NCBI RefSeq assembly: GCF_021531375.1
Contig: NZ_JADYTU010000006.1
Location: 1-64,000, forward strand
Source of the DNA: Pseudoflavonifractor phocaeensis
GTDB taxonomy: Bacteria > Bacillota > Clostridia > Oscillospirales > Oscillospiraceae
Length of the DNA stretch: 64,000 nt
Direction: 5' to 3'
The notes under the pieces were generated by a model, which ran no database searches, was not told where the DNA came from, and saw only the letters and a list, made by a program, of their open reading frames with translations. The translations under genes were made by a program, and so were the position numbers. This document shows, piece by piece, positions 1-64,000 of this stretch (positions are counted from its first letter, which is position 1; every line of letters begins with the position of its first letter).

Positions 1-216
1 GCACAGCCCGGAGCCGGCCGCCCCCACCAGCGCCACCCCAAAGGGCGCGCAGTCCTCCAGCAGCACCACCCCGGACAGCACGGCCGCCAGCAGGAAATGG
101 ATGGCCGTTTCCGCCCCAAGAGTCACCGCCGCGGCGGACAGGCGGATCTGTCCCGTCCGGCTGGATTGCTGCCGCAGCTGGAGCAGCTTGCGCTTGAGTT
201 GTTCTCTGGCTGTCAT
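1..216 (-). CDS. spoIIE: Stage II sporulation protein E, N-terminal fragment (runs off window)
   Basis: The first 72 codons lie in the window. A basic amphipathic start (MTAREQLKRKLLQLRQ) leads into a hydrophobic segment carrying APFGVALVGAAGSG, which resembles the first membrane helices of clostridial SpoIIE. SpoIIE is the membrane phosphatase that dephosphorylates SpoIIAA to activate sigma-F and takes part in asymmetric septation; its catalytic PP2C domain would lie outside the window. The ATG is preceded by AGGAGGAG at good spacing. It is divergent from the Asp23/FakA genes. The identification rests on a short stretch, so another polytopic protein cannot be excluded. Confidence 0.7.
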   Translation of the reverse strand, partial: MTAREQLKRKLLQLRQQSSRTGQIRLSAAAVTLGAETAIHFLLAAVLSGVVLLEDCAPFGVALVGAAGSGLC

Positions 217-274
217 CGCCCGTCTCCTCCTGTGTGTCCGGCCCCTGAGTGCCTGTCCTGTTTGCGTCTCTGCC

Positions 275-308
275 ATTATATTCCAGTTTTTGGAAAAGGT
301 CCGTCGAA
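275..308 (-). promoter_or_regulatory. Probable spoIIE promoter with candidate Spo0A box
   Basis: Reading the minus strand, a perfect TATAAT (275-280) lies about 60 bases upstream of the spoIIE start. There is no good -35, but GTCGAA on the plus strand (303-308) matches six of seven bases of the Spo0A box TGTCGAA. In Bacillus spoIIE the -35 is likewise replaced by 0A boxes, so Spo0A~P activation is plausible. Inference from motif position only. Confidence 0.4.
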
Positions 309-363
309 ACAGGGCAGGCGAAGGAGCGCGGCTTTGGTCGGAGGGAGGCGCGGCAATTGGGTC

Positions 364-392
364 TTGTAATTTGGGGCAAAATCGAATACAAT
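364..392 (+). promoter_or_regulatory. Sigma-A promoter for the Asp23/FakA operon
   Basis: TTGTAA (364-369), 17-base spacer, TACAAT (387-392), about 55 bases upstream of the Asp23-family start. Confidence 0.6.
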
Positions 393-447
393 ATAGCATG
401 TATTGATATATTGTTCCCCATCCTCAGCGAAAGGAAGGTACAGACCC

Positions 448-795
448 ATGAAACTGCAAAACGATCTGGGTGAGATCTGCATCAGCAGCGAGGTGTTTAC
501 CGCCGTCACCGGCAGCGCGGCCACCAACTGCTACGGCGTCAAGGGCATGGCGGTCCGCTCCAAGACCGACGGACTGGTCCATCTCCTGAAGCGGGAGTCC
601 ATGGCCAAGGGCGTCAAGGTATATTACAATGAGGACGGCACCGTCTCCATTGAACTGCACATCATCGTGGAGAACGGGGTCAACCTCATGGCCGTTTGCC
701 GGTCCATCATGAGCGAGGTCCGCTATGTGGTCAGCAAGACCACCGGGGTCGAGGTGGCCTCTGTGGATGTGTGCGTGGATTCCATGCGGTTTTAA
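448..795 (+). CDS. Asp23/Gls24 family protein (YloU-like)
   Basis: 115-residue protein of the Asp23/Gls24 envelope-stress family, whose members are small cytosolic or membrane-associated proteins. The family core is recognisable from the alternating beta pattern and the segment VKVYYNEDGTVSIELHIIVE followed by a helical tail ending VASVDVCVDSMRF. The ATG at 448 is preferred over an upstream start at 403 because AAAGGAAGG lies just before it and the upstream residues do not fit the family. It sits 27 bases before a FakA-like kinase gene, the same order as yloU-yloV in Firmicutes, so the two are probably co-transcribed. The biochemical role of the family is not settled. Confidence 0.85.
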   Translation: MKLQNDLGEICISSEVFTAVTGSAATNCYGVKGMAVRSKTDGLVHLLKRESMAKGVKVYYNEDGTVSIELHIIVENGVNLMAVCRSIMSEVRYVVSKTTGVEVASVDVCVDSMRF

Positions 796-822
796 CCACT
801 CGTAGAAAGGAATTTGCCGATT

Positions 823-2511
823 ATGGTACGAAACATCGACGCGGCGGCTTTTCAGCGAATGGTCATTCACGGCGCCGCCTCCATCAACGCGCAGAAACAG
901 CCCATCAACGATCTGAACGTATTCCCCGTTCCCGACGGCGACACCGGCACCAACATGTCCCTGACCATTGGGGCTGCCGCCGCCGAAATGAAAAAGAAGC
1001 GCTACGACACCGTGGGACAGGCCGCCCAGGGCACCGCCTCCGCTCTGCTGCGGGGGGCCCGTGGCAACTCCGGCGTCATTCTCTCCCTGCTGTTCCGGGG
1101 CTTTGCCAAGGCCATCAAGGAGAAGGAGAGCATGGACGGCCGGGATCTGGCCATCGCTCTGGACTTCGGCGTGGCCGCCGCCTATAAGGCGGTCATGAAG
1201 CCCGCCGAGGGCACCATCCTCACCGTCTCCCGTCTGGCCGCCGCCCGGGCCGCCGGAGCCGCCCGCGAGGACGACAATCTGGAGGCCGTACTGGAGGCCG
1301 CCATTCAGGAGGGTCAGACTGCCCTGGCCAACACCATCAACCAGAACCCGGTGCTGAAAAAGGCTGGCGTGGTGGACGCCGGCGGCAAGGGCTTTCTAGT
1401 CATCCTCCAGGGCATGCTGGACGAGCTGCGGGGAGAACCCATGCCCGAGAGCGGCGAGGAGACCGAGCAGGCCAAGGAAAAAGCCGAGTTCAGCGAAATG
1501 GCGGACGAGGAGATCACCTTTGCCTTTGACACGGTGTTCATCGTGCGGAAAAACGCCCCCGAGGTGAATCTGGACCCCTTCCGCGCCTATCTGAACAGCA
1601 TCGGCGACAGTCTGGTCATCGGCGAGGACGACGAGGCCTTCAAAGTCCATGTCCATACCAACACCCCCGGCGACGCCCTCAACGAGTCCCAGAAGTACGG
1701 CACTCTGGAGCTGGCCAAGATCGAGAACATGCGTACCCAGCGGGACGATCTGGCCGCCGGCCGCAAGGCCCAGAGCACCGACGATCTGGAGGCGGTGGAG
1801 GCCGAGTTGGAAGCCGGGACCCCCTCCGCTCCGGTGAAGGCCGCTCCCGAGAAGAAATTCGGCTATGTGGCCGTCTGCGCCGGCGAAGGACTGGAGGCCG
1901 TGTTCCGCGACCTGGGCGTGGACGGGCTGGTGGGCGGCGGTCAGACCATGAACCCCTCCACCGAGGACATTTTAAAGGAGATCGACGCCACCCCGGCGGA
2001 GATCGTCTATGTCCTGCCCAACAATAAGAACATCATCATGGCCGCCCAGCAGTGTGTCCCCCTGTGCGAGGACAAGAAGGTGGTGGTCCTCCAGACCAAG
2101 ACGGTGCCCCAGGGCATCTCCGCCATGCTGGCCGCCGACCCCGACGCCAGTGAGGAGGACAACACCTCCGCCATGACCGAGGCCTTCAGCCGGGTCCGCA
2201 CCAGCGAGATCACCTATGCCGCCCGGGACTCCGACTTCGGCGGCTTCGCCATCAAGCAGGGCGACTATCTGGCTTTGGAGGAGCACCAGCTCTTCGGCAC
2301 CGACCAGGATCTGGAGGCTCTGCTGGACCGTCTGGCCCACGCCCAGAGCCACCAGGACGCGGAGTTCATCTCCCTGTTCTACGGCGAGGACGTCACCGAA
2401 GAGCAGGCCCAGAAGGCAGAGGCCATCTTCGCCGCCGCCTGCCCCAACGCCGAGGTCAGCCTGCTGCCCGGCGGACAGCCTGTCTACTACTATATGATCT
2501 CCGCCGAGTAA
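823..2511 (+). CDS. fakA: DhaL-domain fatty acid kinase subunit FakA-like (YloV)
   Basis: 562 residues with the FakA/YloV architecture. The N-terminal DhaL-type kinase domain carries FPVPDGDTGTNM, whose aspartates hold the Mg-ATP, and RGARGNSGVILS. A middle domain and a C-terminal DegV-like region follow, joined by an acidic linker near residues 310-345. FakA phosphorylates fatty acids presented by a FakB carrier, feeding exogenous fatty acids into phospholipid synthesis. An in-frame TTG at 814 is only two bases from the AAAGGA ribosome site, so the ATG at 823 is preferred. It is co-directional with the Asp23 gene and ends at a strong terminator. No fakB is visible in the window. Confidence 0.88.
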   Translation: MVRNIDAAAFQRMVIHGAASINAQKQPINDLNVFPVPDGDTGTNMSLTIGAAAAEMKKKRYDTVGQAAQGTASALLRGARGNSGVILSLLFRGFAKAIKEKESMDGRDLAIALDFGVAAAYKAVMKPAEGTILTVSRLAAARAAGAAREDDNLEAVLEAAIQEGQTALANTINQNPVLKKAGVVDAGGKGFLVILQGMLDELRGEPMPESGEETEQAKEKAEFSEMADEEITFAFDTVFIVRKNAPEVNLDPFRAYLNSIGDSLVIGEDDEAFKVHVHTNTPGDALNESQKYGTLELAKIENMRTQRDDLAAGRKAQSTDDLEAVEAELEAGTPSAPVKAAPEKKFGYVAVCAGEGLEAVFRDLGVDGLVGGGQTMNPSTEDILKEIDATPAEIVYVLPNNKNIIMAAQQCVPLCEDKKVVVLQTKTVPQGISAMLAADPDASEEDNTSAMTEAFSRVRTSEITYAARDSDFGGFAIKQGDYLALEEHQLFGTDQDLEALLDRLAHAQSHQDAEFISLFYGEDVTEEQAQKAEAIFAAACPNAEVSLLPGGQPVYYYMISAE

Positions 2512-2523
2512 CAAAATCACCAT

Positions 2524-2563
2524 AAAAAACCTCCGCGGTCCCACAGGACCGCGGAGGTTTTTT
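2524..2563. terminator. Bidirectional intrinsic terminator between fakA and the hydrogenase operon
   Basis: A-run, 12-bp GC-rich stem (CCTCCGCGGTCC with its complement) and T-run, symmetric on both strands. It serves both convergent genes. Confidence 0.9.
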
Positions 2564-2586
2564 CATAATATACAGAACGCGGAAAT

Positions 2587-4329
2587 TTACTCCTGGTTGG
2601 GCATGTTCCAGCCCTTGTGATTGGTGTGGAGCAGCTCCTCCGCCTTCTCGCTGAGGGGCGCGCCCAGGAACTCCTTGTACAGGGCCTGGACCTGGGGATT
2701 CTCATGGGAGAAGCGCATGGTATTGGCCTTATCCAGATCATACAGCCGTCCGCCGCGAACGCCATACAGCTCCCGGTCCTCAATGTCGATGGGCTGGCCG
2801 CCGCCGCCCACGCAGCCGCCGGGGCAGGCCATGACCTCCACGAAGTCATAGTGGACCTTCCCCGCCTTCAGCTGCTCCACCAGCTTCCGGGCGTTACCCA
2901 GACCGCTGACCACGGCGCAGCGCACGGGGATGCCGGCCACCTCATAGGTGGCTTCCCGCAGGCCGGGCCCGGTACGGACCTCGGCAAAGGCCTCGGGATC
3001 GGGGTTCTCGCCGGTGAGGACATAGGCGGCGGTGCGCAGGGCCGCCTCCATGACGCCGCCGGTGGCGCCGAAGATGACGCCGGCGCCGGTGTGGGTCCCC
3101 ATGGGATCATCCAGGGGCTCCTCAGGGATGCAGGCGGGGTCCAGCTTGTCGGCCCGGATCATCCGTACGAACTCACGGGTGGTAAGGACCATGTCCACAT
3201 CGGGTCCGTGCTCGGTACGCATGGTGGGCAGGTCGCACTCCGCCTTCTTGGCTACGCAGGGCATGATGGACACGCAGAAGATCTTCTCCGGCTCCACGCC
3301 CAGCTTCTTGGCCAGCCAGCTCTTGGCCACGCTGCCGAACATCTGCTGGGGGGACTTGGCGGTGGACAGCTGGTTGGTCAGCTCGGGGTACTGGCCCTTC
3401 AGGAAGCGCACCCAGCTGGGACAGCAGCTGGTGAACATGGGCCAGCGGGTCAGGCCGCCGGACTTCAGGCGGTGGATGAACTCGTTGCCCTCCTCCATAA
3501 TGGTCAGGTCGGCGCTGAAATTGGTGTCAAAGATGTAGTCAAAGCCCAGCCGTCGCAGGGTTCCGGCCATCCGCTCCATGGTGGCCTCCTCCCGCTTCAG
3601 ACCGAATGCCTCGCCCCATGCGGTACGGACGGCGGGGGCCACCTGGACCACGGTGATCTTGTCCGGGTCCGCCAGCGCGGCGAAGGCCCGGCCGGTGTCG
3701 TCCCGCTCCCGCAGGCCGCCCACGGGGCAGTGGGTAATGCACTGGCCGCACAGGGCGCAGTCGGAGTCCTTGATGACCCGGTTGTTGGACACGTCGATGG
3801 TGGTCCGGCTGCCGGTTCCGGCCAGGTCCCAGATGCTCAGGGACTGGATCTTGTCGCAGACCTGGACGCAGCGCATACACTTGATGCACTTGTTATAGTC
3901 GTGGTACAGGGGGAAGGTGGTGGTCCAGGCTCCCCGCAGCCCCCGGGGCAGCTGGGTCTCGTAGGGCAGTTCCAGGATACCCAGGTCGTTGGCAATGGTC
4001 TGGAGCTGGCAGTTCCCGCTACGCACACAGGTGGCGCACTTGCAGTCGTGCTGGGACAGGATCAGCTCTACGTTGGTCCGGCGGGTGGTCCGGGCACGGG
4101 GAGAATTGGTGTGGACCACCATGCCCTCCATCACCGGGCTGTTGCAGGCGGTGACCATGGCCCGCTCACCCTCCACCTCCACGCAGCACACGCGGCAGGC
4201 GGCGATCTCGTTGATTCCCTTCAAATAGCACAGGTGGGGGATCCGAATGTTGACGGCCTTGGCCGCCTCCAGGATGGTAGTCCCCTCGGGCACCTGGATC
4301 TTCTGGCCGTCGATGGTCAAGGTTACCAT
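2587..4329 (-). CDS. hndD: [FeFe] hydrogenase catalytic subunit, HndD type
   Basis: 580 residues, the usual size of HndD-type hydrogenases. Visible in order: a [2Fe-2S] ferredoxin domain (Cys34, 45, 48, 62); the His-ligated cluster motif (His94, Cys98, 101, 107); two [4Fe-4S] motifs (CIKCMRCVQVC near 148-158, CALCGQC near 191-197); and all three H-cluster signatures, TSCCPSW (300), MPCVAKK (356) and EVMACPGGCVGGGGQP (498). It should interconvert H2 and protons. The upstream gene overlaps it by 7 bases (ATGGTAA), so the two are translationally coupled. Its partner is a NuoF-tail/GltD fusion rather than separate HndA/B/C subunits, implying an NAD(P)H-linked or bifurcating complex, an inference. 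Confidence 0.93.
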   Translation of the reverse strand: MVTLTIDGQKIQVPEGTTILEAAKAVNIRIPHLCYLKGINEIAACRVCCVEVEGERAMVTACNSPVMEGMVVHTNSPRARTTRRTNVELILSQHDCKCATCVRSGNCQLQTIANDLGILELPYETQLPRGLRGAWTTTFPLYHDYNKCIKCMRCVQVCDKIQSLSIWDLAGTGSRTTIDVSNNRVIKDSDCALCGQCITHCPVGGLRERDDTGRAFAALADPDKITVVQVAPAVRTAWGEAFGLKREEATMERMAGTLRRLGFDYIFDTNFSADLTIMEEGNEFIHRLKSGGLTRWPMFTSCCPSWVRFLKGQYPELTNQLSTAKSPQQMFGSVAKSWLAKKLGVEPEKIFCVSIMPCVAKKAECDLPTMRTEHGPDVDMVLTTREFVRMIRADKLDPACIPEEPLDDPMGTHTGAGVIFGATGGVMEAALRTAAYVLTGENPDPEAFAEVRTGPGLREATYEVAGIPVRCAVVSGLGNARKLVEQLKAGKVHYDFVEVMACPGGCVGGGGQPIDIEDRELYGVRGGRLYDLDKANTMRFSHENPQVQALYKEFLGAPLSEKAEELLHTNHKGWNMPNQE

Positions 4330-6158
4330 TCCGTGTTCCTCCCTCCCTTAAAGCTTCCATAGCCGAAGTGGTCGCACCGCAGGCAGCGGCTGGACTCCTG
4401 CTGGGCCTCCTCCAGGCTCATGCCGTCCACGACCAGTGAGAAATTGCCCTTGCAATCGGGGGTGCAGTTGCTCTTCAGATTCACGCGGCCGCAGGGAGGC
4501 GTGTTGGTGAAGTGGGCGGGCGGGACCTCCACGTCGCAGCTGATCTTATGGTCGAAGCCCAGATAGGCGTCGATATTGGCGGCGGCCACCTTGCCGCCGG
4601 CTACCGCGCGGATCACCGTGGCCGGGCCGGACACCGCGTCGCCGCCGGCAAAGACGTTGCCCACGCCGGGGACGGAGCTGGTCAGGTCCGCCTGGATAGC
4701 GCCCCGGTTGGTAGTCACACCGATGGCCTCAAAGGGCTGGGCCACGATGGCCTGGCCGATGGCCACGATCACATAGTCACAGGGGATGCGGAACTCCCTG
4801 GCGTCGGCATTATTGGGCTTAGGCCGGCCGTCCTTTCCGTAGGGACCGATGACCTGGGGCCGGGTCCACAGGGCGGCTACCTTGCCCTCCTCGTCCGCCT
4901 CGATGCGGGCGGGAGCCTGAAGGGGCAGGATCTGGCAGCCCTCGGCCATGGCTTCCTCGATCTCTTCGGGCAGGGCGGTCATATCCTCCACCCGTCGGCG
5001 GTAGACACAGGTGACGCTCTCGGCGCCCAGACGCTTGGCCGTGCGGGTGGCGTCCATGGACACGTTGCCGCCGCCCACCACGCAGACCTTTTTGCCGGTG
5101 AAGTCGGGGACGTTCCCCTCGCCGATGCCCCGGAGCAGGGCCACGGCGCTGATGACATTGGCGGAGTCCTCGCCCTCCAGGCCCAGCTTCTTGTCGTTGT
5201 GGGCGCCGATGGCGATATACACCGCGTCATAGCTCTTCTGGATGTCCTCCATTGCCAAGTCCTTTCCGATGGACACCCCGGTGTGGACCTTGATGCCGAC
5301 GGACAGGATGTACTCGATGTCCCGGTCCAGGATGTCCTGGGGCAGCCGGTAGTCGGGGATGCCGTACCGCAGCATGCCGCCCAGCTTGGGCCGCTGCTCG
5401 TACACCGTCACCTCATGTCCCATGAGGGACAGGTAATAGGCCGCCGTCAGACCGCCGGGGCCGCCACCGATGACGGCCACCGTCTTCCCGGTGGACTCGG
5501 CGCAGGGGGGCGCCTTCACCGTCTGAGCGTGGTCCACGGCGAACCGCTTCAGGCCGCAGATATTGACGGCGTCGTCCACCATCCGGCGGCGGCAATGGGC
5601 CTCGCAGGGGTGCTCGCACACATAGGCGCAGGCGGAGGGGAAGGGGTTGTCTTTCCGGATCAGCTTCACCGCGTCATCGTACCGGCCCTCCCGCACCAGA
5701 GCCACATAGCCGGGCACGTCCACATGGGCGGGGCAGACAGAGACGCAGGGCACCGGGTGGCTCAGGCCGCAGATACAGCGGCCGTGGAGAACATGCTCCT
5801 CATAGTCCTCCCGGAAGCCGCGGACGCCCTTGAGCACCATATGGGCCGCCTCATAGCCGATGGCGCAGTCCGCCGAATCGGCGATGACCTGGGCGGTGCT
5901 CTCGATCAGGTCAATGGTCTCCAAGGTGGCGGTGCGGTCCAGCACCCGCTCGATCAGGACCTCCAGCTGGCTCAGTCCCACCCGGCAGGGCACGCATTTG
6001 CCGCAGGTCTGGGCGTGGCACAGCCGCAGATAGTTCAGAGACATGTCCACCGGGCACAGACCGGGGGAGCTGGCGCTGATCCGCCGCTCCATATCCCGAT
6101 GGAGTCCTCCCAGGACGGTTTGTGCCCGCCCCGGTGTCTCAATGGATAATCGGCTCAT
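4323..6158 (-). CDS. NuoF C-terminal iron-sulfur domain fused to GltD-like NAD(P)H oxidoreductase
   Basis: 611 residues. Residues 1 to about 130 match only the C-terminal [4Fe-4S] part of NuoF/HydB (CGKCVPCRVG and a later Cys), without the FMN/NADH Rossmann portion. Residues about 130-611 are a glutamate-synthase small-subunit (GltD) homologue: a Cys-rich N-terminal iron-sulfur domain, an FAD motif (VIGGGPGGLTAAYY), an NAD(P)H motif (VVGGGNVSMDA) and a C-terminal GGDA flavin motif. A further Cys cluster lies near the C-terminus (CTPDCKG, CLRCDHFG). No GltB partner is present; the coupled gene is an [FeFe] hydrogenase. The likely role is to carry electrons between NAD(P)H (and perhaps ferredoxin) and the hydrogenase. 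The ATG is preceded by GAGGAGGAA. Confidence 0.85.
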   Translation of the reverse strand: MSRLSIETPGRAQTVLGGLHRDMERRISASSPGLCPVDMSLNYLRLCHAQTCGKCVPCRVGLSQLEVLIERVLDRTATLETIDLIESTAQVIADSADCAIGYEAAHMVLKGVRGFREDYEEHVLHGRCICGLSHPVPCVSVCPAHVDVPGYVALVREGRYDDAVKLIRKDNPFPSACAYVCEHPCEAHCRRRMVDDAVNICGLKRFAVDHAQTVKAPPCAESTGKTVAVIGGGPGGLTAAYYLSLMGHEVTVYEQRPKLGGMLRYGIPDYRLPQDILDRDIEYILSVGIKVHTGVSIGKDLAMEDIQKSYDAVYIAIGAHNDKKLGLEGEDSANVISAVALLRGIGEGNVPDFTGKKVCVVGGGNVSMDATRTAKRLGAESVTCVYRRRVEDMTALPEEIEEAMAEGCQILPLQAPARIEADEEGKVAALWTRPQVIGPYGKDGRPKPNNADAREFRIPCDYVIVAIGQAIVAQPFEAIGVTTNRGAIQADLTSSVPGVGNVFAGGDAVSGPATVIRAVAGGKVAAANIDAYLGFDHKISCDVEVPPAHFTNTPPCGRVNLKSNCTPDCKGNFSLVVDGMSLEEAQQESSRCLRCDHFGYGSFKGGRNTEW

Positions 6159-6542
6159 TTATGTTCCTCCTCATCCAAAATCCCGGTCCGGCGTCCCGCC
6201 GCCGCTCCGCCCATAGCCGCGGGCCCCGGCAGCGCCGTTCCGAACCGGAACTCTTCCAAAATCACAGCCCTTTTGGCTGTCTCAGTTTGAGTCTCGCTGG
6301 TTATGTTCCACCCGGGCTCCGGTTTTGGACCGGTCCGGGCTTATCCCCACGGCCTCTCTTTCTTCCCATCCGGGGCCGCGGTTTATGTGTCTGCTCTGTC
6401 CGCGCTGGGAAAACAAGCTGCTCCACCGTCTCCGTCAGGCAGGCCTGCATGTTCTGTTTTTGGGCTGTATGGACAAGACCCCTTTCACGGTCTTTGGAGA
6501 CCTGATGAATTTTATTTACCCGTTTTATTTCACATATGTATG
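6159..6542 (-). promoter_or_regulatory. Long untranslated leader of the hydrogenase operon
   Basis: About 380 bases separate the predicted promoter from the first gene. No convincing gene is seen. Short palindromes (for example around 6330-6345 and 6440-6450) and a small hairpin (6270-6286) suggest some structure, but I cannot assign a known riboswitch. Confidence 0.3.
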
Positions 6543-6571
6543 AACCTACCATATTCCCGCATCTTTGTCAA
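6543..6571 (-). promoter_or_regulatory. Candidate promoter of the hydrogenase operon
   Basis: Minus strand TTGACA (6566-6571), 17-base spacer, TAGGTT (6543-6548). An imperfect palindrome with TTCA/TGAA ends around CATATG (6529-6544) overlaps the expected start site and could be an operator. Confidence 0.4.
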
Positions 6572-6612
6572 CACCGTTTGCAATGTCAGTCATCGTTTTC
6601 CTTCATTTTTAC

Positions 6613-6650
6613 AAAAAAGAACCCGGCGCCGCAGACCTGCGGCGCCGGGT
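6613..6650 (-). terminator. Intrinsic terminator of the SDR gene
   Basis: Perfect 13-bp stem (6621-6633 with 6638-6650), four-base loop, followed on the minus strand by a T-run (complement of 6613-6618). Confidence 0.9.
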
Positions 6651-6712
6651 CTTGATAGGTTGAATTCAGTTCCCCGATCCGGGGTCTCTGGGATCTCTCC
6701 GGCCCACGGATA

Positions 6713-7516
6713 TCACCATGTGCGACCGGCCATGGTGCGGAACTGGGCAACGGTGGGCGTGTGGGAATTCAGGCCGCCGTCACAGGTGAGCACCTGTCCG
6801 TTCATATAGTCAGACTCATCGCTGACCAAGTAGACGCAGAGATGACCGATATCCTCAGGAGCGCCGTAGCGGGTGCCCAGGATATTGGATAGGAAGATGG
6901 TCTTGAGGGCGTCGGGGATGCGGCCCTCATTCTGCGGCGTCACGATCAGGCCGGGACGGACACAGTTGCAGCGAATGTTCTTCGGGCCGTACATGCAGGC
7001 CACATACTCCGTCAGCTTATCCACGCCGGACTTGGCGCAGGCGTAGGCGATAGTCCCCAGGTCGCCGCCAGCGCTGGCCATGGAGCCGATATTCACGATG
7101 CTGCCGCCCTTCTCATTTTTGAGCAGGTAAGGGAGCACTTCCTTGATCATGTTGAAGGTACCGCCCAGATCGGTGGTGACCACGGCGTTGAACTCCTCCA
7201 GGGTCAGTTCGTCCACCCGGCCGTCCTTCAGGCCCATGCCCGCGGCGTTGTTGACCAGGGCGTCGATGTGGCCGAATTTCTCGGCGGTGTCGGCGATCAG
7301 CGCGTGCATGGATTCGGTGCTGGTCAGGTCAAAAGCGTGGAACCACGCCTTGCCGCCGGCGGCCTCGATCTCATTGACTACCTTCTGTCCTCTCTCCACG
7401 TTGCGGCCGGTAATGACCACCTGGGCAGCCTCCGCGGCGCAGAGCTTCGCGATCCCGATACCGATGCCGCTGGTGGACCCGGTGACGATCACGACTTTGT
7501 CCTTCAATCTGTCCAT
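6713..7516 (-). CDS. Short-chain dehydrogenase/reductase
   Basis: 267-residue classical SDR. The cofactor motif TGSTSGIG is near residue 12, NNAAG near 89, and the catalytic Ser (NIGSMAS) with Tyr/Lys in YACAK are all present; a C-terminal GGLN segment follows. It should be a soluble NAD(P)-dependent oxidoreductase of the 3-oxoacyl-ACP-reductase or sugar-alcohol-dehydrogenase type; the substrate cannot be read from sequence. AGGAAGG precedes the ATG. It has its own promoter and terminator, so it is monocistronic. Confidence 0.85.
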   Translation of the reverse strand: MDRLKDKVVIVTGSTSGIGIGIAKLCAAEAAQVVITGRNVERGQKVVNEIEAAGGKAWFHAFDLTSTESMHALIADTAEKFGHIDALVNNAAGMGLKDGRVDELTLEEFNAVVTTDLGGTFNMIKEVLPYLLKNEKGGSIVNIGSMASAGGDLGTIAYACAKSGVDKLTEYVACMYGPKNIRCNCVRPGLIVTPQNEGRIPDALKTIFLSNILGTRYGAPEDIGHLCVYLVSDESDYMNGQVLTCDGGLNSHTPTVAQFRTMAGRTW

Positions 7517-7634
7517 AGCTGTACCTTCCTGTTTCTGTCATGTAGATTTTTGAGAGATATCAAAACATCCGAAATTACAACTTCCGAAGTCCTTTCCTGC
7601 ATGTATTTTTCGGGTGTAATTCTCTCTTGGTTAT

Positions 7635-7663
7635 TTTATACACCAAGGTCTCAAAATTTGCAA
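7635..7663 (-). promoter_or_regulatory. Promoter of the SDR gene
   Basis: Minus strand TTGCAA (7658-7663), 17-base spacer, TATAAA (7635-7640), in an AT-rich stretch about 120 bases upstream of the start codon. Confidence 0.55.
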
Positions 7664-7723
7664 ATGTTTTTTGACGCGTTTTACATCTTTTTTTGCGTTC
7701 TCTTTCATTTCGGGATAAAATAT

Positions 7724-7752
7724 ACCCGGCGCCTGAAAGTCAGGCGCCGGGT
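7724..7752 (-). terminator. Intrinsic terminator of the phosphate acyltransferase gene
   Basis: Perfect 13-bp GC-rich stem (7724-7736 with 7740-7752), three-base loop, followed on the minus strand by a T-rich tract. Confidence 0.85.
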
Positions 7753-7768
7753 TTGGTCAAATTTTGAT

Positions 7769-8686
7769 TCAGTCTTTCGCCGAGAGGGCCGTGCAGAAGG
7801 CCAGGGAGTGGAACGCCACTTCCTTATCGTCGCTGCGGGAGGTAAGGGCCACCGGCACCTTGGCGCCGATGACCACGCCGCAGGTCTTGGCGTGGGCGTG
7901 CATCTGCCAGCATTTGACGATCAGGTTGCCCGCCAGCAGGCTGGGGACGATAATGCCGTCAAACTCGCCGCACAGGGGGCAGTCATAGCCCTTCAGCCGG
8001 GCGGCTTCCTTGGACAGGATCAGGTCGTAAGCAATGGGACCCACCAGATTGCAGTCGGCAATGGGCCGGTGCTCGTGCTCCCGCACCAGCTCCTGGGCCT
8101 CGACGGTGTCCTTCATATGGAACGCCACCTTCTCCACCATGGACAGCAGGGCGATGTTGGGCTTTTCATACCCCACTGCCTTCAGGGTCTCCACCATGTT
8201 GCCGATGATCAACTTCTTCTGCTGGAGGTTAGGCTCGATGGTCACGGTCACGTCTCCGATGGCGATGACCTTGGGGTACTCGGGCATGCAGACCAGGTCA
8301 ATGTGGGTCAGCAGCTTGTCGGTACGCAGGCCGTTCTCCGGCACCAGCAGGGGCAGCAGAAATTCCCGGGTCTGGGTATTGCCGCGCATGAGCATGTCCC
8401 CTTCCCCCTGTTTGACCAAATCCACTGCCGTCTGGGCCACGTTCTCCCCGGGCTGGGTGGCCGCCAGGCGGTAAGGCTTGTCCTTCAGACCCAGCCGCTC
8501 CAGCATGGGGACCACCTTGCTCTCCTCCCCTACCAGAACCGGGGTGACAAAGCCCGCGTCCTGAGCCTCGAACGCGCCCAGCAGGATATTTTCCGCGTCC
8601 GCCCCGGCGATCACCACCCGTTTGGGCTTAGAAACCTGTTTGGCCCGCTCCACGATCGGTTCGAAATTTTTCAGCGCCATATCCAT
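7769..8686 (-). CDS. ptb: Phosphate butyryltransferase / phosphate acetyltransferase family enzyme
   Basis: 305 residues, the usual size of phosphate butyryltransferases. The PTA/PTB fold is seen in the N-terminal VVIAGADAENIL segment and the central MLMRGNTQTREFL motif, with a family-typical GPIAYDLILS and FDGIIVPSLLAGN in the C-terminal half. It converts acyl-CoA and phosphate to acyl phosphate and CoA, usually paired with a butyrate or acetate kinase for ATP generation. No kinase gene is adjacent, so chain length is uncertain. AAGGAGA precedes the ATG at 8686; an ATG two codons on is also possible. Confidence 0.85.
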   Translation of the reverse strand: MDMALKNFEPIVERAKQVSKPKRVVIAGADAENILLGAFEAQDAGFVTPVLVGEESKVVPMLERLGLKDKPYRLAATQPGENVAQTAVDLVKQGEGDMLMRGNTQTREFLLPLLVPENGLRTDKLLTHIDLVCMPEYPKVIAIGDVTVTIEPNLQQKKLIIGNMVETLKAVGYEKPNIALLSMVEKVAFHMKDTVEAQELVREHEHRPIADCNLVGPIAYDLILSKEAARLKGYDCPLCGEFDGIIVPSLLAGNLIVKCWQMHAHAKTCGVVIGAKVPVALTSRSDDKEVAFHSLAFCTALSAKD

Positions 8687-8763
8687 ACGTCTCCTTACAC
8701 CTTAAATTAAATAGATAGTCCGTTTCAGATAGTTGAAAGGTACCCATGGGGCTGCTGCCGTAT

Positions 8764-8792
8764 ATTTTAGCATCTTCTCCCTTATGGTACAA
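8764..8792 (-). promoter_or_regulatory. Promoter of the phosphate acyltransferase gene
   Basis: Minus strand TTGTAC (8787-8792), 17-base spacer, TAAAAT (8764-8769) preceded by an extended TGC. About 75 bases upstream of the start codon. Confidence 0.6.
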
Positions 8793-8948
8793 GAGCAACT
8801 TTCACAAAAAATGGAATTTTCCTTCCGATTTTTTTAAAAAACCTCTTTTTTTACAACTCTTTTTCCCCTTCGTCCCCGCGCTGCCATCCGGTCCGCCCTT
8901 CAACGGAGCGCCCGGTCCCATTTCACCCGGGAGATTTGTCCCTTTCGG

Positions 8949-8978
8949 TTGACAGAATCAGGTCGAAAACGGTATGAT
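8949..8978 (+). promoter_or_regulatory. Strong sigma-A promoter of the DUF3048 lipoprotein gene
   Basis: Consensus TTGACA (8949-8954), 18-base spacer, TATGAT (8973-8978), 33 bases before the start codon. Confidence 0.75.
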
Positions 8979-9011
8979 AGCAGTAAGAATATGGAATTGG
9001 GAGGGTCCGCC

Positions 9012-10139
9012 ATGAAGGTCAACCGTCTGCTTTCTCTGCTGCTCGCCGTGCTCCTGGTCCTGCCGCTGTACTCCTGCGGAAAACCGGAAGGAGCGGCCTC
9101 CTCCAGCGCCGACAGCTCCATGCCCGACGAACCCAACGTGTCAGTCATCGCCCCGGTGGAGCCCGAGCCGGAACCGGAGCCGGAACCGGAGCCGGAACCC
9201 GCCCTTCCCTATGTCAACCCCCTCACCGGCGAGGGCTGCGAGACCGACATCGGCCAAAACCGCCCCATCGCCATTATGCTGAACAACCACAAAAAGGCCA
9301 TGCCCCAGCTGGGGGTGTCCCAGGCGGATATCATCTATGAGCTGCCCGCCGAGGGGGGCATCACCCGGATGATGGGAGTGTTCCAGAGCGTGGAGGGCGT
9401 GGGCGAGATCGGCACCGTCCGCTCCGCCCGGGACTACTACGTCTCCCTGGCCTACGGCCACGACGCCATCTACCTCCACGCCGGCGGCAGCCCCCAGGCC
9501 TATGACGCCATCCAGAATTGGGGCATCACCGCCCTGGACTGCGTCAACGGCCCCTACGAGGGCACCCTGTTCTGGCGGGACCAGGCCCGGCGGAAGAACG
9601 CCGGACTGGAGCACTCCGTCCTCACCTCCGGGGACAAGATCCTGGAGCTGCTGCCCACCTATAAACGGGTCACCCTGACCCACCGGGAGGGCTATGCGGA
9701 CCCGCTGCATTTCATGCAGCCGGAGGAAAAGGCCGTGGGAGAAGCCGCCAACACGCTTTCGGTGAAATTTTCCAGCTACAAGACCGGCGTGTTCACCTAT
9801 GACAGTGACACCGGCCTGTACAAGGTAGAGGAGTATGGGGCCCCCTATGTGGATGGCAACACCGGAGAGCAGGTGGCAGTGAAAAACGTACTGGTGCTGT
9901 ACACCGACGTGGCTAACATCAAGGGGGACGACAAGGGCCGTCTCACCGTCCGCACCACAGGGACCGGAGAGGGCCTGTTCCTCTGCGACGGGGTCCAGCA
10001 GCCCATCCGTTGGGCCAAAAAGGACAACAAGTCCCCTATGACCTTCACGACCCCCGACGGCTCCAGCCCCATTGAGCTGGGGATTGGCCATACTTATATT
10101 AATATCGCGGGCGCTTCTGCCACGGTAACGGTGGTGTAA
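9012..10139 (+). CDS. DUF3048 (YerB-like) lipoprotein
   Basis: 375 residues. A lipoprotein signal peptide (MKVNRLLSLLLAVLLVLPLYSC) has its lipobox Cys near residue 22, so the mature protein should be anchored outside the cell membrane. A low-complexity Pro-Glu linker (about residues 50-61) follows, then the DUF3048 domain with NRPIAIMLNNHKKAMPQ and VRSARDYYVSLA. The family includes Bacillus YerB; its function is not established. The ATG at 9012 with GGGAGG upstream is preferred over an earlier in-frame ATG at 8949, which lies inside the promoter. ogt starts four bases after the stop, so the two are probably one operon. Confidence 0.88.
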   Translation: MKVNRLLSLLLAVLLVLPLYSCGKPEGAASSSADSSMPDEPNVSVIAPVEPEPEPEPEPEPEPALPYVNPLTGEGCETDIGQNRPIAIMLNNHKKAMPQLGVSQADIIYELPAEGGITRMMGVFQSVEGVGEIGTVRSARDYYVSLAYGHDAIYLHAGGSPQAYDAIQNWGITALDCVNGPYEGTLFWRDQARRKNAGLEHSVLTSGDKILELLPTYKRVTLTHREGYADPLHFMQPEEKAVGEAANTLSVKFSSYKTGVFTYDSDTGLYKVEEYGAPYVDGNTGEQVAVKNVLVLYTDVANIKGDDKGRLTVRTTGTGEGLFLCDGVQQPIRWAKKDNKSPMTFTTPDGSSPIELGIGHTYINIAGASATVTVV

Positions 10140-10143
10140 CACG

Positions 10144-10608
10144 ATGGAATTCTATCTCTTTGATACCCCCCTGGGCCAAATGGGCCTGGGGGAGGAGGAG
10201 GAGGCCGTCACCCGGCTCTATCTGCCGGGCGTCCCCACTCCCCGGCTCATGTCCCGCCCCACTCCGCTGCTGGAGGAGGGGCGGCGGCAGCTGCTGGACT
10301 ATCTGGCGGGAAACCGGGAATACTTTGAACTGCCCCTGTCTCCCAAAGGGACCCCCTTCCAGAAGAAAGTTTGGAACGCCCTCCGGGCCATCCCTTACGG
10401 ACAGACCCGGTCCTACCGGGATATCGCGCTGGCGGTGGACTGTCCCCGGGGCTTCCGGGCGGTGGGGATGGCCAACAACCGCAATCCTATCCCCATCCTC
10501 ATCCCCTGCCACCGGGTGGTGGGTGCGGACGGCTCCCTCACCGGCTACGCCGGGGGGCTGGAGCTGAAGCGGGCCCTGCTTACCCTGGAGGGCGCCTCGC
10601 CCCGCTGA
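10144..10608 (+). CDS. ogt: Methylated-DNA--protein-cysteine methyltransferase
   Basis: 154 residues. The C-terminal domain carries the acceptor-cysteine motif PCHRVVG and the preceding helix-turn-helix segment (FQKKVWNALRAIPYGQTRSY), both diagnostic of Ogt/MGMT. It directly removes O6-alkyl groups from guanine by suicidal transfer to the Cys. It follows the DUF3048 lipoprotein gene by four bases with no separate promoter visible; the functional link between the two is unclear. Confidence 0.95.
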   Translation: MEFYLFDTPLGQMGLGEEEEAVTRLYLPGVPTPRLMSRPTPLLEEGRRQLLDYLAGNREYFELPLSPKGTPFQKKVWNALRAIPYGQTRSYRDIALAVDCPRGFRAVGMANNRNPIPILIPCHRVVGADGSLTGYAGGLELKRALLTLEGASPR

Positions 10609-10625
10609 AAAACTTTCGGCGCGGC

Positions 10626-10655
10626 TTGCAAAACCAGTAGATAAAATGATATAAT
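10626..10655 (+). promoter_or_regulatory. Promoter of the mgtE transcript
   Basis: TTGCAA (10626-10631), 18-base spacer, perfect TATAAT (10650-10655). It starts a leader of about 350 bases before mgtE. Confidence 0.65.
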
Positions 10656-10660
10656 TTCAG

Positions 10661-11015
10661 CGGCATCCCAGGATGCCGCCTAAACCACCTATGAAAGGAA
10701 GTGGGATCCAGCGTGGACGGTCGAAGTCGTCACCGGGACACTGAGCTTTGCTGCCACAGACGATGGGCAGCAGGTCCGGACCGGCCTCTCGCCGGGTCTC
10801 CCTCCTGCTGCCGGAGCTGACAAGAGCCCAAGGCGCTTTGCGCCTTCCTCTCCGATCCCCGTTTGTGCGCGGCCACAGGCTGGCAAGAAGTATTTTGAAG
10901 TCGGCAAACTTTGTCCAGTTTGCTCTTCTTTGTCGTCTTCAAAATACCTTTTGCGCCTGTGGCTTTTTGTGCCCCACTTTCCAGCCAGAGCAAGACAGAA
11001 AGGGGAGAAGTCACA
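10661..11015 (+). promoter_or_regulatory. Long structured 5' leader of mgtE (candidate metal-responsive RNA)
   Basis: Roughly 355 bases with several hairpins: 10661-10678; a GCTGCC/GGCAGC hairpin near 10750-10773; AAGGCGC/GCGCCTT near 10828-10845; and one very long hairpin in which 10872-10900 pairs with 10937-10963 (about 27 bp with one bulge and one mismatch) around an inner 7-bp hairpin (10904-10910 with 10917-10923). The big hairpin is followed by TTTTT (10964-10968), as in an intrinsic terminator. mgtE is commonly controlled by the M-box magnesium riboswitch, but I do not see its GGTGAGGCTCC signature. Confidence 0.5.
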
Positions 11016-12365
11016 ATGCACGAAAACTACGATTTGGACCAGCTTTTGGAGCTGGTGGCCCGGAAGCAATTCCGCCGTTTGAAGGACCTGCTGTCCGAAA
11101 TGAACGAGGTCGATGTGGCCGAGTTCCTGGACGAATTGGAACCGGAGCAGCAGGCCGTTGTCTTCCGCCTGCTGCCCAAGGACATGGCAGCGGAAGTCTT
11201 TACCTACCTGGAGGACAGCGAGGACCAGGAAAAGCTGATCGGCGCTCTCAGCGATAAGGAGCTGCGTGAGGTGCTGGATGAGCTGTACCTGGACGATACC
11301 GTGGATATCATCGAAGACATGCCCGCCAACGTGGTGTCCCGTATCCTGCGCAACACCGACGCCTCCACCCGCAACCAGATCAACCAGCTGCTCAATTATC
11401 CCAAGGACTCCGCCGGCTCCATCATGACCACGGAGTTCGTCTACCTCCACCCCGACGCCACGGTGGAGGAGTCCTTTGCCCGCATCCGAAAAGTGGGCCT
11501 GGACAAGGAGACGGTGTACACCTGCTACGTCACCAAAAACCGGGTGCTGCTGGGCGTAGTCACCGTCAAGACCATGCTCCTGTCCCCCTACGAGACCCGC
11601 ATCGGCGACATCATGGAGTCCAACGTCCTGTCCGTCAAGACCCACGAGGACAAGGAGGACGTGGCTCAGATGTTCTCCAAGTACGACCTGTCCGCCATCC
11701 CCGTGGTGGACAACGACGACCGGCTGGTGGGCATCGTGACCTTCGACGACGCCATGGACGTTATCGAGGAGGAGGCCACCGAGGATATCGAAAAGATGGC
11801 CGCCATCCTGCCCACCGACAAGCCCTATTTCCAGACCGGCGTGGTGGAGACCTGGAAGCACCGGATCCCCTGGCTGCTGCTGCTGATGATCTCGGCCACA
11901 TTTACCGGGACCATCCTGGGATTTTTTGAGGAAGCGCTGGCCGCCAACGCGGCTCTCACCCTGTTCATCCCCATGCTGATGGACACCGGCGGCAATTCCG
12001 GCGGCCAGGCCTCTGTAACGGTGATCCGTGCCATGTCTTTGGGCGACATCGAGTTTTCCGACCTGTTCCGGGTCATCTGGAAAGAGCTTCGGGTGGCACT
12101 GCTGTGCGCCATGACCCTTGCCGTCGTCGTGTTTATCAAAGTGATCGTGATCGACCGCAAGGGCCTGATGGTGGCTTTGGTGGTCGCCATGACGATCCTG
12201 GTCACCATCGTCATCGCCAAGCTGGTGGGATGCACCCTGCCCATGCTGGCCAAGAAGCTGGGCTTTGACCCCGCCGTGATGGCCTCCCCCTTCATCACCA
12301 CCGTGGTGGACGCCCTCTCCCTGCTCGTCTACTTTGCCATCGCCACCCGGATTCTGGGGCTCTGA
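11016..12365 (+). CDS. mgtE: Magnesium transporter MgtE
   Basis: 449 residues with the full MgtE layout: an N-terminal superhelical domain (to about 130), a CBS pair (about 130-260, ending VDNDDRLVGIVTFDDAMDV), a plug helix and five membrane helices from about 285. The pore-lining motif PMLMDTGGNSGGQA is present. MgtE is a dimeric Mg2+ channel gated by the CBS domains when cytosolic Mg2+ is high. The ATG at 11016 follows AAAGGGGAG; an in-frame upstream ATG lies inside the structured leader and is not used. A terminator follows directly. Confidence 0.95.
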   Translation: MHENYDLDQLLELVARKQFRRLKDLLSEMNEVDVAEFLDELEPEQQAVVFRLLPKDMAAEVFTYLEDSEDQEKLIGALSDKELREVLDELYLDDTVDIIEDMPANVVSRILRNTDASTRNQINQLLNYPKDSAGSIMTTEFVYLHPDATVEESFARIRKVGLDKETVYTCYVTKNRVLLGVVTVKTMLLSPYETRIGDIMESNVLSVKTHEDKEDVAQMFSKYDLSAIPVVDNDDRLVGIVTFDDAMDVIEEEATEDIEKMAAILPTDKPYFQTGVVETWKHRIPWLLLLMISATFTGTILGFFEEALAANAALTLFIPMLMDTGGNSGGQASVTVIRAMSLGDIEFSDLFRVIWKELRVALLCAMTLAVVVFIKVIVIDRKGLMVALVVAMTILVTIVIAKLVGCTLPMLAKKLGFDPAVMASPFITTVVDALSLLVYFAIATRILGL

Positions 12366-12380
12366 AGCTCATAAAGACGC

Positions 12381-12410
12381 AAAAAAGGACGCCGTTCGGC
12401 GTCCTTTTTT
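12381..12410. terminator. Bidirectional terminator between mgtE and prfB
   Basis: A6, 7-bp stem GGACGCC/GGCGTCC with GTTC loop, T6. Symmetric for both convergent genes. Confidence 0.9.
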
Positions 12411-12437
12411 GATGAAGTCGTTCACTTTTCACATAAA

Positions 12438-13559
12438 TTACTTAGTGGCCCAGTTGCCCGTGGCCTCGCAGGTCAGGTAGGCATTGATGAAGCCGTCCAG
12501 GTCGCCGTCCATCACAGAGCCTATGTTGCTGGTCTCGAAGGCAGTGCGGTTATCCTTTACCATCTGGTAGGGCATGAAGACGTAGGAACGGATCTGGCTG
12601 CCCCACTCGATCTTCAGCTGGACGCCCTTCAGGTCGGAGATCTTCTCCGCCTTCTCCTGCATCTGCAGCTCCACCAGCTTGGCCCGGAGCATCTTCATAC
12701 AGTTGTCCTTATTCTGGAACTGGGAGCGCTCCTGCTGGCTGGCCACCACCACGCCGGTGGGCTTATGGATCAGACGGACGGCGGAGGAGGTCTTGTTGAC
12801 GTGCTGGCCGCCGGCGCCGCTGGCGCGGTAGACCTGCATCTCGATGTCCTCGGGACGGATCTCGATCTCCACGTCCTCGGGCAGGTCGGGCATCACCTCG
12901 ACGGAGGCGAAGGAGGTCTGCCGCCGGGCGTTGGCGTCGAAGGGGGACACCCGGACCAGGCGGTGGACGCCGTGCTCTCCGCGCAGGTAACCGTAGGCGT
13001 TCTCTCCCTCGATCATAATGGTGGCCGACTTGATGCCCGCCTCGTCGCCCTCCTGATAGTCCATGATCTGGTAGGTAAAGCCGTGGCGCTCGGTCCACCG
13101 GGTGTACATCCGGTAGAGCATCTGGGCCCAGTCCTGGGCCTCGGTGCCGCCGGCGCCGGGGTGGATGGTCAGGATCACGTTGGAGGCGTCGTACTCGCCG
13201 GTGAGCAGGGTCTGGAGCCGGGCGGTCTCCATATCGGCCTCCAGCTTGGCGTAGCCCTCCTCCAGCTCGGGGATCAGGGACTCGTCCTCAAACTCGTTGC
13301 CCATCTCGCACAGGGCCATCAGGTCGTCCCACTGGCCCTTCCGCTTATTTTGGCTGTCCACCTTGTCCTGGAGGTTCTTGATGCGCTGCTGCACCTTCTG
13401 GGCCTTGGCCAGATTGTCCCAGAAGCCGTCCGCGGCGGACTCCGCCTGGAGCATATCCAGCTCCCGCTCCGCCCCTTCCAGATCCAGGGCCCGGGCCAGC
13501 TCCTCCAGGGTGGGGGCCAGATTGTTCAGTTTGACTTTATACTCGTCGAATTGGAGCAT
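12438..13559 (-). CDS. prfB: Peptide chain release factor 2
   Basis: 373 residues. It contains the GGQ peptidyl-hydrolysis motif (ASGAGGQHVNKT) and the RF2 stop-codon recognition tripeptide SPF (RVSPFDANARRQT), so it reads UGA and UAA. Unlike most bacterial prfB genes there is no in-frame UGA and shift site around codon 25: the segment LARALDLEG reads straight through, so autoregulatory +1 frameshifting is absent. The ATG at 13559 follows GTGAGGA; the frame remains open to an upstream ATG (13622), but that lies next to the predicted -10 and lacks a ribosome site. Confidence 0.95.
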   Translation of the reverse strand: MLQFDEYKVKLNNLAPTLEELARALDLEGAERELDMLQAESAADGFWDNLAKAQKVQQRIKNLQDKVDSQNKRKGQWDDLMALCEMGNEFEDESLIPELEEGYAKLEADMETARLQTLLTGEYDASNVILTIHPGAGGTEAQDWAQMLYRMYTRWTERHGFTYQIMDYQEGDEAGIKSATIMIEGENAYGYLRGEHGVHRLVRVSPFDANARRQTSFASVEVMPDLPEDVEIEIRPEDIEMQVYRASGAGGQHVNKTSSAVRLIHKPTGVVVASQQERSQFQNKDNCMKMLRAKLVELQMQEKAEKISDLKGVQLKIEWGSQIRSYVFMPYQMVKDNRTAFETSNIGSVMDGDLDGFINAYLTCEATGNWATK

Positions 13560-13624
13560 AGGGTCCTCACTCTTTCCTGTAAACTCCCGGAACCACCGGG
13601 GAAACATATATTTTAGGCCCAATT

Positions 13625-13653
13625 ATTATATATGACCCGGAAAGAAAAGTAAA
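13625..13653 (-). promoter_or_regulatory. Promoter of prfB
   Basis: Minus strand TTTACT (13648-13653), 17-base spacer, TATAAT (13625-13630). Confidence 0.6.
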
Positions 13654-13690
13654 GGAAAACCTGGCTTTCTCTCAAAAAAGGGACAAAAAG

Positions 13691-13715
13691 GCCGTCCCCT
13701 GCATAGGAGACGGCC
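13691..13715 (-). terminator. Terminator of the 36-codon small ORF
   Basis: GGCCGTC/GACGGCC-type stem (13691-13715) with one mismatch; the minus strand continues into TTTTTG and a second T-run, three bases after the small ORF stop. Confidence 0.75.
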
Positions 13716-13717
13716 CA

Positions 13718-13828
13718 TTAGCGGTCACTGGCCAGCCAACTCTCCTCCCGAAAAATCAGATCGTCCACGTCATCCCGGGGATCGGGCCGGCGCGGCAGGT
13801 TCAAAATCGTGGTATTCAGTTCGTCCAT
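13718..13828 (-). CDS. Small acidic protein of unknown function, 36 residues
   Basis: A complete short frame starting MDELNTTILNLPRR, rich in Asp/Arg (PDPRDDVDDLIFREE) and ending ESWLASDR. It has an optimally spaced AGGAGG five to ten bases before the ATG, an AT-rich upstream region with a possible promoter (TTGGCT, 17 bases, TATGTA) and its own intrinsic terminator immediately after the stop. This gene-like context supports real translation. No signal peptide or membrane segment is visible, and I do not recognise the family. It lies between prfB and the tRNA pair. Confidence 0.6.
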   Translation of the reverse strand: MDELNTTILNLPRRPDPRDDVDDLIFREESWLASDR

Positions 13829-13969
13829 AGGGGTTCCTCCTGTGAAAATTAGGTCTGGCCGGTTAAAGCCGATTTACATATCAATATATGCCGGACGAGC
13901 CAAGATATGTGCCGGATTTCGTACATCCATTGTAAAAAAAGATTCGGGAAAAATAGACGTTTTTTTCGC

Positions 13970-13998
13970 TTGACATAATAGCAAAACTGTGATAAGCT
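13970..13998 (+). promoter_or_regulatory. Promoter of the tRNA-Leu/tRNA-fMet transcript
   Basis: Consensus TTGACA (13970-13975), 17-base spacer, weaker TAAGCT (13993-13998), about 35 bases before tRNA-Leu. Confidence 0.55.
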
Positions 13999-14033
13999 AT
14001 TTTAGCATTCAAACGAGACCGGAAGCCACCCAT

Positions 14034-14120
14034 GCCGGAGTGGCGGAATTGGCAGACGCCCGGGACTTAAAATCCCGTGGGAGTGATCCCGTGCCGGTTC
14101 GATCCCGGTCTCCGGCACCA
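14034..14120 (+). tRNA. tRNA-Leu (anticodon TAA)
   Basis: 87 bases. Acceptor GCCGGAG pairs with CTCCGGC, discriminator A and encoded CCA. The anticodon loop CTTAAAA gives TAA, and a long variable arm marks a class II tRNA. Confidence 0.97.
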
Positions 14121-14124
14121 ATAT

Positions 14125-14200
<76 letters not shown>

Positions 14201-14204
14201 CATC

Positions 14205-14237
14205 GGAGCAAGCGTAATATCGCTTGCTCCATTTTTT
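14205..14237 (+). terminator. Terminator of the tRNA transcript
   Basis: 10-bp stem GGAGCAAGCG/CGCTTGCTCC (14205-14214 with 14221-14230) followed by ATTTTTTG. Confidence 0.93.
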
Positions 14238-14275
14238 GTGTAAAGAAAATGGGCGCGGCCAAGCCGCGCCCCCGT

Positions 14276-14732
14276 TTATTTCTTCTCTTCTTCCTCTGCC
14301 TCGGCCTTTTCATAGTAGTCCCGGTTGCGGATCTCGTCCAGAATCAGGCAGGTGCAGGATACGATCAGCATCCCCAGCATGAGCTGACCTAAGATCAGGA
14401 TCCCGTCGTCGCCGTCGCCAAGGAACCTTCCAAGGGTCATGCCGAGCAAAATGATCCCGAAATACCACCCGGGCACCACCCCCAGCACCGGCCAAAAGGA
14501 CACCCGGCGGTACCGGGGCTTCTTCTCCTCTTCCTCGCCATAGAACAGCCGCTCCGGCTCCACCTCCAGCGTCCGGGCGATCTGCTCCAGCGTCTCCAGT
14601 CCGGGACGGGACAGCCCCCGCTCCCCAGGCGGAGACCGTCTGCCGGGTCACATAGAGGGCCTGGGCAAACTGCTCCTGGGACAGGCCCTTCTCCTTCCGC
14701 AGGTTCTTAATGTTGACGGCAATGTCGTTCAT
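14276..14732 (-). pseudogene. XRE-family regulator with C-terminal membrane domain, frameshifted
   Basis: The first frame (from ATG 14732 with AAGGAGG upstream) encodes a clear helix-turn-helix: MNDIAVNIKNLRKEKGLSQE through VTRQTVSAW. It then slips out of frame. The continuation WERGLSRPGLETLEQ and VEPERLFYGEEEE is found in the next frame, as is a two-helix membrane segment ending in an acidic/lysine tail. The break coincides with four C's on the plus strand at 14623-14626, where three would restore the frame. So it is a single-base insertion, either a true pseudogene or a sequencing error. The intact product would be a membrane-tethered DNA-binding protein of about 151 residues. Confidence 0.8.
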
Positions 14733-14816
14733 GGAATCCCCTCCTTTTCTGCCTCCATCCTAACAGATGGGGTGAGATTTCTCAAGCAAATCATATTTGC
14801 CCCGGCCTTTTGGGCA

Positions 14817-14856
14817 AAAAATGGGGCCTCCGCCGGTGGGGAGGCCCCGTTTTTTA
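14817..14856. terminator. Terminator downstream of rluD
   Basis: 9-bp stem GGGGCCTCC/GGAGGCCCC (14823-14831 with 14840-14848), flanked by an A-run and a T-run so it can act on both strands; it mainly serves the minus-strand rluD-lspA operon. Confidence 0.88.
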
Positions 14857-15762
14857 TTTGTCGATCTGTTTCAGTACTTTTTCAAACCAGTCGGGCAGCG
14901 GGCACTCCAATTCCACCAGCTTTCCGGTGGTAGGGTGGACGAACCGCAGCCTCCGGGCGTGGAGGCACTGTCCGGCCAGGCCGGGCCAGGGCTTCTTGCT
15001 GCCGTAGACCACGTCTCCCAGCAGGGGGTGGCCAATGGAGGCCAGATGGACCCGGATCTGGTGGGTACGGCCGGTCTCCAGCCGGCACTCCACATGGGTA
15101 TAGCCGGGGTAACGGCCCAGGACGGACCAATGGGTCACCGCCGGGCGGCCGTTTCGGTGGTCGATAGCCATTTTCTTCCGGTCCACCGGGTGGCGGCCGA
15201 TGGGGGCGTCCACGGTGCCCGCGTCCTCCCGCAGATTGCCCACCGCCACCGCCTCATACACCCGGGCCAGGGAGTGGTCCTGGAGCTGGGCGGCCAGAGC
15301 CAGGTGGGCCCTGTCGTTCTTGGCGGCGATGATGAGGCCGGAGGTATCCCGGTCGATACGGTGGACGATGCCGGGGCGCAGTTCTCCATTGATTCCGGAC
15401 AGTGTATTTCCGCAGTGATATAACAACGCGTTGACCAGGGTCCCGTCGGGATGGCCGGGGGCGGGGTGGACTACCAGCCCCACCGGCTTATTGACCACGA
15501 TGACGTCCCCGTCCTCATATACCACGTCCAGCGGGATATCCTGGGGCAGGATGGCCACCGGCTCCGGGTCGGGCAGCACCGCCTCCAGCTGGTCGCCGGG
15601 GGCGGTCTTGTAGTTCTTCTTCACCGGGCGCCCCTCCAGCGTCACAGCCCCCTCTTCCAGCAGCCGCTGGGCGGCGGACCGGGTCAGGCCGGGGACCGAC
15701 CGGGCCAGAAATGCGTCCGCCCGCTCTCCCGCCCGGTCAGCGGTCAGCGTCAGCGTTTCCAT
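14854..15762 (-). CDS. rluD: Ribosomal large-subunit pseudouridine synthase, RluD family
   Basis: 302 residues. An N-terminal S4 RNA-binding domain (about 15-75) is followed by the pseudouridine synthase fold with catalytic Asp in HRIDRDTSG. The motif RTHQIRVHLASIGHPLLGD is also present. Family members modify 23S rRNA uridines; the exact site cannot be read. It overlaps the 3' end of lspA by 26 bases, the common lspA-rluD order of Firmicutes, so the two are translationally linked. A second, more divergent RluA/D-type gene lies at 49874. Confidence 0.93.
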   Translation of the reverse strand: METLTLTADRAGERADAFLARSVPGLTRSAAQRLLEEGAVTLEGRPVKKNYKTAPGDQLEAVLPDPEPVAILPQDIPLDVVYEDGDVIVVNKPVGLVVHPAPGHPDGTLVNALLYHCGNTLSGINGELRPGIVHRIDRDTSGLIIAAKNDRAHLALAAQLQDHSLARVYEAVAVGNLREDAGTVDAPIGRHPVDRKKMAIDHRNGRPAVTHWSVLGRYPGYTHVECRLETGRTHQIRVHLASIGHPLLGDVVYGSKKPWPGLAGQCLHARRLRFVHPTTGKLVELECPLPDWFEKVLKQIDK

Positions 15763-16231
15763 GGGGTTCTCCCTCCGCTTTGGGCTCCAGCTTGTCCATC
15801 AGGAACAGGTAGTAAACGCCGGCGGCAATGCCGCCCACCACCACGCAGATATCCGCCACATTGAATACGGCGAAGTTCATAAACAGCACGTTGAACATAT
15901 CCACCACAAAGCCCCGGAATACCCGGTCGATGAGGTTGCCCACGGCCCCCGCCAGCAGCAGGGTCAGGGTCACCTTGCCCAGGGGATGGCGGAAAAAGTT
16001 TTTCCAGAGGGCCAGGGCCAGCACCACGGACATGACCAGCGACACCAGGGCCAGCATCCAGGTGTGCTCGGAGAAGATGGAGAAGGCGGCCCCTGTGTTC
16101 TGCACATAGGTCAGCTCCAGGAGATAGGGGATAAAGGGCACATGGCCCCCCAGGGGGATATTTTGCAGGACCAAATATTTGACCAGCTGGTCCAGGGCCA
16201 CCAGGACCAGCGCAAGAATGGCATAGGGCAT
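15737..16231 (-). CDS. lspA: Lipoprotein signal peptidase (signal peptidase II)
   Basis: 164 residues, four membrane helices and the aspartic-protease motifs of LspA: NTGAAFSIF, then GNLIDRVFRGFVVDMFN and FNVADICV with the two catalytic Asp. It cleaves the signal peptide of prolipoproteins before the lipid-modified Cys, a client example being the DUF3048 lipoprotein at 9012. The ATG at 16231 follows GGAGGAA; the upstream in-frame ATG would add a non-family 20-residue extension. An extended -10 (TGTTACAAT, 16290-16295 on the minus strand) lies upstream. Confidence 0.95.
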   Translation of the reverse strand: MPYAILALVLVALDQLVKYLVLQNIPLGGHVPFIPYLLELTYVQNTGAAFSIFSEHTWMLALVSLVMSVVLALALWKNFFRHPLGKVTLTLLLAGAVGNLIDRVFRGFVVDMFNVLFMNFAVFNVADICVVVGGIAAGVYYLFLMDKLEPKAEGEPHGNADADR

Positions 16232-16419
16232 GGGCAGTTCCTCCGCAGTTGGCTGTGGTCCGCTTCCGCGCGGACCTGTCTGTGATTTCATTGTAACATA
16301 TCTACCCGGGCAGAGAAAGCCCCTTTTCTCTGAAAATTTCGCGGCCGGCGGGGGAGACCGTCAAGCCCGGACGCGGCGCTGCCGCGTGAAGTATGACCGA
16401 GGTTCTTCTGTTCCATTCT

Positions 16420-16458
16420 AAAAAACGACAACCGCCAAAGCGCAAACACTTTGGCGGT
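16420..16458 (-). terminator. Terminator of the dnaD/dnaI-like operon
   Basis: Perfect 10-bp stem ACCGCCAAAG/CTTTGGCGGT (16431-16440 with 16449-16458); the minus strand then runs into TTTTTT (complement of 16420-16425). Confidence 0.85.
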
Positions 16459-16463
16459 CATCC

Positions 16464-17468
16464 TTACATCTGTCTCTTTTTCAGCAGCCGAATGTCGTCT
16501 CCGAAGAAGTGGAGGACGTGGTATTCCCCCTCCAGCCGGGACATGATCTGGGGCGAGTAGCGGCGGGCCGCCTCCTCCATGGACAAGTTGGAGGAGATGA
16601 CCGTGTTCCGTCCCGACACCAGGCGGGTGTTCACCAGCTCGTACAGGGAGGACTGGGTGAGCTGGGTGGTCAGCTCGCTGCCCAGATCGTCCAGGATCAG
16701 CAGATCGCAGTTGAGATACCGCCGGGTCTCGTCCCGAGCCTCCCGGCCGTCGTCGCCGTCCCGCTGAAACTTCCGGGCCTCGAACTGGGCGAATACGTTG
16801 CCCGCCGTGTCGTATACCACGGAAAATCCGTTTTCCGACACGGTGCGGGCGATGCAGGCGGACAGGAAGGTCTTGCCCAGCCCCGGCGGGCCAGAGAGAA
16901 ACAGGTTTCTGAAATAGAACCGCCCAAACTTCTGGGCGTAGTTCAGGCAGACCTCATAGACCAGCTCCATATTCTCCCGGGGGGACGCGCCCCGTCCGGA
17001 CCAGGGAGTCTGGCTGTAATAGTCCAGCCGGAAGGTATCGAAGGACTGCTCCCCCAGGTTCAGCAGCTTGGACAGCTCCCGGATCTGCTCCTGGGCACAC
17101 AGTTTTTGCAGACAGGCGCACATCTTCGCCCCCCGCCAGCCGGTGTCCCCGCACATGGGACAGGCGGGCTTGTCGTCCAGGGCGTCCTCGGGTAGGCCGA
17201 TCCCCCCCAGCAACACCGCCCGCTCCCGCTGTAAGTCCAGGTTGCGCACCCGGATGGTCTGGATGGCCTGGGTAGGACTCTCCCCCTGGCGCAGGGCGGC
17301 GGCCATCAGCTGGGACATGGTGCCCTGAAGCTCCCGGTCCAGCCGGGCCAGCCGGGGCTCCTTCCCATAGGCCTCGGCCCGCAGCCGCTCCACCCGGTCC
17401 GACCGGGCCCGGCGCTCTCCCTCCAGGCGTTCCACCGCCCGGTGCAGCACGTTGGGATCGTATGCCAC
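16464..17468 (-). CDS. DnaC/DnaI-like helicase-loader ATPase
   Basis: 334 residues. An N-terminal helical/coiled segment (1-95) leads to a zinc-finger-like cluster CPMCGDTGW...CAC near 102-118, then an AAA+ ATPase domain with Walker A GPPGLGKT and Walker B LLILDDLGSE. This matches the DnaC/DnaI replicative helicase loaders, where the Cys cluster resembles the DnaI zinc-binding module. It starts three bases after the stop of a DnaD-like gene, so both primosome proteins come from one transcript. Confidence 0.88.
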   Translation of the reverse strand: MAYDPNVLHRAVERLEGERRARSDRVERLRAEAYGKEPRLARLDRELQGTMSQLMAAALRQGESPTQAIQTIRVRNLDLQRERAVLLGGIGLPEDALDDKPACPMCGDTGWRGAKMCACLQKLCAQEQIRELSKLLNLGEQSFDTFRLDYYSQTPWSGRGASPRENMELVYEVCLNYAQKFGRFYFRNLFLSGPPGLGKTFLSACIARTVSENGFSVVYDTAGNVFAQFEARKFQRDGDDGREARDETRRYLNCDLLILDDLGSELTTQLTQSSLYELVNTRLVSGRNTVISSNLSMEEAARRYSPQIMSRLEGEYHVLHFFGDDIRLLKKRQM

Positions 17469-17471
17469 GGT

Positions 17472-18416
17472 TTATCCCTCCTCCTGTTTCATCCGCTCCA
17501 CCATGCGGCGCATCCGTTCCATATCCTCCCGCGCCCGCTGCTCCTCCTGGGCGGGGACGGGCCGGGCCGTTTGGCCTCCCGCCTGTACCGGCCTGGGGTC
17601 CCGGTCCCCCGCCCGGACGGCGGCGGCGGTGTGCAGCCCCTTTTCGTGCCAGCGGCGGAGGATGCCGTTCATATAGCCCCAGTCCATAGACTGCTTTTTC
17701 AGCACAGTCTTTTCGTAAGCCATGCGGATGGTCTCGTCGTCGAAGCCCATGTCGTCCCAGGCGGCGATGTAGGTCTTTTCCCGGTCCACCAGGGGGCGAA
17801 GGGGAATATCCAGCAGACGGAGCACCTCTCCCTCCCGGCTCCGCAGCCGGGTCAGGCGCTGGATGTGGGCCTCGGCCCGCTCCATGGTATCGATGCCCCG
17901 GCGGGCCCAGGCAAAGCCCTCCTTCCGGATCTGGGACAGGAACGGCTTTCGGCCGGGACCGTATTTCCGTTCCGTCTCTTCGGTACACCAGCCCACCAGC
18001 ATGAGGATGACCTCGGCGGGGAGAGCCAGGTGGTCGTAAAGGGTGTACAGGGTCTTCAAATCGTTGGCGGACAGCTTTTTGCCCAGCCGGCGCTCCACCT
18101 CGTCGCACAGGGCCGGGAAGGTGGAAGAGCGGTCCGTCAAAGCGGCGGTGATATCCTCCAGCGCGTAGTCCGGGGGCGGCGCCTCCTGGGGCGCCGGGTC
18201 GGGCATGGGGGTCTCCGCCGGGGCCAGGCCCTGGCTTTTCAGCCCCTCCAACGCCGCCCGGAGCCGGGGCTCCGGCCAGTTCAGCCCCCCGGGACTGCCC
18301 CGGCGCAACAGATGTATGTACAGCAGGGCGGCGTCGCCGCTGTCCAGCTTCAGCAGCCGGTCCGCCGCCTGGCCGCTCATGGCCAGCACCTCTCCGGGAA
18401 TCAACGTCGGGACCAC
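17472..18416 (-). CDS. DnaD-domain replication initiation protein
   Basis: 314 residues starting at GTG (18416), ten bases after AAGGAGG. The central and C-terminal parts carry two DnaD-like (DnaB_2) domains: residues about 120-190 (VERRLGKKLSANDLKTLYTL) and about 210-275, the latter ending in the typical MGFDDETIRMAYEKT and DWGYMNGILRRW signature (YxxxIxxxW type). A charged, Arg/Glu-rich tail follows. DnaD/DnaB proteins remodel origin DNA and recruit the helicase loader, in keeping with the adjacent DnaI-like gene. The frame continues upstream without a plausible start. Confidence 0.85.
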   Translation of the reverse strand: MVPTLIPGEVLAMSGQAADRLLKLDSGDAALLYIHLLRRGSPGGLNWPEPRLRAALEGLKSQGLAPAETPMPDPAPQEAPPPDYALEDITAALTDRSSTFPALCDEVERRLGKKLSANDLKTLYTLYDHLALPAEVILMLVGWCTEETERKYGPGRKPFLSQIRKEGFAWARRGIDTMERAEAHIQRLTRLRSREGEVLRLLDIPLRPLVDREKTYIAAWDDMGFDDETIRMAYEKTVLKKQSMDWGYMNGILRRWHEKGLHTAAAVRAGDRDPRPVQAGGQTARPVPAQEEQRAREDMERMRRMVERMKQEEG

Positions 18417-18461
18417 GGGAACACCACCTCCTTTGTCTATCCGGGTTCTTTCAGTTTTCTT

Positions 18462-18490
18462 ATTGTACCGCAAATTTCCCCCGGCGTAAA
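18462..18490 (-). promoter_or_regulatory. Promoter of the dnaD/dnaI-like operon
   Basis: Minus strand TTTACG (18485-18490), 17-base spacer, TACAAT (18462-18467), 46 bases before the GTG start. Confidence 0.65.
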
Positions 18491-18533
18491 CAGGGAAAAT
18501 CCGCTGCCTGCTTTTTGAAAACGCGGGGGCGGT

Positions 18534-18562
18534 TTGACAGCCTTTCGCCCCTGCTATATAAT
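18534..18562 (+). promoter_or_regulatory. Perfect-consensus sigma-A promoter of the LysE gene
   Basis: TTGACA (18534-18539), exactly 17 bases, TATAAT (18557-18562). Confidence 0.85.
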
Positions 18563-18612
18563 GATTTTTACCATGTTCCGGGCAAAACCGGAGTTCAAAC
18601 AAGGAGACGGCC

Positions 18613-19197
18613 ATGTTCAACTGGTTTTCCTTCCTGACCTACGCTTTCACCACGGCCTTTACGCCGGGGCCCAACAACATCATGTCCATGACCAACGCGG
18701 GACGCCGGGGCTTTCGGGGCGCCATGCCCTTCAATTTCGGCATTCTGGCCGGATTCACCATCGTGATGTTTTTATGCACCATCTTTTGCAGCGCTCTGTC
18801 CGCATGGGTCCCCAGGATCAAGATGCCAATGCTGGCGGCGGGTGCGGTCTATATGCTCTATTTGGCCTGGGAAACCTTTCGAGGCTCCGGGGATTTGGGT
18901 GGACACGCGGCCAAAGACGGCTTTTTCACCGCCCTGACGCTGCAGTTCATCAACCCCAAGCTCTACCTCTACTGCATCATGTCCATGGAGGCCTACATTC
19001 TCCCCTTCTACCAGGGGCGGCCTGGGGCGCTGATCTTTTTCGCCCTGCTGCTGTCCGCCATCGGCTTTGCCGCAACTCTGGCCTGGACGGCCTTCGGCTC
19101 CGCCTTCCGGCGGCTGTTTGAGCATCACGCCAAATTGGTGAACACCGTCATGGCCCTGCTGCTGGTATACTGCGCCGCATCCCTGTTCATGTCCTGA
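18613..19197 (+). CDS. LysE/RhtB-family amino acid exporter
   Basis: 194 residues with six predicted membrane helices and the family signature near the N-terminus (TPGPNNIMSMTNAGRRG) plus FINPKLYLYC in the second half. The pattern is closest to EamB/YfiK-type (cysteine or O-acetylserine) exporters, but the substrate is not certain. AAGGAG precedes the ATG. It is monocistronic, with a perfect promoter and a terminator, and divergent from the dnaD operon. Confidence 0.87.
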   Translation: MFNWFSFLTYAFTTAFTPGPNNIMSMTNAGRRGFRGAMPFNFGILAGFTIVMFLCTIFCSALSAWVPRIKMPMLAAGAVYMLYLAWETFRGSGDLGGHAAKDGFFTALTLQFINPKLYLYCIMSMEAYILPFYQGRPGALIFFALLLSAIGFAATLAWTAFGSAFRRLFEHHAKLVNTVMALLLVYCAASLFMS

Positions 19198-19208
19198 TCC
19201 ACCACTTC

Positions 19209-19241
19209 CCGCGGGACAGCGCTTTGCTGTTCCGCGGTTTT
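19209..19241 (+). terminator. Terminator of the LysE gene
   Basis: Stem of CCGCGG and ACAGC blocks (19209-19220 with 19226-19237) followed by TTTT. Confidence 0.8.
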
Positions 19242-19294
19242 GCCTTTTCTCTGAAAAAACAAGCCAGAATGGGCAAAATTCATGGATTATTTAT

Positions 19295-19323
19295 TTTTCA
19301 AATAGACCGGTCTGTGTTATAAT
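19295..19323 (+). promoter_or_regulatory. zapA promoter with palindromic operator in the spacer
   Basis: TTTTCA (19295-19300), 17-base spacer, TATAAT (19318-19323). The spacer contains the perfect 10-base palindrome AGACCGGTCT (19304-19313), a shape typical of TetR-family operators. Confidence 0.5.
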
Positions 19324-19387
19324 GGGGATTAAGTTGGATGTTTGCGTCCATGGACGCCGAAAAGAGAAAACAGGGGGAGGAGTTCCG

Positions 19388-19699
19388 ATGAAAAACAAAG
19401 TGGTGGTCACCATTTCCGGTCGGGATTATACCATGGTGGCGGTAGAGGACGAGACCTACGTCCGCCGCTGCGCGGCCCATGTGGACGCCCAGCTCCGCGA
19501 GGTCTCCAACAGCCGCCTTTCCCAGGCGGACGCCGCCGTGCTGGCGGCCATGAACATCGCCGACCAGTACTTTAAAGAGCAGGAGGCTGCGGAAAACCTG
19601 CGCCGCCAGATCAAGGACAACCTGGAGGAGGCCAACCGGCTGAAAATGGAGCTGTCCGAGGCCAAGCGGGAGATCTTCAAGCTGCAAAACCGAAAATAA
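19388..19699 (+). CDS. zapA: Cell division protein ZapA
   Basis: 103 residues: an N-terminal beta-rich ZapA domain (KNKVVVTISGRDYTMVA...) followed by a long coiled-coil (about 60-103, EAAENLRRQIKDNLEEANRL). ZapA binds FtsZ and promotes Z-ring bundling. The ATG at 19388 has GGAGGAG just upstream; the frame extends further but without a ribosome site. Its promoter contains an operator-like palindrome, and a palindromic repeat element lies directly after the stop. Confidence 0.88.
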   Translation: MKNKVVVTISGRDYTMVAVEDETYVRRCAAHVDAQLREVSNSRLSQADAAVLAAMNIADQYFKEQEAAENLRRQIKDNLEEANRLKMELSEAKREIFKLQNRK

Positions 19700-19713
19700 C
19701 CGTTTCAGTGTGG

Positions 19714-19800
19714 AAGTAGGAGTTAGGCGCTGTTGTGTCCGGCTTCGCCGGACACAACAACGCCGTCCAAGGCGGCACATCAAGTTTTAACTCCTAACTT
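19714..19800. repeat. Palindromic intergenic element, copy 1
   Basis: Outer arms AAGTAGGAGTTA (19714-19725) and TAACTCCTAACTT (19788-19800) are inverted copies; inside is a perfect 13-bp hairpin (19731-19743 with 19747-19759). The arms match those of the element at 46013-46109. It fills the gap between zapA and the U32 peptidase gene. Confidence 0.7.
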
Positions 19801-19837
19801 CTTTATTCTTTATTTCCAATTCACCAGGAGGTGTCCC

Positions 19838-21922
19838 ATGCTGGAGCTTCTCGCCCCCGCCGGCTCCATGGAGTCGGTGACCGCCGCCGTTCAGAACGGC
19901 GCGGGAGCGGTCTATTTTGGATACGGAAATTTTAACGCCCGCCGCAACGCGAAGAACTTCTCGGAGGAGGAGGCAGCGGCGGCGGTTTCTTACTGCCATC
20001 TTCGCGGGTGCAAGGTCCATCTGACTCTGAACACCCTGCTCACCGACCGGGAACTGGAGGGGGCCGCCCAGGTTGCCGCCCACGCCAGCGCCATCGGCGT
20101 GGACGCCGTCATCGTTCAGGACCTGGGGGTCATGCGGATGCTGCGGCAGACCGTCCCCGACCTGCCTATCCACGGCTCCACCCAGATGACCGTCCACTCT
20201 CTGGACGGGGTGAAGCTGTGCGCCGACCTGGGCGTCAGCCGGGTGGTGCTGTCCCGGGAGCTGAGCCGGGATCAGATCGCCTACATCTGCCAGCACTCCC
20301 CCATCGAGATTGAGGTGTTCGGCCACGGGGCCCTGTGCATGTGCTACTCGGGCCAGTGCTTTTTCTCCAGCGTCATCGGCGGCCGCAGCGGCAACCGGGG
20401 TCTGTGCGCCCAGCCCTGCCGGCTGAAATACGGCTGGGGGAACAAGGCTGACTCCTACCCCCTGTCCCTGAAGGACATGTCCCTGGCCGGCCATCTGAAG
20501 GAGCTGCAGGACATGGGGGTGGCATGTCTGAAGCTGGAGGGCCGGATGAAACGGCCCGAGTATGTGGCCATTGTCACCGGCATCTACTCCCGGGCCCTCC
20601 GGGAGGGCCGGGAGCCCACCGCCGAGGAACTCCAGCAGCTGGAGCAGGCCTTCTCCCGCCAGGGCTTCACCCAGGGCTACTACCTTGGCCGGAAGGGTCC
20701 GGACATGTTCGGCACCCGCCAGGAGGAGAAGGAGCCCCGGGAGCTGTATGCCCAGGCCCGGGCCACCTATGAAAACGGGGAGAACCGGAAGGAACCGGTG
20801 CGGATCTACGCCCTTATCGAAAAGGGCCAGCCCGCCCAGATCGCTGTCCAGGACAAGGAGGGCCGGGTGGTCCACGCCGAGGGCCCCACGCCCGAGGAGG
20901 CCCGGAACGTGCCCCTCACCCGGGAGAAGGTGGAGGGCCAGCTCTCCCGCACCGGCGGCACCCCCTATGGCTGCGAGAAGGTGATGGCCAAGGTGGAGGA
21001 CGGATTGTCCCTCCCCCTGTCCGCTCTGAACAGCCTGCGCCGTCAGGCCCTGGAGGAGCTGTCCCAGCAGCGGGTGATCCCGCCCCAGCGGCGGCAGGAG
21101 CCCTTCCACCCCGGCGTGCGCTATGAAAACCAAAAGCAGCCCCCCGTCCTCACCCTCTCGGTGCGGGACGCGGACCAGATCAGCGCCGAGCTGCTGGCTC
21201 TGAAGCCCGCGCTCATCTATCTCCCCGCCGACCAGGGCGCCGCCCGGCCCGAAGTGGTGGAGCGCTGCCAAAAGGCCGGCGTCCCCGTGGCCGCTCTGCT
21301 GCCCCGGATCTGCTCCGACGGCGAGACCCACTCTCTGGAAGCCGATCTGACCGCCCTCCGGGACCTGGGGGTGGAGGAGGCCCTGGCCGGCACCCTGGGC
21401 GTGGCCCGGCGGGCCATGCAGCTGGGCTTCCGGGTCCGGGGGGACTACGGTCTGGGGGTATACAACAGCCAGACCATCAAGGACCTGAAGCGGCTGGGCT
21501 TTACGGGGGCCACCGCCTCCTTCGAGCTGAAGCTGGCCCAGATCCGGGACCTGTCCAAGTCCATCCCCCTGGAGTTTATCGCCTACGGCCGGCTGCCCCT
21601 GATGATCACTGAAAACTGCATCATCCACAACCACACCGGCCAGCACACCTGCTCCAATGTGAACCAGCTGGTGGACCGGAAGGGGGAGCGGTTCCCCGTG
21701 GTCAAGGCCTGGGGCTGCCGCAACGAGATTCTAAACCCCAAAAAGCTGTTTCTGGCGGACAAGTCCGCCGACTACGCCCGTCTGGGCCTGTGGGGCGCCC
21801 GCCTCATGTTCACCACCGAGAGCGCGCCCGAGTGCGTCCGGGTGCTGGAGCGCTACCAGGGCCGGGGCAGCTACCAGCCCAATGACCACACCAGAGGACT
21901 CTACTACCGGGACGTGGAGTAA
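19838..21922 (+). CDS. U32 family peptidase (TrhP/YrrO/RlhA type)
   Basis: 694 residues. The U32 domain occupies the N-terminal 400 or so residues (LLAPAGSMESVTAAVQNGA, EVFGHGALCMCYSGQC, RSGNRGLCAQPCR), followed by a DUF3656-type region and a C-terminal U32 part with a Cys cluster (ITENCIIH..., CSNVNQ, AWGCRNE). Members with this layout act in RNA hydroxylation (tRNA ho5U34 or 23S rRNA ho5C) using prephenate rather than as proven proteases; which of these applies here is inference. The ATG at 19838 follows CAGGAGG. Confidence 0.88.
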   Translation: MLELLAPAGSMESVTAAVQNGAGAVYFGYGNFNARRNAKNFSEEEAAAAVSYCHLRGCKVHLTLNTLLTDRELEGAAQVAAHASAIGVDAVIVQDLGVMRMLRQTVPDLPIHGSTQMTVHSLDGVKLCADLGVSRVVLSRELSRDQIAYICQHSPIEIEVFGHGALCMCYSGQCFFSSVIGGRSGNRGLCAQPCRLKYGWGNKADSYPLSLKDMSLAGHLKELQDMGVACLKLEGRMKRPEYVAIVTGIYSRALREGREPTAEELQQLEQAFSRQGFTQGYYLGRKGPDMFGTRQEEKEPRELYAQARATYENGENRKEPVRIYALIEKGQPAQIAVQDKEGRVVHAEGPTPEEARNVPLTREKVEGQLSRTGGTPYGCEKVMAKVEDGLSLPLSALNSLRRQALEELSQQRVIPPQRRQEPFHPGVRYENQKQPPVLTLSVRDADQISAELLALKPALIYLPADQGAARPEVVERCQKAGVPVAALLPRICSDGETHSLEADLTALRDLGVEEALAGTLGVARRAMQLGFRVRGDYGLGVYNSQTIKDLKRLGFTGATASFELKLAQIRDLSKSIPLEFIAYGRLPLMITENCIIHNHTGQHTCSNVNQLVDRKGERFPVVKAWGCRNEILNPKKLFLADKSADYARLGLWGARLMFTTESAPECVRVLERYQGRGSYQPNDHTRGLYYRDVE

Positions 21923-21976
21923 CCACGCCCGCTCCGCCCCTTGCCGGGGCCAATACCATTCAGGAGGCCGTACCCC

Positions 21977-22675
21977 ATGGATACCAACTCACCTGTGCGT
22001 CTTTTTCTGCTGGAGCATCTCCGCCGGATGCTGCTGGCCTCCTTGGGGCTGGCCCTGTTCGCCGTTGGCACCTACCTCCAGTTGAAGGCAGCCATCGGCT
22101 ACGCCCCCTGGCAGGCCCTGCACGAGGGGCTCGCCCAACACCTGTCCATGTCCTACGGCAACGCCTCCATCCTGGTGTCCATCGCTGTGGTGGTTGCGGA
22201 CTTACTGCTCCGGGAACCCATCGGCATCGGCACCATCCTGGACTCCCTGCTGGCAGGCTGGATCACCGACCTGTGTCTCTGGCTGGACCCTATCCCCGAT
22301 CAAGAGGGCTGGGTGGTCCCCGTCCTGCTGCTGGTGGCCGGTCTGTTCGTCATGGCCTACGGCCAGTACGTCTATATGACAGCGGCCCTGTCCTGCGGTC
22401 CCCGTGACGCATTGGCCGTGGCCCTGTGCCGCCGGTTCCCCCGTTTCTCCATGGGGGGCATCACCGCCGTCATGCTGGCGGTGGTACTGCTGGCCGGCTG
22501 GCTGCTGGGCGGCCCCATCGGCTTCGGCACCCTGATCCATCTGGTGGTCACCGGGCCCATCATCGACCTGGTGTTCCGTCTGGTCCGCTTCGATCCCCGT
22601 TCCGTGGAGCACGAGGGGCTGGCTCAGACCATCCGCGGCTTTACGCAGGCCAGGCTGGCCCACTCCCTCGACTGA
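21977..22675 (+). CDS. YczE/YitT-like integral membrane protein
   Basis: 232 residues with about five to six membrane helices. Repeated motifs SYGNASILVSIAVVVADLLL / GIGTILDSLLAG and the later MGGITAVML / GFGTLIHLVVTGPIIDL show an internal duplication typical of the YczE/YyaS membrane family. Function unknown; a transport or permease-like role is only inferred. The ATG at 21977 follows CAGGAGG by nine bases. It lies between the U32 gene and the LuxE/LuxC pair with short gaps, so co-transcription is possible. Confidence 0.75.
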   Translation: MDTNSPVRLFLLEHLRRMLLASLGLALFAVGTYLQLKAAIGYAPWQALHEGLAQHLSMSYGNASILVSIAVVVADLLLREPIGIGTILDSLLAGWITDLCLWLDPIPDQEGWVVPVLLLVAGLFVMAYGQYVYMTAALSCGPRDALAVALCRRFPRFSMGGITAVMLAVVLLAGWLLGGPIGFGTLIHLVVTGPIIDLVFRLVRFDPRSVEHEGLAQTIRGFTQARLAHSLD

Positions 22676-22718
22676 CGTTCCATCCGCCCCCTGTCCCCTG
22701 GGAAAGGAGGTTCCCTCT

Positions 22719-23846
22719 ATGGGAAGCAGACAGCGCCTGTTCTGGTGCAGCGATCCCTACGATCTGCCCGCCTCGGACGGCCGGTTTGTCCGGGCCGCGG
22801 CGGACAACTGCGCCTTTCATATCCGCCGCTGTCCCGAATACGCGGCCATCGCCCGGCGGCTGGGCTTCTCTCCGGACCAGTTAAAAACCGTGGAGGACCT
22901 AGCCAAGATCCCACCCATCCCCACCCTGTTTTTCAAGCGCCACGCCGTCTTTTCCATGCCGGATCGCTGGCCTGTGGCCATGCGGGTCACCTCCTCGGGG
23001 ACCAGCGGCAAGTTCAGCCAGATCAACTTTGACTGGGGCTGCGTCCTGGCGGAGGTCCCCATGATCCTCCGGCTGGGCTGGCGTCACCGCCTTATCTCCC
23101 CCGTCCCCGCCAACTGCGTGGTGCTGGGCTACAAGCCCGACAAGCATAACCGCACCGGGGTCACCCGGACCATGTTCGGCCTGACCTTTTTCTCCCCGCC
23201 CCTGCGGCGGACCTACGCCCTCCACTACAAAAACGGGACCTACGTCCCCGACCTGGACCGGGTGATCCGGGATCTGGAGGGCTATGCCAGCTCCCCCTTT
23301 CCCACCCGGATCATCGGTTTTCCCTCCTACCTGTGGTTTGGCCTGAAGCGGATGGAGGAGCTGGGCATCCGGCTCAAGCTGCGCCCCGGCTCCAGGATTC
23401 TGCTGGCCGGGGGCTGGAAGCAGCACTACGCCCAGGAAGTGGAGAAGCCCCGGCTCTATGCCCTGGTCCGAACGGTACTGGGCGTGGAGGAGGATCACAT
23501 CCACGAATTTTTCGGCGCTGTGGAGCATCCCATCTTCTTCAACGCCTGTCCCAGGCACCGCTTCCATATCCCCGCTTACTCCCGGGTGGTCATCCGGGAT
23601 GTGGAGACTCTGGAGCCCCTGCCCATGGGCAAGGCGGGGCTGGTCAACCTGATCTCTCCCCTCATCAAGGCCACCCCGGTGACCAGCGTCATCACCGACG
23701 ACCTGGGCTATCTGGAGCCGGGAGAGGCCTGCGGCTGCGGCATCCCGTCTCCCACCCTCACCATTCTGGGCCGGGTGGGGCTCAGCGACATCACCACCTG
23801 CGCCGCCGGCGCGGCCCAGCTGCTGGGAAAGGGGGAGGGGCTATGA
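22719..23846 (+). CDS. LuxE-like acyl-protein synthetase
   Basis: 375 residues resembling LuxE, the ATP-dependent acyl-protein synthetase of fatty-acid reductase complexes, and more distantly phenylacetate-CoA ligases. Supporting features are the nucleotide-binding-like TSSGTSGKFSQI near residue 92, IIGFPSYLWFGLKRMEE near 194, GGWKQHY near 228, and a Cys-containing C-terminal region (GEACGCGIPS). It should activate a carboxylic acid as acyl-AMP and hold it as a thioester. AAAGGAGG precedes the ATG. The stop overlaps the LuxC-like start (ATGA), giving tight coupling. No luciferase genes are nearby. Confidence 0.82.
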   Translation: MGSRQRLFWCSDPYDLPASDGRFVRAAADNCAFHIRRCPEYAAIARRLGFSPDQLKTVEDLAKIPPIPTLFFKRHAVFSMPDRWPVAMRVTSSGTSGKFSQINFDWGCVLAEVPMILRLGWRHRLISPVPANCVVLGYKPDKHNRTGVTRTMFGLTFFSPPLRRTYALHYKNGTYVPDLDRVIRDLEGYASSPFPTRIIGFPSYLWFGLKRMEELGIRLKLRPGSRILLAGGWKQHYAQEVEKPRLYALVRTVLGVEEDHIHEFFGAVEHPIFFNACPRHRFHIPAYSRVVIRDVETLEPLPMGKAGLVNLISPLIKATPVTSVITDDLGYLEPGEACGCGIPSPTLTILGRVGLSDITTCAAGAAQLLGKGEGL

Positions 23847-25111
23847 TCTTGGCCCACGGAACGGTCCTCCCTGACGCCGACCTGCCCGCCCTGCTGGACA
23901 GCTTGGAGGATGAGCTCAACGCCACCCGCGCCAACCTGACTCTGGAGGCCGAGACCGTCGTCTCCGCCATCGACACTCTGGGCCGGCGGCTGGACAGCGG
24001 AGCGCTGGACCACCTCATCGCCCAGTTCGCCGCCCCCAATATGCTGGACTCTCTGGCCCAGATCCGCCCCGCCCTCTGCCGGGAGGCCCTGGAGGATAAA
24101 CTCAAGACCGAGCTTGGCCCGGAGGCCCTGTCCCCCCGGCCCCGTCCCTTCGGCCGGGCCCGGTACCTGCCCCTGGGCATTCTGTTCCACGTCACCGCCG
24201 GCAATGTGGCCGGCCTGCCCGCCTTCAGTGCGGTGGAGGGGCTGCTCACCGGCAACATCAATCTGCTGAAACTCCCCCGGGAGGACAAGGGGCTGACTCT
24301 GGCCATTCTCTCCCAGCTGACAGATCAGGAGCCCCGGCTCGCCCCCTTCCTCTATGCCTTCGACGTCCCCTCCAGTGATACGGCCACCTTGAAGCGGCTG
24401 GCCGCCCTGGCAGACGGCCTGGTGGTGTGGGGCGGGGATGAGGCGGTCCGGGCCTGCCGCGGACTGGCCCCTCCCGGCTGCAAGCTCATGGAGTGGGCCC
24501 ACCGGCTCAGCTTCGCCTATGTGGCCGGATACGAGGACCGGGAGGCGGAACTGACCGCCCTGGCCCGCCACATCGTCCGCACCGGCGGTCTGCTGTGTTC
24601 CTCTTGCCAGGTGATCTATCTGGACACCGAGGACTGGGACCGGGCTCAGGCCTTCTGCCGGGACTTTCTCCCCATTCTGGAGGGGGCCGCCCGGGAAGGC
24701 CGCTCCCCCGGTCAGGCGGCGGAGGCCACCCTCTATTCCTACGAGACGCTGCTGGAGCAGGCGGTGGACCGCCGGGACTTTGACGACCGGTTTTTCCCGG
24801 GACGGGGCTGTTCCATCACGCTGCGCCGGGACCAGGAACTGGAGCTGTCCCACCTCCACGGAAACGTGCTGGTAAAATGCCTGCCCCGCCGGGCGCTGCT
24901 GCCCGTTCTGCGGCGGCAGAAGGGCCGTCTCCAGACGGCGGGTCTGCTGTGCGCCCGGTGGGACCGGGAGGCACTGTCCGCTATACTGGCCCGGGCGGGC
25001 GTCACCCGGATCACCCGGGCGGGCCATATGTCCCACACCTTCCCCGGCGAGGGGCACGACGGGGAGTACCCCCTCCGGCGTTATGTCCGGGTGGTAGACA
25101 CGGAAGACTGA
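23843..25111 (+). CDS. LuxC-like acyl-CoA/acyl-protein reductase
   Basis: 422 residues of the LuxC family, NADPH-dependent reductases with an aldehyde-dehydrogenase-like fold. GILFHVTAGNVAGLPAFS (about 106-123) and NINLLKLPREDKG (about 138) are family hallmarks, and the candidate catalytic Cys lies in GGLLCSSCQV (about 252). It reduces the acyl thioester delivered by the LuxE partner to an aldehyde. It overlaps the LuxE-like gene by four bases. In a non-luminous anaerobe the aldehyde product and its use are unknown. Confidence 0.85.
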   Translation: MILAHGTVLPDADLPALLDSLEDELNATRANLTLEAETVVSAIDTLGRRLDSGALDHLIAQFAAPNMLDSLAQIRPALCREALEDKLKTELGPEALSPRPRPFGRARYLPLGILFHVTAGNVAGLPAFSAVEGLLTGNINLLKLPREDKGLTLAILSQLTDQEPRLAPFLYAFDVPSSDTATLKRLAALADGLVVWGGDEAVRACRGLAPPGCKLMEWAHRLSFAYVAGYEDREAELTALARHIVRTGGLLCSSCQVIYLDTEDWDRAQAFCRDFLPILEGAAREGRSPGQAAEATLYSYETLLEQAVDRRDFDDRFFPGRGCSITLRRDQELELSHLHGNVLVKCLPRRALLPVLRRQKGRLQTAGLLCARWDREALSAILARAGVTRITRAGHMSHTFPGEGHDGEYPLRRYVRVVDTED

Positions 25112-25182
25112 CAACGGCAAGCGGCGTTCTGCCCGCTTCCCGTTCTCTCATATCTCTTATCTGAAAAAAGTGAGGAAGTACC

Positions 25183-25632
25183 ATGCAGCTCAAGATAAAA
25201 GCGCTCTCCCCCAAGATCGGCCGCGAGATCCCCGCTCCCTTCTACGCCAGCGCCGGGGCGGCGGCCATGGACCTGCACGCCTGCCTGGACCAGGCGGTCA
25301 CCATCCCCGCCGGCAAGCGGGCGGTCATCCCCACGGGCATCGCCATCGCCCTGCCCTCGGCGGAGTATGTTGCTCTGGTCTTTGCCCGCAGCGGCCTGGG
25401 CATCAAGCACGGCGTCGCCCCCGCCAACTGCGTGGGGGTCATTGACAGCGACTACCGGGGGGAGGTCATGGTGGGCCTGCAAAACTCCGGAGATCAGGAC
25501 TATACCATCCAGCCCGGAGACCGCATCGCCCAGCTGATGATCTCTCCCGTCATCCAGGCCCAGATCCAGATGGTGGAGGAGCTGGACGACACCGCCCGGG
25601 GCGCCGGGGGATTCGGGTCCACCGGGAAATAA
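25183..25632 (+). CDS. dut: Deoxyuridine 5'-triphosphate nucleotidohydrolase
   Basis: 149 residues, the normal size of trimeric dUTPases. All family motifs are visible: AAAMDLHA, ARSGLG, GVIDSDYRGEV, PGDRIAQL and the C-terminal GAGGFGSTGK. It hydrolyses dUTP to dUMP, keeping uracil out of DNA and supplying thymidylate precursor. It stands after the LuxE/LuxC pair with a 71-base gap. Confidence 0.96.
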   Translation: MQLKIKALSPKIGREIPAPFYASAGAAAMDLHACLDQAVTIPAGKRAVIPTGIAIALPSAEYVALVFARSGLGIKHGVAPANCVGVIDSDYRGEVMVGLQNSGDQDYTIQPGDRIAQLMISPVIQAQIQMVEELDDTARGAGGFGSTGK

Positions 25633-25707
25633 CCGGGAGCGCCGGACGATCTGAACACACCGCAGCAGTTCCCGGCTCCGATCCCTACCATGTAAGGAGT
25701 GACGCTT

Positions 25708-26571
25708 ATGTTTAAGCTGTTTGGAAAAAAGAGAGAAGAGGCTCAACCCGCCGCCGAGAAGCGGCAGCACCCGGAGCTGACGGCCCTGGCCGCCCAGTTT
25801 GGCCCGGAGGAGTTCGACATCCTGGCCGTCACCGGGGCTAACAGCTTCGGCGGGGACAAGGAGCCCGATCAGGAGCTGTGGACCGCCACCCTGCCCCTCA
25901 CCGCCTGGAAGGAGGAGGACGGCCCTATCCACCGGGAGGCCACCTGTCTGGTGGCGCTGGCCGACGACACCCTGCTGGACTATCTCCGGCGGCTGGCGCC
26001 CCGGGACTCCATCATCCAGGCCCGGGTACGCCAGGGGCTGGAGGATGACCGCTTCCTTCTGGTGGGACTGCCCGCCCCCGTCATGGACCCGGAGCTGAAG
26101 GCCATTCTGGCCGAGCAGAAAACGGAGGTCAGCGTCTGGGCCGAGGGGCTGGGCACCTTTGTACTGAACCGGTCGGTAAACTGGTTCCAGACCGATGTGG
26201 ACTGGCTGGAGCAGTCTATCCAGCTCACCTACGACCAAGCTGACGAGGAGGAGATGAAGGCCGCCCAGCAGACCGCCCTTTCCCTCATGGCCGACCAGGC
26301 GGGCTGGGATGAAAAGGTCCGCGCCTTTTCCGCCGACCATCTGCTCTCCCAGGCCAACGACCGGGTCCGGGACGAGGCCCAGGACGGAGAGGAGCCCGAG
26401 GAGATCACCCGGGAGTACTTTATGCAGCGGATCGAGCTGGAGTCCATCCAAGTCTATGGGGACGGCCGCTTCGAGTTCTGGTTCAACGGCGGCGATCTGT
26501 TCTGGGGTCGCGCCGTCCACGTCACCGGCTCCCTGGCCGGCGGCCCCGCAGACGCACAAATGGAAGGATAA
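25708..26571 (+). CDS. DUF2262-containing protein
   Basis: 287 residues, soluble, acidic. The C-terminal half has the DUF2262 pattern: ITREYFMQRIELESI, YGDGRFEFWFNGGDLFWG and VTGSLAGG. The N-terminal 120 residues (KLFGKKREE, then LDYLRRLAPRDSIIQARVRQG) may be a separate domain. No enzymatic motif is apparent and the family has no known role. The ATG at 25708 follows TAAGGAG; an in-frame GTG three codons earlier overlaps that site. maf begins five bases after the stop, so the gene is at the head of, or within, the maf-mre transcript. Confidence 0.72.
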   Translation: MFKLFGKKREEAQPAAEKRQHPELTALAAQFGPEEFDILAVTGANSFGGDKEPDQELWTATLPLTAWKEEDGPIHREATCLVALADDTLLDYLRRLAPRDSIIQARVRQGLEDDRFLLVGLPAPVMDPELKAILAEQKTEVSVWAEGLGTFVLNRSVNWFQTDVDWLEQSIQLTYDQADEEEMKAAQQTALSLMADQAGWDEKVRAFSADHLLSQANDRVRDEAQDGEEPEEITREYFMQRIELESIQVYGDGRFEFWFNGGDLFWGRAVHVTGSLAGGPADAQMEG

Positions 26572-26576
26572 TTGCC

Positions 26577-27179
26577 ATGGCTATCATTCTCGCGTCCCAA
26601 TCCCCCCGGCGGCGGGAGCTGCTGGAGCAGATGGGCATTCCTGATTTTACCGTTCGCCCCGCCCGCGGGGAGGAGAAGGCCGCCCCCGGTCTGACCCCCG
26701 CCCAGCTGGTGGAGGCACTGTCCCTGCAAAAGGGGCTGGAGGTAGCCTCCGGCGCCCAGCCCGGAGACCTGGTCATCGCCGCCGACACGGTAGTGGCGGT
26801 GGAGGGCCGGGTGCTGGGCAAGCCCCACAGCCGGCAGGAGGCGGCGGAGATGCTCTCCGCCCTGTCCGGCCGGACCCACACCGTCTATACCGGAGTGACC
26901 CTGTGCCGGGACGGAGCGGTCCTTACAGAGCACGAGGCCACCGCCGTCCGCTTCCGCCCCCTGACCGACGGCGAGATCGCCGCCTATGTGGCCACCGGCG
27001 AACCGATGGACAAGGCCGGGGCCTACGGCATCCAGGGCTACGGCGCCCTGCTGGTGGAGGGCATCGAGGGGGACTACTTTAATGTGGTGGGTCTGCCGGT
27101 ATGCCGGCTGGGCCGGATGCTGGCCCGGTTCGGGGTGGACGCTCTGGCCCTGTGCGCCCAAAAGGAGAAACGGCTGTGA
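26577..27179 (+). CDS. maf: Maf-family nucleoside triphosphate pyrophosphatase
   Basis: 200 residues with the Maf signatures ILASQSPRRRELLE at the N-terminus, IAADTVVAVEGRVLGKP near 66 and GEPMDKAGAYGIQGYGA near 140. Maf proteins hydrolyse dTTP/UTP or modified nucleotides and overexpression blocks division in Bacillus. The last bases overlap mreC (GTGA), the same maf-mreCD neighbourhood found in other Firmicutes. Confidence 0.95.
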   Translation: MAIILASQSPRRRELLEQMGIPDFTVRPARGEEKAAPGLTPAQLVEALSLQKGLEVASGAQPGDLVIAADTVVAVEGRVLGKPHSRQEAAEMLSALSGRTHTVYTGVTLCRDGAVLTEHEATAVRFRPLTDGEIAAYVATGEPMDKAGAYGIQGYGALLVEGIEGDYFNVVGLPVCRLGRMLARFGVDALALCAQKEKRL

Positions 27180-28018
27180 AAGACTTTTTCCGACAAAACG
27201 GCATTCTGCTGGTGGTCATCGCCCTGCTGCTGTCCATCCTCATCGGGGTGGGCTCCGCCTTTCTGGGCGGGAACTCCGACCCCCTGTCCAACGTGTTCAA
27301 CGCGGTGACTGCGCCCATCCGGGGCGGTATCTCCGCCGTGACCGGCTGGGCGGAAGGCGTCTATACCTACGTCTTTCATTACGGGGAGCTCCACGACGAG
27401 CTGGACCAGCTGCGCGCCCGGGTGGCCGAGCTGGAAAGCGAGGTCCGGGACGGCCAGGAGGCCAGCCGGGAGAACGAGCAGCTCCGTGAGCTGCTGGCCC
27501 TTCAGGCGCGGCGGCGGGATTTTGTCTTTGAGAGCGCCCGGGTCACCGCCCGCTCCACCTCCAACTGGGCCTCCACCCTGACCCTGTCCAAGGGCACCTC
27601 CGCCGGGGTGGAGGTGGGCGACTGCGTCATTACCGAGACCGGAGAGCTGGTGGGCGTGGTGTCCGAGGCCGGGTTGAACTGGTCCACTGTGTCCACCGTC
27701 ATCAACACCGACATCGAAATGGGCGGTATCGTCACCCGGACCCACTCCGCCGGCATTCTGGAGGGAGATTTCGCGCTGATGGGCGAGGGCAGGCTGAAGC
27801 TGAGCTACCTGCCCGACGGGGCCCAGCTGGTGTCCGGGGACGAGGTGCTCACCTCGGGCAAGGGAGACGTGTATCCCTCCGGGCTGGTGGTGGGCCAGGT
27901 GGAAGGCGTCTTTACCGACCCCTCCGGCATGACCCGGTACGCCGTGGTCGTTCCCGCCGTCCAGTTCGACTCCCTCATCGAGGTCTTTGTCATCAAGGAC
28001 TTTGACATCGTGGAGTGA
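27176..28018 (+). CDS. mreC: Rod shape-determining protein MreC
   Basis: 280 residues starting at GTG (27176) with AAAGGAGA upstream and a four-base overlap with maf. One N-terminal membrane helix (about 10-30), a coiled-coil (about 72-105, rich in Glu/Arg/Leu) and then the extracytoplasmic MreC beta-barrel domain with ARVTARSTSNWASTLTLSKG and DEVLTSGKGDVYPSGLVVG. MreC scaffolds the elongasome and activates PBP2. It is followed by mreD and a PBP2 gene. mreB is not in the window. Confidence 0.94.
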   Translation: MKDFFRQNGILLVVIALLLSILIGVGSAFLGGNSDPLSNVFNAVTAPIRGGISAVTGWAEGVYTYVFHYGELHDELDQLRARVAELESEVRDGQEASRENEQLRELLALQARRRDFVFESARVTARSTSNWASTLTLSKGTSAGVEVGDCVITETGELVGVVSEAGLNWSTVSTVINTDIEMGGIVTRTHSAGILEGDFALMGEGRLKLSYLPDGAQLVSGDEVLTSGKGDVYPSGLVVGQVEGVFTDPSGMTRYAVVVPAVQFDSLIEVFVIKDFDIVE

Positions 28019-28051
28019 GGTTCTTTCCTTCGCACCCATCAGACCCAAAGC

Positions 28052-28070
28052 GGCGGGGGCAAGCCCCGCC
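28052..28070. repeat. GC-rich hairpin in the mreC-mreD gap
   Basis: GGCGGGG/CCCCGCC stem (28052-28058 with 28064-28070) within a 156-base gap that also holds other short inverted repeats. Similar gene-free GC palindromes occur elsewhere in the window (for example 49071-49092), suggesting mobile or REP-like debris. Confidence 0.4.
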
Positions 28071-28140
28071 CTACCGTTCTGCCTGTCCGTGGGCCCTCCG
28101 TGGCCCTGCGCGGGCTATTCCCACAGGGTCTCCGCGCTTG

Positions 28141-28168
28141 ACTTCTAATTTCGAATGCAAAAAGGGGG
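28141..28168 (+). repeat. 28-base direct repeat upstream of mreD (copy 1)
   Basis: ACTTCTAATTTC... ending CAAAAAGGGGG, 23 of 28 bases identical to 28732-28759 before mrdA; it includes the putative ribosome site of mreD. Confidence 0.6.
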
Positions 28169-28174
28169 ATCGCC

Positions 28175-28687
28175 ATGACCCGCCGCGACCTGATCCACAA
28201 ATGGTCTGTCTATGCCCTGGGCTTGCTTATAATCTGGGTGCTGGACGCCTATATCCTCCCCCGCTATCCCCTGTTGGGGGTGTCCCCCATGCTGCTGCCT
28301 CCCGCGCTGGCGGCGGTGGCCGTGCTGGAGGGGGCCTACGCCGGCACCGGCTTCGGACTGGCGGTGGGACTGCTGTGGGAGCTGGCCTACCCCGGGGGCT
28401 TCGGCGCCCTTGTGATCTTCATGGCGCTGGCCGGCATGGCCACCGGGGGATTGTCCCAGTACGCCCTGTCCCAGTCCCTGCCCGGCTGTCTGCTGTGTTC
28501 CGCCGGGGTGCTGGCCCTGCTGGACGGCCTGCGGGTGGCCCGGGGACTGATCACCAACGCCGCCGAACTGCCCGCCCTGCTCCAGGTGGCACTTCCCGAG
28601 TGTCTGCTGTCCCTGGCCTGGACGCCCCTGGTCTATCTGCTCTTCCGGTCTATCTACCGCCGGGTGGGTGGCACCAAGCTGGCCTGA
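28175..28687 (+). CDS. mreD: Rod shape-determining protein MreD
   Basis: 170 residues, almost entirely hydrophobic with about five membrane helices, in the position of mreD after mreC. The conserved pattern (WVLDAYILPRYPLLGVSPMLL, then EGAYAGTGFGLAVGLLWEL) suits MreD, a membrane partner of MreC in the elongasome. The start codon follows AAAAAGGGGG, which is part of a repeat shared with mrdA. Identification relies mainly on size, topology and synteny. Confidence 0.82.
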   Translation: MTRRDLIHKWSVYALGLLIIWVLDAYILPRYPLLGVSPMLLPPALAAVAVLEGAYAGTGFGLAVGLLWELAYPGGFGALVIFMALAGMATGGLSQYALSQSLPGCLLCSAGVLALLDGLRVARGLITNAAELPALLQVALPECLLSLAWTPLVYLLFRSIYRRVGGTKLA

Positions 28688-28731
28688 CCGCCGGCACGTC
28701 CCGTCAACAAGGCCTTATGTCTCTGTTCATT

Positions 28732-28759
28732 ACTTCTGATTTCTAACTCAAAAAGGGGG
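28732..28759 (+). repeat. 28-base direct repeat upstream of mrdA (copy 2)
   Basis: Partner of 28141-28168; carries the polypurine stretch used as ribosome site for the TTG-started mrdA. Confidence 0.6.
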
Positions 28760-28768
28760 TGCTCTCCC

Positions 28769-31057
28769 TTGGACACCAAACAATTTCACCGCCGGGTGTG
28801 GGCGGTGGTGGTCCTGCTGGCCATCGTCCTGACCTCCCTGGGCTCCACCCTGTACGATCTTCAGATCAACAGCGGTGAGGAATACTATGAACAATCCATA
28901 CACAAGATCGCGGAGACCGAGACGGTGGAAGCGGGCCGGGGCCAGATCCTGGACCGGAACGGCCGGGTGCTGGTCTCCGACAAGGCGGTGTATCAGGTCA
29001 AGCTGAACACCAGCCTCATGGGGGACGCTCAAAGCCGCAATGATACCCTCCTCTCCCTGGTCCGGGCGGCCCGGGAGGCCGGAGTGGAGTGGGCCGATTC
29101 CCTGCCCATTTCCACACAGGAGCCTTTCACCTTTACCAGCGACTCCCCCTACTACACAGTCACCGAAAACGAGGACGGCACCCAGACGCTCTCCCTGACC
29201 CGGTTGGGCAAGCTGGCGGTGAGTATGAAATGGATCAAAGATCCCACCGCCGCGGACTCCCCCCAGGAGGCGGCCCAGCCCCAGGAGCCGGGCTTCTTTG
29301 ACAAGCTGAAGGCGTTCTTTACCGGCTCCTCCCAGACGGAGGACCCCGCTCCCCAGGAGGAGCAGCCCTACTCCCTGCCCACCGCCCGGGAGCTGCTGGG
29401 GCTAATGTGCCGCTCCTTCTCTCTGAAGGGCGAGGGCGCCGTGGACGAGAAGGCGGCCAAGGCCGCCGGCCAGGAAGTCCCCGAGCTGAACATCGGGGAC
29501 ATGGACCCCGCCGACGCCCGGGCGGTGGCCGGCATCCTGTATGAGCTGTATCTCCGCTCCAAGGGCGTCACCTGGACCTCCTATATTTTCGCCCAGGACG
29601 TGGACATCGACTTTATCTCCCGCGTCAAGGAGCTGTCCCTTCGTGGTGTGGAGATCGAGGCCACCACCGTCCGCCAGTACCACACCACTTACGCCGCCCA
29701 CATTCTGGGCCGGGTGGCCAAGATGAGCGACGCGGAGGTGGAATACTATACCTCCCTGGATAAGGATGGCGACGGCGTGCCCGACTACCAGATGGACGAC
29801 ACCGTGGGCAAGGAGGGTGTGGAGAAGGCCTTCGAGTCCTACCTCCGGGGCACCCCGGGCGTCCGGGCGCTGGAGCGGAACACCAACGGCAAGGTGGTGT
29901 CCGAGACCTGGCTCACCGAACCGGAGCCGGGGGACAACGTGGTGCTGACTCTCGACATTGACCTGCAAAAGAAAGTGGAGGACACTCTGGCCACCTCCCT
30001 GCCCAATCTGGCCAGCAAGGAGGTGGAGGGCGCCGCCTGCGTGGTGCTGGACGTGAACAGCGCCGACGTGCTGGCCTGCGCCTCCTACCCCACCTTTAAT
30101 CTGGCCACCTACGGCGCCGACATCCAGGCCAATTCCGAAAACCCCCTGCGTCCCTTCCTGAACCGGGCCCTTCAGGGCGCCTATGCCCCGGGCTCCACCT
30201 TTAAAATGGTCACCGCCATCGCCGGTCTGGAGGAGGGGATCATCACTCCTACCACCCAGATCCGGGACGAGGGACGCTACACCTACTATCCCGGCGTGGC
30301 TCCCCAATGCTGGATCTACCGCCAGTACCACACCACCCACGGGCTGACCAACGTGAGCAAAGCCATCGAGGTATCCTGCAACTACTTCTTTTATGAGGTG
30401 GGCCGCCAGCTGGGCATCTCCCGCATCGCCGACTACGCCGGCCGCTTCGGTCTGGGCCAGAAGACCGGTCTGGAGCTGGAGGAGCGGGCGGGCGTCATGG
30501 CCGGCCCGGAGTACACCCAGAGCGTGGGCGGCACCTGGTACGAGGGCAGCACCCTGTCGGTGGCTATTGGCCAGGAGAGCAGCCAGTTCACCCCCATCCA
30601 GCTGGCCAACTATATCGCCACCCTGGTCAACGGGGGCACCCGGAACGCCACCCACCTGCTGAAGGAGGTCAAGTCCAGCGACTTCTCCCAGATCCTGTAC
30701 CGCTACCAGCCCCAGGTCCTCAGCACCATCGACATCCAGGACAAAAACCTGGCGGCGGTAAAGGCGGGCATGCTGGCTCTGACCACCGACGGCTCCGTCA
30801 AGCGTTATTTCCAGGACCTGCCCTTCCATGTGGGCGCCAAGACGGGCTCCGCCCAGATCAGCGCCCAGACCGAGTCCAACGCCGTCTTTGTCTGTTTCGC
30901 CCCCTACGACGATCCGGAGATCGCCATAGCCATGGTGGTGGAGCACGGCGGCAGCGGCTCTGAGCTTGGCGCCATGGCGGCGGACATTCTGTCCTACTAC
31001 TTCTCCGCCCAGGAGACCCGGGAGGAGCTGCTGACCGAGAATACCCTGGTCCGCTGA
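28769..31057 (+). CDS. mrdA: Penicillin-binding protein 2 (class B transpeptidase of the elongasome)
   Basis: 762 residues beginning at TTG (28769). One N-terminal membrane helix, a dimerisation region with GRGQILDRNGRVL, an Asp/Gln-rich insert (about 155-200), then the transpeptidase domain with all three active-site motifs: STFK (in PGSTFKMV, about 477), SCN (about 538) and KTG (GAKTGSAQ, about 691). It cross-links peptidoglycan during side-wall growth with RodA, MreC and MreD. It is longer than typical PBP2 because of the insert and the extended linker. Ribosome site is a G-run (AAAAAGGGGG). Confidence 0.93.
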   Translation: MDTKQFHRRVWAVVVLLAIVLTSLGSTLYDLQINSGEEYYEQSIHKIAETETVEAGRGQILDRNGRVLVSDKAVYQVKLNTSLMGDAQSRNDTLLSLVRAAREAGVEWADSLPISTQEPFTFTSDSPYYTVTENEDGTQTLSLTRLGKLAVSMKWIKDPTAADSPQEAAQPQEPGFFDKLKAFFTGSSQTEDPAPQEEQPYSLPTARELLGLMCRSFSLKGEGAVDEKAAKAAGQEVPELNIGDMDPADARAVAGILYELYLRSKGVTWTSYIFAQDVDIDFISRVKELSLRGVEIEATTVRQYHTTYAAHILGRVAKMSDAEVEYYTSLDKDGDGVPDYQMDDTVGKEGVEKAFESYLRGTPGVRALERNTNGKVVSETWLTEPEPGDNVVLTLDIDLQKKVEDTLATSLPNLASKEVEGAACVVLDVNSADVLACASYPTFNLATYGADIQANSENPLRPFLNRALQGAYAPGSTFKMVTAIAGLEEGIITPTTQIRDEGRYTYYPGVAPQCWIYRQYHTTHGLTNVSKAIEVSCNYFFYEVGRQLGISRIADYAGRFGLGQKTGLELEERAGVMAGPEYTQSVGGTWYEGSTLSVAIGQESSQFTPIQLANYIATLVNGGTRNATHLLKEVKSSDFSQILYRYQPQVLSTIDIQDKNLAAVKAGMLALTTDGSVKRYFQDLPFHVGAKTGSAQISAQTESNAVFVCFAPYDDPEIAIAMVVEHGGSGSELGAMAADILSYYFSAQETREELLTENTLVR

Positions 31058-31089
31058 CACCTGATGATTTCGGAAATGGAAGTGGTTTT

Positions 31090-31683
31090 ATGACGGAAAA
31101 AGAAAAAATGCTTGGCCGGATGCTTTACAACGCCAACCATGACTTGGATCTGATCCGGGAACGGGACGCCTGCAAGGATCTGTGTCACGCCTATAACCAG
31201 CTGCGTCCCTCCCAAAAAGAAGAGGGCGCCGCCATCATCCGGAAGCTGTTCGGCAAGGTCGGCTCCTCCTTCTTTATCACTGCGCCTTTCTGGTGCGACT
31301 ACGGATATAACATCCGGATCGGGGAAAACTTTTATACCAACCACAACTGCGTGATTCTGGACTGCGCCGCGGTCACCTTCGGCGATAACGTGTTCATCGC
31401 CCCCAACTGCGGCTTTTATACCGCCGGACACCCCATCGACACCGCACGGCGCAACGAGGGTCTGGAGTATGCCTATCCCATTACCGTGGGCGACAACGTG
31501 TGGTTCGGCGGCGGCGTGAGTGTTCTGCCCGGCGTCACCATCGGCAGCAACGTGGTGATTGGCAGCGGCAGCGTGGTGAACCGGGACATCCCCAGCAATG
31601 TAGTGGCGGTTGGCAACCCCTGCCGGGTCATCCGTCCCATCACCGAAGCGGACAGACAGACTGTGTTTGACCGCGGTGAATGA
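31090..31683 (+). CDS. Maltose/galactoside O-acetyltransferase family protein
   Basis: 197 residues. The N-terminal MTEKEKMLGRMLYNANHDLDLIRERDAC resembles the Maa N-terminal domain; the remainder is a left-handed beta-helix of hexapeptide repeats with the catalytic His in YTAGHPID and the C-terminal VAVGNPCRVIRPI. It transfers acetyl from acetyl-CoA to a sugar hydroxyl. Substrate unknown. It follows mrdA by 33 bases and may be cotranscribed. Confidence 0.9.
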   Translation: MTEKEKMLGRMLYNANHDLDLIRERDACKDLCHAYNQLRPSQKEEGAAIIRKLFGKVGSSFFITAPFWCDYGYNIRIGENFYTNHNCVILDCAAVTFGDNVFIAPNCGFYTAGHPIDTARRNEGLEYAYPITVGDNVWFGGGVSVLPGVTIGSNVVIGSGSVVNRDIPSNVVAVGNPCRVIRPITEADRQTVFDRGE

Positions 31684-31724
31684 CCTCCATTCCCCGTTTC
31701 AGAGGAGTCTTCTTGCTCCAGCCC

Positions 31725-31753
31725 TTGACGGACGGAAAAAAAGCGGGTAGACT
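31725..31753 (+). promoter_or_regulatory. Promoter of mrp
   Basis: TTGACG (31725-31730), 17-base spacer, TAGACT (31748-31753). Confidence 0.55.
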
Positions 31754-31813
31754 ATTGGTTTGAAGAGTATCTTCCGGGTATTTTCCCGATCAATGATAAG
31801 GAGTGCCTATTCT

Positions 31814-32623
31814 ATGTCTGAATGTACCCATAATTGTTCCAGCTGCAGCGCCGACTGCGGCTCCCGGGACATGCGCGTTCCCGGCAACGCCCTGTCCAGC
31901 GTCAAACACGTCATTGCCGTGGTCAGCGGCAAGGGCGGCGTCGGCAAGAGCACCGTCACCGCCTCTCTGGCCGCTGCCATGGCAAAAAAGGGCCGGAAGG
32001 TGGCCGTTTTGGACGCCGACATCACCGGCCCCTCCATCCCCACCGCCTTCGGCATCCACCAGAAGGCCACCGGCACCGACGCCGGCATTGACCCCGCCGT
32101 TACCGCCGGCGGAATCAAGCTCATGTCCCTGAACTTGCTGTCCGCCAATGAGACCGACCCTGTCATCTGGCGCGGCCCCGTCATCGCCGGCGTGGTCACC
32201 CAGTTCTGGCAGGACGTGGTGTGGGGCGACGTGGACTATATGTTCGTGGACATGCCTCCGGGAACGGGCGACGTGCCTCTGACCGTGTTCCAGTCCCTGC
32301 CCGTGGACGGCATCATCGTAGTCACCTCCCCCCAGGATCTGGTGTCCATGATCGTTACCAAGGCGGTGAACATGGCCAAGATGATGGACATCCCCGTTCT
32401 GGGTCTGGTGGAGAACTACAGCTACTTCCAGTGCCCCGACTGCGGCAAGCAGCACGCCATCTTCGGTGAGAGCCATCTGGACCAGGTGGCCATGGAGCTG
32501 GAGATCCCCGTCCTGGCCCGGCTGCCCATCGACCCCAGCCTTGCCGCCGCCTTCGACGCCGGCAGGATCGAGCAGGTGGAGCACAATCCTCTGGCCGAGG
32601 TGGCCGACCGTCTGGACGGCTGA
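31814..32623 (+). CDS. mrp: Mrp/NBP35-family iron-sulfur cluster carrier ATPase
   Basis: 269 residues. An N-terminal Cys cluster (CTHNCSSCSADC) as in Nbp35-type proteins, then a P-loop of the deviant Walker type SGKGGVGKST, VLDADITGPSIP, and FVDMPPGTGDVPLT. The C-terminal CPDCGK motif binds the transferable [4Fe-4S] cluster. It probably delivers iron-sulfur clusters to apo-proteins such as the many iron-sulfur enzymes in this genome. The ATG at 31814 follows AAGGAG. Confidence 0.93.
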   Translation: MSECTHNCSSCSADCGSRDMRVPGNALSSVKHVIAVVSGKGGVGKSTVTASLAAAMAKKGRKVAVLDADITGPSIPTAFGIHQKATGTDAGIDPAVTAGGIKLMSLNLLSANETDPVIWRGPVIAGVVTQFWQDVVWGDVDYMFVDMPPGTGDVPLTVFQSLPVDGIIVVTSPQDLVSMIVTKAVNMAKMMDIPVLGLVENYSYFQCPDCGKQHAIFGESHLDQVAMELEIPVLARLPIDPSLAAAFDAGRIEQVEHNPLAEVADRLDG

Positions 32624-32651
32624 GCTCCGGCTCCCACTTTCCTTTGCAACG

Positions 32652-32686
32652 AAAAATGCCCGCCTCTTACAGGGGCGGGCATTTTT
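32652..32686. terminator. Bidirectional terminator between mrp and the LysR gene
   Basis: Stem AAAAATGCCCGCC with GGCGGGCATTTTT (32652-32664 and 32674-32686); A and T runs on both sides serve both convergent genes. Confidence 0.9.
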
Positions 32687-32711
32687 ATAACATTCTTTAC
32701 CGCGGCGGCGT

Positions 32712-33644
32712 TTAAGTCGTCAAAGCCTCCTGGGCCATGGCAATGAACCGCTCCCCGAAGTGTGAGAGATAGCGGTCCCCCCGGTAGCCCGCCACCAGCT
32801 TGCTGAAGGTGGAGGGGTCGGTCAGCGGGAACAGGTCCACGCCCTTGGAGGCGGCCGCGGCGGTGGGGATGGCCCGGAGGAACAGCTCCGGACAGATGGT
32901 GATCCCGATGCCCGCCTGGGCCATGGCCAGGGTGGTGACGGTGTTTTCCGTCTCCAGGATCAGCTTGGGCTTGAAGTAATAGCGGCTGAAATACTGGTCC
33001 ACGATGTTCCGGGTCCGGTTGCCCCGCTTGATCAGCACGAAGGGCATCTGCTGGAATACGGCAATGTCGGCCCCTTGGAGGAACTGGGCCCGGACCTCCT
33101 CCGCCCGGTCTCCGAACAGCTGGTCGGTGAAGCCTTTGGGCACCACCATCACCAGCTTCTGCTCGGTCAGCGGCAGCGTCTCCACCCCCTCCAGCATAAT
33201 GGGCTGGAAGCAGATGATCAGATCCACCCGGCCGTGGGACAGCTCGTCCTCCAGCTGGTTGGAATTTCCTTCCGACAGGGAGAACTCCACCATGGGGAAC
33301 TCCTCCCGGAACCGGGGCAGAATGTCGGGCAGCAGAGCCAGCCCGCAGGTGTGAGAGATCCCCACCCGCAGCACCCCCAGATAGTGCCGGTTGATGTCGC
33401 CCACCTTGGTCAGAAATTGGGTGTGCAGATCCAGGATCTGGGTGGCCGTCTGCACCAGCTGGTCCCCGGCATAGGTCAGGGACAGCTTTGGGGAGCGGGT
33501 GAACAGCTTCACATTCAGCTCCCGCTCCATGTTGCTGATATGGTTGGACAGGGATTGCTGGGAGATATACAGCCGCTCCGCCGCCCGGGTGATATTCAGT
33601 TCCTCAGCCACCATCAGGAAATATTTCAAATGCAGAAAGTTCAA
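32712..33644 (-). CDS. LysR-family transcriptional regulator
   Basis: 310 residues from a TTG start (33644) preceded by GGGGGG, giving the family-typical beginning NFLHLKYFLMVAEELNITRAAE. An ATG eleven codons upstream is possible but lacks a ribosome site. The winged helix spans about 1-65 (ISQQSLSNHISNMERELN), followed by the two-lobed effector domain. It is divergent from a 2-hydroxyacid dehydrogenase gene with about 195 bases between starts, the classical arrangement for LysR control of the neighbour. Effector unknown. Confidence 0.9.
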   Translation of the reverse strand: MNFLHLKYFLMVAEELNITRAAERLYISQQSLSNHISNMERELNVKLFTRSPKLSLTYAGDQLVQTATQILDLHTQFLTKVGDINRHYLGVLRVGISHTCGLALLPDILPRFREEFPMVEFSLSEGNSNQLEDELSHGRVDLIICFQPIMLEGVETLPLTEQKLVMVVPKGFTDQLFGDRAEEVRAQFLQGADIAVFQQMPFVLIKRGNRTRNIVDQYFSRYYFKPKLILETENTVTTLAMAQAGIGITICPELFLRAIPTAAAASKGVDLFPLTDPSTFSKLVAGYRGDRYLSHFGERFIAMAQEALTT

Positions 33645-33695
33645 GCATATCCCCCCACATGTCCCAAAATTCTCCATTTTTTGTGAGCCGTTCCT

Positions 33696-33724
33696 ATTGT
33701 ACCACAGTTAAACAGTTGTGACAA
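33696..33724 (-). promoter_or_regulatory. Promoter of the LysR gene
   Basis: Minus strand TTGTCA (33719-33724), 17-base spacer, TACAAT (33696-33701). The spacer includes near-palindromic CAGTTAAACAGTTGTG, a possible autoregulatory LysR site. Confidence 0.5.
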
Positions 33725-33839
33725 CCCTCATAAAAAATGTGATGTTCGGCGAGAGAAAGTTGTGTCATAATGTGAATAAGTAAGTATTGATCCCCGAGTT
33801 TTCCCGGAGAACATTAAAATGAGAAAGGATGTTTGTTCC

Positions 33840-34787
33840 ATGAAGTGTCTCATCATCGACGTCGTCCACAGCGCCATTGCCGAGGAGCTCGGCAAGTACA
33901 TGGAAGTTACCGTCAGCCCCAAGCTGCCCCCCGCTAAGGACGAACTGAAGGCTATGATCGCCGATGTGGACGTTCTGATCATGCGCGTCGATCCCATGAT
34001 CGACAAGGACGTTCTGGATGCCGCCAAGAACCTGAAGGTCATCGGCGTGTGCTCCGTGGGTCTGAACCATATCGACACCAAGTACGCTGAGGAGAAGGGC
34101 ATCAAGGTGTTCAACGCTCCCGGCCTGAACGGCAACGCCGTGGCCGAGCTGACCATCTGCAAGATGCTGGAGCTGTCCCGCCACACCATTCCCGCTCACC
34201 GCGACGTCACTGTCAACCAGAAGTGGGACAAGTACGCCTTTGTCGGCCGCGAGCTGCGGGGCAAGACTCTGGGCGTTCTGGGCTTTGGCCGCATCGGCCA
34301 GCGCGTGGGTGAGATCGCCCGTGTCTTCGGCATGAAGATCGTCGCTTACGATCCCTATCTGCCCGCTGAGATCTTCACCAAGAATGAGGCCACTTCCATG
34401 AGCATTGCCGAGGTGTGCGAGGTCGCCGACTTCGTCACCATCCACATGCCTCTGAACGACGAGACCCGCAACCTGTTCAACGCCGAGTCCATCTCCAAGA
34501 TGAAGAGCGACGCCGTCGTTCTGAACATGGCCCGCGGCGGCATCGTCAACGAGAAGGATATGTACGAGGCTCTGAAGGCCGGCAAGCTGGGCGGCTACGC
34601 CACCGACGTTCTGGAGAACGAGGTCGCCGGCGACGGCCTGACCGAGGATTCCCGCTTCTACTCCCCCCTGTTCGACTGCGACAACTTCGTCGTCTCCCCC
34701 CACATCGGCGCTCAGACTGTGGACGCTTCCCGCGACATCGGCGCTCACATCATCGCCAAGGTGAAGGAAGCCCTGAACCTGGCCTGA
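33840..34787 (+). CDS. D-isomer-specific 2-hydroxyacid dehydrogenase
   Basis: 315 residues. The NAD-binding domain has VLGFGRIGQRVGEIA (about 145) and the catalytic residues fall in NMARGGIVNE (Arg), ENEV (Glu) and SPHIGAQT (His). The family covers phosphoglycerate, lactate, glycerate and hydroxypyruvate dehydrogenases; no ACT domain follows, so it is not a long-type SerA. Substrate unknown. The ATG at 33840 is chosen for the upstream GAGAAAGGA; an earlier in-frame ATG lacks a site. Codon use is strongly biased (GTC, GAC, AAG, CTG), hinting at high expression. Divergent LysR is the likely regulator. Confidence 0.88.
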   Translation: MKCLIIDVVHSAIAEELGKYMEVTVSPKLPPAKDELKAMIADVDVLIMRVDPMIDKDVLDAAKNLKVIGVCSVGLNHIDTKYAEEKGIKVFNAPGLNGNAVAELTICKMLELSRHTIPAHRDVTVNQKWDKYAFVGRELRGKTLGVLGFGRIGQRVGEIARVFGMKIVAYDPYLPAEIFTKNEATSMSIAEVCEVADFVTIHMPLNDETRNLFNAESISKMKSDAVVLNMARGGIVNEKDMYEALKAGKLGGYATDVLENEVAGDGLTEDSRFYSPLFDCDNFVVSPHIGAQTVDASRDIGAHIIAKVKEALNLA

Positions 34788-34815
34788 TCCGATCCCTGAT
34801 TTTCCCTCCCTTTCC

Positions 34816-34851
34816 CGCGCCTCCGGCTCCGGCCGGAGGCGCGGTCTTTTT
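34816..34851 (+). terminator. Terminator of the 2-hydroxyacid dehydrogenase gene
   Basis: Long GC-rich stem of CGCGCCTCCGG and its complement (34816-34843) followed by TCTTTTT. A second small hairpin (34861-34885) lies just beyond. Confidence 0.85.
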
Positions 34852-34901
34852 GCAATCGAAAAGCCCCCGGCACGGCCGGGGGCTTTCCCATGACAAATTA
34901 C

Positions 34902-34932
34902 AAAAAGGGCGCCGCTTATGCAAGCGGCGCCC
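34902..34932 (-). terminator. Terminator of gap
   Basis: 11-bp stem GGGCGCCGCTT/AAGCGGCGCCC (34907-34917 with 34922-34932); the minus strand then reads TTTTTG. Confidence 0.85.
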
Positions 34933-34950
34933 TTTGGGCGAAAGCTTGGA

Positions 34951-36024
<1,074 letters not shown>

Positions 36025-36029
36025 TTATA

Positions 36030-36206
36030 CCCTTTTTCACTCCTTTTTGGTAGTGTATTTTTCTCCAGAATTCAGAAAATTTTACCACTAAAATTAGCCA
36101 TACCGTAAGGAAGCGCTTTCTTATCGTCTTTCTTCGGCCTTTTTTTGGCTTAACCGTCGCTTTAACTTTCTTTCTCCCTCCTTTCCCCACTTTTTCCACT
36201 TCCCCC
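36030..36206. other. AT-rich divergent intergenic region, no gene seen
   Basis: The strip between gap and the sensor kinase is unusually AT-rich and polypyrimidine on the plus strand. I see only promoter-like sequences at its edges (TATAAT for gap at 36024-36029; kinase promoter at 36207-36235). Confidence 0.5.
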
Positions 36207-36235
36207 TTGTTGGGGCTGGGAATCTTTGTTATACT
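36207..36235 (+). promoter_or_regulatory. Promoter of the sensor kinase gene
   Basis: TTGTTG (36207-36212), 17-base spacer, TATACT (36230-36235). A GGGACC...GGTCCC inverted repeat (36295-36326) lies in the leader. Confidence 0.5.
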
Positions 36236-36340
36236 ATTTTCATCACATGGCCGCCCCGCATCCGGCACATGATAATTTTGAAAAATTGACGAAAGGGACC
36301 GCCCGCCGCAAGCCGACACGGTCCCTCTGGAGGAACCGCC

Positions 36341-37369
36341 ATGTCCGATCTGAACGATCTTCTGGCCCGCTTTCCGGAGGCGGCCGTACTGATCCAACAG
36401 GGACAGATCGCCGCCGTCAACCCCATGGCCAGACACTATCTGCCCCAGTTGGAGCTGGGCGCCCCGGTCCCCCCTTGGTTCCCGCCCCTCTCCGAAACGT
36501 CTTCCCGGTCCGGCTCCTTTACCGCCGGGCTGAGCAGCTACGACTTCCGGCTGTCTGCCACGGAGGACGGCCTGTGGCTCACCTTCCGGCCCGCCCCCTC
36601 CACCGCCCTGACCGACGGGCAGCTGGACGGGGTCCTGCGCCAGCTGCGGACCTTCCTGGGCGAGTTTCTGGTGGAGTCGGAGGAACTCTCCGGCCCGGAC
36701 CGCCCCGCCCTGCGGAAAAGCTTTCACCGGATGTTCCGCCTGGTGGACAACCTGGATTTTATCCGCCTGGCGGGAAGCGGCGGCGGCGTTCCCTTTTACC
36801 CGGTGGCCATGGATCTGGCCGGTCTCTGCCGCCAGCTCTGCGCCGAGGCCGCTCCGCTCCTTCACGACGCCGGCGTCACGCTGGACTACCAGTCCGATCT
36901 GTCCTCCCTGCTGATTCCCGGCGACCCCCAGCTGCTCCGGCGGCTGCTGCTGGAGCTGATCTCTAACACCGCCCGGGCCGCGGGACAGCAGGCCGTCCGC
37001 CTCCGGCTCCGCACGCAGAACGGCGGGGCTCTCCTCACCTTGTCCGGCGGCGGAATTCCACCCTCTCAGCGCCAGCTGGCGGCCATGCTCCAGCAGGATA
37101 CCGACCAGCTCCTCCCCATGCCGGACTCCGGCGCCGGCCTGGGCCTGTCCATCGCCCGCCATATCGCCGCCCTCCACCGGGGCTCCCTCCTGGTGGATCT
37201 GGGGCAGTCCGGCCCCTCGATGATCCTCTCCCTGCCCACCGGGCCCCTGGACCCCCGGGTGTCGGTGCGCTCCCCCATCCTCCAGCAGGACGGTGGCCTG
37301 TCCCCCCTGCTGGTGGCCCTGTCCGACGTACTGCCCGCCCGGCTGTTCGGTATGGAGGCTCCCGATTGA
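36341..37369 (+). CDS. Soluble histidine-kinase-like sensor (PAS-like domain plus HATPase)
   Basis: 342 residues, no membrane segment. The N-terminal 90 residues look like a degenerate PAS domain (FPEAAVLIQQGQIAAVNPMA). A helical region with a candidate phospho-accepting His (RKSFHRMFRLVDNLDF, near 129) precedes an ATPase domain with the N-box LLLELISNTARAA and the G-box SGAGLGLSIARHIA. No response regulator is adjacent, so it is an orphan. The G1-box DxGxG is not clear, so ATP binding may be modified. Upstream GGAGGAA supports the ATG. Confidence 0.72.
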   Translation: MSDLNDLLARFPEAAVLIQQGQIAAVNPMARHYLPQLELGAPVPPWFPPLSETSSRSGSFTAGLSSYDFRLSATEDGLWLTFRPAPSTALTDGQLDGVLRQLRTFLGEFLVESEELSGPDRPALRKSFHRMFRLVDNLDFIRLAGSGGGVPFYPVAMDLAGLCRQLCAEAAPLLHDAGVTLDYQSDLSSLLIPGDPQLLRRLLLELISNTARAAGQQAVRLRLRTQNGGALLTLSGGGIPPSQRQLAAMLQQDTDQLLPMPDSGAGLGLSIARHIAALHRGSLLVDLGQSGPSMILSLPTGPLDPRVSVRSPILQQDGGLSPLLVALSDVLPARLFGMEAPD

Positions 37370-37377
37370 TCTTAAAA

Positions 37378-37412
37378 AACGCCTGGCGGCCGCGCTGCGG
37401 CTCCCAGGCGTT
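37378..37412 (+). terminator. Probable terminator of the sensor kinase gene
   Basis: Nine-bp stem AACGCCTGG/CCAGGCGTT around a GC-rich loop; only TTT follows, so termination strength is uncertain. Confidence 0.5.
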
Positions 37413-37483
37413 TCCGCATGTCCGGCCGCTTTGGAGGCCGTTTTTCTCCGCTCAGATTCCCTGAGATTCCTCGTGAAAATCCC

Positions 37484-37512
37484 TTGACGGTGTTTCCCCG
37501 CCGATGTAAAAT
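37484..37512 (+). promoter_or_regulatory. Promoter of the DUF1846 gene
   Basis: TTGACG (37484-37489), 17-base spacer, TAAAAT (37507-37512) with an extended TG. Confidence 0.65.
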
Positions 37513-37550
37513 ATTTGGGTGTATTTTGATGAAAAAAGGCGGTGACCGGC

Positions 37551-39038
37551 ATGCCCAAAGGCGGCTTTGACAACCAGCAGTATCTGCGTCTGCAGTCCCA
37601 GCACATCCAGGACCGGATCGCCCAGTTCGGCGGCAAGCTGTATCTGGAATTCGGGGGCAAGCTCTTTGACGACTACCATGCCTCCCGGGTCCTCCCCGGC
37701 TTTGAGCCGGACAGCAAGATCCGGATGCTGGAGCAGCTGAAGGACAAGGCGGAGATTATCATCGCCATTAACGCCGGCGATATTGAAAAGAACAAGGTCC
37801 GGGGCGACCTTGGCATCACCTACGACAGCGACGTGCTGCGGCTTATTGACATTTTCCGCTCCCGGGGGCTGTATGTGGGCAGCGTGGTGGTCACCCGCTA
37901 CACCGGCCAGCCCGCCGCCGACGCCTTCCAGCAGCGGCTGGAGGGGCTGGGCGTCCGGGTCTGCCGCCACTACCCCATTGAGGGCTACCCCCACAACATC
38001 GCCAAGATCGTCAGCGACGAGGGCTTCGGAAAGAACGACTATGTGGAGACCTCCCGCCCCCTGGTGGTGGTCACCGCCCCCGGCCCGGGCAGCGGAAAAA
38101 TGGCCACCTGCCTCAGCCAGCTCTATCATGAGCACAAGCGGGGCATCGTGGCGGGCTACGCCAAGTTCGAGACCTTCCCCATCTGGAACCTGCCTTTGAA
38201 GCACCCCGTCAATCTGGCCTACGAGGCGGCCACCGCCGATCTGGACGACGTGAACATGATCGACCCCTTCCACCTCCAGGCCTACGGCCAGACCACCGTC
38301 AACTACAACCGGGACGTGGAGGTTTTCCCCGTTCTGTCCGCCATGTTCGAGAAGATCACCGGCAGCTGCCCCTACAAGTCCCCCACCGACATGGGCGTGA
38401 ATATGGCGGGCAACTGCATCTATGACGACGAGGCCTGTCAGGAGGCCGCCCGGCAGGAGATCATCCGCCGGTACTACGACGCTCAGTGCGAGCGCCGTCA
38501 GGGCAAGGGCTCCGACTGCACGGTGTACAAGCTGGAGCTGCTGATGCAGCAGGCCGGCATCACCCCCGCCATCCGCCCCGTGGTGGCCGAAGCCAACCGT
38601 CTGGCCGAAGAGACCGGCGAGCCCGCCATGGCCATCCAGCTGGCCGACGGCTCCATCATCACCGGCAAGACCTCCGAGCTCATGGGCTGCTCCGCCGCCG
38701 CCCTCCTCAACGCCTTGAAATACCTGTCCGGGGCAGGGGGACACGGCGTACACCTGATCGCGCAGAGCGCCATCGAGCCCATCCAGACCGTGAAGGTGGC
38801 GTATCTGGGCTCCAACAACCCCCGGCTCCACAGCGACGAGGTGCTCATCGCCCTGGCCTCCTCCGCTAACCAGGAGGCCAAGGCCGCCGAGGCGCTGAAG
38901 GTACTGGCCGAACTGAAGGGCTGCCAGGCCCACTGTTCCGTCATCCTGTCCCCCGCCGACGCGGTGACCTACAAGAAGCTGGGCCTCCAGCTCACCTGCG
39001 AGCCCCGGTACCAGACCAACAAACTCTATCACAAATAA
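37551..39038 (+). CDS. DUF1846 domain-containing protein
   Basis: 495 residues and full length for the family. Characteristic stretches are RVLPGFEPDSKIRMLEQLKD, YPIEGYPHNIAKIVS, VVTAPGPGSGKMATCLSQL (P-loop-like, about 177-195) and VNYNRDVEVFPVLS. DUF1846 proteins are widespread in Firmicutes; their biochemical function is not established to my knowledge. The GPGSGKMATC motif suggests nucleotide binding. The ATG at 37551 is used because the GTG three codons earlier is too close to the purine-rich site. Own promoter and terminator: monocistronic. Confidence 0.85.
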   Translation: MPKGGFDNQQYLRLQSQHIQDRIAQFGGKLYLEFGGKLFDDYHASRVLPGFEPDSKIRMLEQLKDKAEIIIAINAGDIEKNKVRGDLGITYDSDVLRLIDIFRSRGLYVGSVVVTRYTGQPAADAFQQRLEGLGVRVCRHYPIEGYPHNIAKIVSDEGFGKNDYVETSRPLVVVTAPGPGSGKMATCLSQLYHEHKRGIVAGYAKFETFPIWNLPLKHPVNLAYEAATADLDDVNMIDPFHLQAYGQTTVNYNRDVEVFPVLSAMFEKITGSCPYKSPTDMGVNMAGNCIYDDEACQEAARQEIIRRYYDAQCERRQGKGSDCTVYKLELLMQQAGITPAIRPVVAEANRLAEETGEPAMAIQLADGSIITGKTSELMGCSAAALLNALKYLSGAGGHGVHLIAQSAIEPIQTVKVAYLGSNNPRLHSDEVLIALASSANQEAKAAEALKVLAELKGCQAHCSVILSPADAVTYKKLGLQLTCEPRYQTNKLYHK

Positions 39039-39047
39039 GCGCAATGA

Positions 39048-39090
39048 GGCGCCCCCGGGAGAAGGGTCTCCCAGGGGCGCCCATACTTTT
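39048..39090 (+). terminator. Terminator of the DUF1846 gene
   Basis: Two-part stem GGCGCCCC...GGGGCGCC with inner GGGAG/CTCCC (39048-39081), followed by a T-rich tract. Confidence 0.8.
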
Positions 39091-39139
39091 CTTGAAAAGA
39101 ACAGTATGCATTTGTCAGATTTTTCACCCATGTTTTTTC

Positions 39140-39168
39140 TTGACGGTAGGACAAGATAAGAGTACAAT
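39140..39168 (+). promoter_or_regulatory. Promoter of pyrG
   Basis: TTGACG (39140-39145), 17-base spacer, TACAAT (39163-39168), 48 bases before the start codon. I see no GGGC slippage start or attenuator hairpin of the Bacillus pyrG type. Confidence 0.65.
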
Positions 39169-39216
39169 AACCCGGTATTTTTTCAAGCAGTGAATTAAAT
39201 TGATGGAGGGATCATT

Positions 39217-40824
39217 ATGGCAGTGAAGTACATTTTCGTCACCGGCGGCGTGGTGTCCGGTCTGGGCAAGGGCATCACGGCGGCCAGTCTGGGCCGTCTG
39301 CTGAAGCAGCGGGGCCTGCGGGTCAAGGTCCAAAAGCTGGACCCCTACCTGAACGTGGACCCGGGGACCATGAGCCCCTACCAACATGGGGAGGTGTTCG
39401 TCACCGACGACGGGGCGGAGACCGACCTGGATCTGGGCCATTACGAGCGGTTCATCGACGAAAACCTGACTTTCAACTCCTCCGTCTCCTCGGGCAAGGT
39501 GTACTGGGACGTGCTGAACCGGGAGCGCAGGGGCGACTATCTGGGCGGCACCGTCCAGATCATCCCCCACATCACCGGCGAGATCAAGAACCACATCTAT
39601 GCCCTTGACACTCCGGATACCGACGTGGCCATCGTGGAGATCGGCGGAACCGTAGGCGACATCGAGAGCCAGCCTTTCCTGGAGTCCATCCGCCAGGTGG
39701 CCGCCGAGCGCGGCCGCCAGAACGTGATGTTCGTCCACGTCTCCCTCATCGTGGCCATCCCCGGCACCGGGGAGCTGAAATCCAAGCCCACCCAGCACTC
39801 CTGCAAGGAGCTGCTGTCCCTGGGCATCCAGCCCGACGTCATCATCTGCCGCAGCGACTACCCCGTGCCCAGGGATATTCTGGAAAAGATCTCTCTGTTC
39901 TGCAACATCCCGGTGGAAAACGCCATCCCCAACCTCACCGCTGACCTGCTCTACGAGGTGCCCCTGATGCTGGAGCGGGAGGGGCTGGCCGACGTGGTGG
40001 TCCGCCGTCTGGGCCTCATCTGCCACATGCCCGACCTGACCGAGTGGGCCACCATGGTCCACCGGGCCAAAAACCCCACGGGTCAGGTGGAGATTGCCCT
40101 GGTGGGCAAATATGTGGCCCTCCACGACGCCTATCTCTCAGTGGTGGAGGCCCTGACCCACGGCGGCATTGAGAACGGGGTGAAGGTGAAGGTCCGCTGG
40201 GTGGACTCCGAGACCGTCACCGACGACAACGCCGCCCAGCTCCTGGCCGGGGCCGACGGCGTACTGGTCCCCGGCGGCTTCGGTGACCGGGGCATCGAGG
40301 GCAAGATCTCCGCCGTCCGCTACGCCCGGGAGCACAAGGTCCCCTTCCTGGGCATCTGCCTGGGGATGCAGATGGCGGTGGTCGAGTACGCCCGCCACGT
40401 CTGCCACATGGAGGACGCCCACTCCAGCGAGCTGTCCCGGACCACCGCCCACCCGGTCATCGACCTGATGCCCGACCAGCGGGGCGTTACCGCCAAGGGC
40501 GGCACCATGCGGCTGGGGGCCTACCCCTGCCGGATCACAAGCCACGACACCTTTACCTACCGGGCATATGGAGCCGATGAGATCAGCGAGCGCCACCGCC
40601 ACCGCTATGAGTTCAACAACGACTACCGCCAGATCCTCACCGACGCAGGTCTGGTACTGGCTGGCCTGTCTCCCGACCAGCGGCTGGTGGAGATCGTGGA
40701 GCTGCCCGACCACCCCTGGTTCGTGGGCGTCCAGTTCCACCCGGAGCTCAAAAGCCGGCCTAATAAAGCACATCCTTTGTTCCGGGAGTTCATCGGCGCG
40801 GCAAAAAAGCATCAAGGCGAATAA
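39217..40824 (+). CDS. pyrG: CTP synthase
   Basis: 535 residues, standard length. The N-terminal synthetase domain has [20 protein letters not shown] and [13 protein letters not shown]; the C-terminal class I glutamine amidotransferase domain carries VPGGFGDRG, the nucleophile Cys in FLGICLGMQ, and the His/Glu pair in [10 protein letters not shown]. It converts UTP to CTP using glutamine and ATP. TGGAGGG precedes the ATG. Monocistronic with its own promoter and terminator. Confidence 0.98.
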
Positions 40825-40834
40825 GCCCGGTTCT

Positions 40835-40878
40835 CCACCTTCCCGCTCCGGTCCCGGGGCGGGAGGGTGGATTTTTTC
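40835..40878 (+). terminator. Terminator of pyrG
   Basis: 12-bp stem CCACCTTCCCGC with GCGGGAGGGTGG (40835-40846, 40859-40870) followed by ATTTTTTCC. Confidence 0.9.
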
Positions 40879-40879
40879 C

Positions 40880-40908
40880 TTGACTTTCCTCCCTGCTTCC
40901 TCTATGAT
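40880..40908 (+). promoter_or_regulatory. Promoter of the MATE gene
   Basis: TTGACT (40880-40885), 17-base spacer, TATGAT (40903-40908), immediately after the pyrG terminator. Confidence 0.65.
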
Positions 40909-41032
40909 GAGGGTGTCAACTGAAACAGGTACCCTCCGGCCGCCGGGTCGGAGGATTACGCGCCGAACATCCCATCGTTAGGCCTTGAAGATGGGACCGT
41001 CGGCGCTTTGTTTTTGATCGGAGGAGGCCCCT
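40909..41032 (+). promoter_or_regulatory. Structured, switch-like leader of the MATE exporter gene
   Basis: About 120 bases with two hairpins. H1 pairs CCTCCG (40933-40938) with CGGAGG (40949-40954). H2 is a 47-base hairpin (GCGCCGA 40960-40966 with TCGGCGC 41000-41006, inner TCCCATC/GATGGGA) followed by TTTGTTTTT, resembling an intrinsic terminator. The ribosome site at 41018-41026 repeats the H1 3' arm exactly (TCGGAGGA), so the H1 5' arm could pair with either. I cannot match it to a named riboswitch class. Confidence 0.5.
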
Positions 41033-42346
41033 ATGCCGAAATCGCCCTCGTGCTTCCGGGAATTTGCCCGCTACTGCTCCCTGAATATCCTCGGGATGGC
41101 AGCCCTGTCCTGCTATGTGCTGGCAGACACCTTTTTTGTGGCCAACGGCCTGGGACCGGACGGTCTGGCCGCCCTGAACCTGGCCATCCCTATATACAGC
41201 TTTATCCAGGGCTGCGGGCTGATGCTGGGCATGGGCGGGGCCACCCGCTTCTCTATCCTCCGGCACCAGGGCCGGACCGGCGAGACGGACGCCGTCTTCT
41301 CCCACACCCTGGTCATGGCCGCCGTCACCGCCGCCCTGTTTCTGCTGGTGGGGCTCTTTGGCGCTGACGCCATCACCGCCCTGCTGGGGGCGGACGAGGC
41401 GGTGTTTTCCATGACCCGGACCTACATCCGGGTGCTGTGCCTTTTCGCCCCCGCCTATCTGCTCAACGACCTGCTTTTGTGCTTTGTCCGAAACGACGGC
41501 GCGCCCCAGCGGTCCATGGCCGCCATGGTCAGCGGCAGCTTTTCCAATATCCTGCTGGACTATCTCTTTATCTTCCCCATGGGCATGGGCATCTTCGGCG
41601 CAGTGCTGGCCACCGGCCTGGCCGCCATCATCAGCCTGGCCGTTCTGTCCCCCTTCTTCCTCCGGCGGCAGAACACCTTCCGGCTGTGTTCCTGCGCCCC
41701 GTCCCCCCCTCTGGCGGGCGCTGTTCTGGCCGCCGGCGTCCCCTCTCTGGTCACAGAGGTGTCCGCCGGCGCGGTCATGGTCTCCTTCAATGCTATCCTC
41801 CTGGGCCTCGGGGGCAATCTGGCTGTGGCGGCCTACGGCGTGGTGGCCAATCTGTCCCTGGTGGTGCTGGCCATATACAGCGGCGTGGCCCAGGGCGTCC
41901 AGCCCCTGCTCAGCAAATACTACGGCGCGGGGCTGCCCTCCCGGGTCCGGGCCGTCCTCCGGTATGCCGTGATAACGGTGCTGCTTTTGTCCCTGTTCTT
42001 CTGTCTGATCCTCATTCTGGGCGCGGAGCCCCTGGCCGCCCTGTTCAACCGGGACCGGGACCCGGCGCTCCAGGCCATTGCGGTCCAGGGCCTGCGGCTC
42101 TATTTCACCGGCTGTCCCTGGGCTGGGCTCAACATCGTTCTGGCCGTCTATTTCACCGCCACCGACTGCCCCCGGCCCGGCCAGGTCATCTCCCTGCTCC
42201 GGGGCTTTGTCCTGATCCTGCCTCTGGCCTTTCTGCTGTCCGCCCTGTGGGACATGCCCGGACTGTGGCTCACCTTTCCCATCACCGAGGGTCTGACCGC
42301 TCTGCTGGCCTGGGCGCTGTACCTCTTGCGCCATCGGAAGGGATGA
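41033..42346 (+). CDS. MATE-family efflux transporter
   Basis: 437 residues with twelve predicted membrane helices in two halves. Helix 1 has the NorM/DinF-like LADTFFVANGLGPDGLAALNLAIPIY, and GLMLGMGGATRFSI near 62 is typical of the DinF/prokaryotic MATE branch. It should export cationic compounds in exchange for Na+ or H+. The start follows GGAGGAGG. It has its own promoter and a structured leader, suggesting ligand-responsive expression. Confidence 0.92.
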   Translation: MPKSPSCFREFARYCSLNILGMAALSCYVLADTFFVANGLGPDGLAALNLAIPIYSFIQGCGLMLGMGGATRFSILRHQGRTGETDAVFSHTLVMAAVTAALFLLVGLFGADAITALLGADEAVFSMTRTYIRVLCLFAPAYLLNDLLLCFVRNDGAPQRSMAAMVSGSFSNILLDYLFIFPMGMGIFGAVLATGLAAIISLAVLSPFFLRRQNTFRLCSCAPSPPLAGAVLAAGVPSLVTEVSAGAVMVSFNAILLGLGGNLAVAAYGVVANLSLVVLAIYSGVAQGVQPLLSKYYGAGLPSRVRAVLRYAVITVLLLSLFFCLILILGAEPLAALFNRDRDPALQAIAVQGLRLYFTGCPWAGLNIVLAVYFTATDCPRPGQVISLLRGFVLILPLAFLLSALWDMPGLWLTFPITEGLTALLAWALYLLRHRKG

Positions 42347-42398
42347 CCGCTCCCCGAGGCCGCCCATCTGTCCGGTTCAGGCAGCATGCTTCAAGCAA

Positions 42399-42440
42399 AA
42401 ACCAACAAGAGGCATCCAAAAGGATGCCTCTTGTTGGTTT
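42399..42440 (+). terminator. Terminator of the MATE gene
   Basis: Exceptional perfect 19-bp stem (42399-42417 with 42422-42440) and an AAAA loop, ending in GGTTTGG. A-rich and T-rich ends make it bidirectional. Confidence 0.85.
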
Positions 42441-42634
42441 GGTCTGGAAGGATGGATGAAAAAGGAATGATCGTGAACAACGGCTTTATTCGCGGATAGA
42501 CCGGTAAGAGCGGCAGCCGGTATATCGTTAATTTTTTAACCCTTGTTCTGGTAAAACTTTACCACCCCTTGCCCGGAAATTCCATCCCTAAACTTATTAT
42601 ACGCATTATTATCAAATGCCTATGGCAGTCCCCG
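42441..42634. other. Gene-free AT-rich gap before mutY
   Basis: No gene is supported. It contains a perfect palindrome TGGTAAA/TTTACCA (42549-42564) that could be an operator. Only a 15-codon open frame is present (from about 42455), which I do not call. Confidence 0.4.
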
Positions 42635-42663
42635 TTGCGGCCCGGGCATTTTTCGATTATAAT
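42635..42663 (+). promoter_or_regulatory. Promoter of mutY
   Basis: TTGCGG (42635-42640), 17-base spacer, TATAAT (42658-42663). Confidence 0.55.
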
Positions 42664-42695
42664 CAGAGAAAACCCGCGAGAGAAGGAGGGGGACT

Positions 42696-43742
42696 ATGAC
42701 GGAATTGGAGCAGCTGCCCATTCCCCTGCTGCTGTGGTACCGGGAAAACGCCCGGGTACTGCCCTGGCGCAGCCACCCCACCCCCTATCGGGTCTGGGTG
42801 TCGGAGATCATGCTCCAGCAGACCCGGGTGGCGGCGGTGCTGGACTACTACCGCCGCTTCCTGGAGGCCGCCCCCACCGTGGCCGAGCTGGCCGCTCTGC
42901 CCGAGGACCAGCTGATGAAGCTGTGGCAGGGGCTGGGCTATTACAGCCGGGCCCGCAATCTGCAGAAGGCCGCCCGCCAGATCATGGAACAGTTCGACGG
43001 AACATTCCCAAACACTTATGAGGACATCCGCTCTCTGGCCGGAGTGGGGGACTATACCGCCGGGGCCATTTCCTCCATCGCCTTCGGTCTGCCCGTTCCG
43101 GCGGTGGACGGCAACGTGCTCCGGGTGACCGCCCGGGTCTGCGGAGACGACGGCGACATCACCACGCCCGCCATGAAAAAGAAGGTCACTCAGGCCCTGG
43201 CTCAAGTCATTCCCCTGGACGCCCCAGGGGACTTCAACCAGGCCATGATGGAGCTGGGAGCCACCGTCTGCCTGCCCAACGGCGCTCCCTTGTGTGAGAA
43301 GTGCCCCGCCGCCGCCTTCTGCCGGGCCTATCAGGAGGGGCGCACCGGGGAGCTGCCGGTGAAGGCCCCCAAGAAGGCCCGCCGGACGGAGGCGCGGACG
43401 GTCTATCTGTTCTTCTACGAAAACCAGGTAGCTCTTCGGCGCAGACCGGACAAAGGTCTGTTGGCCGGGCTGTGGGAGTATCCCAACGAGTTGTCCGACG
43501 GGACCGACTGGCCCGCCCTCTGGGGCCTGTCCCCCCGGACCCTGGAGCGGGCAGGGACGGGCCGGCACATCTTCACCCATATTGAGTGGCACATGACCGC
43601 TCTGTCCGGGGAGCTGGAGGCCCCCGGCCTGCCGGACGGCTGGGTGTGGGCGGACCGTGCCGCCCTCCGGGACGCCTACGCCGTCCCCAACGCCTTCCGG
43701 AGCTTTGCCGACCGGGTGGCCGACCGGATCGGCCGACTCTGA
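42696..43742 (+). CDS. mutY: A/G-specific adenine glycosylase
   Basis: 348 residues. The HhH-GPD glycosylase domain includes the helix-hairpin-helix LAGVGDYTAGAISS, the catalytic Asp region VPAVDGNVLRV, and a [4Fe-4S] loop with Cys spacing of the MutY type (VCLPNGAPLCEKCPAAAFC). A C-terminal NUDIX-like domain recognises 8-oxoG (HIFTHIEWHM). It removes adenine mispaired with 8-oxoguanine. AGAAGGAGG precedes the ATG. Confidence 0.96.
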   Translation: MTELEQLPIPLLLWYRENARVLPWRSHPTPYRVWVSEIMLQQTRVAAVLDYYRRFLEAAPTVAELAALPEDQLMKLWQGLGYYSRARNLQKAARQIMEQFDGTFPNTYEDIRSLAGVGDYTAGAISSIAFGLPVPAVDGNVLRVTARVCGDDGDITTPAMKKKVTQALAQVIPLDAPGDFNQAMMELGATVCLPNGAPLCEKCPAAAFCRAYQEGRTGELPVKAPKKARRTEARTVYLFFYENQVALRRRPDKGLLAGLWEYPNELSDGTDWPALWGLSPRTLERAGTGRHIFTHIEWHMTALSGELEAPGLPDGWVWADRAALRDAYAVPNAFRSFADRVADRIGRL

Positions 43743-43767
43743 TTTTTCAAAGAAAGGATCGTCTGCC

Positions 43768-44646
43768 ATGATCTGCCGTATCTGTCCCCGGAACTGCGGG
43801 GCCCTGCGCACGGAGAACGAGGGCCGGGGCCGCTGCCGGATGCCGTCGGCCCCGGTGCTGGCCCGGGCCGCCCTCCACATGTGGGAGGAACCCCCCATCT
43901 CGGGGAGCCGGGGCTCCGGGACCATCTTTTTCTCCGGCTGCTCCCTGGGCTGTGTCTTCTGCCAGAACGAGAAGATCAGCCATCAGGACTTCGGAAAGCC
44001 CGTCTCCCTGGCGCGGCTGGGGGAGATCTGTGACGAGCTCATCGCCCAGGGGGCCCACAACATCAACTTCGTCAATCCCACCCACTACGCCCATGTGGTC
44101 CGGTCCCTGCTGGAGGACCATCCCCTGCCTGTCCCGGCGGTATGGAACTCCGGGGGCTATGACAAGGTGGAGACACTGAAGGGGCTGGAGGGGAAGATCG
44201 ACGTCTACCTCCCCGACCTGAAATATCTGGACCCTGCCGCCGCCGGGCGCTATTCCGCCGCCGCCGATTATCCGGAGAACGCACAGACCGCCATCCGGGA
44301 GATGGTCCGCCAGACAGGCCCCTGTCAATTTGGGGCGGACGGCCTGCTGAAGCGCGGCGTGGTCATCCGCCACCTGATCCTTCCGGGCCAGGTGAACCAG
44401 GCCAAAGCGGTGATGGACTGGGTGGCCGGGGAATTTGAGCCGGGAACGGTGCTCTTTTCCCTCATGAGCCAGTACACCCCCTGGGGGGACCTGTCCTCCT
44501 GCCCGGAGATCGACCGCCGGCTGCGCCCCGGCGAGATGCGCGCGGCCCGGGAGTACATGGAAAATCTGGGGCTGTCCGGCTTTACCCAGGACCGGACCAG
44601 CGCCAAGGAGGAATACACGCCCCCCTTCGATCTGACGGGAGTATAA
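43768..44646 (+). CDS. Radical SAM protein, pyruvate-formate-lyase-activase-like
   Basis: 292 residues. An N-terminal Cys-rich segment (MICRICPRNCGALR and a later GRCRM) precedes the radical-SAM cluster motif CSLGCVFC near residue 63, followed by INFVNPTHY and PVWN-type strands as in the PflA-like YgiQ/AmmeMemo-radiSAM-related branch. The substrate is not known. It starts 25 bases after mutY with AAAGGA and ends at a terminator, so it probably shares the mutY transcript. Confidence 0.85.
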   Translation: MICRICPRNCGALRTENEGRGRCRMPSAPVLARAALHMWEEPPISGSRGSGTIFFSGCSLGCVFCQNEKISHQDFGKPVSLARLGEICDELIAQGAHNINFVNPTHYAHVVRSLLEDHPLPVPAVWNSGGYDKVETLKGLEGKIDVYLPDLKYLDPAAAGRYSAAADYPENAQTAIREMVRQTGPCQFGADGLLKRGVVIRHLILPGQVNQAKAVMDWVAGEFEPGTVLFSLMSQYTPWGDLSSCPEIDRRLRPGEMRAAREYMENLGLSGFTQDRTSAKEEYTPPFDLTGV

Positions 44647-44679
44647 AAAAGCAGGACTGCCTCGCAGTCCTGTTTTTTT
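44645..44679. terminator. Bidirectional terminator between the radical-SAM gene and rlmH
   Basis: A6, stem CAGGACTGC/GCAGTCCTG (44652-44660 with 44664-44672), T7. Confidence 0.92.
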
Positions 44680-45160
44680 ATTTATGATAGCTGGACCCCT
44701 CATTGATCTTAAAGGCCCGGTAGATCTGCTCCAGCACCATGACCCGGGCAAGGTGGTGGGGGAAAGTCATGGGAGACATGGAAAGCTGGACCCAGGCCTC
44801 GGCCTTGACGGAGGGGTGAAGGCCGTAGCTCCCCCCGATGACGAAAACCAGGTGCTTGGCGGCGTTCTGTTCCCAGGTGCGGACCAGGCTGGCCAACTCC
44901 TCGCTGGAGCGCATCTTTCCTTCCACGCACAGGGCCACCACACTGGAGTTGGGCGGGATCTTGGCCCGGATGGCGTCCCCCTCCTTGTCCAGAGCGGCGG
45001 CGATCTCGCCCAGAGAGGGATTCTGGGGCAGCTTGACCTCGGGCAGCTCCGTGAGGGTAAGCTTGCAGTAGGGGGACAAGCGCTTCATATACTCGGCGCA
45101 GGCCTCCAGATAAAATTTCTCCTTCAGCTTGCCCACACAGATCAGATGTACGCTCAGCAC
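44678..45160 (-). CDS. rlmH: 23S rRNA pseudouridine(1915) N3-methyltransferase RlmH
   Basis: 160 residues, the normal RlmH size. SPOUT-class knot with VIGGSYGLHPSV and the C-terminal LSMSPMTFPHHLARVMVLEQIYRAFKI, both diagnostic. It methylates pseudouridine 1915 in helix 69 of 23S rRNA. The start overlaps the preceding walJ gene by seven bases; in Bacillus the same two genes are near neighbours (yycJ and yydA). Confidence 0.97.
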   Translation of the reverse strand: MLSVHLICVGKLKEKFYLEACAEYMKRLSPYCKLTLTELPEVKLPQNPSLGEIAAALDKEGDAIRAKIPPNSSVVALCVEGKMRSSEELASLVRTWEQNAAKHLVFVIGGSYGLHPSVKAEAWVQLSMSPMTFPHHLARVMVLEQIYRAFKINEGSSYHK

Positions 45161-45993
45161 AGCGCCGCCTCCTTCTGAACCACCGCTCCGGCAGCCCTCT
45201 CCCGCTCCAGGCGGTAGGTGGGTCCCAACTCACTCCGGGGGGCCACGGTCAGGGAAATGTCCCGCTCCGGGTCGCAGCCCATGGCGGCCAGACGGCGGCT
45301 GACCACCTGCCGGGCCCGGGCCGGGGTATTGTTCTCGGCGGACAGGTGGGCCAGCACCACGGTGCGGGCCCCGGATTCCACCCCCAGGGCGGCCAGCTCG
45401 GCCCCGGCCTCGTTGGACAGGTGGCCCCGGTCACCCAGGATGCGCTGCTTCAGCTGGTAGGGATAGGGCCCGGAGCGGACCCAGTCCTCGTCGTGGTTGG
45501 CCTCACAGATCAGCAGATCGCAGCCCCGCACCGCAGCCTTCACCTCGGGGGTCACATACCCCAGGTCGGTACACAGCACCATGCGGCGGCCGTCCCCGGC
45601 GATGGAGTAGCCCACGCTGCTGGCGGCGTCGTGGGGGGTGGCGAAGGACTCCACCCAGAGCTCCCCCAGCCACACCCCGGTCCCCGGCTCCTGCTGCCGC
45701 ACCAGCTCGTCCACAAAGGGGACTTTATAGCAGATCTGGCGGCAGGTGGGGCCGGAGGATACGATGGGGACCCGGACCTTCTTGGTCAGCACGGCCAGGC
45801 CGTTGATGTGGTCATGGTGCTCATGGGTGACCAGAATGGCGGTCAGCTTCTCCGGCGGGACCCCCAGCGCCCTCAGGCCGGTGGTGATGCGCCGGGCGGA
45901 AACGCCCGCGTCCAGCAGAATATGGGTATCGCCGCAGGACACCAGCGCGGCGTTGCCGCTGGACCCGCTGGCCAAGGTGGTAACGGTCAGCAA
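45154..45993 (-). CDS. walJ: MBL-fold hydrolase WalJ/YycJ
   Basis: 279 residues from a TTG start preceded by AAGGGGG. Metallo-beta-lactamase fold with THEHHDHI (near 58), further metal ligands in LCTDLGYV and EANHDEDW, and AHLSAENN near the C-terminus. Closest to YycJ/WalJ, proposed to act as an exonuclease in the WalKR-linked cluster. Overlaps rlmH. No walRK genes are in the window. A palindromic repeat lies just upstream. Confidence 0.9.
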   Translation of the reverse strand: MLTVTTLASGSSGNAALVSCGDTHILLDAGVSARRITTGLRALGVPPEKLTAILVTHEHHDHINGLAVLTKKVRVPIVSSGPTCRQICYKVPFVDELVRQQEPGTGVWLGELWVESFATPHDAASSVGYSIAGDGRRMVLCTDLGYVTPEVKAAVRGCDLLICEANHDEDWVRSGPYPYQLKQRILGDRGHLSNEAGAELAALGVESGARTVVLAHLSAENNTPARARQVVSRRLAAMGCDPERDISLTVAPRSELGPTYRLERERAAGAVVQKEAALC

Positions 45994-46012
45994 AATGATC
46001 CCCCTTCAAATC

Positions 46013-46109
46013 AATTAGGAATTAGGAGCGGTGGATTTCGCCGGGACGGCCTGTACCGCCCCGCGCGGACCGCCGCTTCCGGCGGCGCCACAGCTCCTAA
46101 CTCCTAATT
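46013..46109. repeat. Palindromic intergenic element, copy 2
   Basis: 17-base terminal arms AATTAGGAATTAGGAGC (46013-46029) and its inverted partner (46093-46109) with one mismatch, around a GC-rich core with further inverted repeats. Arms match the element at 19714-19800. It fills the gap between murA and walJ. Confidence 0.75.
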
Positions 46110-46128
46110 CCAAACTTCTCACACAAAC

Positions 46129-47424
46129 TCAGCCCACCTGGGTCTGATTCTCCTCATCGGGGACAACGATGACCTTGATGTCGGCGCCCACGGCGGACAG
46201 CTTTTCCACCAGAGTCTCATAGCCCCGCTCGATGTGGTGGATGGCGTCGATCTCGGTGACCCCCTGGGCGGCCAGACCGGCAATGACCATGGCGGCCCCG
46301 GCCCGCAGATCGCAGGCATGGACAGGGGCTCCGGTGAGCTTGTCCACCCCCTCGATGACGGCCACCTTGCCGTCCACCTGGATGCGGGCGCCCATACGGC
46401 GCAGCTCATCCACATAGCGGTAGCGGTTGTCCCACACGCCCTCGGTGACCACGCTGGTCCCCCGGGCCAGACAGAGCACGGCGCTGATCTGGGACTGCAT
46501 GTCGGTGGGGAAGCCAGGATAGGGCATGGTCTTGATGTTGGTGCGGCTCAGCGGACCGTTCCGGCGGACCAGAACGGCGTCGTCCTGCTCCTCCACATCC
46601 ACGCCCATCTCCACCAGCTTGGCGGTGATGCAGTCCAGATGCTTGGGGATCACGTTCTTGATGAGCACCTCACCCCCGGCGGCAGCCACGGCGGCCATAT
46701 AAGTGCCCGCCTCGATCTGGTCGGGAATGATGGAGTAGGTGCCGCCCCGCAGGCGCTCCACGCCGCGGATCTTGATGACGTCGGTGCCTGCGCCCATAAT
46801 ATTGGCGCCCATGGAGTTGAGGAAGTTGGCCAGGTCCACGATATGGGGCTCCTTGGCGGCGTTCTCAATGACGGTCATACCGTCGGCCAGGGCGGCGGCC
46901 AGCATGATATTCATGGTGGCGCCCACGGACACCATATCCAGATAGACCTGTCCGCCGGTCAGCCGGCCGCCCCGGGGCACCTGGGCATAAATCAGGCCGT
47001 TGCGGACCTCCACCTCGGCCCCCATGGCTACAAAGCCCTTGATATGCTGGTCGATGGGCCGTCCGCCCAGGTTGCAGCCTCCTGGCAGGGGCACTTCCGC
47101 CCAGCCGAAGCGGCCCAGAAGGGCGCCCACCAGATAGTAGCTGGCGCGGATCCTGCGGGCCAGCTCATAGGGCACCTGGCGGTTGCGGATATGGGAGCAG
47201 TCCACGTCCACCGTGGTCCGGTTCACCGTCTTCACGTCGGCGCCCAGCTCCCGCAGAATCTGGAGGATCAGCGTAACGTCGCTGATCTGAGGAACGTTTT
47301 CAATGCGGCAGACCCCGTCCACCATCAGGGCGGCGGGAATAATGGCAACAGCAGCGTTTTTCGCTCCGCTGATCTCGATGGTCCCATGGAGGGGCTTGCC
47401 CCCGCGGATCTGATACTTGGTCAA
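46129..47424 (-). CDS. murA: UDP-N-acetylglucosamine 1-carboxyvinyltransferase
   Basis: 431 residues (434 if the GTG at 47433 is used). The N-terminus KYQIRGGKPLHGTIEISGAKNAA, the catalytic Cys loop LPGGCNLGGRPIDQH and RASYYLVGALLGRFG identify MurA; Cys rather than Asp at the loop predicts fosfomycin sensitivity. It commits UDP-GlcNAc to peptidoglycan synthesis with phosphoenolpyruvate. I prefer the TTG at 47424, nine bases after AAGAAGG, because it gives the usual start; the upstream GTG abuts that site. Confidence 0.95.
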   Translation of the reverse strand: MTKYQIRGGKPLHGTIEISGAKNAAVAIIPAALMVDGVCRIENVPQISDVTLILQILRELGADVKTVNRTTVDVDCSHIRNRQVPYELARRIRASYYLVGALLGRFGWAEVPLPGGCNLGGRPIDQHIKGFVAMGAEVEVRNGLIYAQVPRGGRLTGGQVYLDMVSVGATMNIMLAAALADGMTVIENAAKEPHIVDLANFLNSMGANIMGAGTDVIKIRGVERLRGGTYSIIPDQIEAGTYMAAVAAAGGEVLIKNVIPKHLDCITAKLVEMGVDVEEQDDAVLVRRNGPLSRTNIKTMPYPGFPTDMQSQISAVLCLARGTSVVTEGVWDNRYRYVDELRRMGARIQVDGKVAVIEGVDKLTGAPVHACDLRAGAAMVIAGLAAQGVTEIDAIHHIERGYETLVEKLSAVGADIKVIVVPDEENQTQVG

Positions 47425-47538
47425 ATCATGCACCTTCTTTGAGCCGCAATGGCGGCGTCTGTATGGAAATCGGCTTCAAAGAGCCAAATATTGTCTATTT
47501 AGGTGCCCAGTCTGGTCTGGGCGCTATAAATCGCATAT

Positions 47539-47567
47539 ATTATAGCACCATTATACCCCGGAGGCAA
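47539..47567 (-). promoter_or_regulatory. Promoter of murA
   Basis: Minus strand TTGCCT (47562-47567), 17-base spacer, TATAAT (47539-47544); a second TATAAT lies 11 bases upstream. A GCCCAG/CTGGGC hairpin sits in the leader near 47502-47520. Confidence 0.55.
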
Positions 47568-47605
47568 TGAATTTTACATGTGGGGACTCAAATCGTCAAT
47601 TTGAT

Positions 47606-47640
47606 GGACAGCCGGAGGATAATTTATCCTCCGGCTGTCC
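47606..47640. repeat. Perfect 16-bp inverted repeat between hemW and murA
   Basis: GGACAGCCGGAGGATA (47606-47621) and its exact complement (47625-47640) with a three-base loop. It lacks a T-run on either strand, so it is an unusual terminator or an operator-like palindrome. Confidence 0.7.
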
Positions 47641-47686
47641 AATTAGAAGAATTTTTCAGGCGGATTTTGGCGTTTTTTCTCAACGA

Positions 47687-48937
47687 TCATTCCAAATATT
47701 TCCGTTTTCCGAACTGTTCCCGGGCCCGGGGCAGCAGGTCTGCCAGGTCGGACTGCTCCTGCCGCTCCAGCAGGTCCCCGATGAGCTGGTTGGACACCAG
47801 GAAGCCCCGGGGGGTCAGCCGCCAGCGGCCCTCCTCGGTCTTTTTGGCCCAGCCCTGGGTCTGGAACTCCTCCAGCCGCCGCTCCAGCGGGGCAAAATCC
47901 ATGAAGTAGTTTCCCCGGTACTCCCACTCCTCGATCCCCCGGGCGGTACGCAGACGGAGCATCAGGTATTCGCCTCCCCGCTCCCGCTGGGGGATCAGCT
48001 CCTCGCTGTCGATGATGGCACCGCCCCGAAGCACGCCGTCGATATACCCGTCCAGATCCCGGACAAAGGAGTACCGCCGGCCTCCGAAGTCGGAGTGTGC
48101 TCCGGGTCCGAAGCCGATATAGGGCTTGGTGAGCCAGTAGCGCAGGTTGTGCCGGGACTCGAGCCCCGGCTTGGCGAAATTGGAGATCTCATACTGGGGC
48201 AGGCCGGCCCGCTGGAGGCGGCCCACCGTCCACAGATACAGGTCGGCCTGGGTGTCGTCGTCGGGCAGCTGCTCTCCCTCCGCCACCCGGGCGGCCAGGG
48301 GAGTGCCCTCCTCCACCTTCAGGCCGTAACAGGACAGGTGCTGGGGGATGAGGGACAATGCGTGCTCCACCGTAGCCTTCCAGCTGTCCATGGTCTGGCC
48401 GGGCAGGCCGTAGATCAGGTCCAGGGACAGGTTTTTGAACCGGGCCTTCTTAGCGGCGGCCACCGCCTCGTCCACCTGTTTGGCGGTATGGGGGCGGTGG
48501 ATGGCGGCCAACTCCTCGGGGCAGGCCGACTGCATCCCGATGGAGATCCGGTTGAAGCCCGCCTTCCGCAGCCGGCGCAGAGACTTCAGATCCACGCTGT
48601 CCGGGTTGGCCTCCAGGGTGACCTCCGCGTTTTCCGCCACCTGGAACTGCTTCCGGATCGCCGCCAGCAGCTCCCGCAGCCGCTTGTCCCCGTAAAAGCT
48701 GGGAGTGCCTCCGCCGAAATAGATGGTATCCACCGGGATGCCCTGGGCCAGGGGAGCCGTCTCAGCGATGTGGGCCAGCAGGGCCTTCTGGTAGGCGTCC
48801 ATCCGGTCTTCCCTCCCCGCCAGGGAGTAGAAGTCGCAGTAGTCGCACTTGCTGCGGCAGAACGGGATGTGAATGTAGATCCCCAGAGTCTCCCGGCCGG
48901 AGGTCTGGGGCAGTTTGTCTTTCTTGTGTCCAAACAT
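47687..48937 (-). CDS. hemW: Radical SAM protein HemW (coproporphyrinogen-III-oxidase-like)
   Basis: 416 residues. CRSKCDYCDF near residue 27 is the radical-SAM cluster, with YFGGGTPS, ISIGMQSA and the HemW region; the extra Cys of true HemN is absent. HemW is a heme-carrying chaperone rather than an oxygen-independent coproporphyrinogen oxidase. AAAGGAG precedes the ATG; a promoter (TTGCAA 48986-48991, 16 bases, TATAAT 48964-48969) lies upstream. Confidence 0.92.
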   Translation of the reverse strand: MFGHKKDKLPQTSGRETLGIYIHIPFCRSKCDYCDFYSLAGREDRMDAYQKALLAHIAETAPLAQGIPVDTIYFGGGTPSFYGDKRLRELLAAIRKQFQVAENAEVTLEANPDSVDLKSLRRLRKAGFNRISIGMQSACPEELAAIHRPHTAKQVDEAVAAAKKARFKNLSLDLIYGLPGQTMDSWKATVEHALSLIPQHLSCYGLKVEEGTPLAARVAEGEQLPDDDTQADLYLWTVGRLQRAGLPQYEISNFAKPGLESRHNLRYWLTKPYIGFGPGAHSDFGGRRYSFVRDLDGYIDGVLRGGAIIDSEELIPQRERGGEYLMLRLRTARGIEEWEYRGNYFMDFAPLERRLEEFQTQGWAKKTEEGRWRLTPRGFLVSNQLIGDLLERQEQSDLADLLPRAREQFGKRKYLE

Positions 48938-48963
48938 GGGCAGCGCTCCTTTTCTTTGAGGGT

Positions 48964-48991
48964 ATTATATCGGAAAACCCTTCCCTTGCAA
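48964..48991 (-). promoter_or_regulatory. Promoter of hemW
   Basis: Minus strand TTGCAA (48986-48991), 16-base spacer, TATAAT (48964-48969), adjacent to the gene. Confidence 0.55.
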
Positions 48992-49070
48992 AGAGGGCGG
49001 GCGGAATTTTGTGCAGGACGGCCCCAGAGTGGTTCGATGGGGATGCGTTTATGTGTGTACACTGTGCGTT

Positions 49071-49092
49071 GGGGCGCATCACGATGCGCCCC
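49071..49092. repeat. GC-rich palindrome, REP-like
   Basis: GGGGCGCATC (49071-49080) with GATGCGCCCC (49083-49092), followed by C-rich sequence and no T-run. It resembles the GC palindrome at 28052-28070. Confidence 0.45.
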
Positions 49093-49120
49093 CGCCCAAA
49101 ATGATTCAAACTATTTTTAG

Positions 49121-49185
49121 ATTATTGTAAAGCTTACTTGACACAGAATGTAAAGTGTGCTATACCATTATTGTAAAGCTAACTT
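49121..49185 (+). promoter_or_regulatory. Promoter of the XRE module flanked by repeated operators
   Basis: TTGACA (49138-49143), 17 bases, TATACC (49161-49166). A 19-base sequence ATTATTGTAAAGCTTACTT (49121-49139) is repeated with one change at 49167-49185; each copy holds a GTAAAG...TTAC-type palindrome, and a half-site TGTAAAG lies between. The placement on both sides of the promoter suggests autorepression by the first gene. Confidence 0.6.
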
Positions 49186-49215
49186 TACTTTATCCCACGG
49201 AAAGGACGTGATACG

Positions 49216-49422
49216 GTGACCAATCGAATCGCCGAACTGCGAAAGGCCCGGCGCATCTCCCAGGCCGAACTGGCCGACGCGGTGGAGGTCACCCGGCAGA
49301 CCATCATCTCTCTGGAAAATGGGCGGTACAACGCCTCGCTGCTGCTAGCCCATAAGATCGCCCAATACTTTGGACTGACCATCGAAGACGTATTTTTATT
49401 TGAGGAGGATACCCCATGCTGA
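49216..49422 (+). CDS. Small XRE-family DNA-binding regulator
   Basis: 68 residues from GTG (49216) with AAAGGA upstream. The whole protein is a helix-turn-helix: IAELRKARRISQAELADAVEVTRQTIISLENGRYNASL. It ends EDVFLFEEDTPC. It overlaps the following membrane-protein gene by seven bases, the standard Firmicute arrangement of a small XRE repressor with a DUF3796-like membrane partner. The duplicated operators upstream point to autoregulation. Confidence 0.85.
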   Translation: MTNRIAELRKARRISQAELADAVEVTRQTIISLENGRYNASLLLAHKIAQYFGLTIEDVFLFEEDTPC

Positions 49423-49877
49423 TGAAAAACGTGACCTTTTCCAAGGACTATGACAAAACGTTGAAGCTGCGCTGCCTCTGGTTCGGCGCCATGCTGGCCA
49501 TTGGGCTGGTGGGCTTTGCATGCTACTTCTTCCTGGTGCCCCAGAGCAATTTGGGCGACCATGCCAAGGGCTTCTACCTGGGGGCCGCCAGCGGCATCAC
49601 CGTGGCCGCGGTGTTCTTCCTGGTCCGCACCCAGTACCTCATGTCCCACCCGGAGGCCAAGCGGAAGGCCCGCATTGAGGAGACCGACGAGCGCCAGCAG
49701 AAGATCGTCGGCGGAGCTGCCCAGTTTGCCGGACTGTTCACCTTCTATGCCGCCGCCCTGGCCCTGTTCGTGCTGCTGCCCCTCAGCCTCCACGCCTACT
49801 ACGCCCTGCTTGGGGTGCTGGCCGTCTATGCTCTGTCTTTCGTGGCGGCCAACCTGTGGCTGTCCAAAAAGCTGTGA
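49416..49877 (+). CDS. Integral membrane protein, partner of the XRE regulator
   Basis: 153 residues, four predicted membrane helices (about 24-42, 53-72, 103-122, 128-148) with a polar loop carrying PEAKRKARIEETDERQQKI between helices two and three. It resembles the small membrane proteins that accompany XRE regulators in many Firmicutes; function unknown. Overlaps the XRE gene by seven bases and the pseudouridine synthase gene by four. Confidence 0.72.
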   Translation: MLMKNVTFSKDYDKTLKLRCLWFGAMLAIGLVGFACYFFLVPQSNLGDHAKGFYLGAASGITVAAVFFLVRTQYLMSHPEAKRKARIEETDERQQKIVGGAAQFAGLFTFYAAALALFVLLPLSLHAYYALLGVLAVYALSFVAANLWLSKKL

Positions 49878-50770
49878 GCCGCCGGGTCGAACTGCCCGTG
49901 ACGGCTGAGCTGGCGGGCGTGAAGGTGGACACCCTGCTGAAAAAGCGCCTGGGCCTGTCGGGGACGGTGGTGCGGCGGATCAAGTGGCTGGAGGATGGGA
50001 TTTTAGTGGACGGCCAGCGGGTCAACACCCGCTTTGTCCCCCGGGAGGGCCAGGTGCTGTCGGTCCGCCTGTCCGATCCCGAGCGGCGCAGCGGCATTGT
50101 CCCCGCTCCCGGCCCCCTGGATATCGTGTACGAGGACGAGGACATTCTCATCCTGAACAAAGCGCCCGGCGTCCCCGTCCATCCCGGACCGGGGCACTTT
50201 TCCGATACGGTTGGTAATTTTCTGCTGGATTATTACGATTTCAAGGGCGTTGAGGCGGATTTTCACCCCGTTCACCGGCTGGACCGGGGGACCTCCGGCC
50301 TGCTGGCGGTGGCCAAGCACCCCCACGCCCAGGAGGTGTTGAAGAACCAGCTTCACACGCCCGATTTCCGACGGGTCTACCTGGCGGTGTGCGAAGGGGT
50401 CCCCGCTCCCGCCGCCGGATGGGTGGACGCCCCCCTGGGCCCCCGGCCCGGCTCTCTGGTGGAGCAGATGGTCCGTCCCGACGGAAAAGAGGCCCGGACC
50501 CACTATGAGGTGCTGGAGATTCATGGACCCCGCGCCCTTCTCCGGCTGGAGCTGGATACCGGCCGCACCCACCAGATCCGGGTCCACATGGCCCACCTGG
50601 GCCACCCTCTGACGGGCGATTTTCTTTACGGACGGGAGCAGCCCGAAGTAATTTCCCGCCCCGCCCTTCACTCGGCGGAGTTGTCCCTCCGCCACCCGAT
50701 CACCGGGGCGGCTCTCTCTTTTCGGGCTCCCATGCCTGCCGACATGGTGCGGCTGTGTTCCGACCCCTGA
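49874..50770 (+). CDS. RluA/RluD-family pseudouridine synthase
   Basis: 298 residues starting at GTG (49874) that overlaps the preceding stop (GTGA). An S4-like N-terminal region, then HRLDRGTSGLLAV with the catalytic Asp and RTHQIRVHMAHLGHPLTGD. Like Bacillus YjbO/YlyB-type enzymes, it should modify rRNA or tRNA; the target is uncertain. It is a paralogue of the RluD protein at 14854. The start codon has little Shine-Dalgarno sequence and may rely on coupling. Confidence 0.88.
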   Translation: MSRRVELPVTAELAGVKVDTLLKKRLGLSGTVVRRIKWLEDGILVDGQRVNTRFVPREGQVLSVRLSDPERRSGIVPAPGPLDIVYEDEDILILNKAPGVPVHPGPGHFSDTVGNFLLDYYDFKGVEADFHPVHRLDRGTSGLLAVAKHPHAQEVLKNQLHTPDFRRVYLAVCEGVPAPAAGWVDAPLGPRPGSLVEQMVRPDGKEARTHYEVLEIHGPRALLRLELDTGRTHQIRVHMAHLGHPLTGDFLYGREQPEVISRPALHSAELSLRHPITGAALSFRAPMPADMVRLCSDP

Positions 50771-50890
50771 ACCGTCTCAAGTTTCTGTGCAATTTCTCTA
50801 AATTTCGTCTGGAATTTTCTCCTCTATCATGGTATAATGTAGATGGCATTTTTTGCCCTGTAATTTATTCACATTAGGAGGTCGATTCCA

Positions 50891-52618
50891 ATGTCCTATC
50901 TTGACACTTATAAAGCCTGGCTCGCCAGTCCCGCCCTGTCCGCCGAAGAGAAGGCCGAGCTGGAAGCCATTAAAAACGACGACAAAGAAATCGAATCCCG
51001 CTTTTTTGACCAGCTCTCCTTCGGTACCGCCGGCCTGCGCGGCACCATGGGCGTCGGCCTGTACCGGATGAACATCCACGTCATCCGCCACGCCACCCAG
51101 GCCTTTGCCGAAGTCATCCTGGCGGAAGGCCCTGAGGCCGTTCAGCGCGGCGTGGCCGTCTGCTTTGACTGCCGCAACAACTCCGACCTCTTTGCCCGGG
51201 AGGCCGCCTGCGTTCTGGCCGGAAACGGTATCCCCGTCCGCCTGTTCGAGTCCCTGCGCCCCACCCCCGAGCTGTCCTTTGCCGTCCGTGAGTACGGCTG
51301 CATCGCCGGCATCAACGTCACCGCCAGCCACAACCCCAAGGAGTACAACGGCTATAAGGTGTACTGGGAGGACGGCGCTCAGTTGCCCCCCAAGCACGCC
51401 GACGAGGTGGCCAAGAAGATGAAGGAGCTGGACGTCTTCGCCTGTGTCAAGACCATGGACTATGACCAGGCCCTGGCCGCCGGCAAGATCGTCCTCATGG
51501 GCGAGGAGACCGACGAGAAGTTCCTGGCTAACGTCATGGCTCAGGTCAACGACAAGGCCGTTGTAGAGAAGGTGGCCGACCGTTTCAAGATGGTCTTCAC
51601 CCCCTTCCACGGCACTGGTTACAAGCTGATCCCCGAGGCGCTGAAGCGTCTGGGCATGAAGCACGTCATCTGCGTCCCCGAGCAGATGGTCATCGACGGC
51701 AACTTCCCCACCGTCGTCTCCCCCAACCCCGAAAATCCCGAGGGCTTCTATCTGGCGGTGGACATCGCCAAAAAGGAGGGCGCCGACTTCATCCTGGGCT
51801 CTGACCCCGACGCTGACCGCGTGGGCATCATGGTCAACACCGGCAACGGCGAGTTCAAGGTCATCTCTGGCAACCAGACCGGCGTTCTGATGTCCGACTA
51901 CCTCATCGGCGCCATGAAGCGCGCCGGCAAGCTGCCGGAAAACGGCGTCATCCTGAAGTCCCTGGTCAGCACCGAGATGGCCCGCAAGGTGGCTGAGGTC
52001 AACGGCCTGAAGTGCTTCGACACCTTCACCGGCTTCAAGTTCCTGGCCCAGAAGAAGGACCAGCTGGAGGCCTCCGGCGAGGGCAGCGTGATCCTGGCCT
52101 TTGAGGAGTCCTACGGCTACATGCTGGGCTCCTTCGTCCGGGACAAGGACGCCGTCACCGCCGCTCTAATCCTCACCGAGATGGCCGCCTGGTACGCCGA
52201 CCAGGGCATGACCCTGTACGACGCCCTCATGGCTCTGTATGAAAAGTACGGCTACTACGGCGAGAAGACCATGAATCTGGTCATGCCCGGTCTGGACGGT
52301 CTGAAGAAGATGGCCCAGCTGATGGCCGACCTGCGGGCCAAGCCCCCTGTGGAGATCGCCGGCGTGGCCGTCAAGGCGCAGAAGGACTACCAGGACGGCA
52401 GTGTGGTCTGCGTGGAGTGCGGCCAGAAGAGCACCATGGAGCTGTCCGGCTCCAACGTGCTGCGCTATGAGATGGTGGACGGCACCAGCCTCATCGTCCG
52501 TCCCTCCGGCACCGAGCCCAAGGTCAAGGTCTATATCCTGACCAGCGCCGAGAGCAAGGAGGCCTGCGACGAGAAGGTGGCCAAGTATTCCGCCTGGGCC
52601 GAGACGCTGAAGGGCTGA
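50891..52618 (+). CDS. pgm: Phosphoglucomutase/phosphomannomutase
   Basis: 575 residues, the long form of Firmicute PgcA. Active-site serine loop TASHNPKEYNGYK (about 141), metal-binding GSDPDADR (about 304), sugar loop FEESYGYM (about 401) and phosphate-binding RPSGTEPKVK near the C-terminus. It interconverts glucose 1-phosphate and 6-phosphate. TTAGGAGG precedes the ATG and a TATAAT is found 44 bases upstream of that. Codon bias is high. Confidence 0.96.
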   Translation: MSYLDTYKAWLASPALSAEEKAELEAIKNDDKEIESRFFDQLSFGTAGLRGTMGVGLYRMNIHVIRHATQAFAEVILAEGPEAVQRGVAVCFDCRNNSDLFAREAACVLAGNGIPVRLFESLRPTPELSFAVREYGCIAGINVTASHNPKEYNGYKVYWEDGAQLPPKHADEVAKKMKELDVFACVKTMDYDQALAAGKIVLMGEETDEKFLANVMAQVNDKAVVEKVADRFKMVFTPFHGTGYKLIPEALKRLGMKHVICVPEQMVIDGNFPTVVSPNPENPEGFYLAVDIAKKEGADFILGSDPDADRVGIMVNTGNGEFKVISGNQTGVLMSDYLIGAMKRAGKLPENGVILKSLVSTEMARKVAEVNGLKCFDTFTGFKFLAQKKDQLEASGEGSVILAFEESYGYMLGSFVRDKDAVTAALILTEMAAWYADQGMTLYDALMALYEKYGYYGEKTMNLVMPGLDGLKKMAQLMADLRAKPPVEIAGVAVKAQKDYQDGSVVCVECGQKSTMELSGSNVLRYEMVDGTSLIVRPSGTEPKVKVYILTSAESKEACDEKVAKYSAWAETLKG

Positions 52619-52649
52619 GGCCAATCCGTCATCCCGATCCCGTCAAGCA

Positions 52650-52686
52650 AAGGCGCGCTCTTGGGTTCCAAGGGCGCGCCTCTTTT
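52650..52686 (+). terminator. Terminator of pgm
   Basis: AGGCGCGC...GCGCGCCT stem with inner CTTGG/CCAAG (52651-52681), followed by CTTTTG. Confidence 0.75.
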
Positions 52687-52830
52687 GGGGCCGCAGCCTT
52701 GAAGGGACGGTGCCGCAAGCCTTCTCCCGACGTGCCCCCTTTCATTGGAAGGCTGTACAAAAGAGGGGGTCTTTGGTACAATGGGGAGACAAAAGGGCGG
52801 GGAGCGCCCGGGAAAGAGGAAATACCTGAC

Positions 52831-53601
52831 ATGATCCGACTGATCGCCTGCGATATTGACGGCACGCTGCTCCACAACGGGGCGGCCGCCATCGACAACG
52901 TGATTTTTGAAGAGATCCTCCGGCTGCGGGACAAGGGAATTTTGTTCTGCCCCGCCAGCGGCCGGCAGTATGGGAGCCTGCGCCGTCTCTTCGGGCCGGT
53001 GGCCAACGAGCTGGCCTACCTGTGCGAAAACGGAGCGGTCCTCATGGGGGCCGGCGATCCGGGACCCATGCTGGGCAAGACGGTGATGGACCGGGAAACG
53101 GCTCTGGTCCTGTGCCGGGAGATCATGGAGACGCCCCAGTGCGAGGTGCTGATCTCCGGCGCCAACACCAGCTACCTTTGCCCCAAGGAGCCGGACATCG
53201 TGGACCACATCCGGTACTTCGTGGGCAACAACCTGGCCCTTCTCGCCGAGCCGGAGGACATGCCCGAGGAGATCGTGAAGGTGTCCGCCTACTGCCGGGA
53301 CGGGGCGCAATCGTTGGAGCCTCTGATGGCCCCCCGGTGGCGGGACCGGTTCCGGGTGGCGATGGCCGGGCCCAGCTGGCTGGATTTCACCCTGGCGGAC
53401 AAGGGCCTGGGCATCCGGGCGCTGTGCCGCTCCCTGGGGGTGGAGTTGGAGGAGGTCATGGCCTTCGGGGACAACTACAATGACCTGCCTATGCTGGAGG
53501 CGGTGGGCCGCCCCTATATCATGGACAACGCGGCGGCGGAGCTCCGCAGCCGGTTCCCCCACCACTGCCGGCGGGTGGAAGAGGTGCTGAAAACTCTGTG
53601 A
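52831..53601 (+). CDS. Cof-type HAD-IIB phosphatase
   Basis: 256 residues. HAD motif I ACDIDGTLL at the N-terminus, a C2B cap, and motif IV GDNYNDLPML near 210. Such enzymes dephosphorylate sugar phosphates or related metabolites; specificity is not readable. The ATG at 52831 follows AAAGAGGA at slightly long spacing. A TACAAT lies about 50 bases upstream. It ends in a bidirectional terminator shared with the GntR gene. Confidence 0.9.
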   Translation: MIRLIACDIDGTLLHNGAAAIDNVIFEEILRLRDKGILFCPASGRQYGSLRRLFGPVANELAYLCENGAVLMGAGDPGPMLGKTVMDRETALVLCREIMETPQCEVLISGANTSYLCPKEPDIVDHIRYFVGNNLALLAEPEDMPEEIVKVSAYCRDGAQSLEPLMAPRWRDRFRVAMAGPSWLDFTLADKGLGIRALCRSLGVELEEVMAFGDNYNDLPMLEAVGRPYIMDNAAAELRSRFPHHCRRVEEVLKTL

Positions 53602-53629
53602 GCCGGCATTGAACGGCACAAAGCTTAAA

Positions 53630-53668
53630 AAGGCCCCCGGTACAGGGTTCTGTACCGGGGGCCTTTGG
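53630..53668. terminator. Bidirectional terminator between the HAD gene and the GntR operon
   Basis: Perfect 16-bp stem (53630-53645 with 53650-53665), GGTT loop, A and T runs on both sides. Confidence 0.9.
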
Positions 53669-53671
53669 ATT

Positions 53672-54337
53672 TTACCGCGCGATATTCAGGAAACCGGCAG
53701 CCCATTCCAGGTGCTCCCGCAGGGCGGCGGCCAGGGCTTCGCCCTCCCGCCGCCGCAGCAGGTCCAGAATGTGCAGGTGCTGCAGCGTGCTCTCGCGGAT
53801 GTCGTGCAGGGCCTCCACGGAGAGGGTCTGGTAGCACTTCATGTTTTCGGTGTTGTTGCGCATGATGGACTTGATGTAGTTGTTTTCACATCGCTCCACG
53901 ATCAGCTCGTGGAGCTCCCAGTCCAACTCGGAGAAGGCCTTGGGGTCCGGCGCCGCGCCGGAATCTCGGGCAGGCTCCAAAAGGCGCCGGAACCGGGCCT
54001 CCAGCCCGTCGATCTCCTGGGCGGTGATGTGGCAGACCGCTGTTTTGGCCGCTTGTACCTCCAGCAGGCAGCGGACCTCGTACAGATCGCGGATGTCCTT
54101 GGAGGACAGGGGCTTCACATAGGCGCCGACGCCGTTCTTGATCTCAAGCCAATCCTCGCTGGCCAGCGCCCGCAGCGCCTCCCGGACGGGGGTTCGGCTC
54201 ATGCCCAGATCCTGGGCCAGCTGATTCTCGCTCAAAATATCACCGGAGGCGATCCTTCCCTCGCAGATTGCTTCTTTGATTTGCTTGTAAGCCAGTTCGG
54301 ACAGGGTCATCCGGTCGCCGTGTTTGGCTCTGACCAT
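53672..54337 (-). CDS. GntR-family regulator, FadR subfamily
   Basis: 221 residues from ATG 54337 (GGAG at seven bases); an upstream ATG at 54355 is less likely. N-terminal winged helix with LSELAYKQIKEAICEGRI and MSRTPVREALRALASE, then an all-helical FCD ligand domain (LYEVRCLLEVQAAKTA..., with Asp/His ligand residues in ELDWELHELI). It is the last gene after the aconitase X pair and LarA-like gene, so probably controls them. The matching CTGTATACAG operators upstream of both enzyme genes support this. Confidence 0.88.
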   Translation of the reverse strand: MVRAKHGDRMTLSELAYKQIKEAICEGRIASGDILSENQLAQDLGMSRTPVREALRALASEDWLEIKNGVGAYVKPLSSKDIRDLYEVRCLLEVQAAKTAVCHITAQEIDGLEARFRRLLEPARDSGAAPDPKAFSELDWELHELIVERCENNYIKSIMRNNTENMKCYQTLSVEALHDIRESTLQHLHILDLLRRREGEALAAALREHLEWAAGFLNIAR

Positions 54338-54475
54338 GGCGGCACTCCACTCCATTCAAACTCATCGGTCATCTACATCTCAATGGCACAATACCTGTGC
54401 GGTGACAGCTCTCAATCAGAATGAGCAAGGATCAAAGTTCCCGGCGTCCGCCGGCAGCGGGAACGGGAGCAGCCC

Positions 54476-54883
54476 TCAGTCCTGGATCTCCACGTACCCC
54501 TCGTCGGCGTTGACTGTGATGATGTCGCCGTCCTTGACGGTCTCATAAAACTCGGGGGAAAGTCTGTCCACCATGGGGATCTCCATGATGATGGCGCCGG
54601 CCACCAGAACGGGATCGGGGTCCTGGACGATCAGCGCGGCAGGCATGTTCTGGAAGCGGTCCAGGTGGTACAGGCCGTCCTGCTGGACCACAGAGCTGCC
54701 CTTTCCGCCGGGGAAGAGCAGCACCTTTTTGGCGATGATGCGGCCCTCCAGGTGGTGGTTCTTCTCCTCCATCATGCCGTCCTCGGGACGGACCTGATAG
54801 AACATGATGCGGTCCTTGGAAATGATGGCGTCGGCAGTGGCCTTGCCCTCGGAAATCTTGTGACAGGAAAATCTCTTAGCCAT
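54476..54883 (-). CDS. Aconitase X swivel-domain subunit (small subunit)
   Basis: 135 residues matching the aconitase X swivel (DUF126) domain: a phosphate/hydroxyl-binding loop LFPGGKGSSVVQQ (about 56-68) and a family-typical DGDIITVNADEGYVEI end. In bacteria the swivel and catalytic parts can be separate genes, as here, one base apart. It forms the catalytic complex with the large subunit, which dehydrates hydroxy acids such as cis-3-hydroxy-L-proline; the actual substrate here is unknown. Confidence 0.88.
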   Translation of the reverse strand: MAKRFSCHKISEGKATADAIISKDRIMFYQVRPEDGMMEEKNHHLEGRIIAKKVLLFPGGKGSSVVQQDGLYHLDRFQNMPAALIVQDPDPVLVAGAIIMEIPMVDRLSPEFYETVKDGDIITVNADEGYVEIQD

Positions 54884-54884
54884 G

Positions 54885-56099
54885 TTACTTCACCTCTCCA
54901 GTCAGAGCGGCCTCGATGCAGGTGTCCAGGTCGCGAATCATAAAGTTGATGCCGCGGCGGCGGGGATAGTAGGCGCACTTGGGGGACTCGGTGATGCCCA
55001 CCTTGCCCTTCAGATAGTGCCAGCAGGGCTGGTCGGGGCAGGTGTCGGGGATGATCTCGGCGCCGGCGGCGGTGAGGATATCGGTGATGCCCATGCGGTC
55101 GGCCATCTGACGGGCGTGGCTGGATACCAGGATGTACATGGGGATGGCCAGCTGTTTGCCCTCGATGTGCTTGGCGATGTACATGGCCTCCTCCAGGGTG
55201 AAGTGGGGGCAGCCGAACATGGCGAAGTCCACCTTGCCGTCGTGGGCCTCGTCGCTGAACTTCTCCTCAAACTCCTTCAGGTCCTTGTCGGTGATGACCA
55301 CCTCCCGCTTGGGGGCCTTGCCGCCCAGAGCGACCTCCTTGGTGGGTGCCTCGGGCGTAAAGCCCACGATGTGGTACATGCCGTAAGCGCCGGAGGTGTT
55401 CAGCTGAGCGCCCAGATTGCGCAGGGCCTCGGGGGTGATGACCTTGGGCAGGCCGGTAAAGACGGGGATGCCCTCGCCGATCTTATCGCCCATCATGCCC
55501 AGCAGGTGGTACTCGTAGTCGCTCTTCATGTTGGCTTCCACGTGGACCAGGATGTCGCCCTTGCGGTTCTCGTCCAGCAGCAGGCCGTACTCGGGGACGC
55601 AGCCGGTGATGGCGGCGCACAGGGCGCTGTTGGCGCTCTCACGGTTGGAGCGTGCGCCCCAGACGGCGTTGACATAGGGGGTGGCGCTGGACTCGGAGAA
55701 GGCGCAGACCTCGCCGAAATTGGGGACGTTGGTGGCGATATAGGGCGTGCAGTTGTAGGACAGCACCGCGCCCAGGGTCCGGTAGGCATTGTCGGTGCGC
55801 TGCATGTGCTCGGCGGAAGGACCGTCCACGGGGTGGGCGCACTCGCCGGTGAAATGGCCCAGGCAGAAGCCGGGGTTGACGGTGGGAGCCACGCGGCACT
55901 TGGCGCCGGCCTTGACCAGCTTTTCCGCAAACCACAGGTCGCCGGCCTGGTTGCTCAGGGCAACGTGGGCCCGCTTGATGGGGACCATGCGGGGCGCGTC
56001 AAAGCACTCGCCGATGCCGACCTGGATCTTCATGGCGTAGGCAGCGCCCTCACCGTACTTGCCATCCAGCATGGCCTTTTGTTCATCGTTTAAAATCAC
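54885..56099 (-). CDS. Aconitase X catalytic subunit (large subunit)
   Basis: 404 residues from a GTG start (56099) eight bases after AAGGAGG; an ATG 19 codons upstream is much less likely. The AcnX_catalytic (DUF521) signature is clear: PTVNPGFCLGHFTG, SYNCTPYIATNVP, FSESSATPYVNAVWGARSNRE and, near the end, DTCPDQPCW. Such proteins use an iron-sulfur cluster for dehydration of hydroxy acids (for example cis-3-hydroxy-L-proline dehydratase; mevalonate-5-phosphate dehydratase in archaea). Tightly coupled with the small subunit. A candidate GntR operator lies upstream at 56186-56195. Confidence 0.88.
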   Translation of the reverse strand: MILNDEQKAMLDGKYGEGAAYAMKIQVGIGECFDAPRMVPIKRAHVALSNQAGDLWFAEKLVKAGAKCRVAPTVNPGFCLGHFTGECAHPVDGPSAEHMQRTDNAYRTLGAVLSYNCTPYIATNVPNFGEVCAFSESSATPYVNAVWGARSNRESANSALCAAITGCVPEYGLLLDENRKGDILVHVEANMKSDYEYHLLGMMGDKIGEGIPVFTGLPKVITPEALRNLGAQLNTSGAYGMYHIVGFTPEAPTKEVALGGKAPKREVVITDKDLKEFEEKFSDEAHDGKVDFAMFGCPHFTLEEAMYIAKHIEGKQLAIPMYILVSSHARQMADRMGITDILTAAGAEIIPDTCPDQPCWHYLKGKVGITESPKCAYYPRRRGINFMIRDLDTCIEAALTGEVK

Positions 56100-56185
56100 T
56101 GCTTGTTCCTCCTTTTTAAAATCGGTCACAATATTTGATATGGTACGGAAACCCAATTCCTATGAGCGGGACTGCGGAATACAAG

Positions 56186-56195
56186 CTGTATACAG
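56186..56195 (-). promoter_or_regulatory. Candidate GntR operator upstream of the aconitase X genes
   Basis: CTGTATACAG palindrome 87 bases before the large-subunit start, identical in its ten-base core to the site at 57687-57696. Confidence 0.6.
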
Positions 56196-56331
56196 GCTCC
56201 GCTCAGAAAAACGCTCCGTCCCGGGAGCCGCGCCAAAGGCGTTCTTTCACTATTCTCCTTCAAACTAGCGCACTAAAGCATTTTGAGGGAAATTCCCCGA
56301 CAGACGGGGACTCTCCATCCATCGGGACCTG

Positions 56332-56362
56332 ACGAGCCGGCGCCGCGCCAGGAGGCGCCGGC
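56332..56362. terminator. GC-rich hairpin after the LarA-like gene
   Basis: 11-bp stem GAGCCGGCGCC/GGCGCCGGCTC. No T-run follows on the minus strand, so attenuation or transcript stabilisation between the two transcription units is as likely as termination. Confidence 0.45.
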
Positions 56363-56405
56363 TCTGTGTCTGGGCTGCTGCAGCGCGTACGGAGGCTCGT
56401 TCCCC

Positions 56406-57638
56406 TCAGTCCACCAGGCTCAGCCTGGGGTTGGCCTCCACGTCAGCCAGGAGCGCTTCGGAGACCTCGATATACTCCAGATGCAGGGTGTTCTGAATGC
56501 GGATGATCTTGGGATTGTCCCGGTCAATGCCCCGGCAGCACTTCAGCGCCACCCGGATGGCGGTGGCCTCATCCTCCACGGTGCAGGGGATGACCACGTC
56601 GCACAGGAAATTGCCGGCGATGGCGTTGGCGTACATGGACTCCAGGTCCAGCTGCTCAGCCACCTGCTTGGTGATCACGTCGAACAGTCCCACGCCGATA
56701 CCGTTGCCGTGGCTGGCCTTGGTGACGTCCAGCAGGATCAGGCGCTGGTACTTGGGGATGGGCAGGACGAAGGTCTTCAGCACGGAGCTGCGCCCCAGAA
56801 TGTTGGGGTCAAAGCCGGCGCCGGAGATGTCCTTGCCGATCTCCTTGCAGACGATAACGTCGGCCTCGGGGAGCATAATGTAGGGCATGTTGCCCTTGGC
56901 GATCTGGACCAGCTCCTTTTCCCGGGAGATCAGACAATCCGCGGGAATGGCCTCTACGCCGAAGGTCTGGTCATAGGCGTTCTCCAAAATGGCCACGCCG
57001 AAGCCGATGGGGGCCTTTTCCAGGATAATGGAAGCGGTCTCCTCAATGATCTCGGCGAAATCGGCCACATTTTCCTCGTGGACGGCGGTACAGCCCTTTT
57101 GATTGCCCAGGCCGATGACCAGCATCTTGCAGATGCCGCTCTGGAGCGGGCCCACAAAGTCGGTGTGGAGCTTGACCCGGTTGATGGGAACCACCAGGTC
57201 GGCCTCAAAGGCGGCCCGGTCAAACCAGATGGGGCGGCCGTTGGCGCAGTTCCCCAGATGGACGGTGTCCACCGTGGTGACCACGGGGACGCCCAGAGCC
57301 TCCTCGGTCACGCCGTAGCCGGCCAGGACTTCCCGCTGGCCCTCCTCGGTGCCGCCGCCGTGGCTGCCCATGGCGGAGACGATGAACGGCTGGGCTCCCA
57401 TCTCCTCCAGAGCGCGGACCACGGTCTCCACGATGGTGTAAAGGTTGCGGATGCCCCGGCTGCCCACGGCCACCGCTACCCGGGCGCCGGGCTTGACCAG
57501 CCGGCGGATCTCCGGCTTTTCCAGTTCGGCGCGGGTGGTTCCCGCCACGTCCTCCAGACGGCGGTCGTCAAACTGCTGGCGCACCCGGTACATCTTGGGC
57601 AGGGGGCGCTCCATATCTTCCGGCAACAGAATGGGCAT
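56406..57638 (-). CDS. LarA-family (DUF2088) protein, lactate-racemase-like
   Basis: 410 residues from ATG 57638 with AAGGAGG upstream. The N-terminal Rossmann-like domain has VAVAVGSRGIRN and SAMGSHGGGTEEGQREVL, the typical LarA nucleotide-binding region; MLVIGLGNQKGCTAVHE follows. LarA enzymes carry a nickel-pincer cofactor and racemise 2-hydroxy acids; homologues act on malate and other hydroxy acids. No larB/C/E maturation genes are in the window. Its position upstream of aconitase X suggests epimerisation of a hydroxy acid before dehydration, which is inference. Confidence 0.75.
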   Translation of the reverse strand: MPILLPEDMERPLPKMYRVRQQFDDRRLEDVAGTTRAELEKPEIRRLVKPGARVAVAVGSRGIRNLYTIVETVVRALEEMGAQPFIVSAMGSHGGGTEEGQREVLAGYGVTEEALGVPVVTTVDTVHLGNCANGRPIWFDRAAFEADLVVPINRVKLHTDFVGPLQSGICKMLVIGLGNQKGCTAVHEENVADFAEIIEETASIILEKAPIGFGVAILENAYDQTFGVEAIPADCLISREKELVQIAKGNMPYIMLPEADVIVCKEIGKDISGAGFDPNILGRSSVLKTFVLPIPKYQRLILLDVTKASHGNGIGVGLFDVITKQVAEQLDLESMYANAIAGNFLCDVVIPCTVEDEATAIRVALKCCRGIDRDNPKIIRIQNTLHLEYIEVSEALLADVEANPRLSLVD

Positions 57639-57684
57639 GGTATCCCTCCTTATTATGTCATGTGAAAACACATCGTATTTCACA

Positions 57685-57698
57685 ACCTGTATACAGGT
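57685..57698 (-). promoter_or_regulatory. GntR-type operator at the larA-like promoter
   Basis: Perfect 14-base palindrome ACCTGTATACAGGT located immediately downstream of the -10 (57701-57706), i.e. over the transcription start, as expected for a repressor site. Core shared with 56186-56195. Confidence 0.75.
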
Positions 57699-57700
57699 AG

Positions 57701-57730
57701 ATTTTACTACGCCCGGACTCCGGCTGTCAA
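57701..57730 (-). promoter_or_regulatory. Promoter of the LarA-like gene
   Basis: Minus strand consensus TTGACA (57725-57730), 18-base spacer, TAAAAT (57701-57706). Confidence 0.65.
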
Positions 57731-57879
57731 TGGGCCAGCGGTAAAATCATGATGGATTTTCCCAACCACAAAACAATACCCGGCGGCAGCCGGTTGGACC
57801 GGACGGGACGAAGCCGCTTCCGGCCACGGGCCGCCCGATTCCCGCGTGGGCGAGTCACGGCAGCTCACGCCCCTTTCCG

Positions 57880-57923
57880 CGAAAAAGAGGACAGGCCGCC
57901 GAAACCAACGGTTCAGCGGCCTG
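57880..57923 (-). terminator. Terminator of the sigma-54 activator gene
   Basis: 8-bp stem CAGGCCGC/GCGGCCTG (57892-57899 with 57916-57923), followed on the minus strand by TCCTCTTTTTC. Confidence 0.65.
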
Positions 57924-57934
57924 ATTGTTCGTCC

Positions 57935-59593
57935 TCACAGGACGATCCCGTATTTTCTGATCCGGTACTGTAAGCTCTGCCGCAGGATGCCCAGGGTCTG
58001 GGCGGTGCGGGAGATGTTTCCGCCGCAGTGGTCCAGGGCCTGGACGATGATCTGGTGCTCGTAGTCGTCCAGCAGGCTCTGCAGGGTGGCGGAGGAGAAG
58101 TCGATGGCCGGCGCGGTGTCGGCGGATGCGGCCGGCGCGGTCCGGCTCTTCAGCAGATAGGAGGGCAGGTGCTCCGGCCGCATGGTGCTGGAGTCGGCCA
58201 CGTTCTGGGCATAGTCCAGAACATGGAACAGCTCCCGCACATTGCCCGGCCAGTGGTAGCTGCGCAGGATGGCGTAGACCTGGGGGTCTACCTCGGTAAT
58301 GCCGTGGACATACTGGTAGGAGGTGGCGTTCAGGTGGTACCGGACCAGTTCCTCCAGGTCCTCCAGGTGCTCCCGCAGGGGGGGCAGCTCCAGCATCACC
58401 GTGGACAGCCGGTAAAACAGGTCCCGGCGGAACTGGTTGTCGGCAATGGCGCGGAAGGGGTCCTCGTTGCAGGAGGAGATGATCCGCACATCCAGCTTCA
58501 GGTCCTTGTTCCCGCCCACCCGGCGGAAGGTGTTTTCCTGGATGACCCGGAGGATCTTGGACTGCATCGCCAGACTCATGGAGTTCAGCTCATCCAGGAA
58601 CAGGGTGCCTCCGCTGGCCTCCTCGAAGTAGCCCGCCTTGTCCTCGCTGCCGGTAAAGCTGCCCTTCTGGGTGCCGAAGAGAAGGCTCTCGATCAGCGTT
58701 TCCGGGATGGCGGCGCAGTTGATGGCCAGAAATTTCTTGCCCCGGCGGGGGCTGGCCTGGTGGATGCTCTGGGCAAAGATCTCCTTGCCGGTACCTGTCT
58801 CGCCCACCAGCAGGACGGAGCTGTTCTGGGGGGCTACCTTTTGGGCGATGGCTACCGCATCCCGGAGCCTTTGGCTGTGGCCGATAACATTTTCAAAGGT
58901 ATAGCCGGAGAAGGTGATCTGGCTCCCCCGGGAGGCGAAGGACTTCAGCGCCCGCTGGGTCTCCTCCATTCGCTTGATGTTCCGCTGTACGATCTCCTCC
59001 GTCTGCTCAAAGACCACGGCCCCCAGCAGCTCCCCTTCCCGCAGGATAGGGTAGGAGGTATTGGCGGTGGCGATGGAGGTGTCGTCGCTGGCCTTGAAAT
59101 GGTCCACCCGGTTGATGACGGGGGACTGGGTCCGCAGGGCGGTCATGGTGGTGCTGACGCTCTCGTCCAGGTTGTACAGGTCCAGCAGGTGGCGGCCCTG
59201 GGGATCGACGCCGCTGGGAATGTGGGAGATCTTGCGGCTGACCTTGTTGAAGTAGACAGCACAGGCGTTCTTGTCATAGATCTGCACGCCCTCGGCGACC
59301 TGGTCCAAGGCCCTGGCAAAGAGGTAGGCCCGGTGGTCCTCTCGGGAGAGAAGGAGATAGGTGCTCTCCCCCGGCCCGGGCAGGAAGCGGTAATAAAAGG
59401 TATCCTCATCCCAGCGGAAGGAGCCGGACTCCTGCCCGGCGTGAATAGGAAACACGGAGGCGGCCCGCCGCCGCCGGGCCACCCAGCTTTCGAAGAGCAG
59501 GTGGTAGAGTTTTTTCGACTCTTCACTGCCCCAGGCCACCGTCTGAAAGCGGCCGTCCAGGTCCAGCGTAAACAATACGTCATAAAAATCCAT
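57935..59593 (-). CDS. Sigma-54-dependent transcriptional activator (PAS-AAA+-HTH)
   Basis: 552 residues. An N-terminal sensory region with a PAS-like domain (EGVQIYDKNACAVYFNKVSR, about 97-125), an AAA+ domain with Walker A GETGTGKE, the sigma-54 contact loop as KGSFTGSEDKAG (GAFTGA variant, GSFTGS) and Walker B GGTLFLDELNS, and a C-terminal Fis-type helix-turn-helix (GGNISRTAQTLGILRQSLQYRI). No receiver domain, so it probably senses a small molecule. It diverges from the BCCT/lyase operon, which has a -24/-12 promoter, and is the likely activator. AGGAGG precedes the ATG. Confidence 0.93.
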   Translation of the reverse strand: MDFYDVLFTLDLDGRFQTVAWGSEESKKLYHLLFESWVARRRRAASVFPIHAGQESGSFRWDEDTFYYRFLPGPGESTYLLLSREDHRAYLFARALDQVAEGVQIYDKNACAVYFNKVSRKISHIPSGVDPQGRHLLDLYNLDESVSTTMTALRTQSPVINRVDHFKASDDTSIATANTSYPILREGELLGAVVFEQTEEIVQRNIKRMEETQRALKSFASRGSQITFSGYTFENVIGHSQRLRDAVAIAQKVAPQNSSVLLVGETGTGKEIFAQSIHQASPRRGKKFLAINCAAIPETLIESLLFGTQKGSFTGSEDKAGYFEEASGGTLFLDELNSMSLAMQSKILRVIQENTFRRVGGNKDLKLDVRIISSCNEDPFRAIADNQFRRDLFYRLSTVMLELPPLREHLEDLEELVRYHLNATSYQYVHGITEVDPQVYAILRSYHWPGNVRELFHVLDYAQNVADSSTMRPEHLPSYLLKSRTAPAASADTAPAIDFSSATLQSLLDDYEHQIIVQALDHCGGNISRTAQTLGILRQSLQYRIRKYGIVL

Positions 59594-59673
59594 GGAATGC
59601 CTCCTGATCCGCAGTGTGCATGGTACCAGTGTAAAAAATCAGGAGGAAAAAGTCAAGGATAATGCAAAAAATA

Positions 59674-59688
59674 TTTGCGTAGCGCAAA
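59674..59688 (+). promoter_or_regulatory. Candidate upstream activator site for the sigma-54 operon
   Basis: TTTGCG-TAG-CGCAAA, a perfect palindrome with three-base spacer, about 145 bases upstream of the -24/-12 promoter, where enhancer-binding proteins usually sit. Another AATGCAAAAA stretch is adjacent. Confidence 0.6.
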
Positions 59689-59829
59689 ATATAATTGCAC
59701 TCTAAGGGGGACAGCAGCGCGAAAAATGCGGAAACCCGCCTGTCAAAAACTGTCTGACTGCATAAAACGAGCAGGTTAAAACTGTAAAAAAGAAACAAAA
59801 TTTGAGGGGGACCCACATTTTGAAAAGAG

Positions 59830-59847
59830 TTGGCCCGTCCCTTGCTT
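59830..59847 (+). promoter_or_regulatory. Sigma-54 (-24/-12) promoter of the BCCT/lyase operon
   Basis: TTGGCCCGTCCCTTGCTT: the invariant GG (59832-59833) and GC (59844-59845) are separated by exactly ten bases, matching the -24/-12 consensus. It lies about 70 bases before the BCCT start codon. No good sigma-A promoter is seen there. Confidence 0.85.
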
Positions 59848-59913
59848 ATAAATATAGGCAGCGACAAAGAAAGGAGGGTATGACGGCAAACTCACCGTCA
59901 TACGGAGAAAAAC

Positions 59914-61497
59914 ATGAAACCTGAAGCAAACAAAAAGCCGATCCGCTGGAACGTATTTGTCCCCTGTTTCCTGGTCATCGGCGGCGCTGCCCTGCTGGGC
60001 ATCATCAACAACGAGTGGCTGACCAGCGTCACCAGCAGCATCTTCGGCTGGTCCCTGAGCACCTTTGGCTGGCTGTATCAGATCGTGGCCATGGTCACCC
60101 TGCTGCTGGCCGTCCTGCTGACCTTTACCAAGGTGGGCAAGATCCGCTTCGGCGGCCCTGAGGCCAAGGCCAAGTATTCCTTCGGCTCCTGGTTTGCCAT
60201 GACCCTTACCGGCGGCATCGCCACCGGCCTGATCACCTACGGCGTCAACGAGGTGCTGATCTACTTCGGCAACATCTACGGCGAGCTGGACGCCCTGGGC
60301 ATTCAGCCCCTCAGCGACGAGGCAGCCTGGTTCTCCATGGGCCGCTGCTTCTACAACTGGACCTTTATCCCCTACGCCATGTACGCCCTGTCCGGCGTGC
60401 TCATCGCCTATATGTACTTCAACCGCAAGAAGGACCTGTCCGTGGCCGCCTCCCTCACCCCCCTGTTCGGTGACAAGGTGACCAAGGGTATCTGGGTGGT
60501 TCTGGTGGACGTGCTGTCCGTCCTGGCTATCGCTCTGGGTCTGGCCGCCTCTCTGGGCGCCGGCCTGGCTCTGATCGGCACCGGCCTCCATGCCGCCTAC
60601 GGCGTGGCCCAGGGCCCCATCGTCTGGTTCGCTCTGACCGCCATCATCACCATCACCTTCACCGTGGCTTCCGTCACCGGCATCGACAAGGGCATCAAGT
60701 GGCTGGCCGGTCTGACTTCCAAGATCTTCTATGTCCTGCTGATCCTGCTGTTCATCATTGGCCCCACCGTCTATATCCTGAACATGGCCAATGTGGGTCT
60801 GGGCTACTGGCTGGACCGCTTCTGGACCTGGGGCTTTGACCCCTACACCGTGGGCGGCTCCGCTCTGGTCACCTGGTGGACCATGTATGACTGGGCCATC
60901 TGGATCGCCTACGCTCCCCTGATGGGCATCTTCTTCGCCATCATTGCCTATGGCCGCACCATCCGTCAGTTCCTCATCGTCAACTGGATCCTGCCCGCTT
61001 CCTTTGGCTTTGTGTGGTTCGCCATCTGGGGCGGCACCGCTCTCCACTGGCAGATCGCCGGCAAGGCCGACATCATTGCCGCCATCAACGAGGGAGGCGC
61101 CGTGGCCGGTATCTGGGAGTTCCTGAAGCAGATCCCCCTGGGCATGATCATCATCCCGGTCATTATCCTGGCTCTGATCGCCGCCTTCTCCACCACCGCC
61201 GACACCATGTCCACCACCATCGCGGCTCTGTGCACCAAGGGCGCCCGTCATGACGAAGAGCCCGCCGTGTGGCAGAAGATCGTCTGGGGCGTGTCCATCG
61301 GTCTGATCGCCTGCATCATGGTCGCCTTCGGCGGCGGCGCTCAGGGCGTGGACGGCGTGAAGTACCTGGCTGCCTGCGGCGGCTTCGTGGTGCTGATCGT
61401 CTTCATTCTTCAGGTTGCGGCTGCCTTTAAGGTGTTCTTCTTCGATCCCGAGACCAAGAAGGACATCGTGGACAGCGTGGACCAGATCGAGGAGTAA
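59914..61497 (+). CDS. BCCT-family betaine/carnitine/choline-type transporter
   Basis: 527 residues with twelve membrane helices. The BCCT signature lies in WWTMYDWAIWIAYAPLMG and IAYGRTIRQF (about 330-353), with FSTTADTMSTTIAALCTKG near 430. The N- and C-termini are short, so it lacks the long osmosensory tail of BetP and is more like an uptake or exchange carrier (CaiT-like). BCCT substrates carry a quaternary trimethylammonium group. It is followed after 49 bases by a lyase-fold gene lacking the MIO triad, in one sigma-54-driven operon, which suggests import of that enzyme's substrate. Confidence 0.93.
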   Translation: MKPEANKKPIRWNVFVPCFLVIGGAALLGIINNEWLTSVTSSIFGWSLSTFGWLYQIVAMVTLLLAVLLTFTKVGKIRFGGPEAKAKYSFGSWFAMTLTGGIATGLITYGVNEVLIYFGNIYGELDALGIQPLSDEAAWFSMGRCFYNWTFIPYAMYALSGVLIAYMYFNRKKDLSVAASLTPLFGDKVTKGIWVVLVDVLSVLAIALGLAASLGAGLALIGTGLHAAYGVAQGPIVWFALTAIITITFTVASVTGIDKGIKWLAGLTSKIFYVLLILLFIIGPTVYILNMANVGLGYWLDRFWTWGFDPYTVGGSALVTWWTMYDWAIWIAYAPLMGIFFAIIAYGRTIRQFLIVNWILPASFGFVWFAIWGGTALHWQIAGKADIIAAINEGGAVAGIWEFLKQIPLGMIIIPVIILALIAAFSTTADTMSTTIAALCTKGARHDEEPAVWQKIVWGVSIGLIACIMVAFGGGAQGVDGVKYLAACGGFVVLIVFILQVAAAFKVFFFDPETKKDIVDSVDQIEE

Positions 61498-61546
61498 GCG
61501 GGAACCATCCCGCGTTTCGCAACAATGCTGGAGGTCAGGTTGAATC

Positions 61547-63079
61547 ATGAACGAGATCAAGAAAATCGTATTGGGTGATCCCATCACCCTGGAGGACTTT
61601 GTGGCGGTGGCCCGTTTCGGGGCCAAGGTGGAGTTTTCCCCCGCCTACTGTGAGCGGGTGAACCGCTCCCGCACCCTGGTGGAGGGCTGGGTCGCCGAGG
61701 AGAGAGTGATGTACGGCGTCACCACCGGCTTCGGCGCCCTGTGCACCAAGGCCATCGGGAAAGAGGACACCGCCCAGCTCCAGGAAAATATCCTGCTGTC
61801 CCACTCCGTCTCCGTGGGCGAGCCTCTGAGCGTGGAGCGGGTCCGGGGCATCATGCTCATGGTGCTTCAGAATCTGGGCCAGGGCTACAGCGGCGTCCGG
61901 CTGTCCGTGCTGGAGCGCTACCGCGACTTCCTGAACCTGGGTCTGACCCCCTGGGCTCCCGGTGACGGCAGCGTGGGCTATCTGTCCCCCGAGGCCCACA
62001 TGGCTCTGGTCCTGCTGGGCAAGGGCAAGGCCTACTGGCAGGGCGAGCTGATCCCCGGAGACCAGGCTCTGGCCAAGGCCGGTCTGGAGCCCATGGTCCT
62101 CAGCTCCAAGGAGGGCCTGGCCCTGGTGTCCGGCACCACCTCCGCCACCGCCATGGCCGCCCTGGCTCTGTATGATATGCAGCAGGCGGCCAAGTCCGCC
62201 GACGTCATCGGCGCCATGTCTCTGGAGGCTCTGAAGGGCGTGATGAACGCCTTTGACGAGCGGGTCATGTCCGTGCGTCCCCATCAGGACCAGGCGGACA
62301 CCGCTGAGAACGTCCGCCGCATCCTCAGCGATTCCGGCATCATGAAGAAGTACGAGGGCAGCCGGGTGCAGGACGCTCTGTCCCTGCGCTGCATTCCCCA
62401 GCTCCACGGCGCGGCCAAGAAGACCCTGGCCGACGCCCGCAAGACCATCGAGATCGAGATCAACTCCTGCTGCGACAACCCCATCCTCTGGCCTGAGGAG
62501 GGCAACGAGGACGTGATCTCCGCCTGCAACGCGGACTCCGCCTATGTGGGTATGGAGATGGACAGCGCCTGCATCGCCGCCGTGTCTCTGGCTAAGATGT
62601 CCGAGCGGCGGAACAACCGCATCGTGGACGGCTCCCTGTCCGGCTACCCCTGGTTCTGCATCAAGGAGCCCGGTCTGAACTCCGGTCTGATGATCCCCCA
62701 GTACGCCCAGGCCGGTCTGATCAACGAGATGCGCGGTCTGGCCACCCCCTCCACCATCGACAACACCCCCACCTGCGGCAACCAGGAGGACTATGTGGCC
62801 ATGGGCTACTACGCCTGCAAGAAGGCCGGCCCCATGGCGGAAAAGCTGGAGTACGTACTGGCCATGGAGCTGCTGTCCGCCTTCCAGGTCCAGCAGTTTG
62901 TGGACCCCGACGTGGCCCGCAGCTCTGCCACCGCTGCCGTGCTGGCCGAGATCGGAGCCCATGTCCCCGTTATGGAGCAGGATATGCTCCTCTACCCCCA
63001 CATTGAGTACCTGAAGGACTTTATCCACTCCGGAGAGCTGCTCCGGGTGGCGGAATCTGTGACAGGAGCGCTGAAGTAA
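61547..63079 (+). CDS. HAL/PAL-fold lyase lacking the MIO tripeptide; candidate ergothionase
   Basis: 510 residues, collinear with histidine/phenylalanine ammonia lyases: YGVTTGFG (56-63), QDALSLRCIPQLHG, DNPILWP, SERRNNRIVDG, LNSGLMIPQY, NQEDYVAMG. At the cofactor site HAL enzymes read GSVG-ASG-DLxPLAHM; here it reads GSVGYLSPEAHM (141-152), so the Ala-Ser-Gly that cyclises to MIO is precisely missing. The Asn of the following NGT motif is Ser195. Such proteins cannot use the MIO electrophile. Ergothionase, which releases trimethylamine from ergothioneine, is a known MIO-free member; the adjacent BCCT carrier fits a trimethylated substrate. Function is inferred; structure is certain. Confidence 0.8.
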   Translation: MNEIKKIVLGDPITLEDFVAVARFGAKVEFSPAYCERVNRSRTLVEGWVAEERVMYGVTTGFGALCTKAIGKEDTAQLQENILLSHSVSVGEPLSVERVRGIMLMVLQNLGQGYSGVRLSVLERYRDFLNLGLTPWAPGDGSVGYLSPEAHMALVLLGKGKAYWQGELIPGDQALAKAGLEPMVLSSKEGLALVSGTTSATAMAALALYDMQQAAKSADVIGAMSLEALKGVMNAFDERVMSVRPHQDQADTAENVRRILSDSGIMKKYEGSRVQDALSLRCIPQLHGAAKKTLADARKTIEIEINSCCDNPILWPEEGNEDVISACNADSAYVGMEMDSACIAAVSLAKMSERRNNRIVDGSLSGYPWFCIKEPGLNSGLMIPQYAQAGLINEMRGLATPSTIDNTPTCGNQEDYVAMGYYACKKAGPMAEKLEYVLAMELLSAFQVQQFVDPDVARSSATAAVLAEIGAHVPVMEQDMLLYPHIEYLKDFIHSGELLRVAESVTGALK

Positions 63080-63080
63080 T

Positions 63081-63335
63081 ATGAAGAAACAGATAGAACG
63101 CGTGGAGATCGACCTGAAGAAGATTTTTTTGACGCCCCCCAACACCAACCGCGAGCGGATCACCCTGCTGGTCATGATGGTGGTGCTGTTCGTCATGTTC
63201 TTCGGTCCCATCTGCTTTACGGACATTCCGCCGGTCAAGGCCATCGCTCTGGCCAGCCTGCCCACTCTGTCCATCTCCTGGGGCTGGATCGTGCTGCTGC
63301 GTTCTCTGTTCCGGAAATCTGACTTCTGCCGCTGA
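63081..63335 (+). CDS. Small two-helix membrane protein of the lyase operon
   Basis: 84 residues beginning one base after the lyase stop. A charged N-terminus (MKKQIERVEIDLKKIF) and two membrane helices (about 28-47 and 52-73) ending in a basic, Cys-containing tail (RSLFRKSDFCR). No family recognised. The tight spacing and absence of a separate promoter show it belongs to the BCCT/lyase operon; it could be an accessory subunit of the transporter or anchor for the enzyme. Confidence 0.75.
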   Translation: MKKQIERVEIDLKKIFLTPPNTNRERITLLVMMVVLFVMFFGPICFTDIPPVKAIALASLPTLSISWGWIVLLRSLFRKSDFCR

Positions 63336-63350
63336 ATCATGTGACGAAAC

Positions 63351-63382
63351 AAAGGGCCGCGCCAAAAGGCGCGGCCCTTTGT
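63351..63382 (+). terminator. Terminator of the BCCT/lyase operon
   Basis: Perfect 13-bp stem AAAGGGCCGCGCC with its complement (63351-63363, 63368-63380) and AAAA loop, 16 bases after the last stop; T-run is short. Confidence 0.8.
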
Positions 63383-63575
63383 CTGTCGAAAAAGTCTTTT
63401 CGACAGACAAATCAAATTTGAAAGCATACCAAAATGTTTTCAAATTTGTACGGATTAAAAAGAAAGGGAACCCTGACGGTTCCCTTTCAAACTATCCTTC
63501 CCTCCGAACCCTTCGGCCGGCAAGATTTCTCCGCAGTCTCAGGGCCGCACCTTTTGGCGCGGCCCTTTCCCTGTT
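63380..63575. repeat. Cluster of consecutive hairpins before rpoN
   Basis: Directly after the terminator come a 13-bp hairpin (63380-63392 with 63397-63409), a CAAATTTGAAA inverted repeat (about 63413-63424 with 63437-63448), a GGGAACC/GGTTCCC hairpin (about 63464-63487) and another GC-rich hairpin (about 63540-63567) whose arm repeats GGCGCGGCCCTTT of the operon terminator. No gene is visible in this roughly 380-base gap. Confidence 0.65.
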
Positions 63576-63661
63576 AAAAAACCTTCTGCTTGAGGCGCAG
63601 CGCGGCAGAGCAGACGCGGCGGCATTTTGAAGCCCTTCAAAAATTGAGGCGGAGGGATGGC

Positions 63662-63690
63662 TTGAAGAGAGCGGTCTGATTTGCTATAAT
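63662..63690 (+). promoter_or_regulatory. Promoter of rpoN
   Basis: TTGAAG (63662-63667), 17-base spacer, TATAAT (63685-63690) with an extended TGC. Confidence 0.65.
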
Positions 63691-63718
63691 CGGCTTAATA
63701 TGACAGGGAGGGATCCCG

Positions 63719-64000
63719 ATGGAACTGATACAAAGCCAGGTACAGCGCCTCAGCCAGCAGCAGCTGCAGGGCGTGGAGCTGCTCCAGATGAGCGCCCAGG
63801 AGCTGGAGTCCTATCTCCGGGAGCTGTCCCAGGAGAATCCGGTGGTGGAGCTGGAGGAGCACTTCGCCCCTGCCCAGGAGTCGCCTCGGGAGGAGGACTT
63901 GCTGCGCCGCCTGCGCTGGCTGGAGGACAACGACCGCCAGAACCACTACTACCAGCACATAGATGAGGAGGAGCTGGACCCCCTGGTTCGGGTCAGTGGG
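63719..64000 (+). CDS. rpoN: RNA polymerase sigma-54 factor, N-terminal fragment (runs off window)
   Basis: The first 94 codons show the Gln/Leu-rich region I of sigma-54: QSQVQRLSQQQLQGVELL and MSAQELESYLRELSQENP, which contacts the activator and the -12 element. GGGAGGG precedes the ATG. Core-binding region and the RpoN box lie outside the window. It directly follows a sigma-54-driven operon and its activator, so the factor and a target operon are neighbours. Confidence 0.9.
   Translation, partial: MELIQSQVQRLSQQQLQGVELLQMSAQELESYLRELSQENPVVELEEHFAPAQESPREEDLLRRLRWLEDNDRQNHYYQHIDEEELDPLVRVSG

Follow-up and report, generated by a model that had tools for sequence, protein, structure and literature searches.

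A HAL-family protein without the MIO tripeptide, encoded beside a BCCT transporter in Pseudoflavonifractor phocaeensis, as a candidate hercynine trimethylamine-lyase

HAL uses its MIO electrophile to capture the substrate's amino group and make ammonia a leaving group; without this prosthetic group a HAL cannot act on histidine. A trimethylammonium group leaves unaided, and this is how ergothionase (PDB 6s7j/6s7q), an enzyme that frees trimethylamine (TMA) from ergothioneine, is generally understood to work. Yan et al. (ACS Catal, 2022) are said to have described a TMA lyase from Agrobacterium radiobacter that serves in ergothioneine sulfonate catabolism; it is probably a further HAL homologue without MIO, encoded in a hut-like cluster. 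Ergothionase is a HAL-fold enzyme without MIO, and gut Clostridia, C. symbiosum among them, break down ergothioneine (PMC13405746).

The window, i.e. the whole 64,000-nucleotide stretch of P. phocaeensis DNA that was analysed, encodes a full-length member of the HAL/PAL superfamily (Table 1), which matched PF00221 (Lyase_aromatic) over residues 13-469 in the profile search and aligned end to end with the HAL of P. putida. Among solved structures, HALs matched it best both in sequence and in fold (Foldseek TM ~0.8 for a predicted model of mean pLDDT 67), with bit scores of 293 to HAL vs 182 to ergothionase. The protein scored below the cut-off of the curated NCBIfam hutH equivalog TIGR01225 (504.9 bits; cut-off 539.15) and just passed the broader subfamily model NF006871 (524.3 vs 524). 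A reading of the active-site geometry was rejected for this model, in which most active-site loops, at the tetramer interface, had a pLDDT under 50. Translation and alignment to HAL gave exactly three residues missing from the active-site loop: the expected motif GSVG-ASGD-LAPLAHM reads GSVG-Y-LSPEAHM, the Ala-Ser-Gly tripeptide of MIO-dependent HALs is absent and the four residues ASGD are reduced to a single Tyr. The precise loss of the tripeptide and its location were thus correctly given in the initial annotation; the replacement of Asp by Tyr145, also proposed there, holds as far as the single Tyr, which is equivalent to Ala142 or Asp145 according to the alignment.

Table 1. Features of the cassette and its surroundings in the window
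Feature	Position	Strand	Evidence
Divergent sigma-54-dependent activator, PrdR-like, AAA+ and Fis-type HTH	57935..59593	-	PF00158, PF02954; NF041552 below cut-off
Inverted repeat TTTGCGTAGCGCAAA, candidate activator-binding site (putative function)	59674..59688	.	TGCAAA-type inverted repeats in several sister cassettes
-24/-12 (sigma-54) promoter TGGCCCGTCCCTTGCT, 67 bp before BCCT start	59831..59846	+	11/12 consensus positions
BCCT transporter, subtype A	59914..61497	+	PF02028, 366 bits (cut-off 27); PDB matches; subtype comparison
MIO-less HAL-family lyase (GSVGYL subfamily), 510 aa, ATG	61547..63079	+	PF00221, 547 bits; tree; purifying selection
Loop GSVGYLSPEAHM replacing GSVGASGDLAPLAHM of HAL; residues 141-152; no MIO tripeptide	61967..62002	+	translation, alignments
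84-aa protein, two hydrophobic stretches, directly after lyase; candidate BCCT-A accessory subunit	63081..63335	+	homologues beside BCCT-A genes
rpoN (sigma-54) start, continues past window	63719..64000	+	PF00309 on window part; 452-aa ORF in L103

The divergent activator, -24/-12 promoter, BCCT and lyase form a sigma-54 cassette that recurs in other gut genomes. The score of the window promoter was reached by 4 of 2000 shuffles, and equivalent sites were present in seven of eight sister cassettes; those of P. phocaeensis, C. transplantifaecale (three), Blautia and the second locus of the window's genome lay in the same place, with 11-12 of 12 positions and no more than 6 of 2000 shuffles each. 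The scan of sister cassettes gave no convincing -24/-12 site at the Lawsonibacter locus. The rpoN gene adjoins the cassette in the window and in Blautia, and also, by N-terminal sequence, in P. phocaeensis and Lawsonibacter. Three HAL-family genes were found in the window's genome. One is canonical and MIO-bearing (GSLGSSGD) and lies at G000:C11:156161-157690 (loci L001, L102); besides the window gene there is another MIO-less one, which has an activator and a BCCT to itself. Genes for an aconitase X and a nickel-pincer isomerase group 22 protein (54885-57683, minus strand) lie upstream of the activator, the former closest to the NCBIfam model for cis-3-hydroxy-L-proline dehydratase, below its cut-off. 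Their membership of the system found no support, their signature having been seen only in the P. phocaeensis locus and in none from C. transplantifaecale or Blautia.

Profile searches returned no family match for the 84-aa protein. Homologues 55-72% identical adjoin all five BCCT subtype A genes (window; L012, 9542-9805; L013, 11183-11434; L098, 7681-7926; L100, 7032-7283); no such neighbour was seen for the other BCCT subtype (L010, L101). The protein is a candidate accessory subunit of subtype A. The five subtype A transporters, one of them from an ergothionase-type cluster, are 61-83% identical mutually. Since identity between GSxGYL cassettes and the ergothionase-type cassette is 61-66%, the two kinds of cassette probably carry transporters of similar cargo, and the shared subtype would link both MIO-less lyase kinds to related substrates.

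Together with the window lyase, 24 proteins carry the GSxGY[LI] loop; the 23 further members come from gut Firmicutes, one deltaproteobacterium and Proteobacteria. A BCCT or OpuAC gene was present within 1.5 kb at 9 of 22 GSVGYL loci and at 0 of 57 canonical HAL loci (Fisher p about 2e-6, a value that ignores relatedness among loci that are not independent); within the same distance, 24 of the 57 canonical loci had HutU instead. Co-occurrence with BCCT genes, as anticipated from the window, was found at many loci. At others the partner was a sodium:solute symporter (SSF; deltaproteobacterium Smac51 and one C. transplantifaecale cassette), a sodium:neurotransmitter symporter (SNF; one P. phocaeensis cassette), an amino-acid-type ABC importer or no transporter, and a universal BCCT link was rejected.

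On Klebsiella plasmids (L015/L112), a GSVGYLIATAH protein is clustered with HutU, HutI, HutF, HutG, HutC and HutD and with an ABC importer that has OpuAC, of the glycine-betaine type, for its binding protein. The cluster lacks a canonical HutH, and the MIO-less gene stands in its place in the hut operon. In Thalassospira marina, a GSAGYL protein accompanies HutU, HutF, HutG, HutC, an amino-acid-type ABC importer and a DAO-family oxidase. These two hut clusters point to urocanate as the product, an argument that spans some distance, the Klebsiella and Thalassospira members being about 35-41% identical to the window lyase. In the window's genome, no urocanate hydratase was found and no urocanate reductase was recognised, and urocanate seems to be an end product there or to take another route. 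Plasmid records label the proteins matched in them as histidine or aromatic amino acid ammonia-lyase, with the latter name used for L112/L015.

The initial annotation had described the remaining fold motifs as intact. This is so for the histidine-type pocket, with H83, M382, E414 and R283 (HAL numbering) all present in the window lyase, but not for the surroundings of the MIO position, where Y280 is replaced by Leu, N195 by Ser and F329 by Ala. All 24 GSxGY[LI] members keep Tyr53, Arg283, Met382, Tyr386 and Glu414, as well as the Tyr of the loop, and 23 of 24 keep His83, the exception being Ser in L060. Position 414 separates histidine-type enzymes (Glu) from phenylalanine/tyrosine-type enzymes (Gln): Glu was found in 24/24 clade members, 9/9 ergothionase-type proteins and 57/58 canonical HALs, and Gln in all three Tyr/Phe aminomutase controls. 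Across the clade, Tyr280 is Leu and Phe329 a small residue in most members, and Asn195 is Ser in about half; Y280 is also Leu in 9/9 ergothionase-type proteins. A sub-branch of the GSVGYL clade (L014/L044/L062) retains Tyr280 and Phe329, possibly for another substrate, and L014 and L062 adjoin SSF symporters. The general pattern would fit an imidazole substrate with a larger group in place of the amino group.

The following scheme is offered as a putative one. The BCCT would import an amino acid that bears a trimethylammonium group, hercynine (histidine betaine) being the likeliest, with the sigma-54 activator turning the cassette on, presumably when substrate is present. In the lyase, Arg281 (HAL R283) would hold the substrate carboxylate and the conserved histidine-type pocket (HAL H83, M382, E414) the imidazole, while Tyr56 (HAL Y53) would remove the beta-proton. 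As trimethylamine leaves readily by itself, the MIO electrophile would be unnecessary. The shortened loop and Tyr145, together with Leu at HAL position 280 and smaller side chains at 195 and 329, would leave room for the trimethylammonium group, which may be contacted by cation-pi interaction. The predicted products are urocanate and TMA; next to the proteobacterial members, hut genes would take the urocanate further. MIO-free elimination of a pre-activated group, most likely trimethylammonium, is likely in general terms. The different elimination chemistry first suggested for this protein is supported to that extent, although MIO-free elimination is already known within this fold from ergothionase. 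A histidine-betaine TMA lyase is the simplest reading because the base, the Arg and the imidazole pocket are kept, the MIO is lost and a betaine importer gene lies directly upstream. The varied or absent importers, the residues of L014/L044/L062 and the lack of a urocanate hydratase in the window's genome were counted against it. On balance, hercynine may be the main substrate, converted to urocanate by MIO-free elimination of TMA, a reading that is about evenly poised.

The same chemistry could serve another activated substrate, such as a different aromatic betaine (that of tryptophan, tyrosine or phenylalanine), ergothioneine sulfonate or some other N-methylated histidine. The variety of transporters, SSF and SNF among them, the Ser at position 83 in L060 and the DAO-family N-methyl amino acid oxidase adjoining the Thalassospira gene would suit such substrates, and ergothioneine sulfonate would likewise be compatible with the hut-operon context. 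The combination of E414 and M382, which indicates an imidazole ring, and the hut genes of the relatives argue the other way, and on these comparisons a substrate of this kind appears rather unlikely.

A divergent ergothionase, eliminating TMA from ergothioneine without MIO to give thiourocanate, was also considered. Both proteins share the fold and lack MIO, the Leu at 280 is common to all nine ergothionase-type proteins, a related BCCT adjoins an ergothionase-type gene, and ergothioneine-degrading gut Clostridia such as C. symbiosum are known (PMC13405746). The window lyase is nevertheless nearer to HutH in bit score, its M382 and Y386 are of HAL type (each 0/9 in the ergothionase class and 24/24 in the GSxGY[LI] clade), its loop deletion is different, and its relatives have a full hut gene context. 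In a tree built without the loop columns, which took in 16 of the GSxGYL proteins, these formed a separate clade of moderate support (85/86), and the nine ergothionase-type proteins formed another (100/100) with the window lyase outside it. Two genomes (G384, G385) carry both ergothionase-type and GSxGYL genes, and their presence side by side suggests different substrates. While the window lyase is a MIO-less protein of HAL fold, as ergothionase is, it has neither the loop with Asp nor Lys386, and classing it as an ergothionase was ruled out by the loop, the clade and residues 382/386; action on ergothioneine as a divergent form is judged unlikely. The AU test did not reject one common clade of MIO-less enzymes (p 0.258), so one loss of MIO or two are both possible, and two independent losses are not claimed as proven.

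Some further ergothionase-type loci were observed. At L097 (G384), which has three copies, and at L100 (G385), ergothionase-type genes with the loop GSVGEADITT adjoin an apparent three-part xanthine-dehydrogenase-type hydroxylase, seen by N-terminal sequence only; at L100 a subtype A BCCT adjoins as well. A deep branch of the ergothionase class in Rhizobium (L018, 4001-5485) has the loop GSIGAADLAPLAH and adjoins OpuAC and an ornithine cyclodeaminase-like gene.

An inactive paralogue, or a HAL with a sensory or regulatory role, would be in keeping with the loss of a prosthetic group that HAL needs for histidine. The lyase is under purifying selection, however, in agreement with the initial view that the loss is not decay: against its closest relatives dN was 0.08-0.16 and dS 0.43-1.35, dN/dS was 0.12-0.25 where calculable and pN/pS was 0.22-0.32. 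Conservation of Tyr53, Arg283 and Glu414 throughout the clade and the presence in many genomes of an inducible operon of its own with a transporter also speak against inactivity, which appears very improbable. The same loop was found in relatives at 87, 81, 79 and 73% identity (P. phocaeensis, Lawsonibacter, Clostridium transplantifaecale, Blautia) from four independent assemblies. Close homologues with ASG were sought and none was found above ~47% identity, the nearest with intact ASG or SSG being about 40-46% identical, and the loss stands. The family is sporadic: close members turned up in 5 of the 299 genomes sampled from the Blautia family and in 2 of 200 from the window's own family, the window's genome counted. 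A sequencing or assembly error as the cause of the missing triplet was dismissed, with a negligible probability, since independently assembled genomes of many species have this loop too.

Taken as a whole, the GSxGY[LI] proteins might tentatively be seen as an undescribed subfamily of hercynine TMA-lyases, derived from HutH by a MIO loss separate from that of ergothionase, giving urocanate and TMA in the gut, with a complete histidine-betaine degradation operon in Proteobacteria and a BCCT with a new small membrane subunit in gut Firmicutes; this full picture is less likely than not. A literature search found no paper linking HAL with BCCT, and only two that bring hercynine and trimethylamine together with a lyase, within a coverage that excluded the main ergothionase literature. 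If the picture is true, the HAL fold sheds its prosthetic group, perhaps repeatedly, when a leaving group comes with the substrate, and microbes form trimethylamine and urocanate from a dietary histidine betaine by a route that has gone unrecognised. Trimethylamine and urocanate are precursors of TMAO and imidazole propionate. Given the missing MIO, the ammonia-lyase annotation of the plasmid-record homologues is doubtful, and a one-motif rule could correct genome annotation.

Among known systems, HutH (P. putida, 1b8f) is closest to the window lyase in sequence and fold, sharing the pocket and the catalytic Y53; it differs in having ASG, Y280, N195 and F329, all of which are changed in the window lyase. 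The window BCCT has PF02028 in common with BetP, the trimethylamine transporter 8zw8 and CaiT; its nearest solved relatives are 8zw8 and BetP, at only ~200 bits to the nearest, and unlike these three transporters it is accompanied by the 84-aa membrane protein. Ergothionase (T. denticola 6s7j/6s7q, Burkholderia sp. HME13) resembles the window lyase in its HAL fold without MIO, the predicted release of TMA by 1,2-elimination, the retained equivalents of Tyr53 and Glu414, the Leu at 280 and, sometimes, a BCCT neighbour. In alignment, its loop SSIGEGDITTLSHIG is one residue short and keeps the Asp, whereas that of the window clade is three short and has Tyr, and the ergothionase class lacks M382 and mostly has Lys at 386 (6/9), where the window clade has Met382 and Tyr386.
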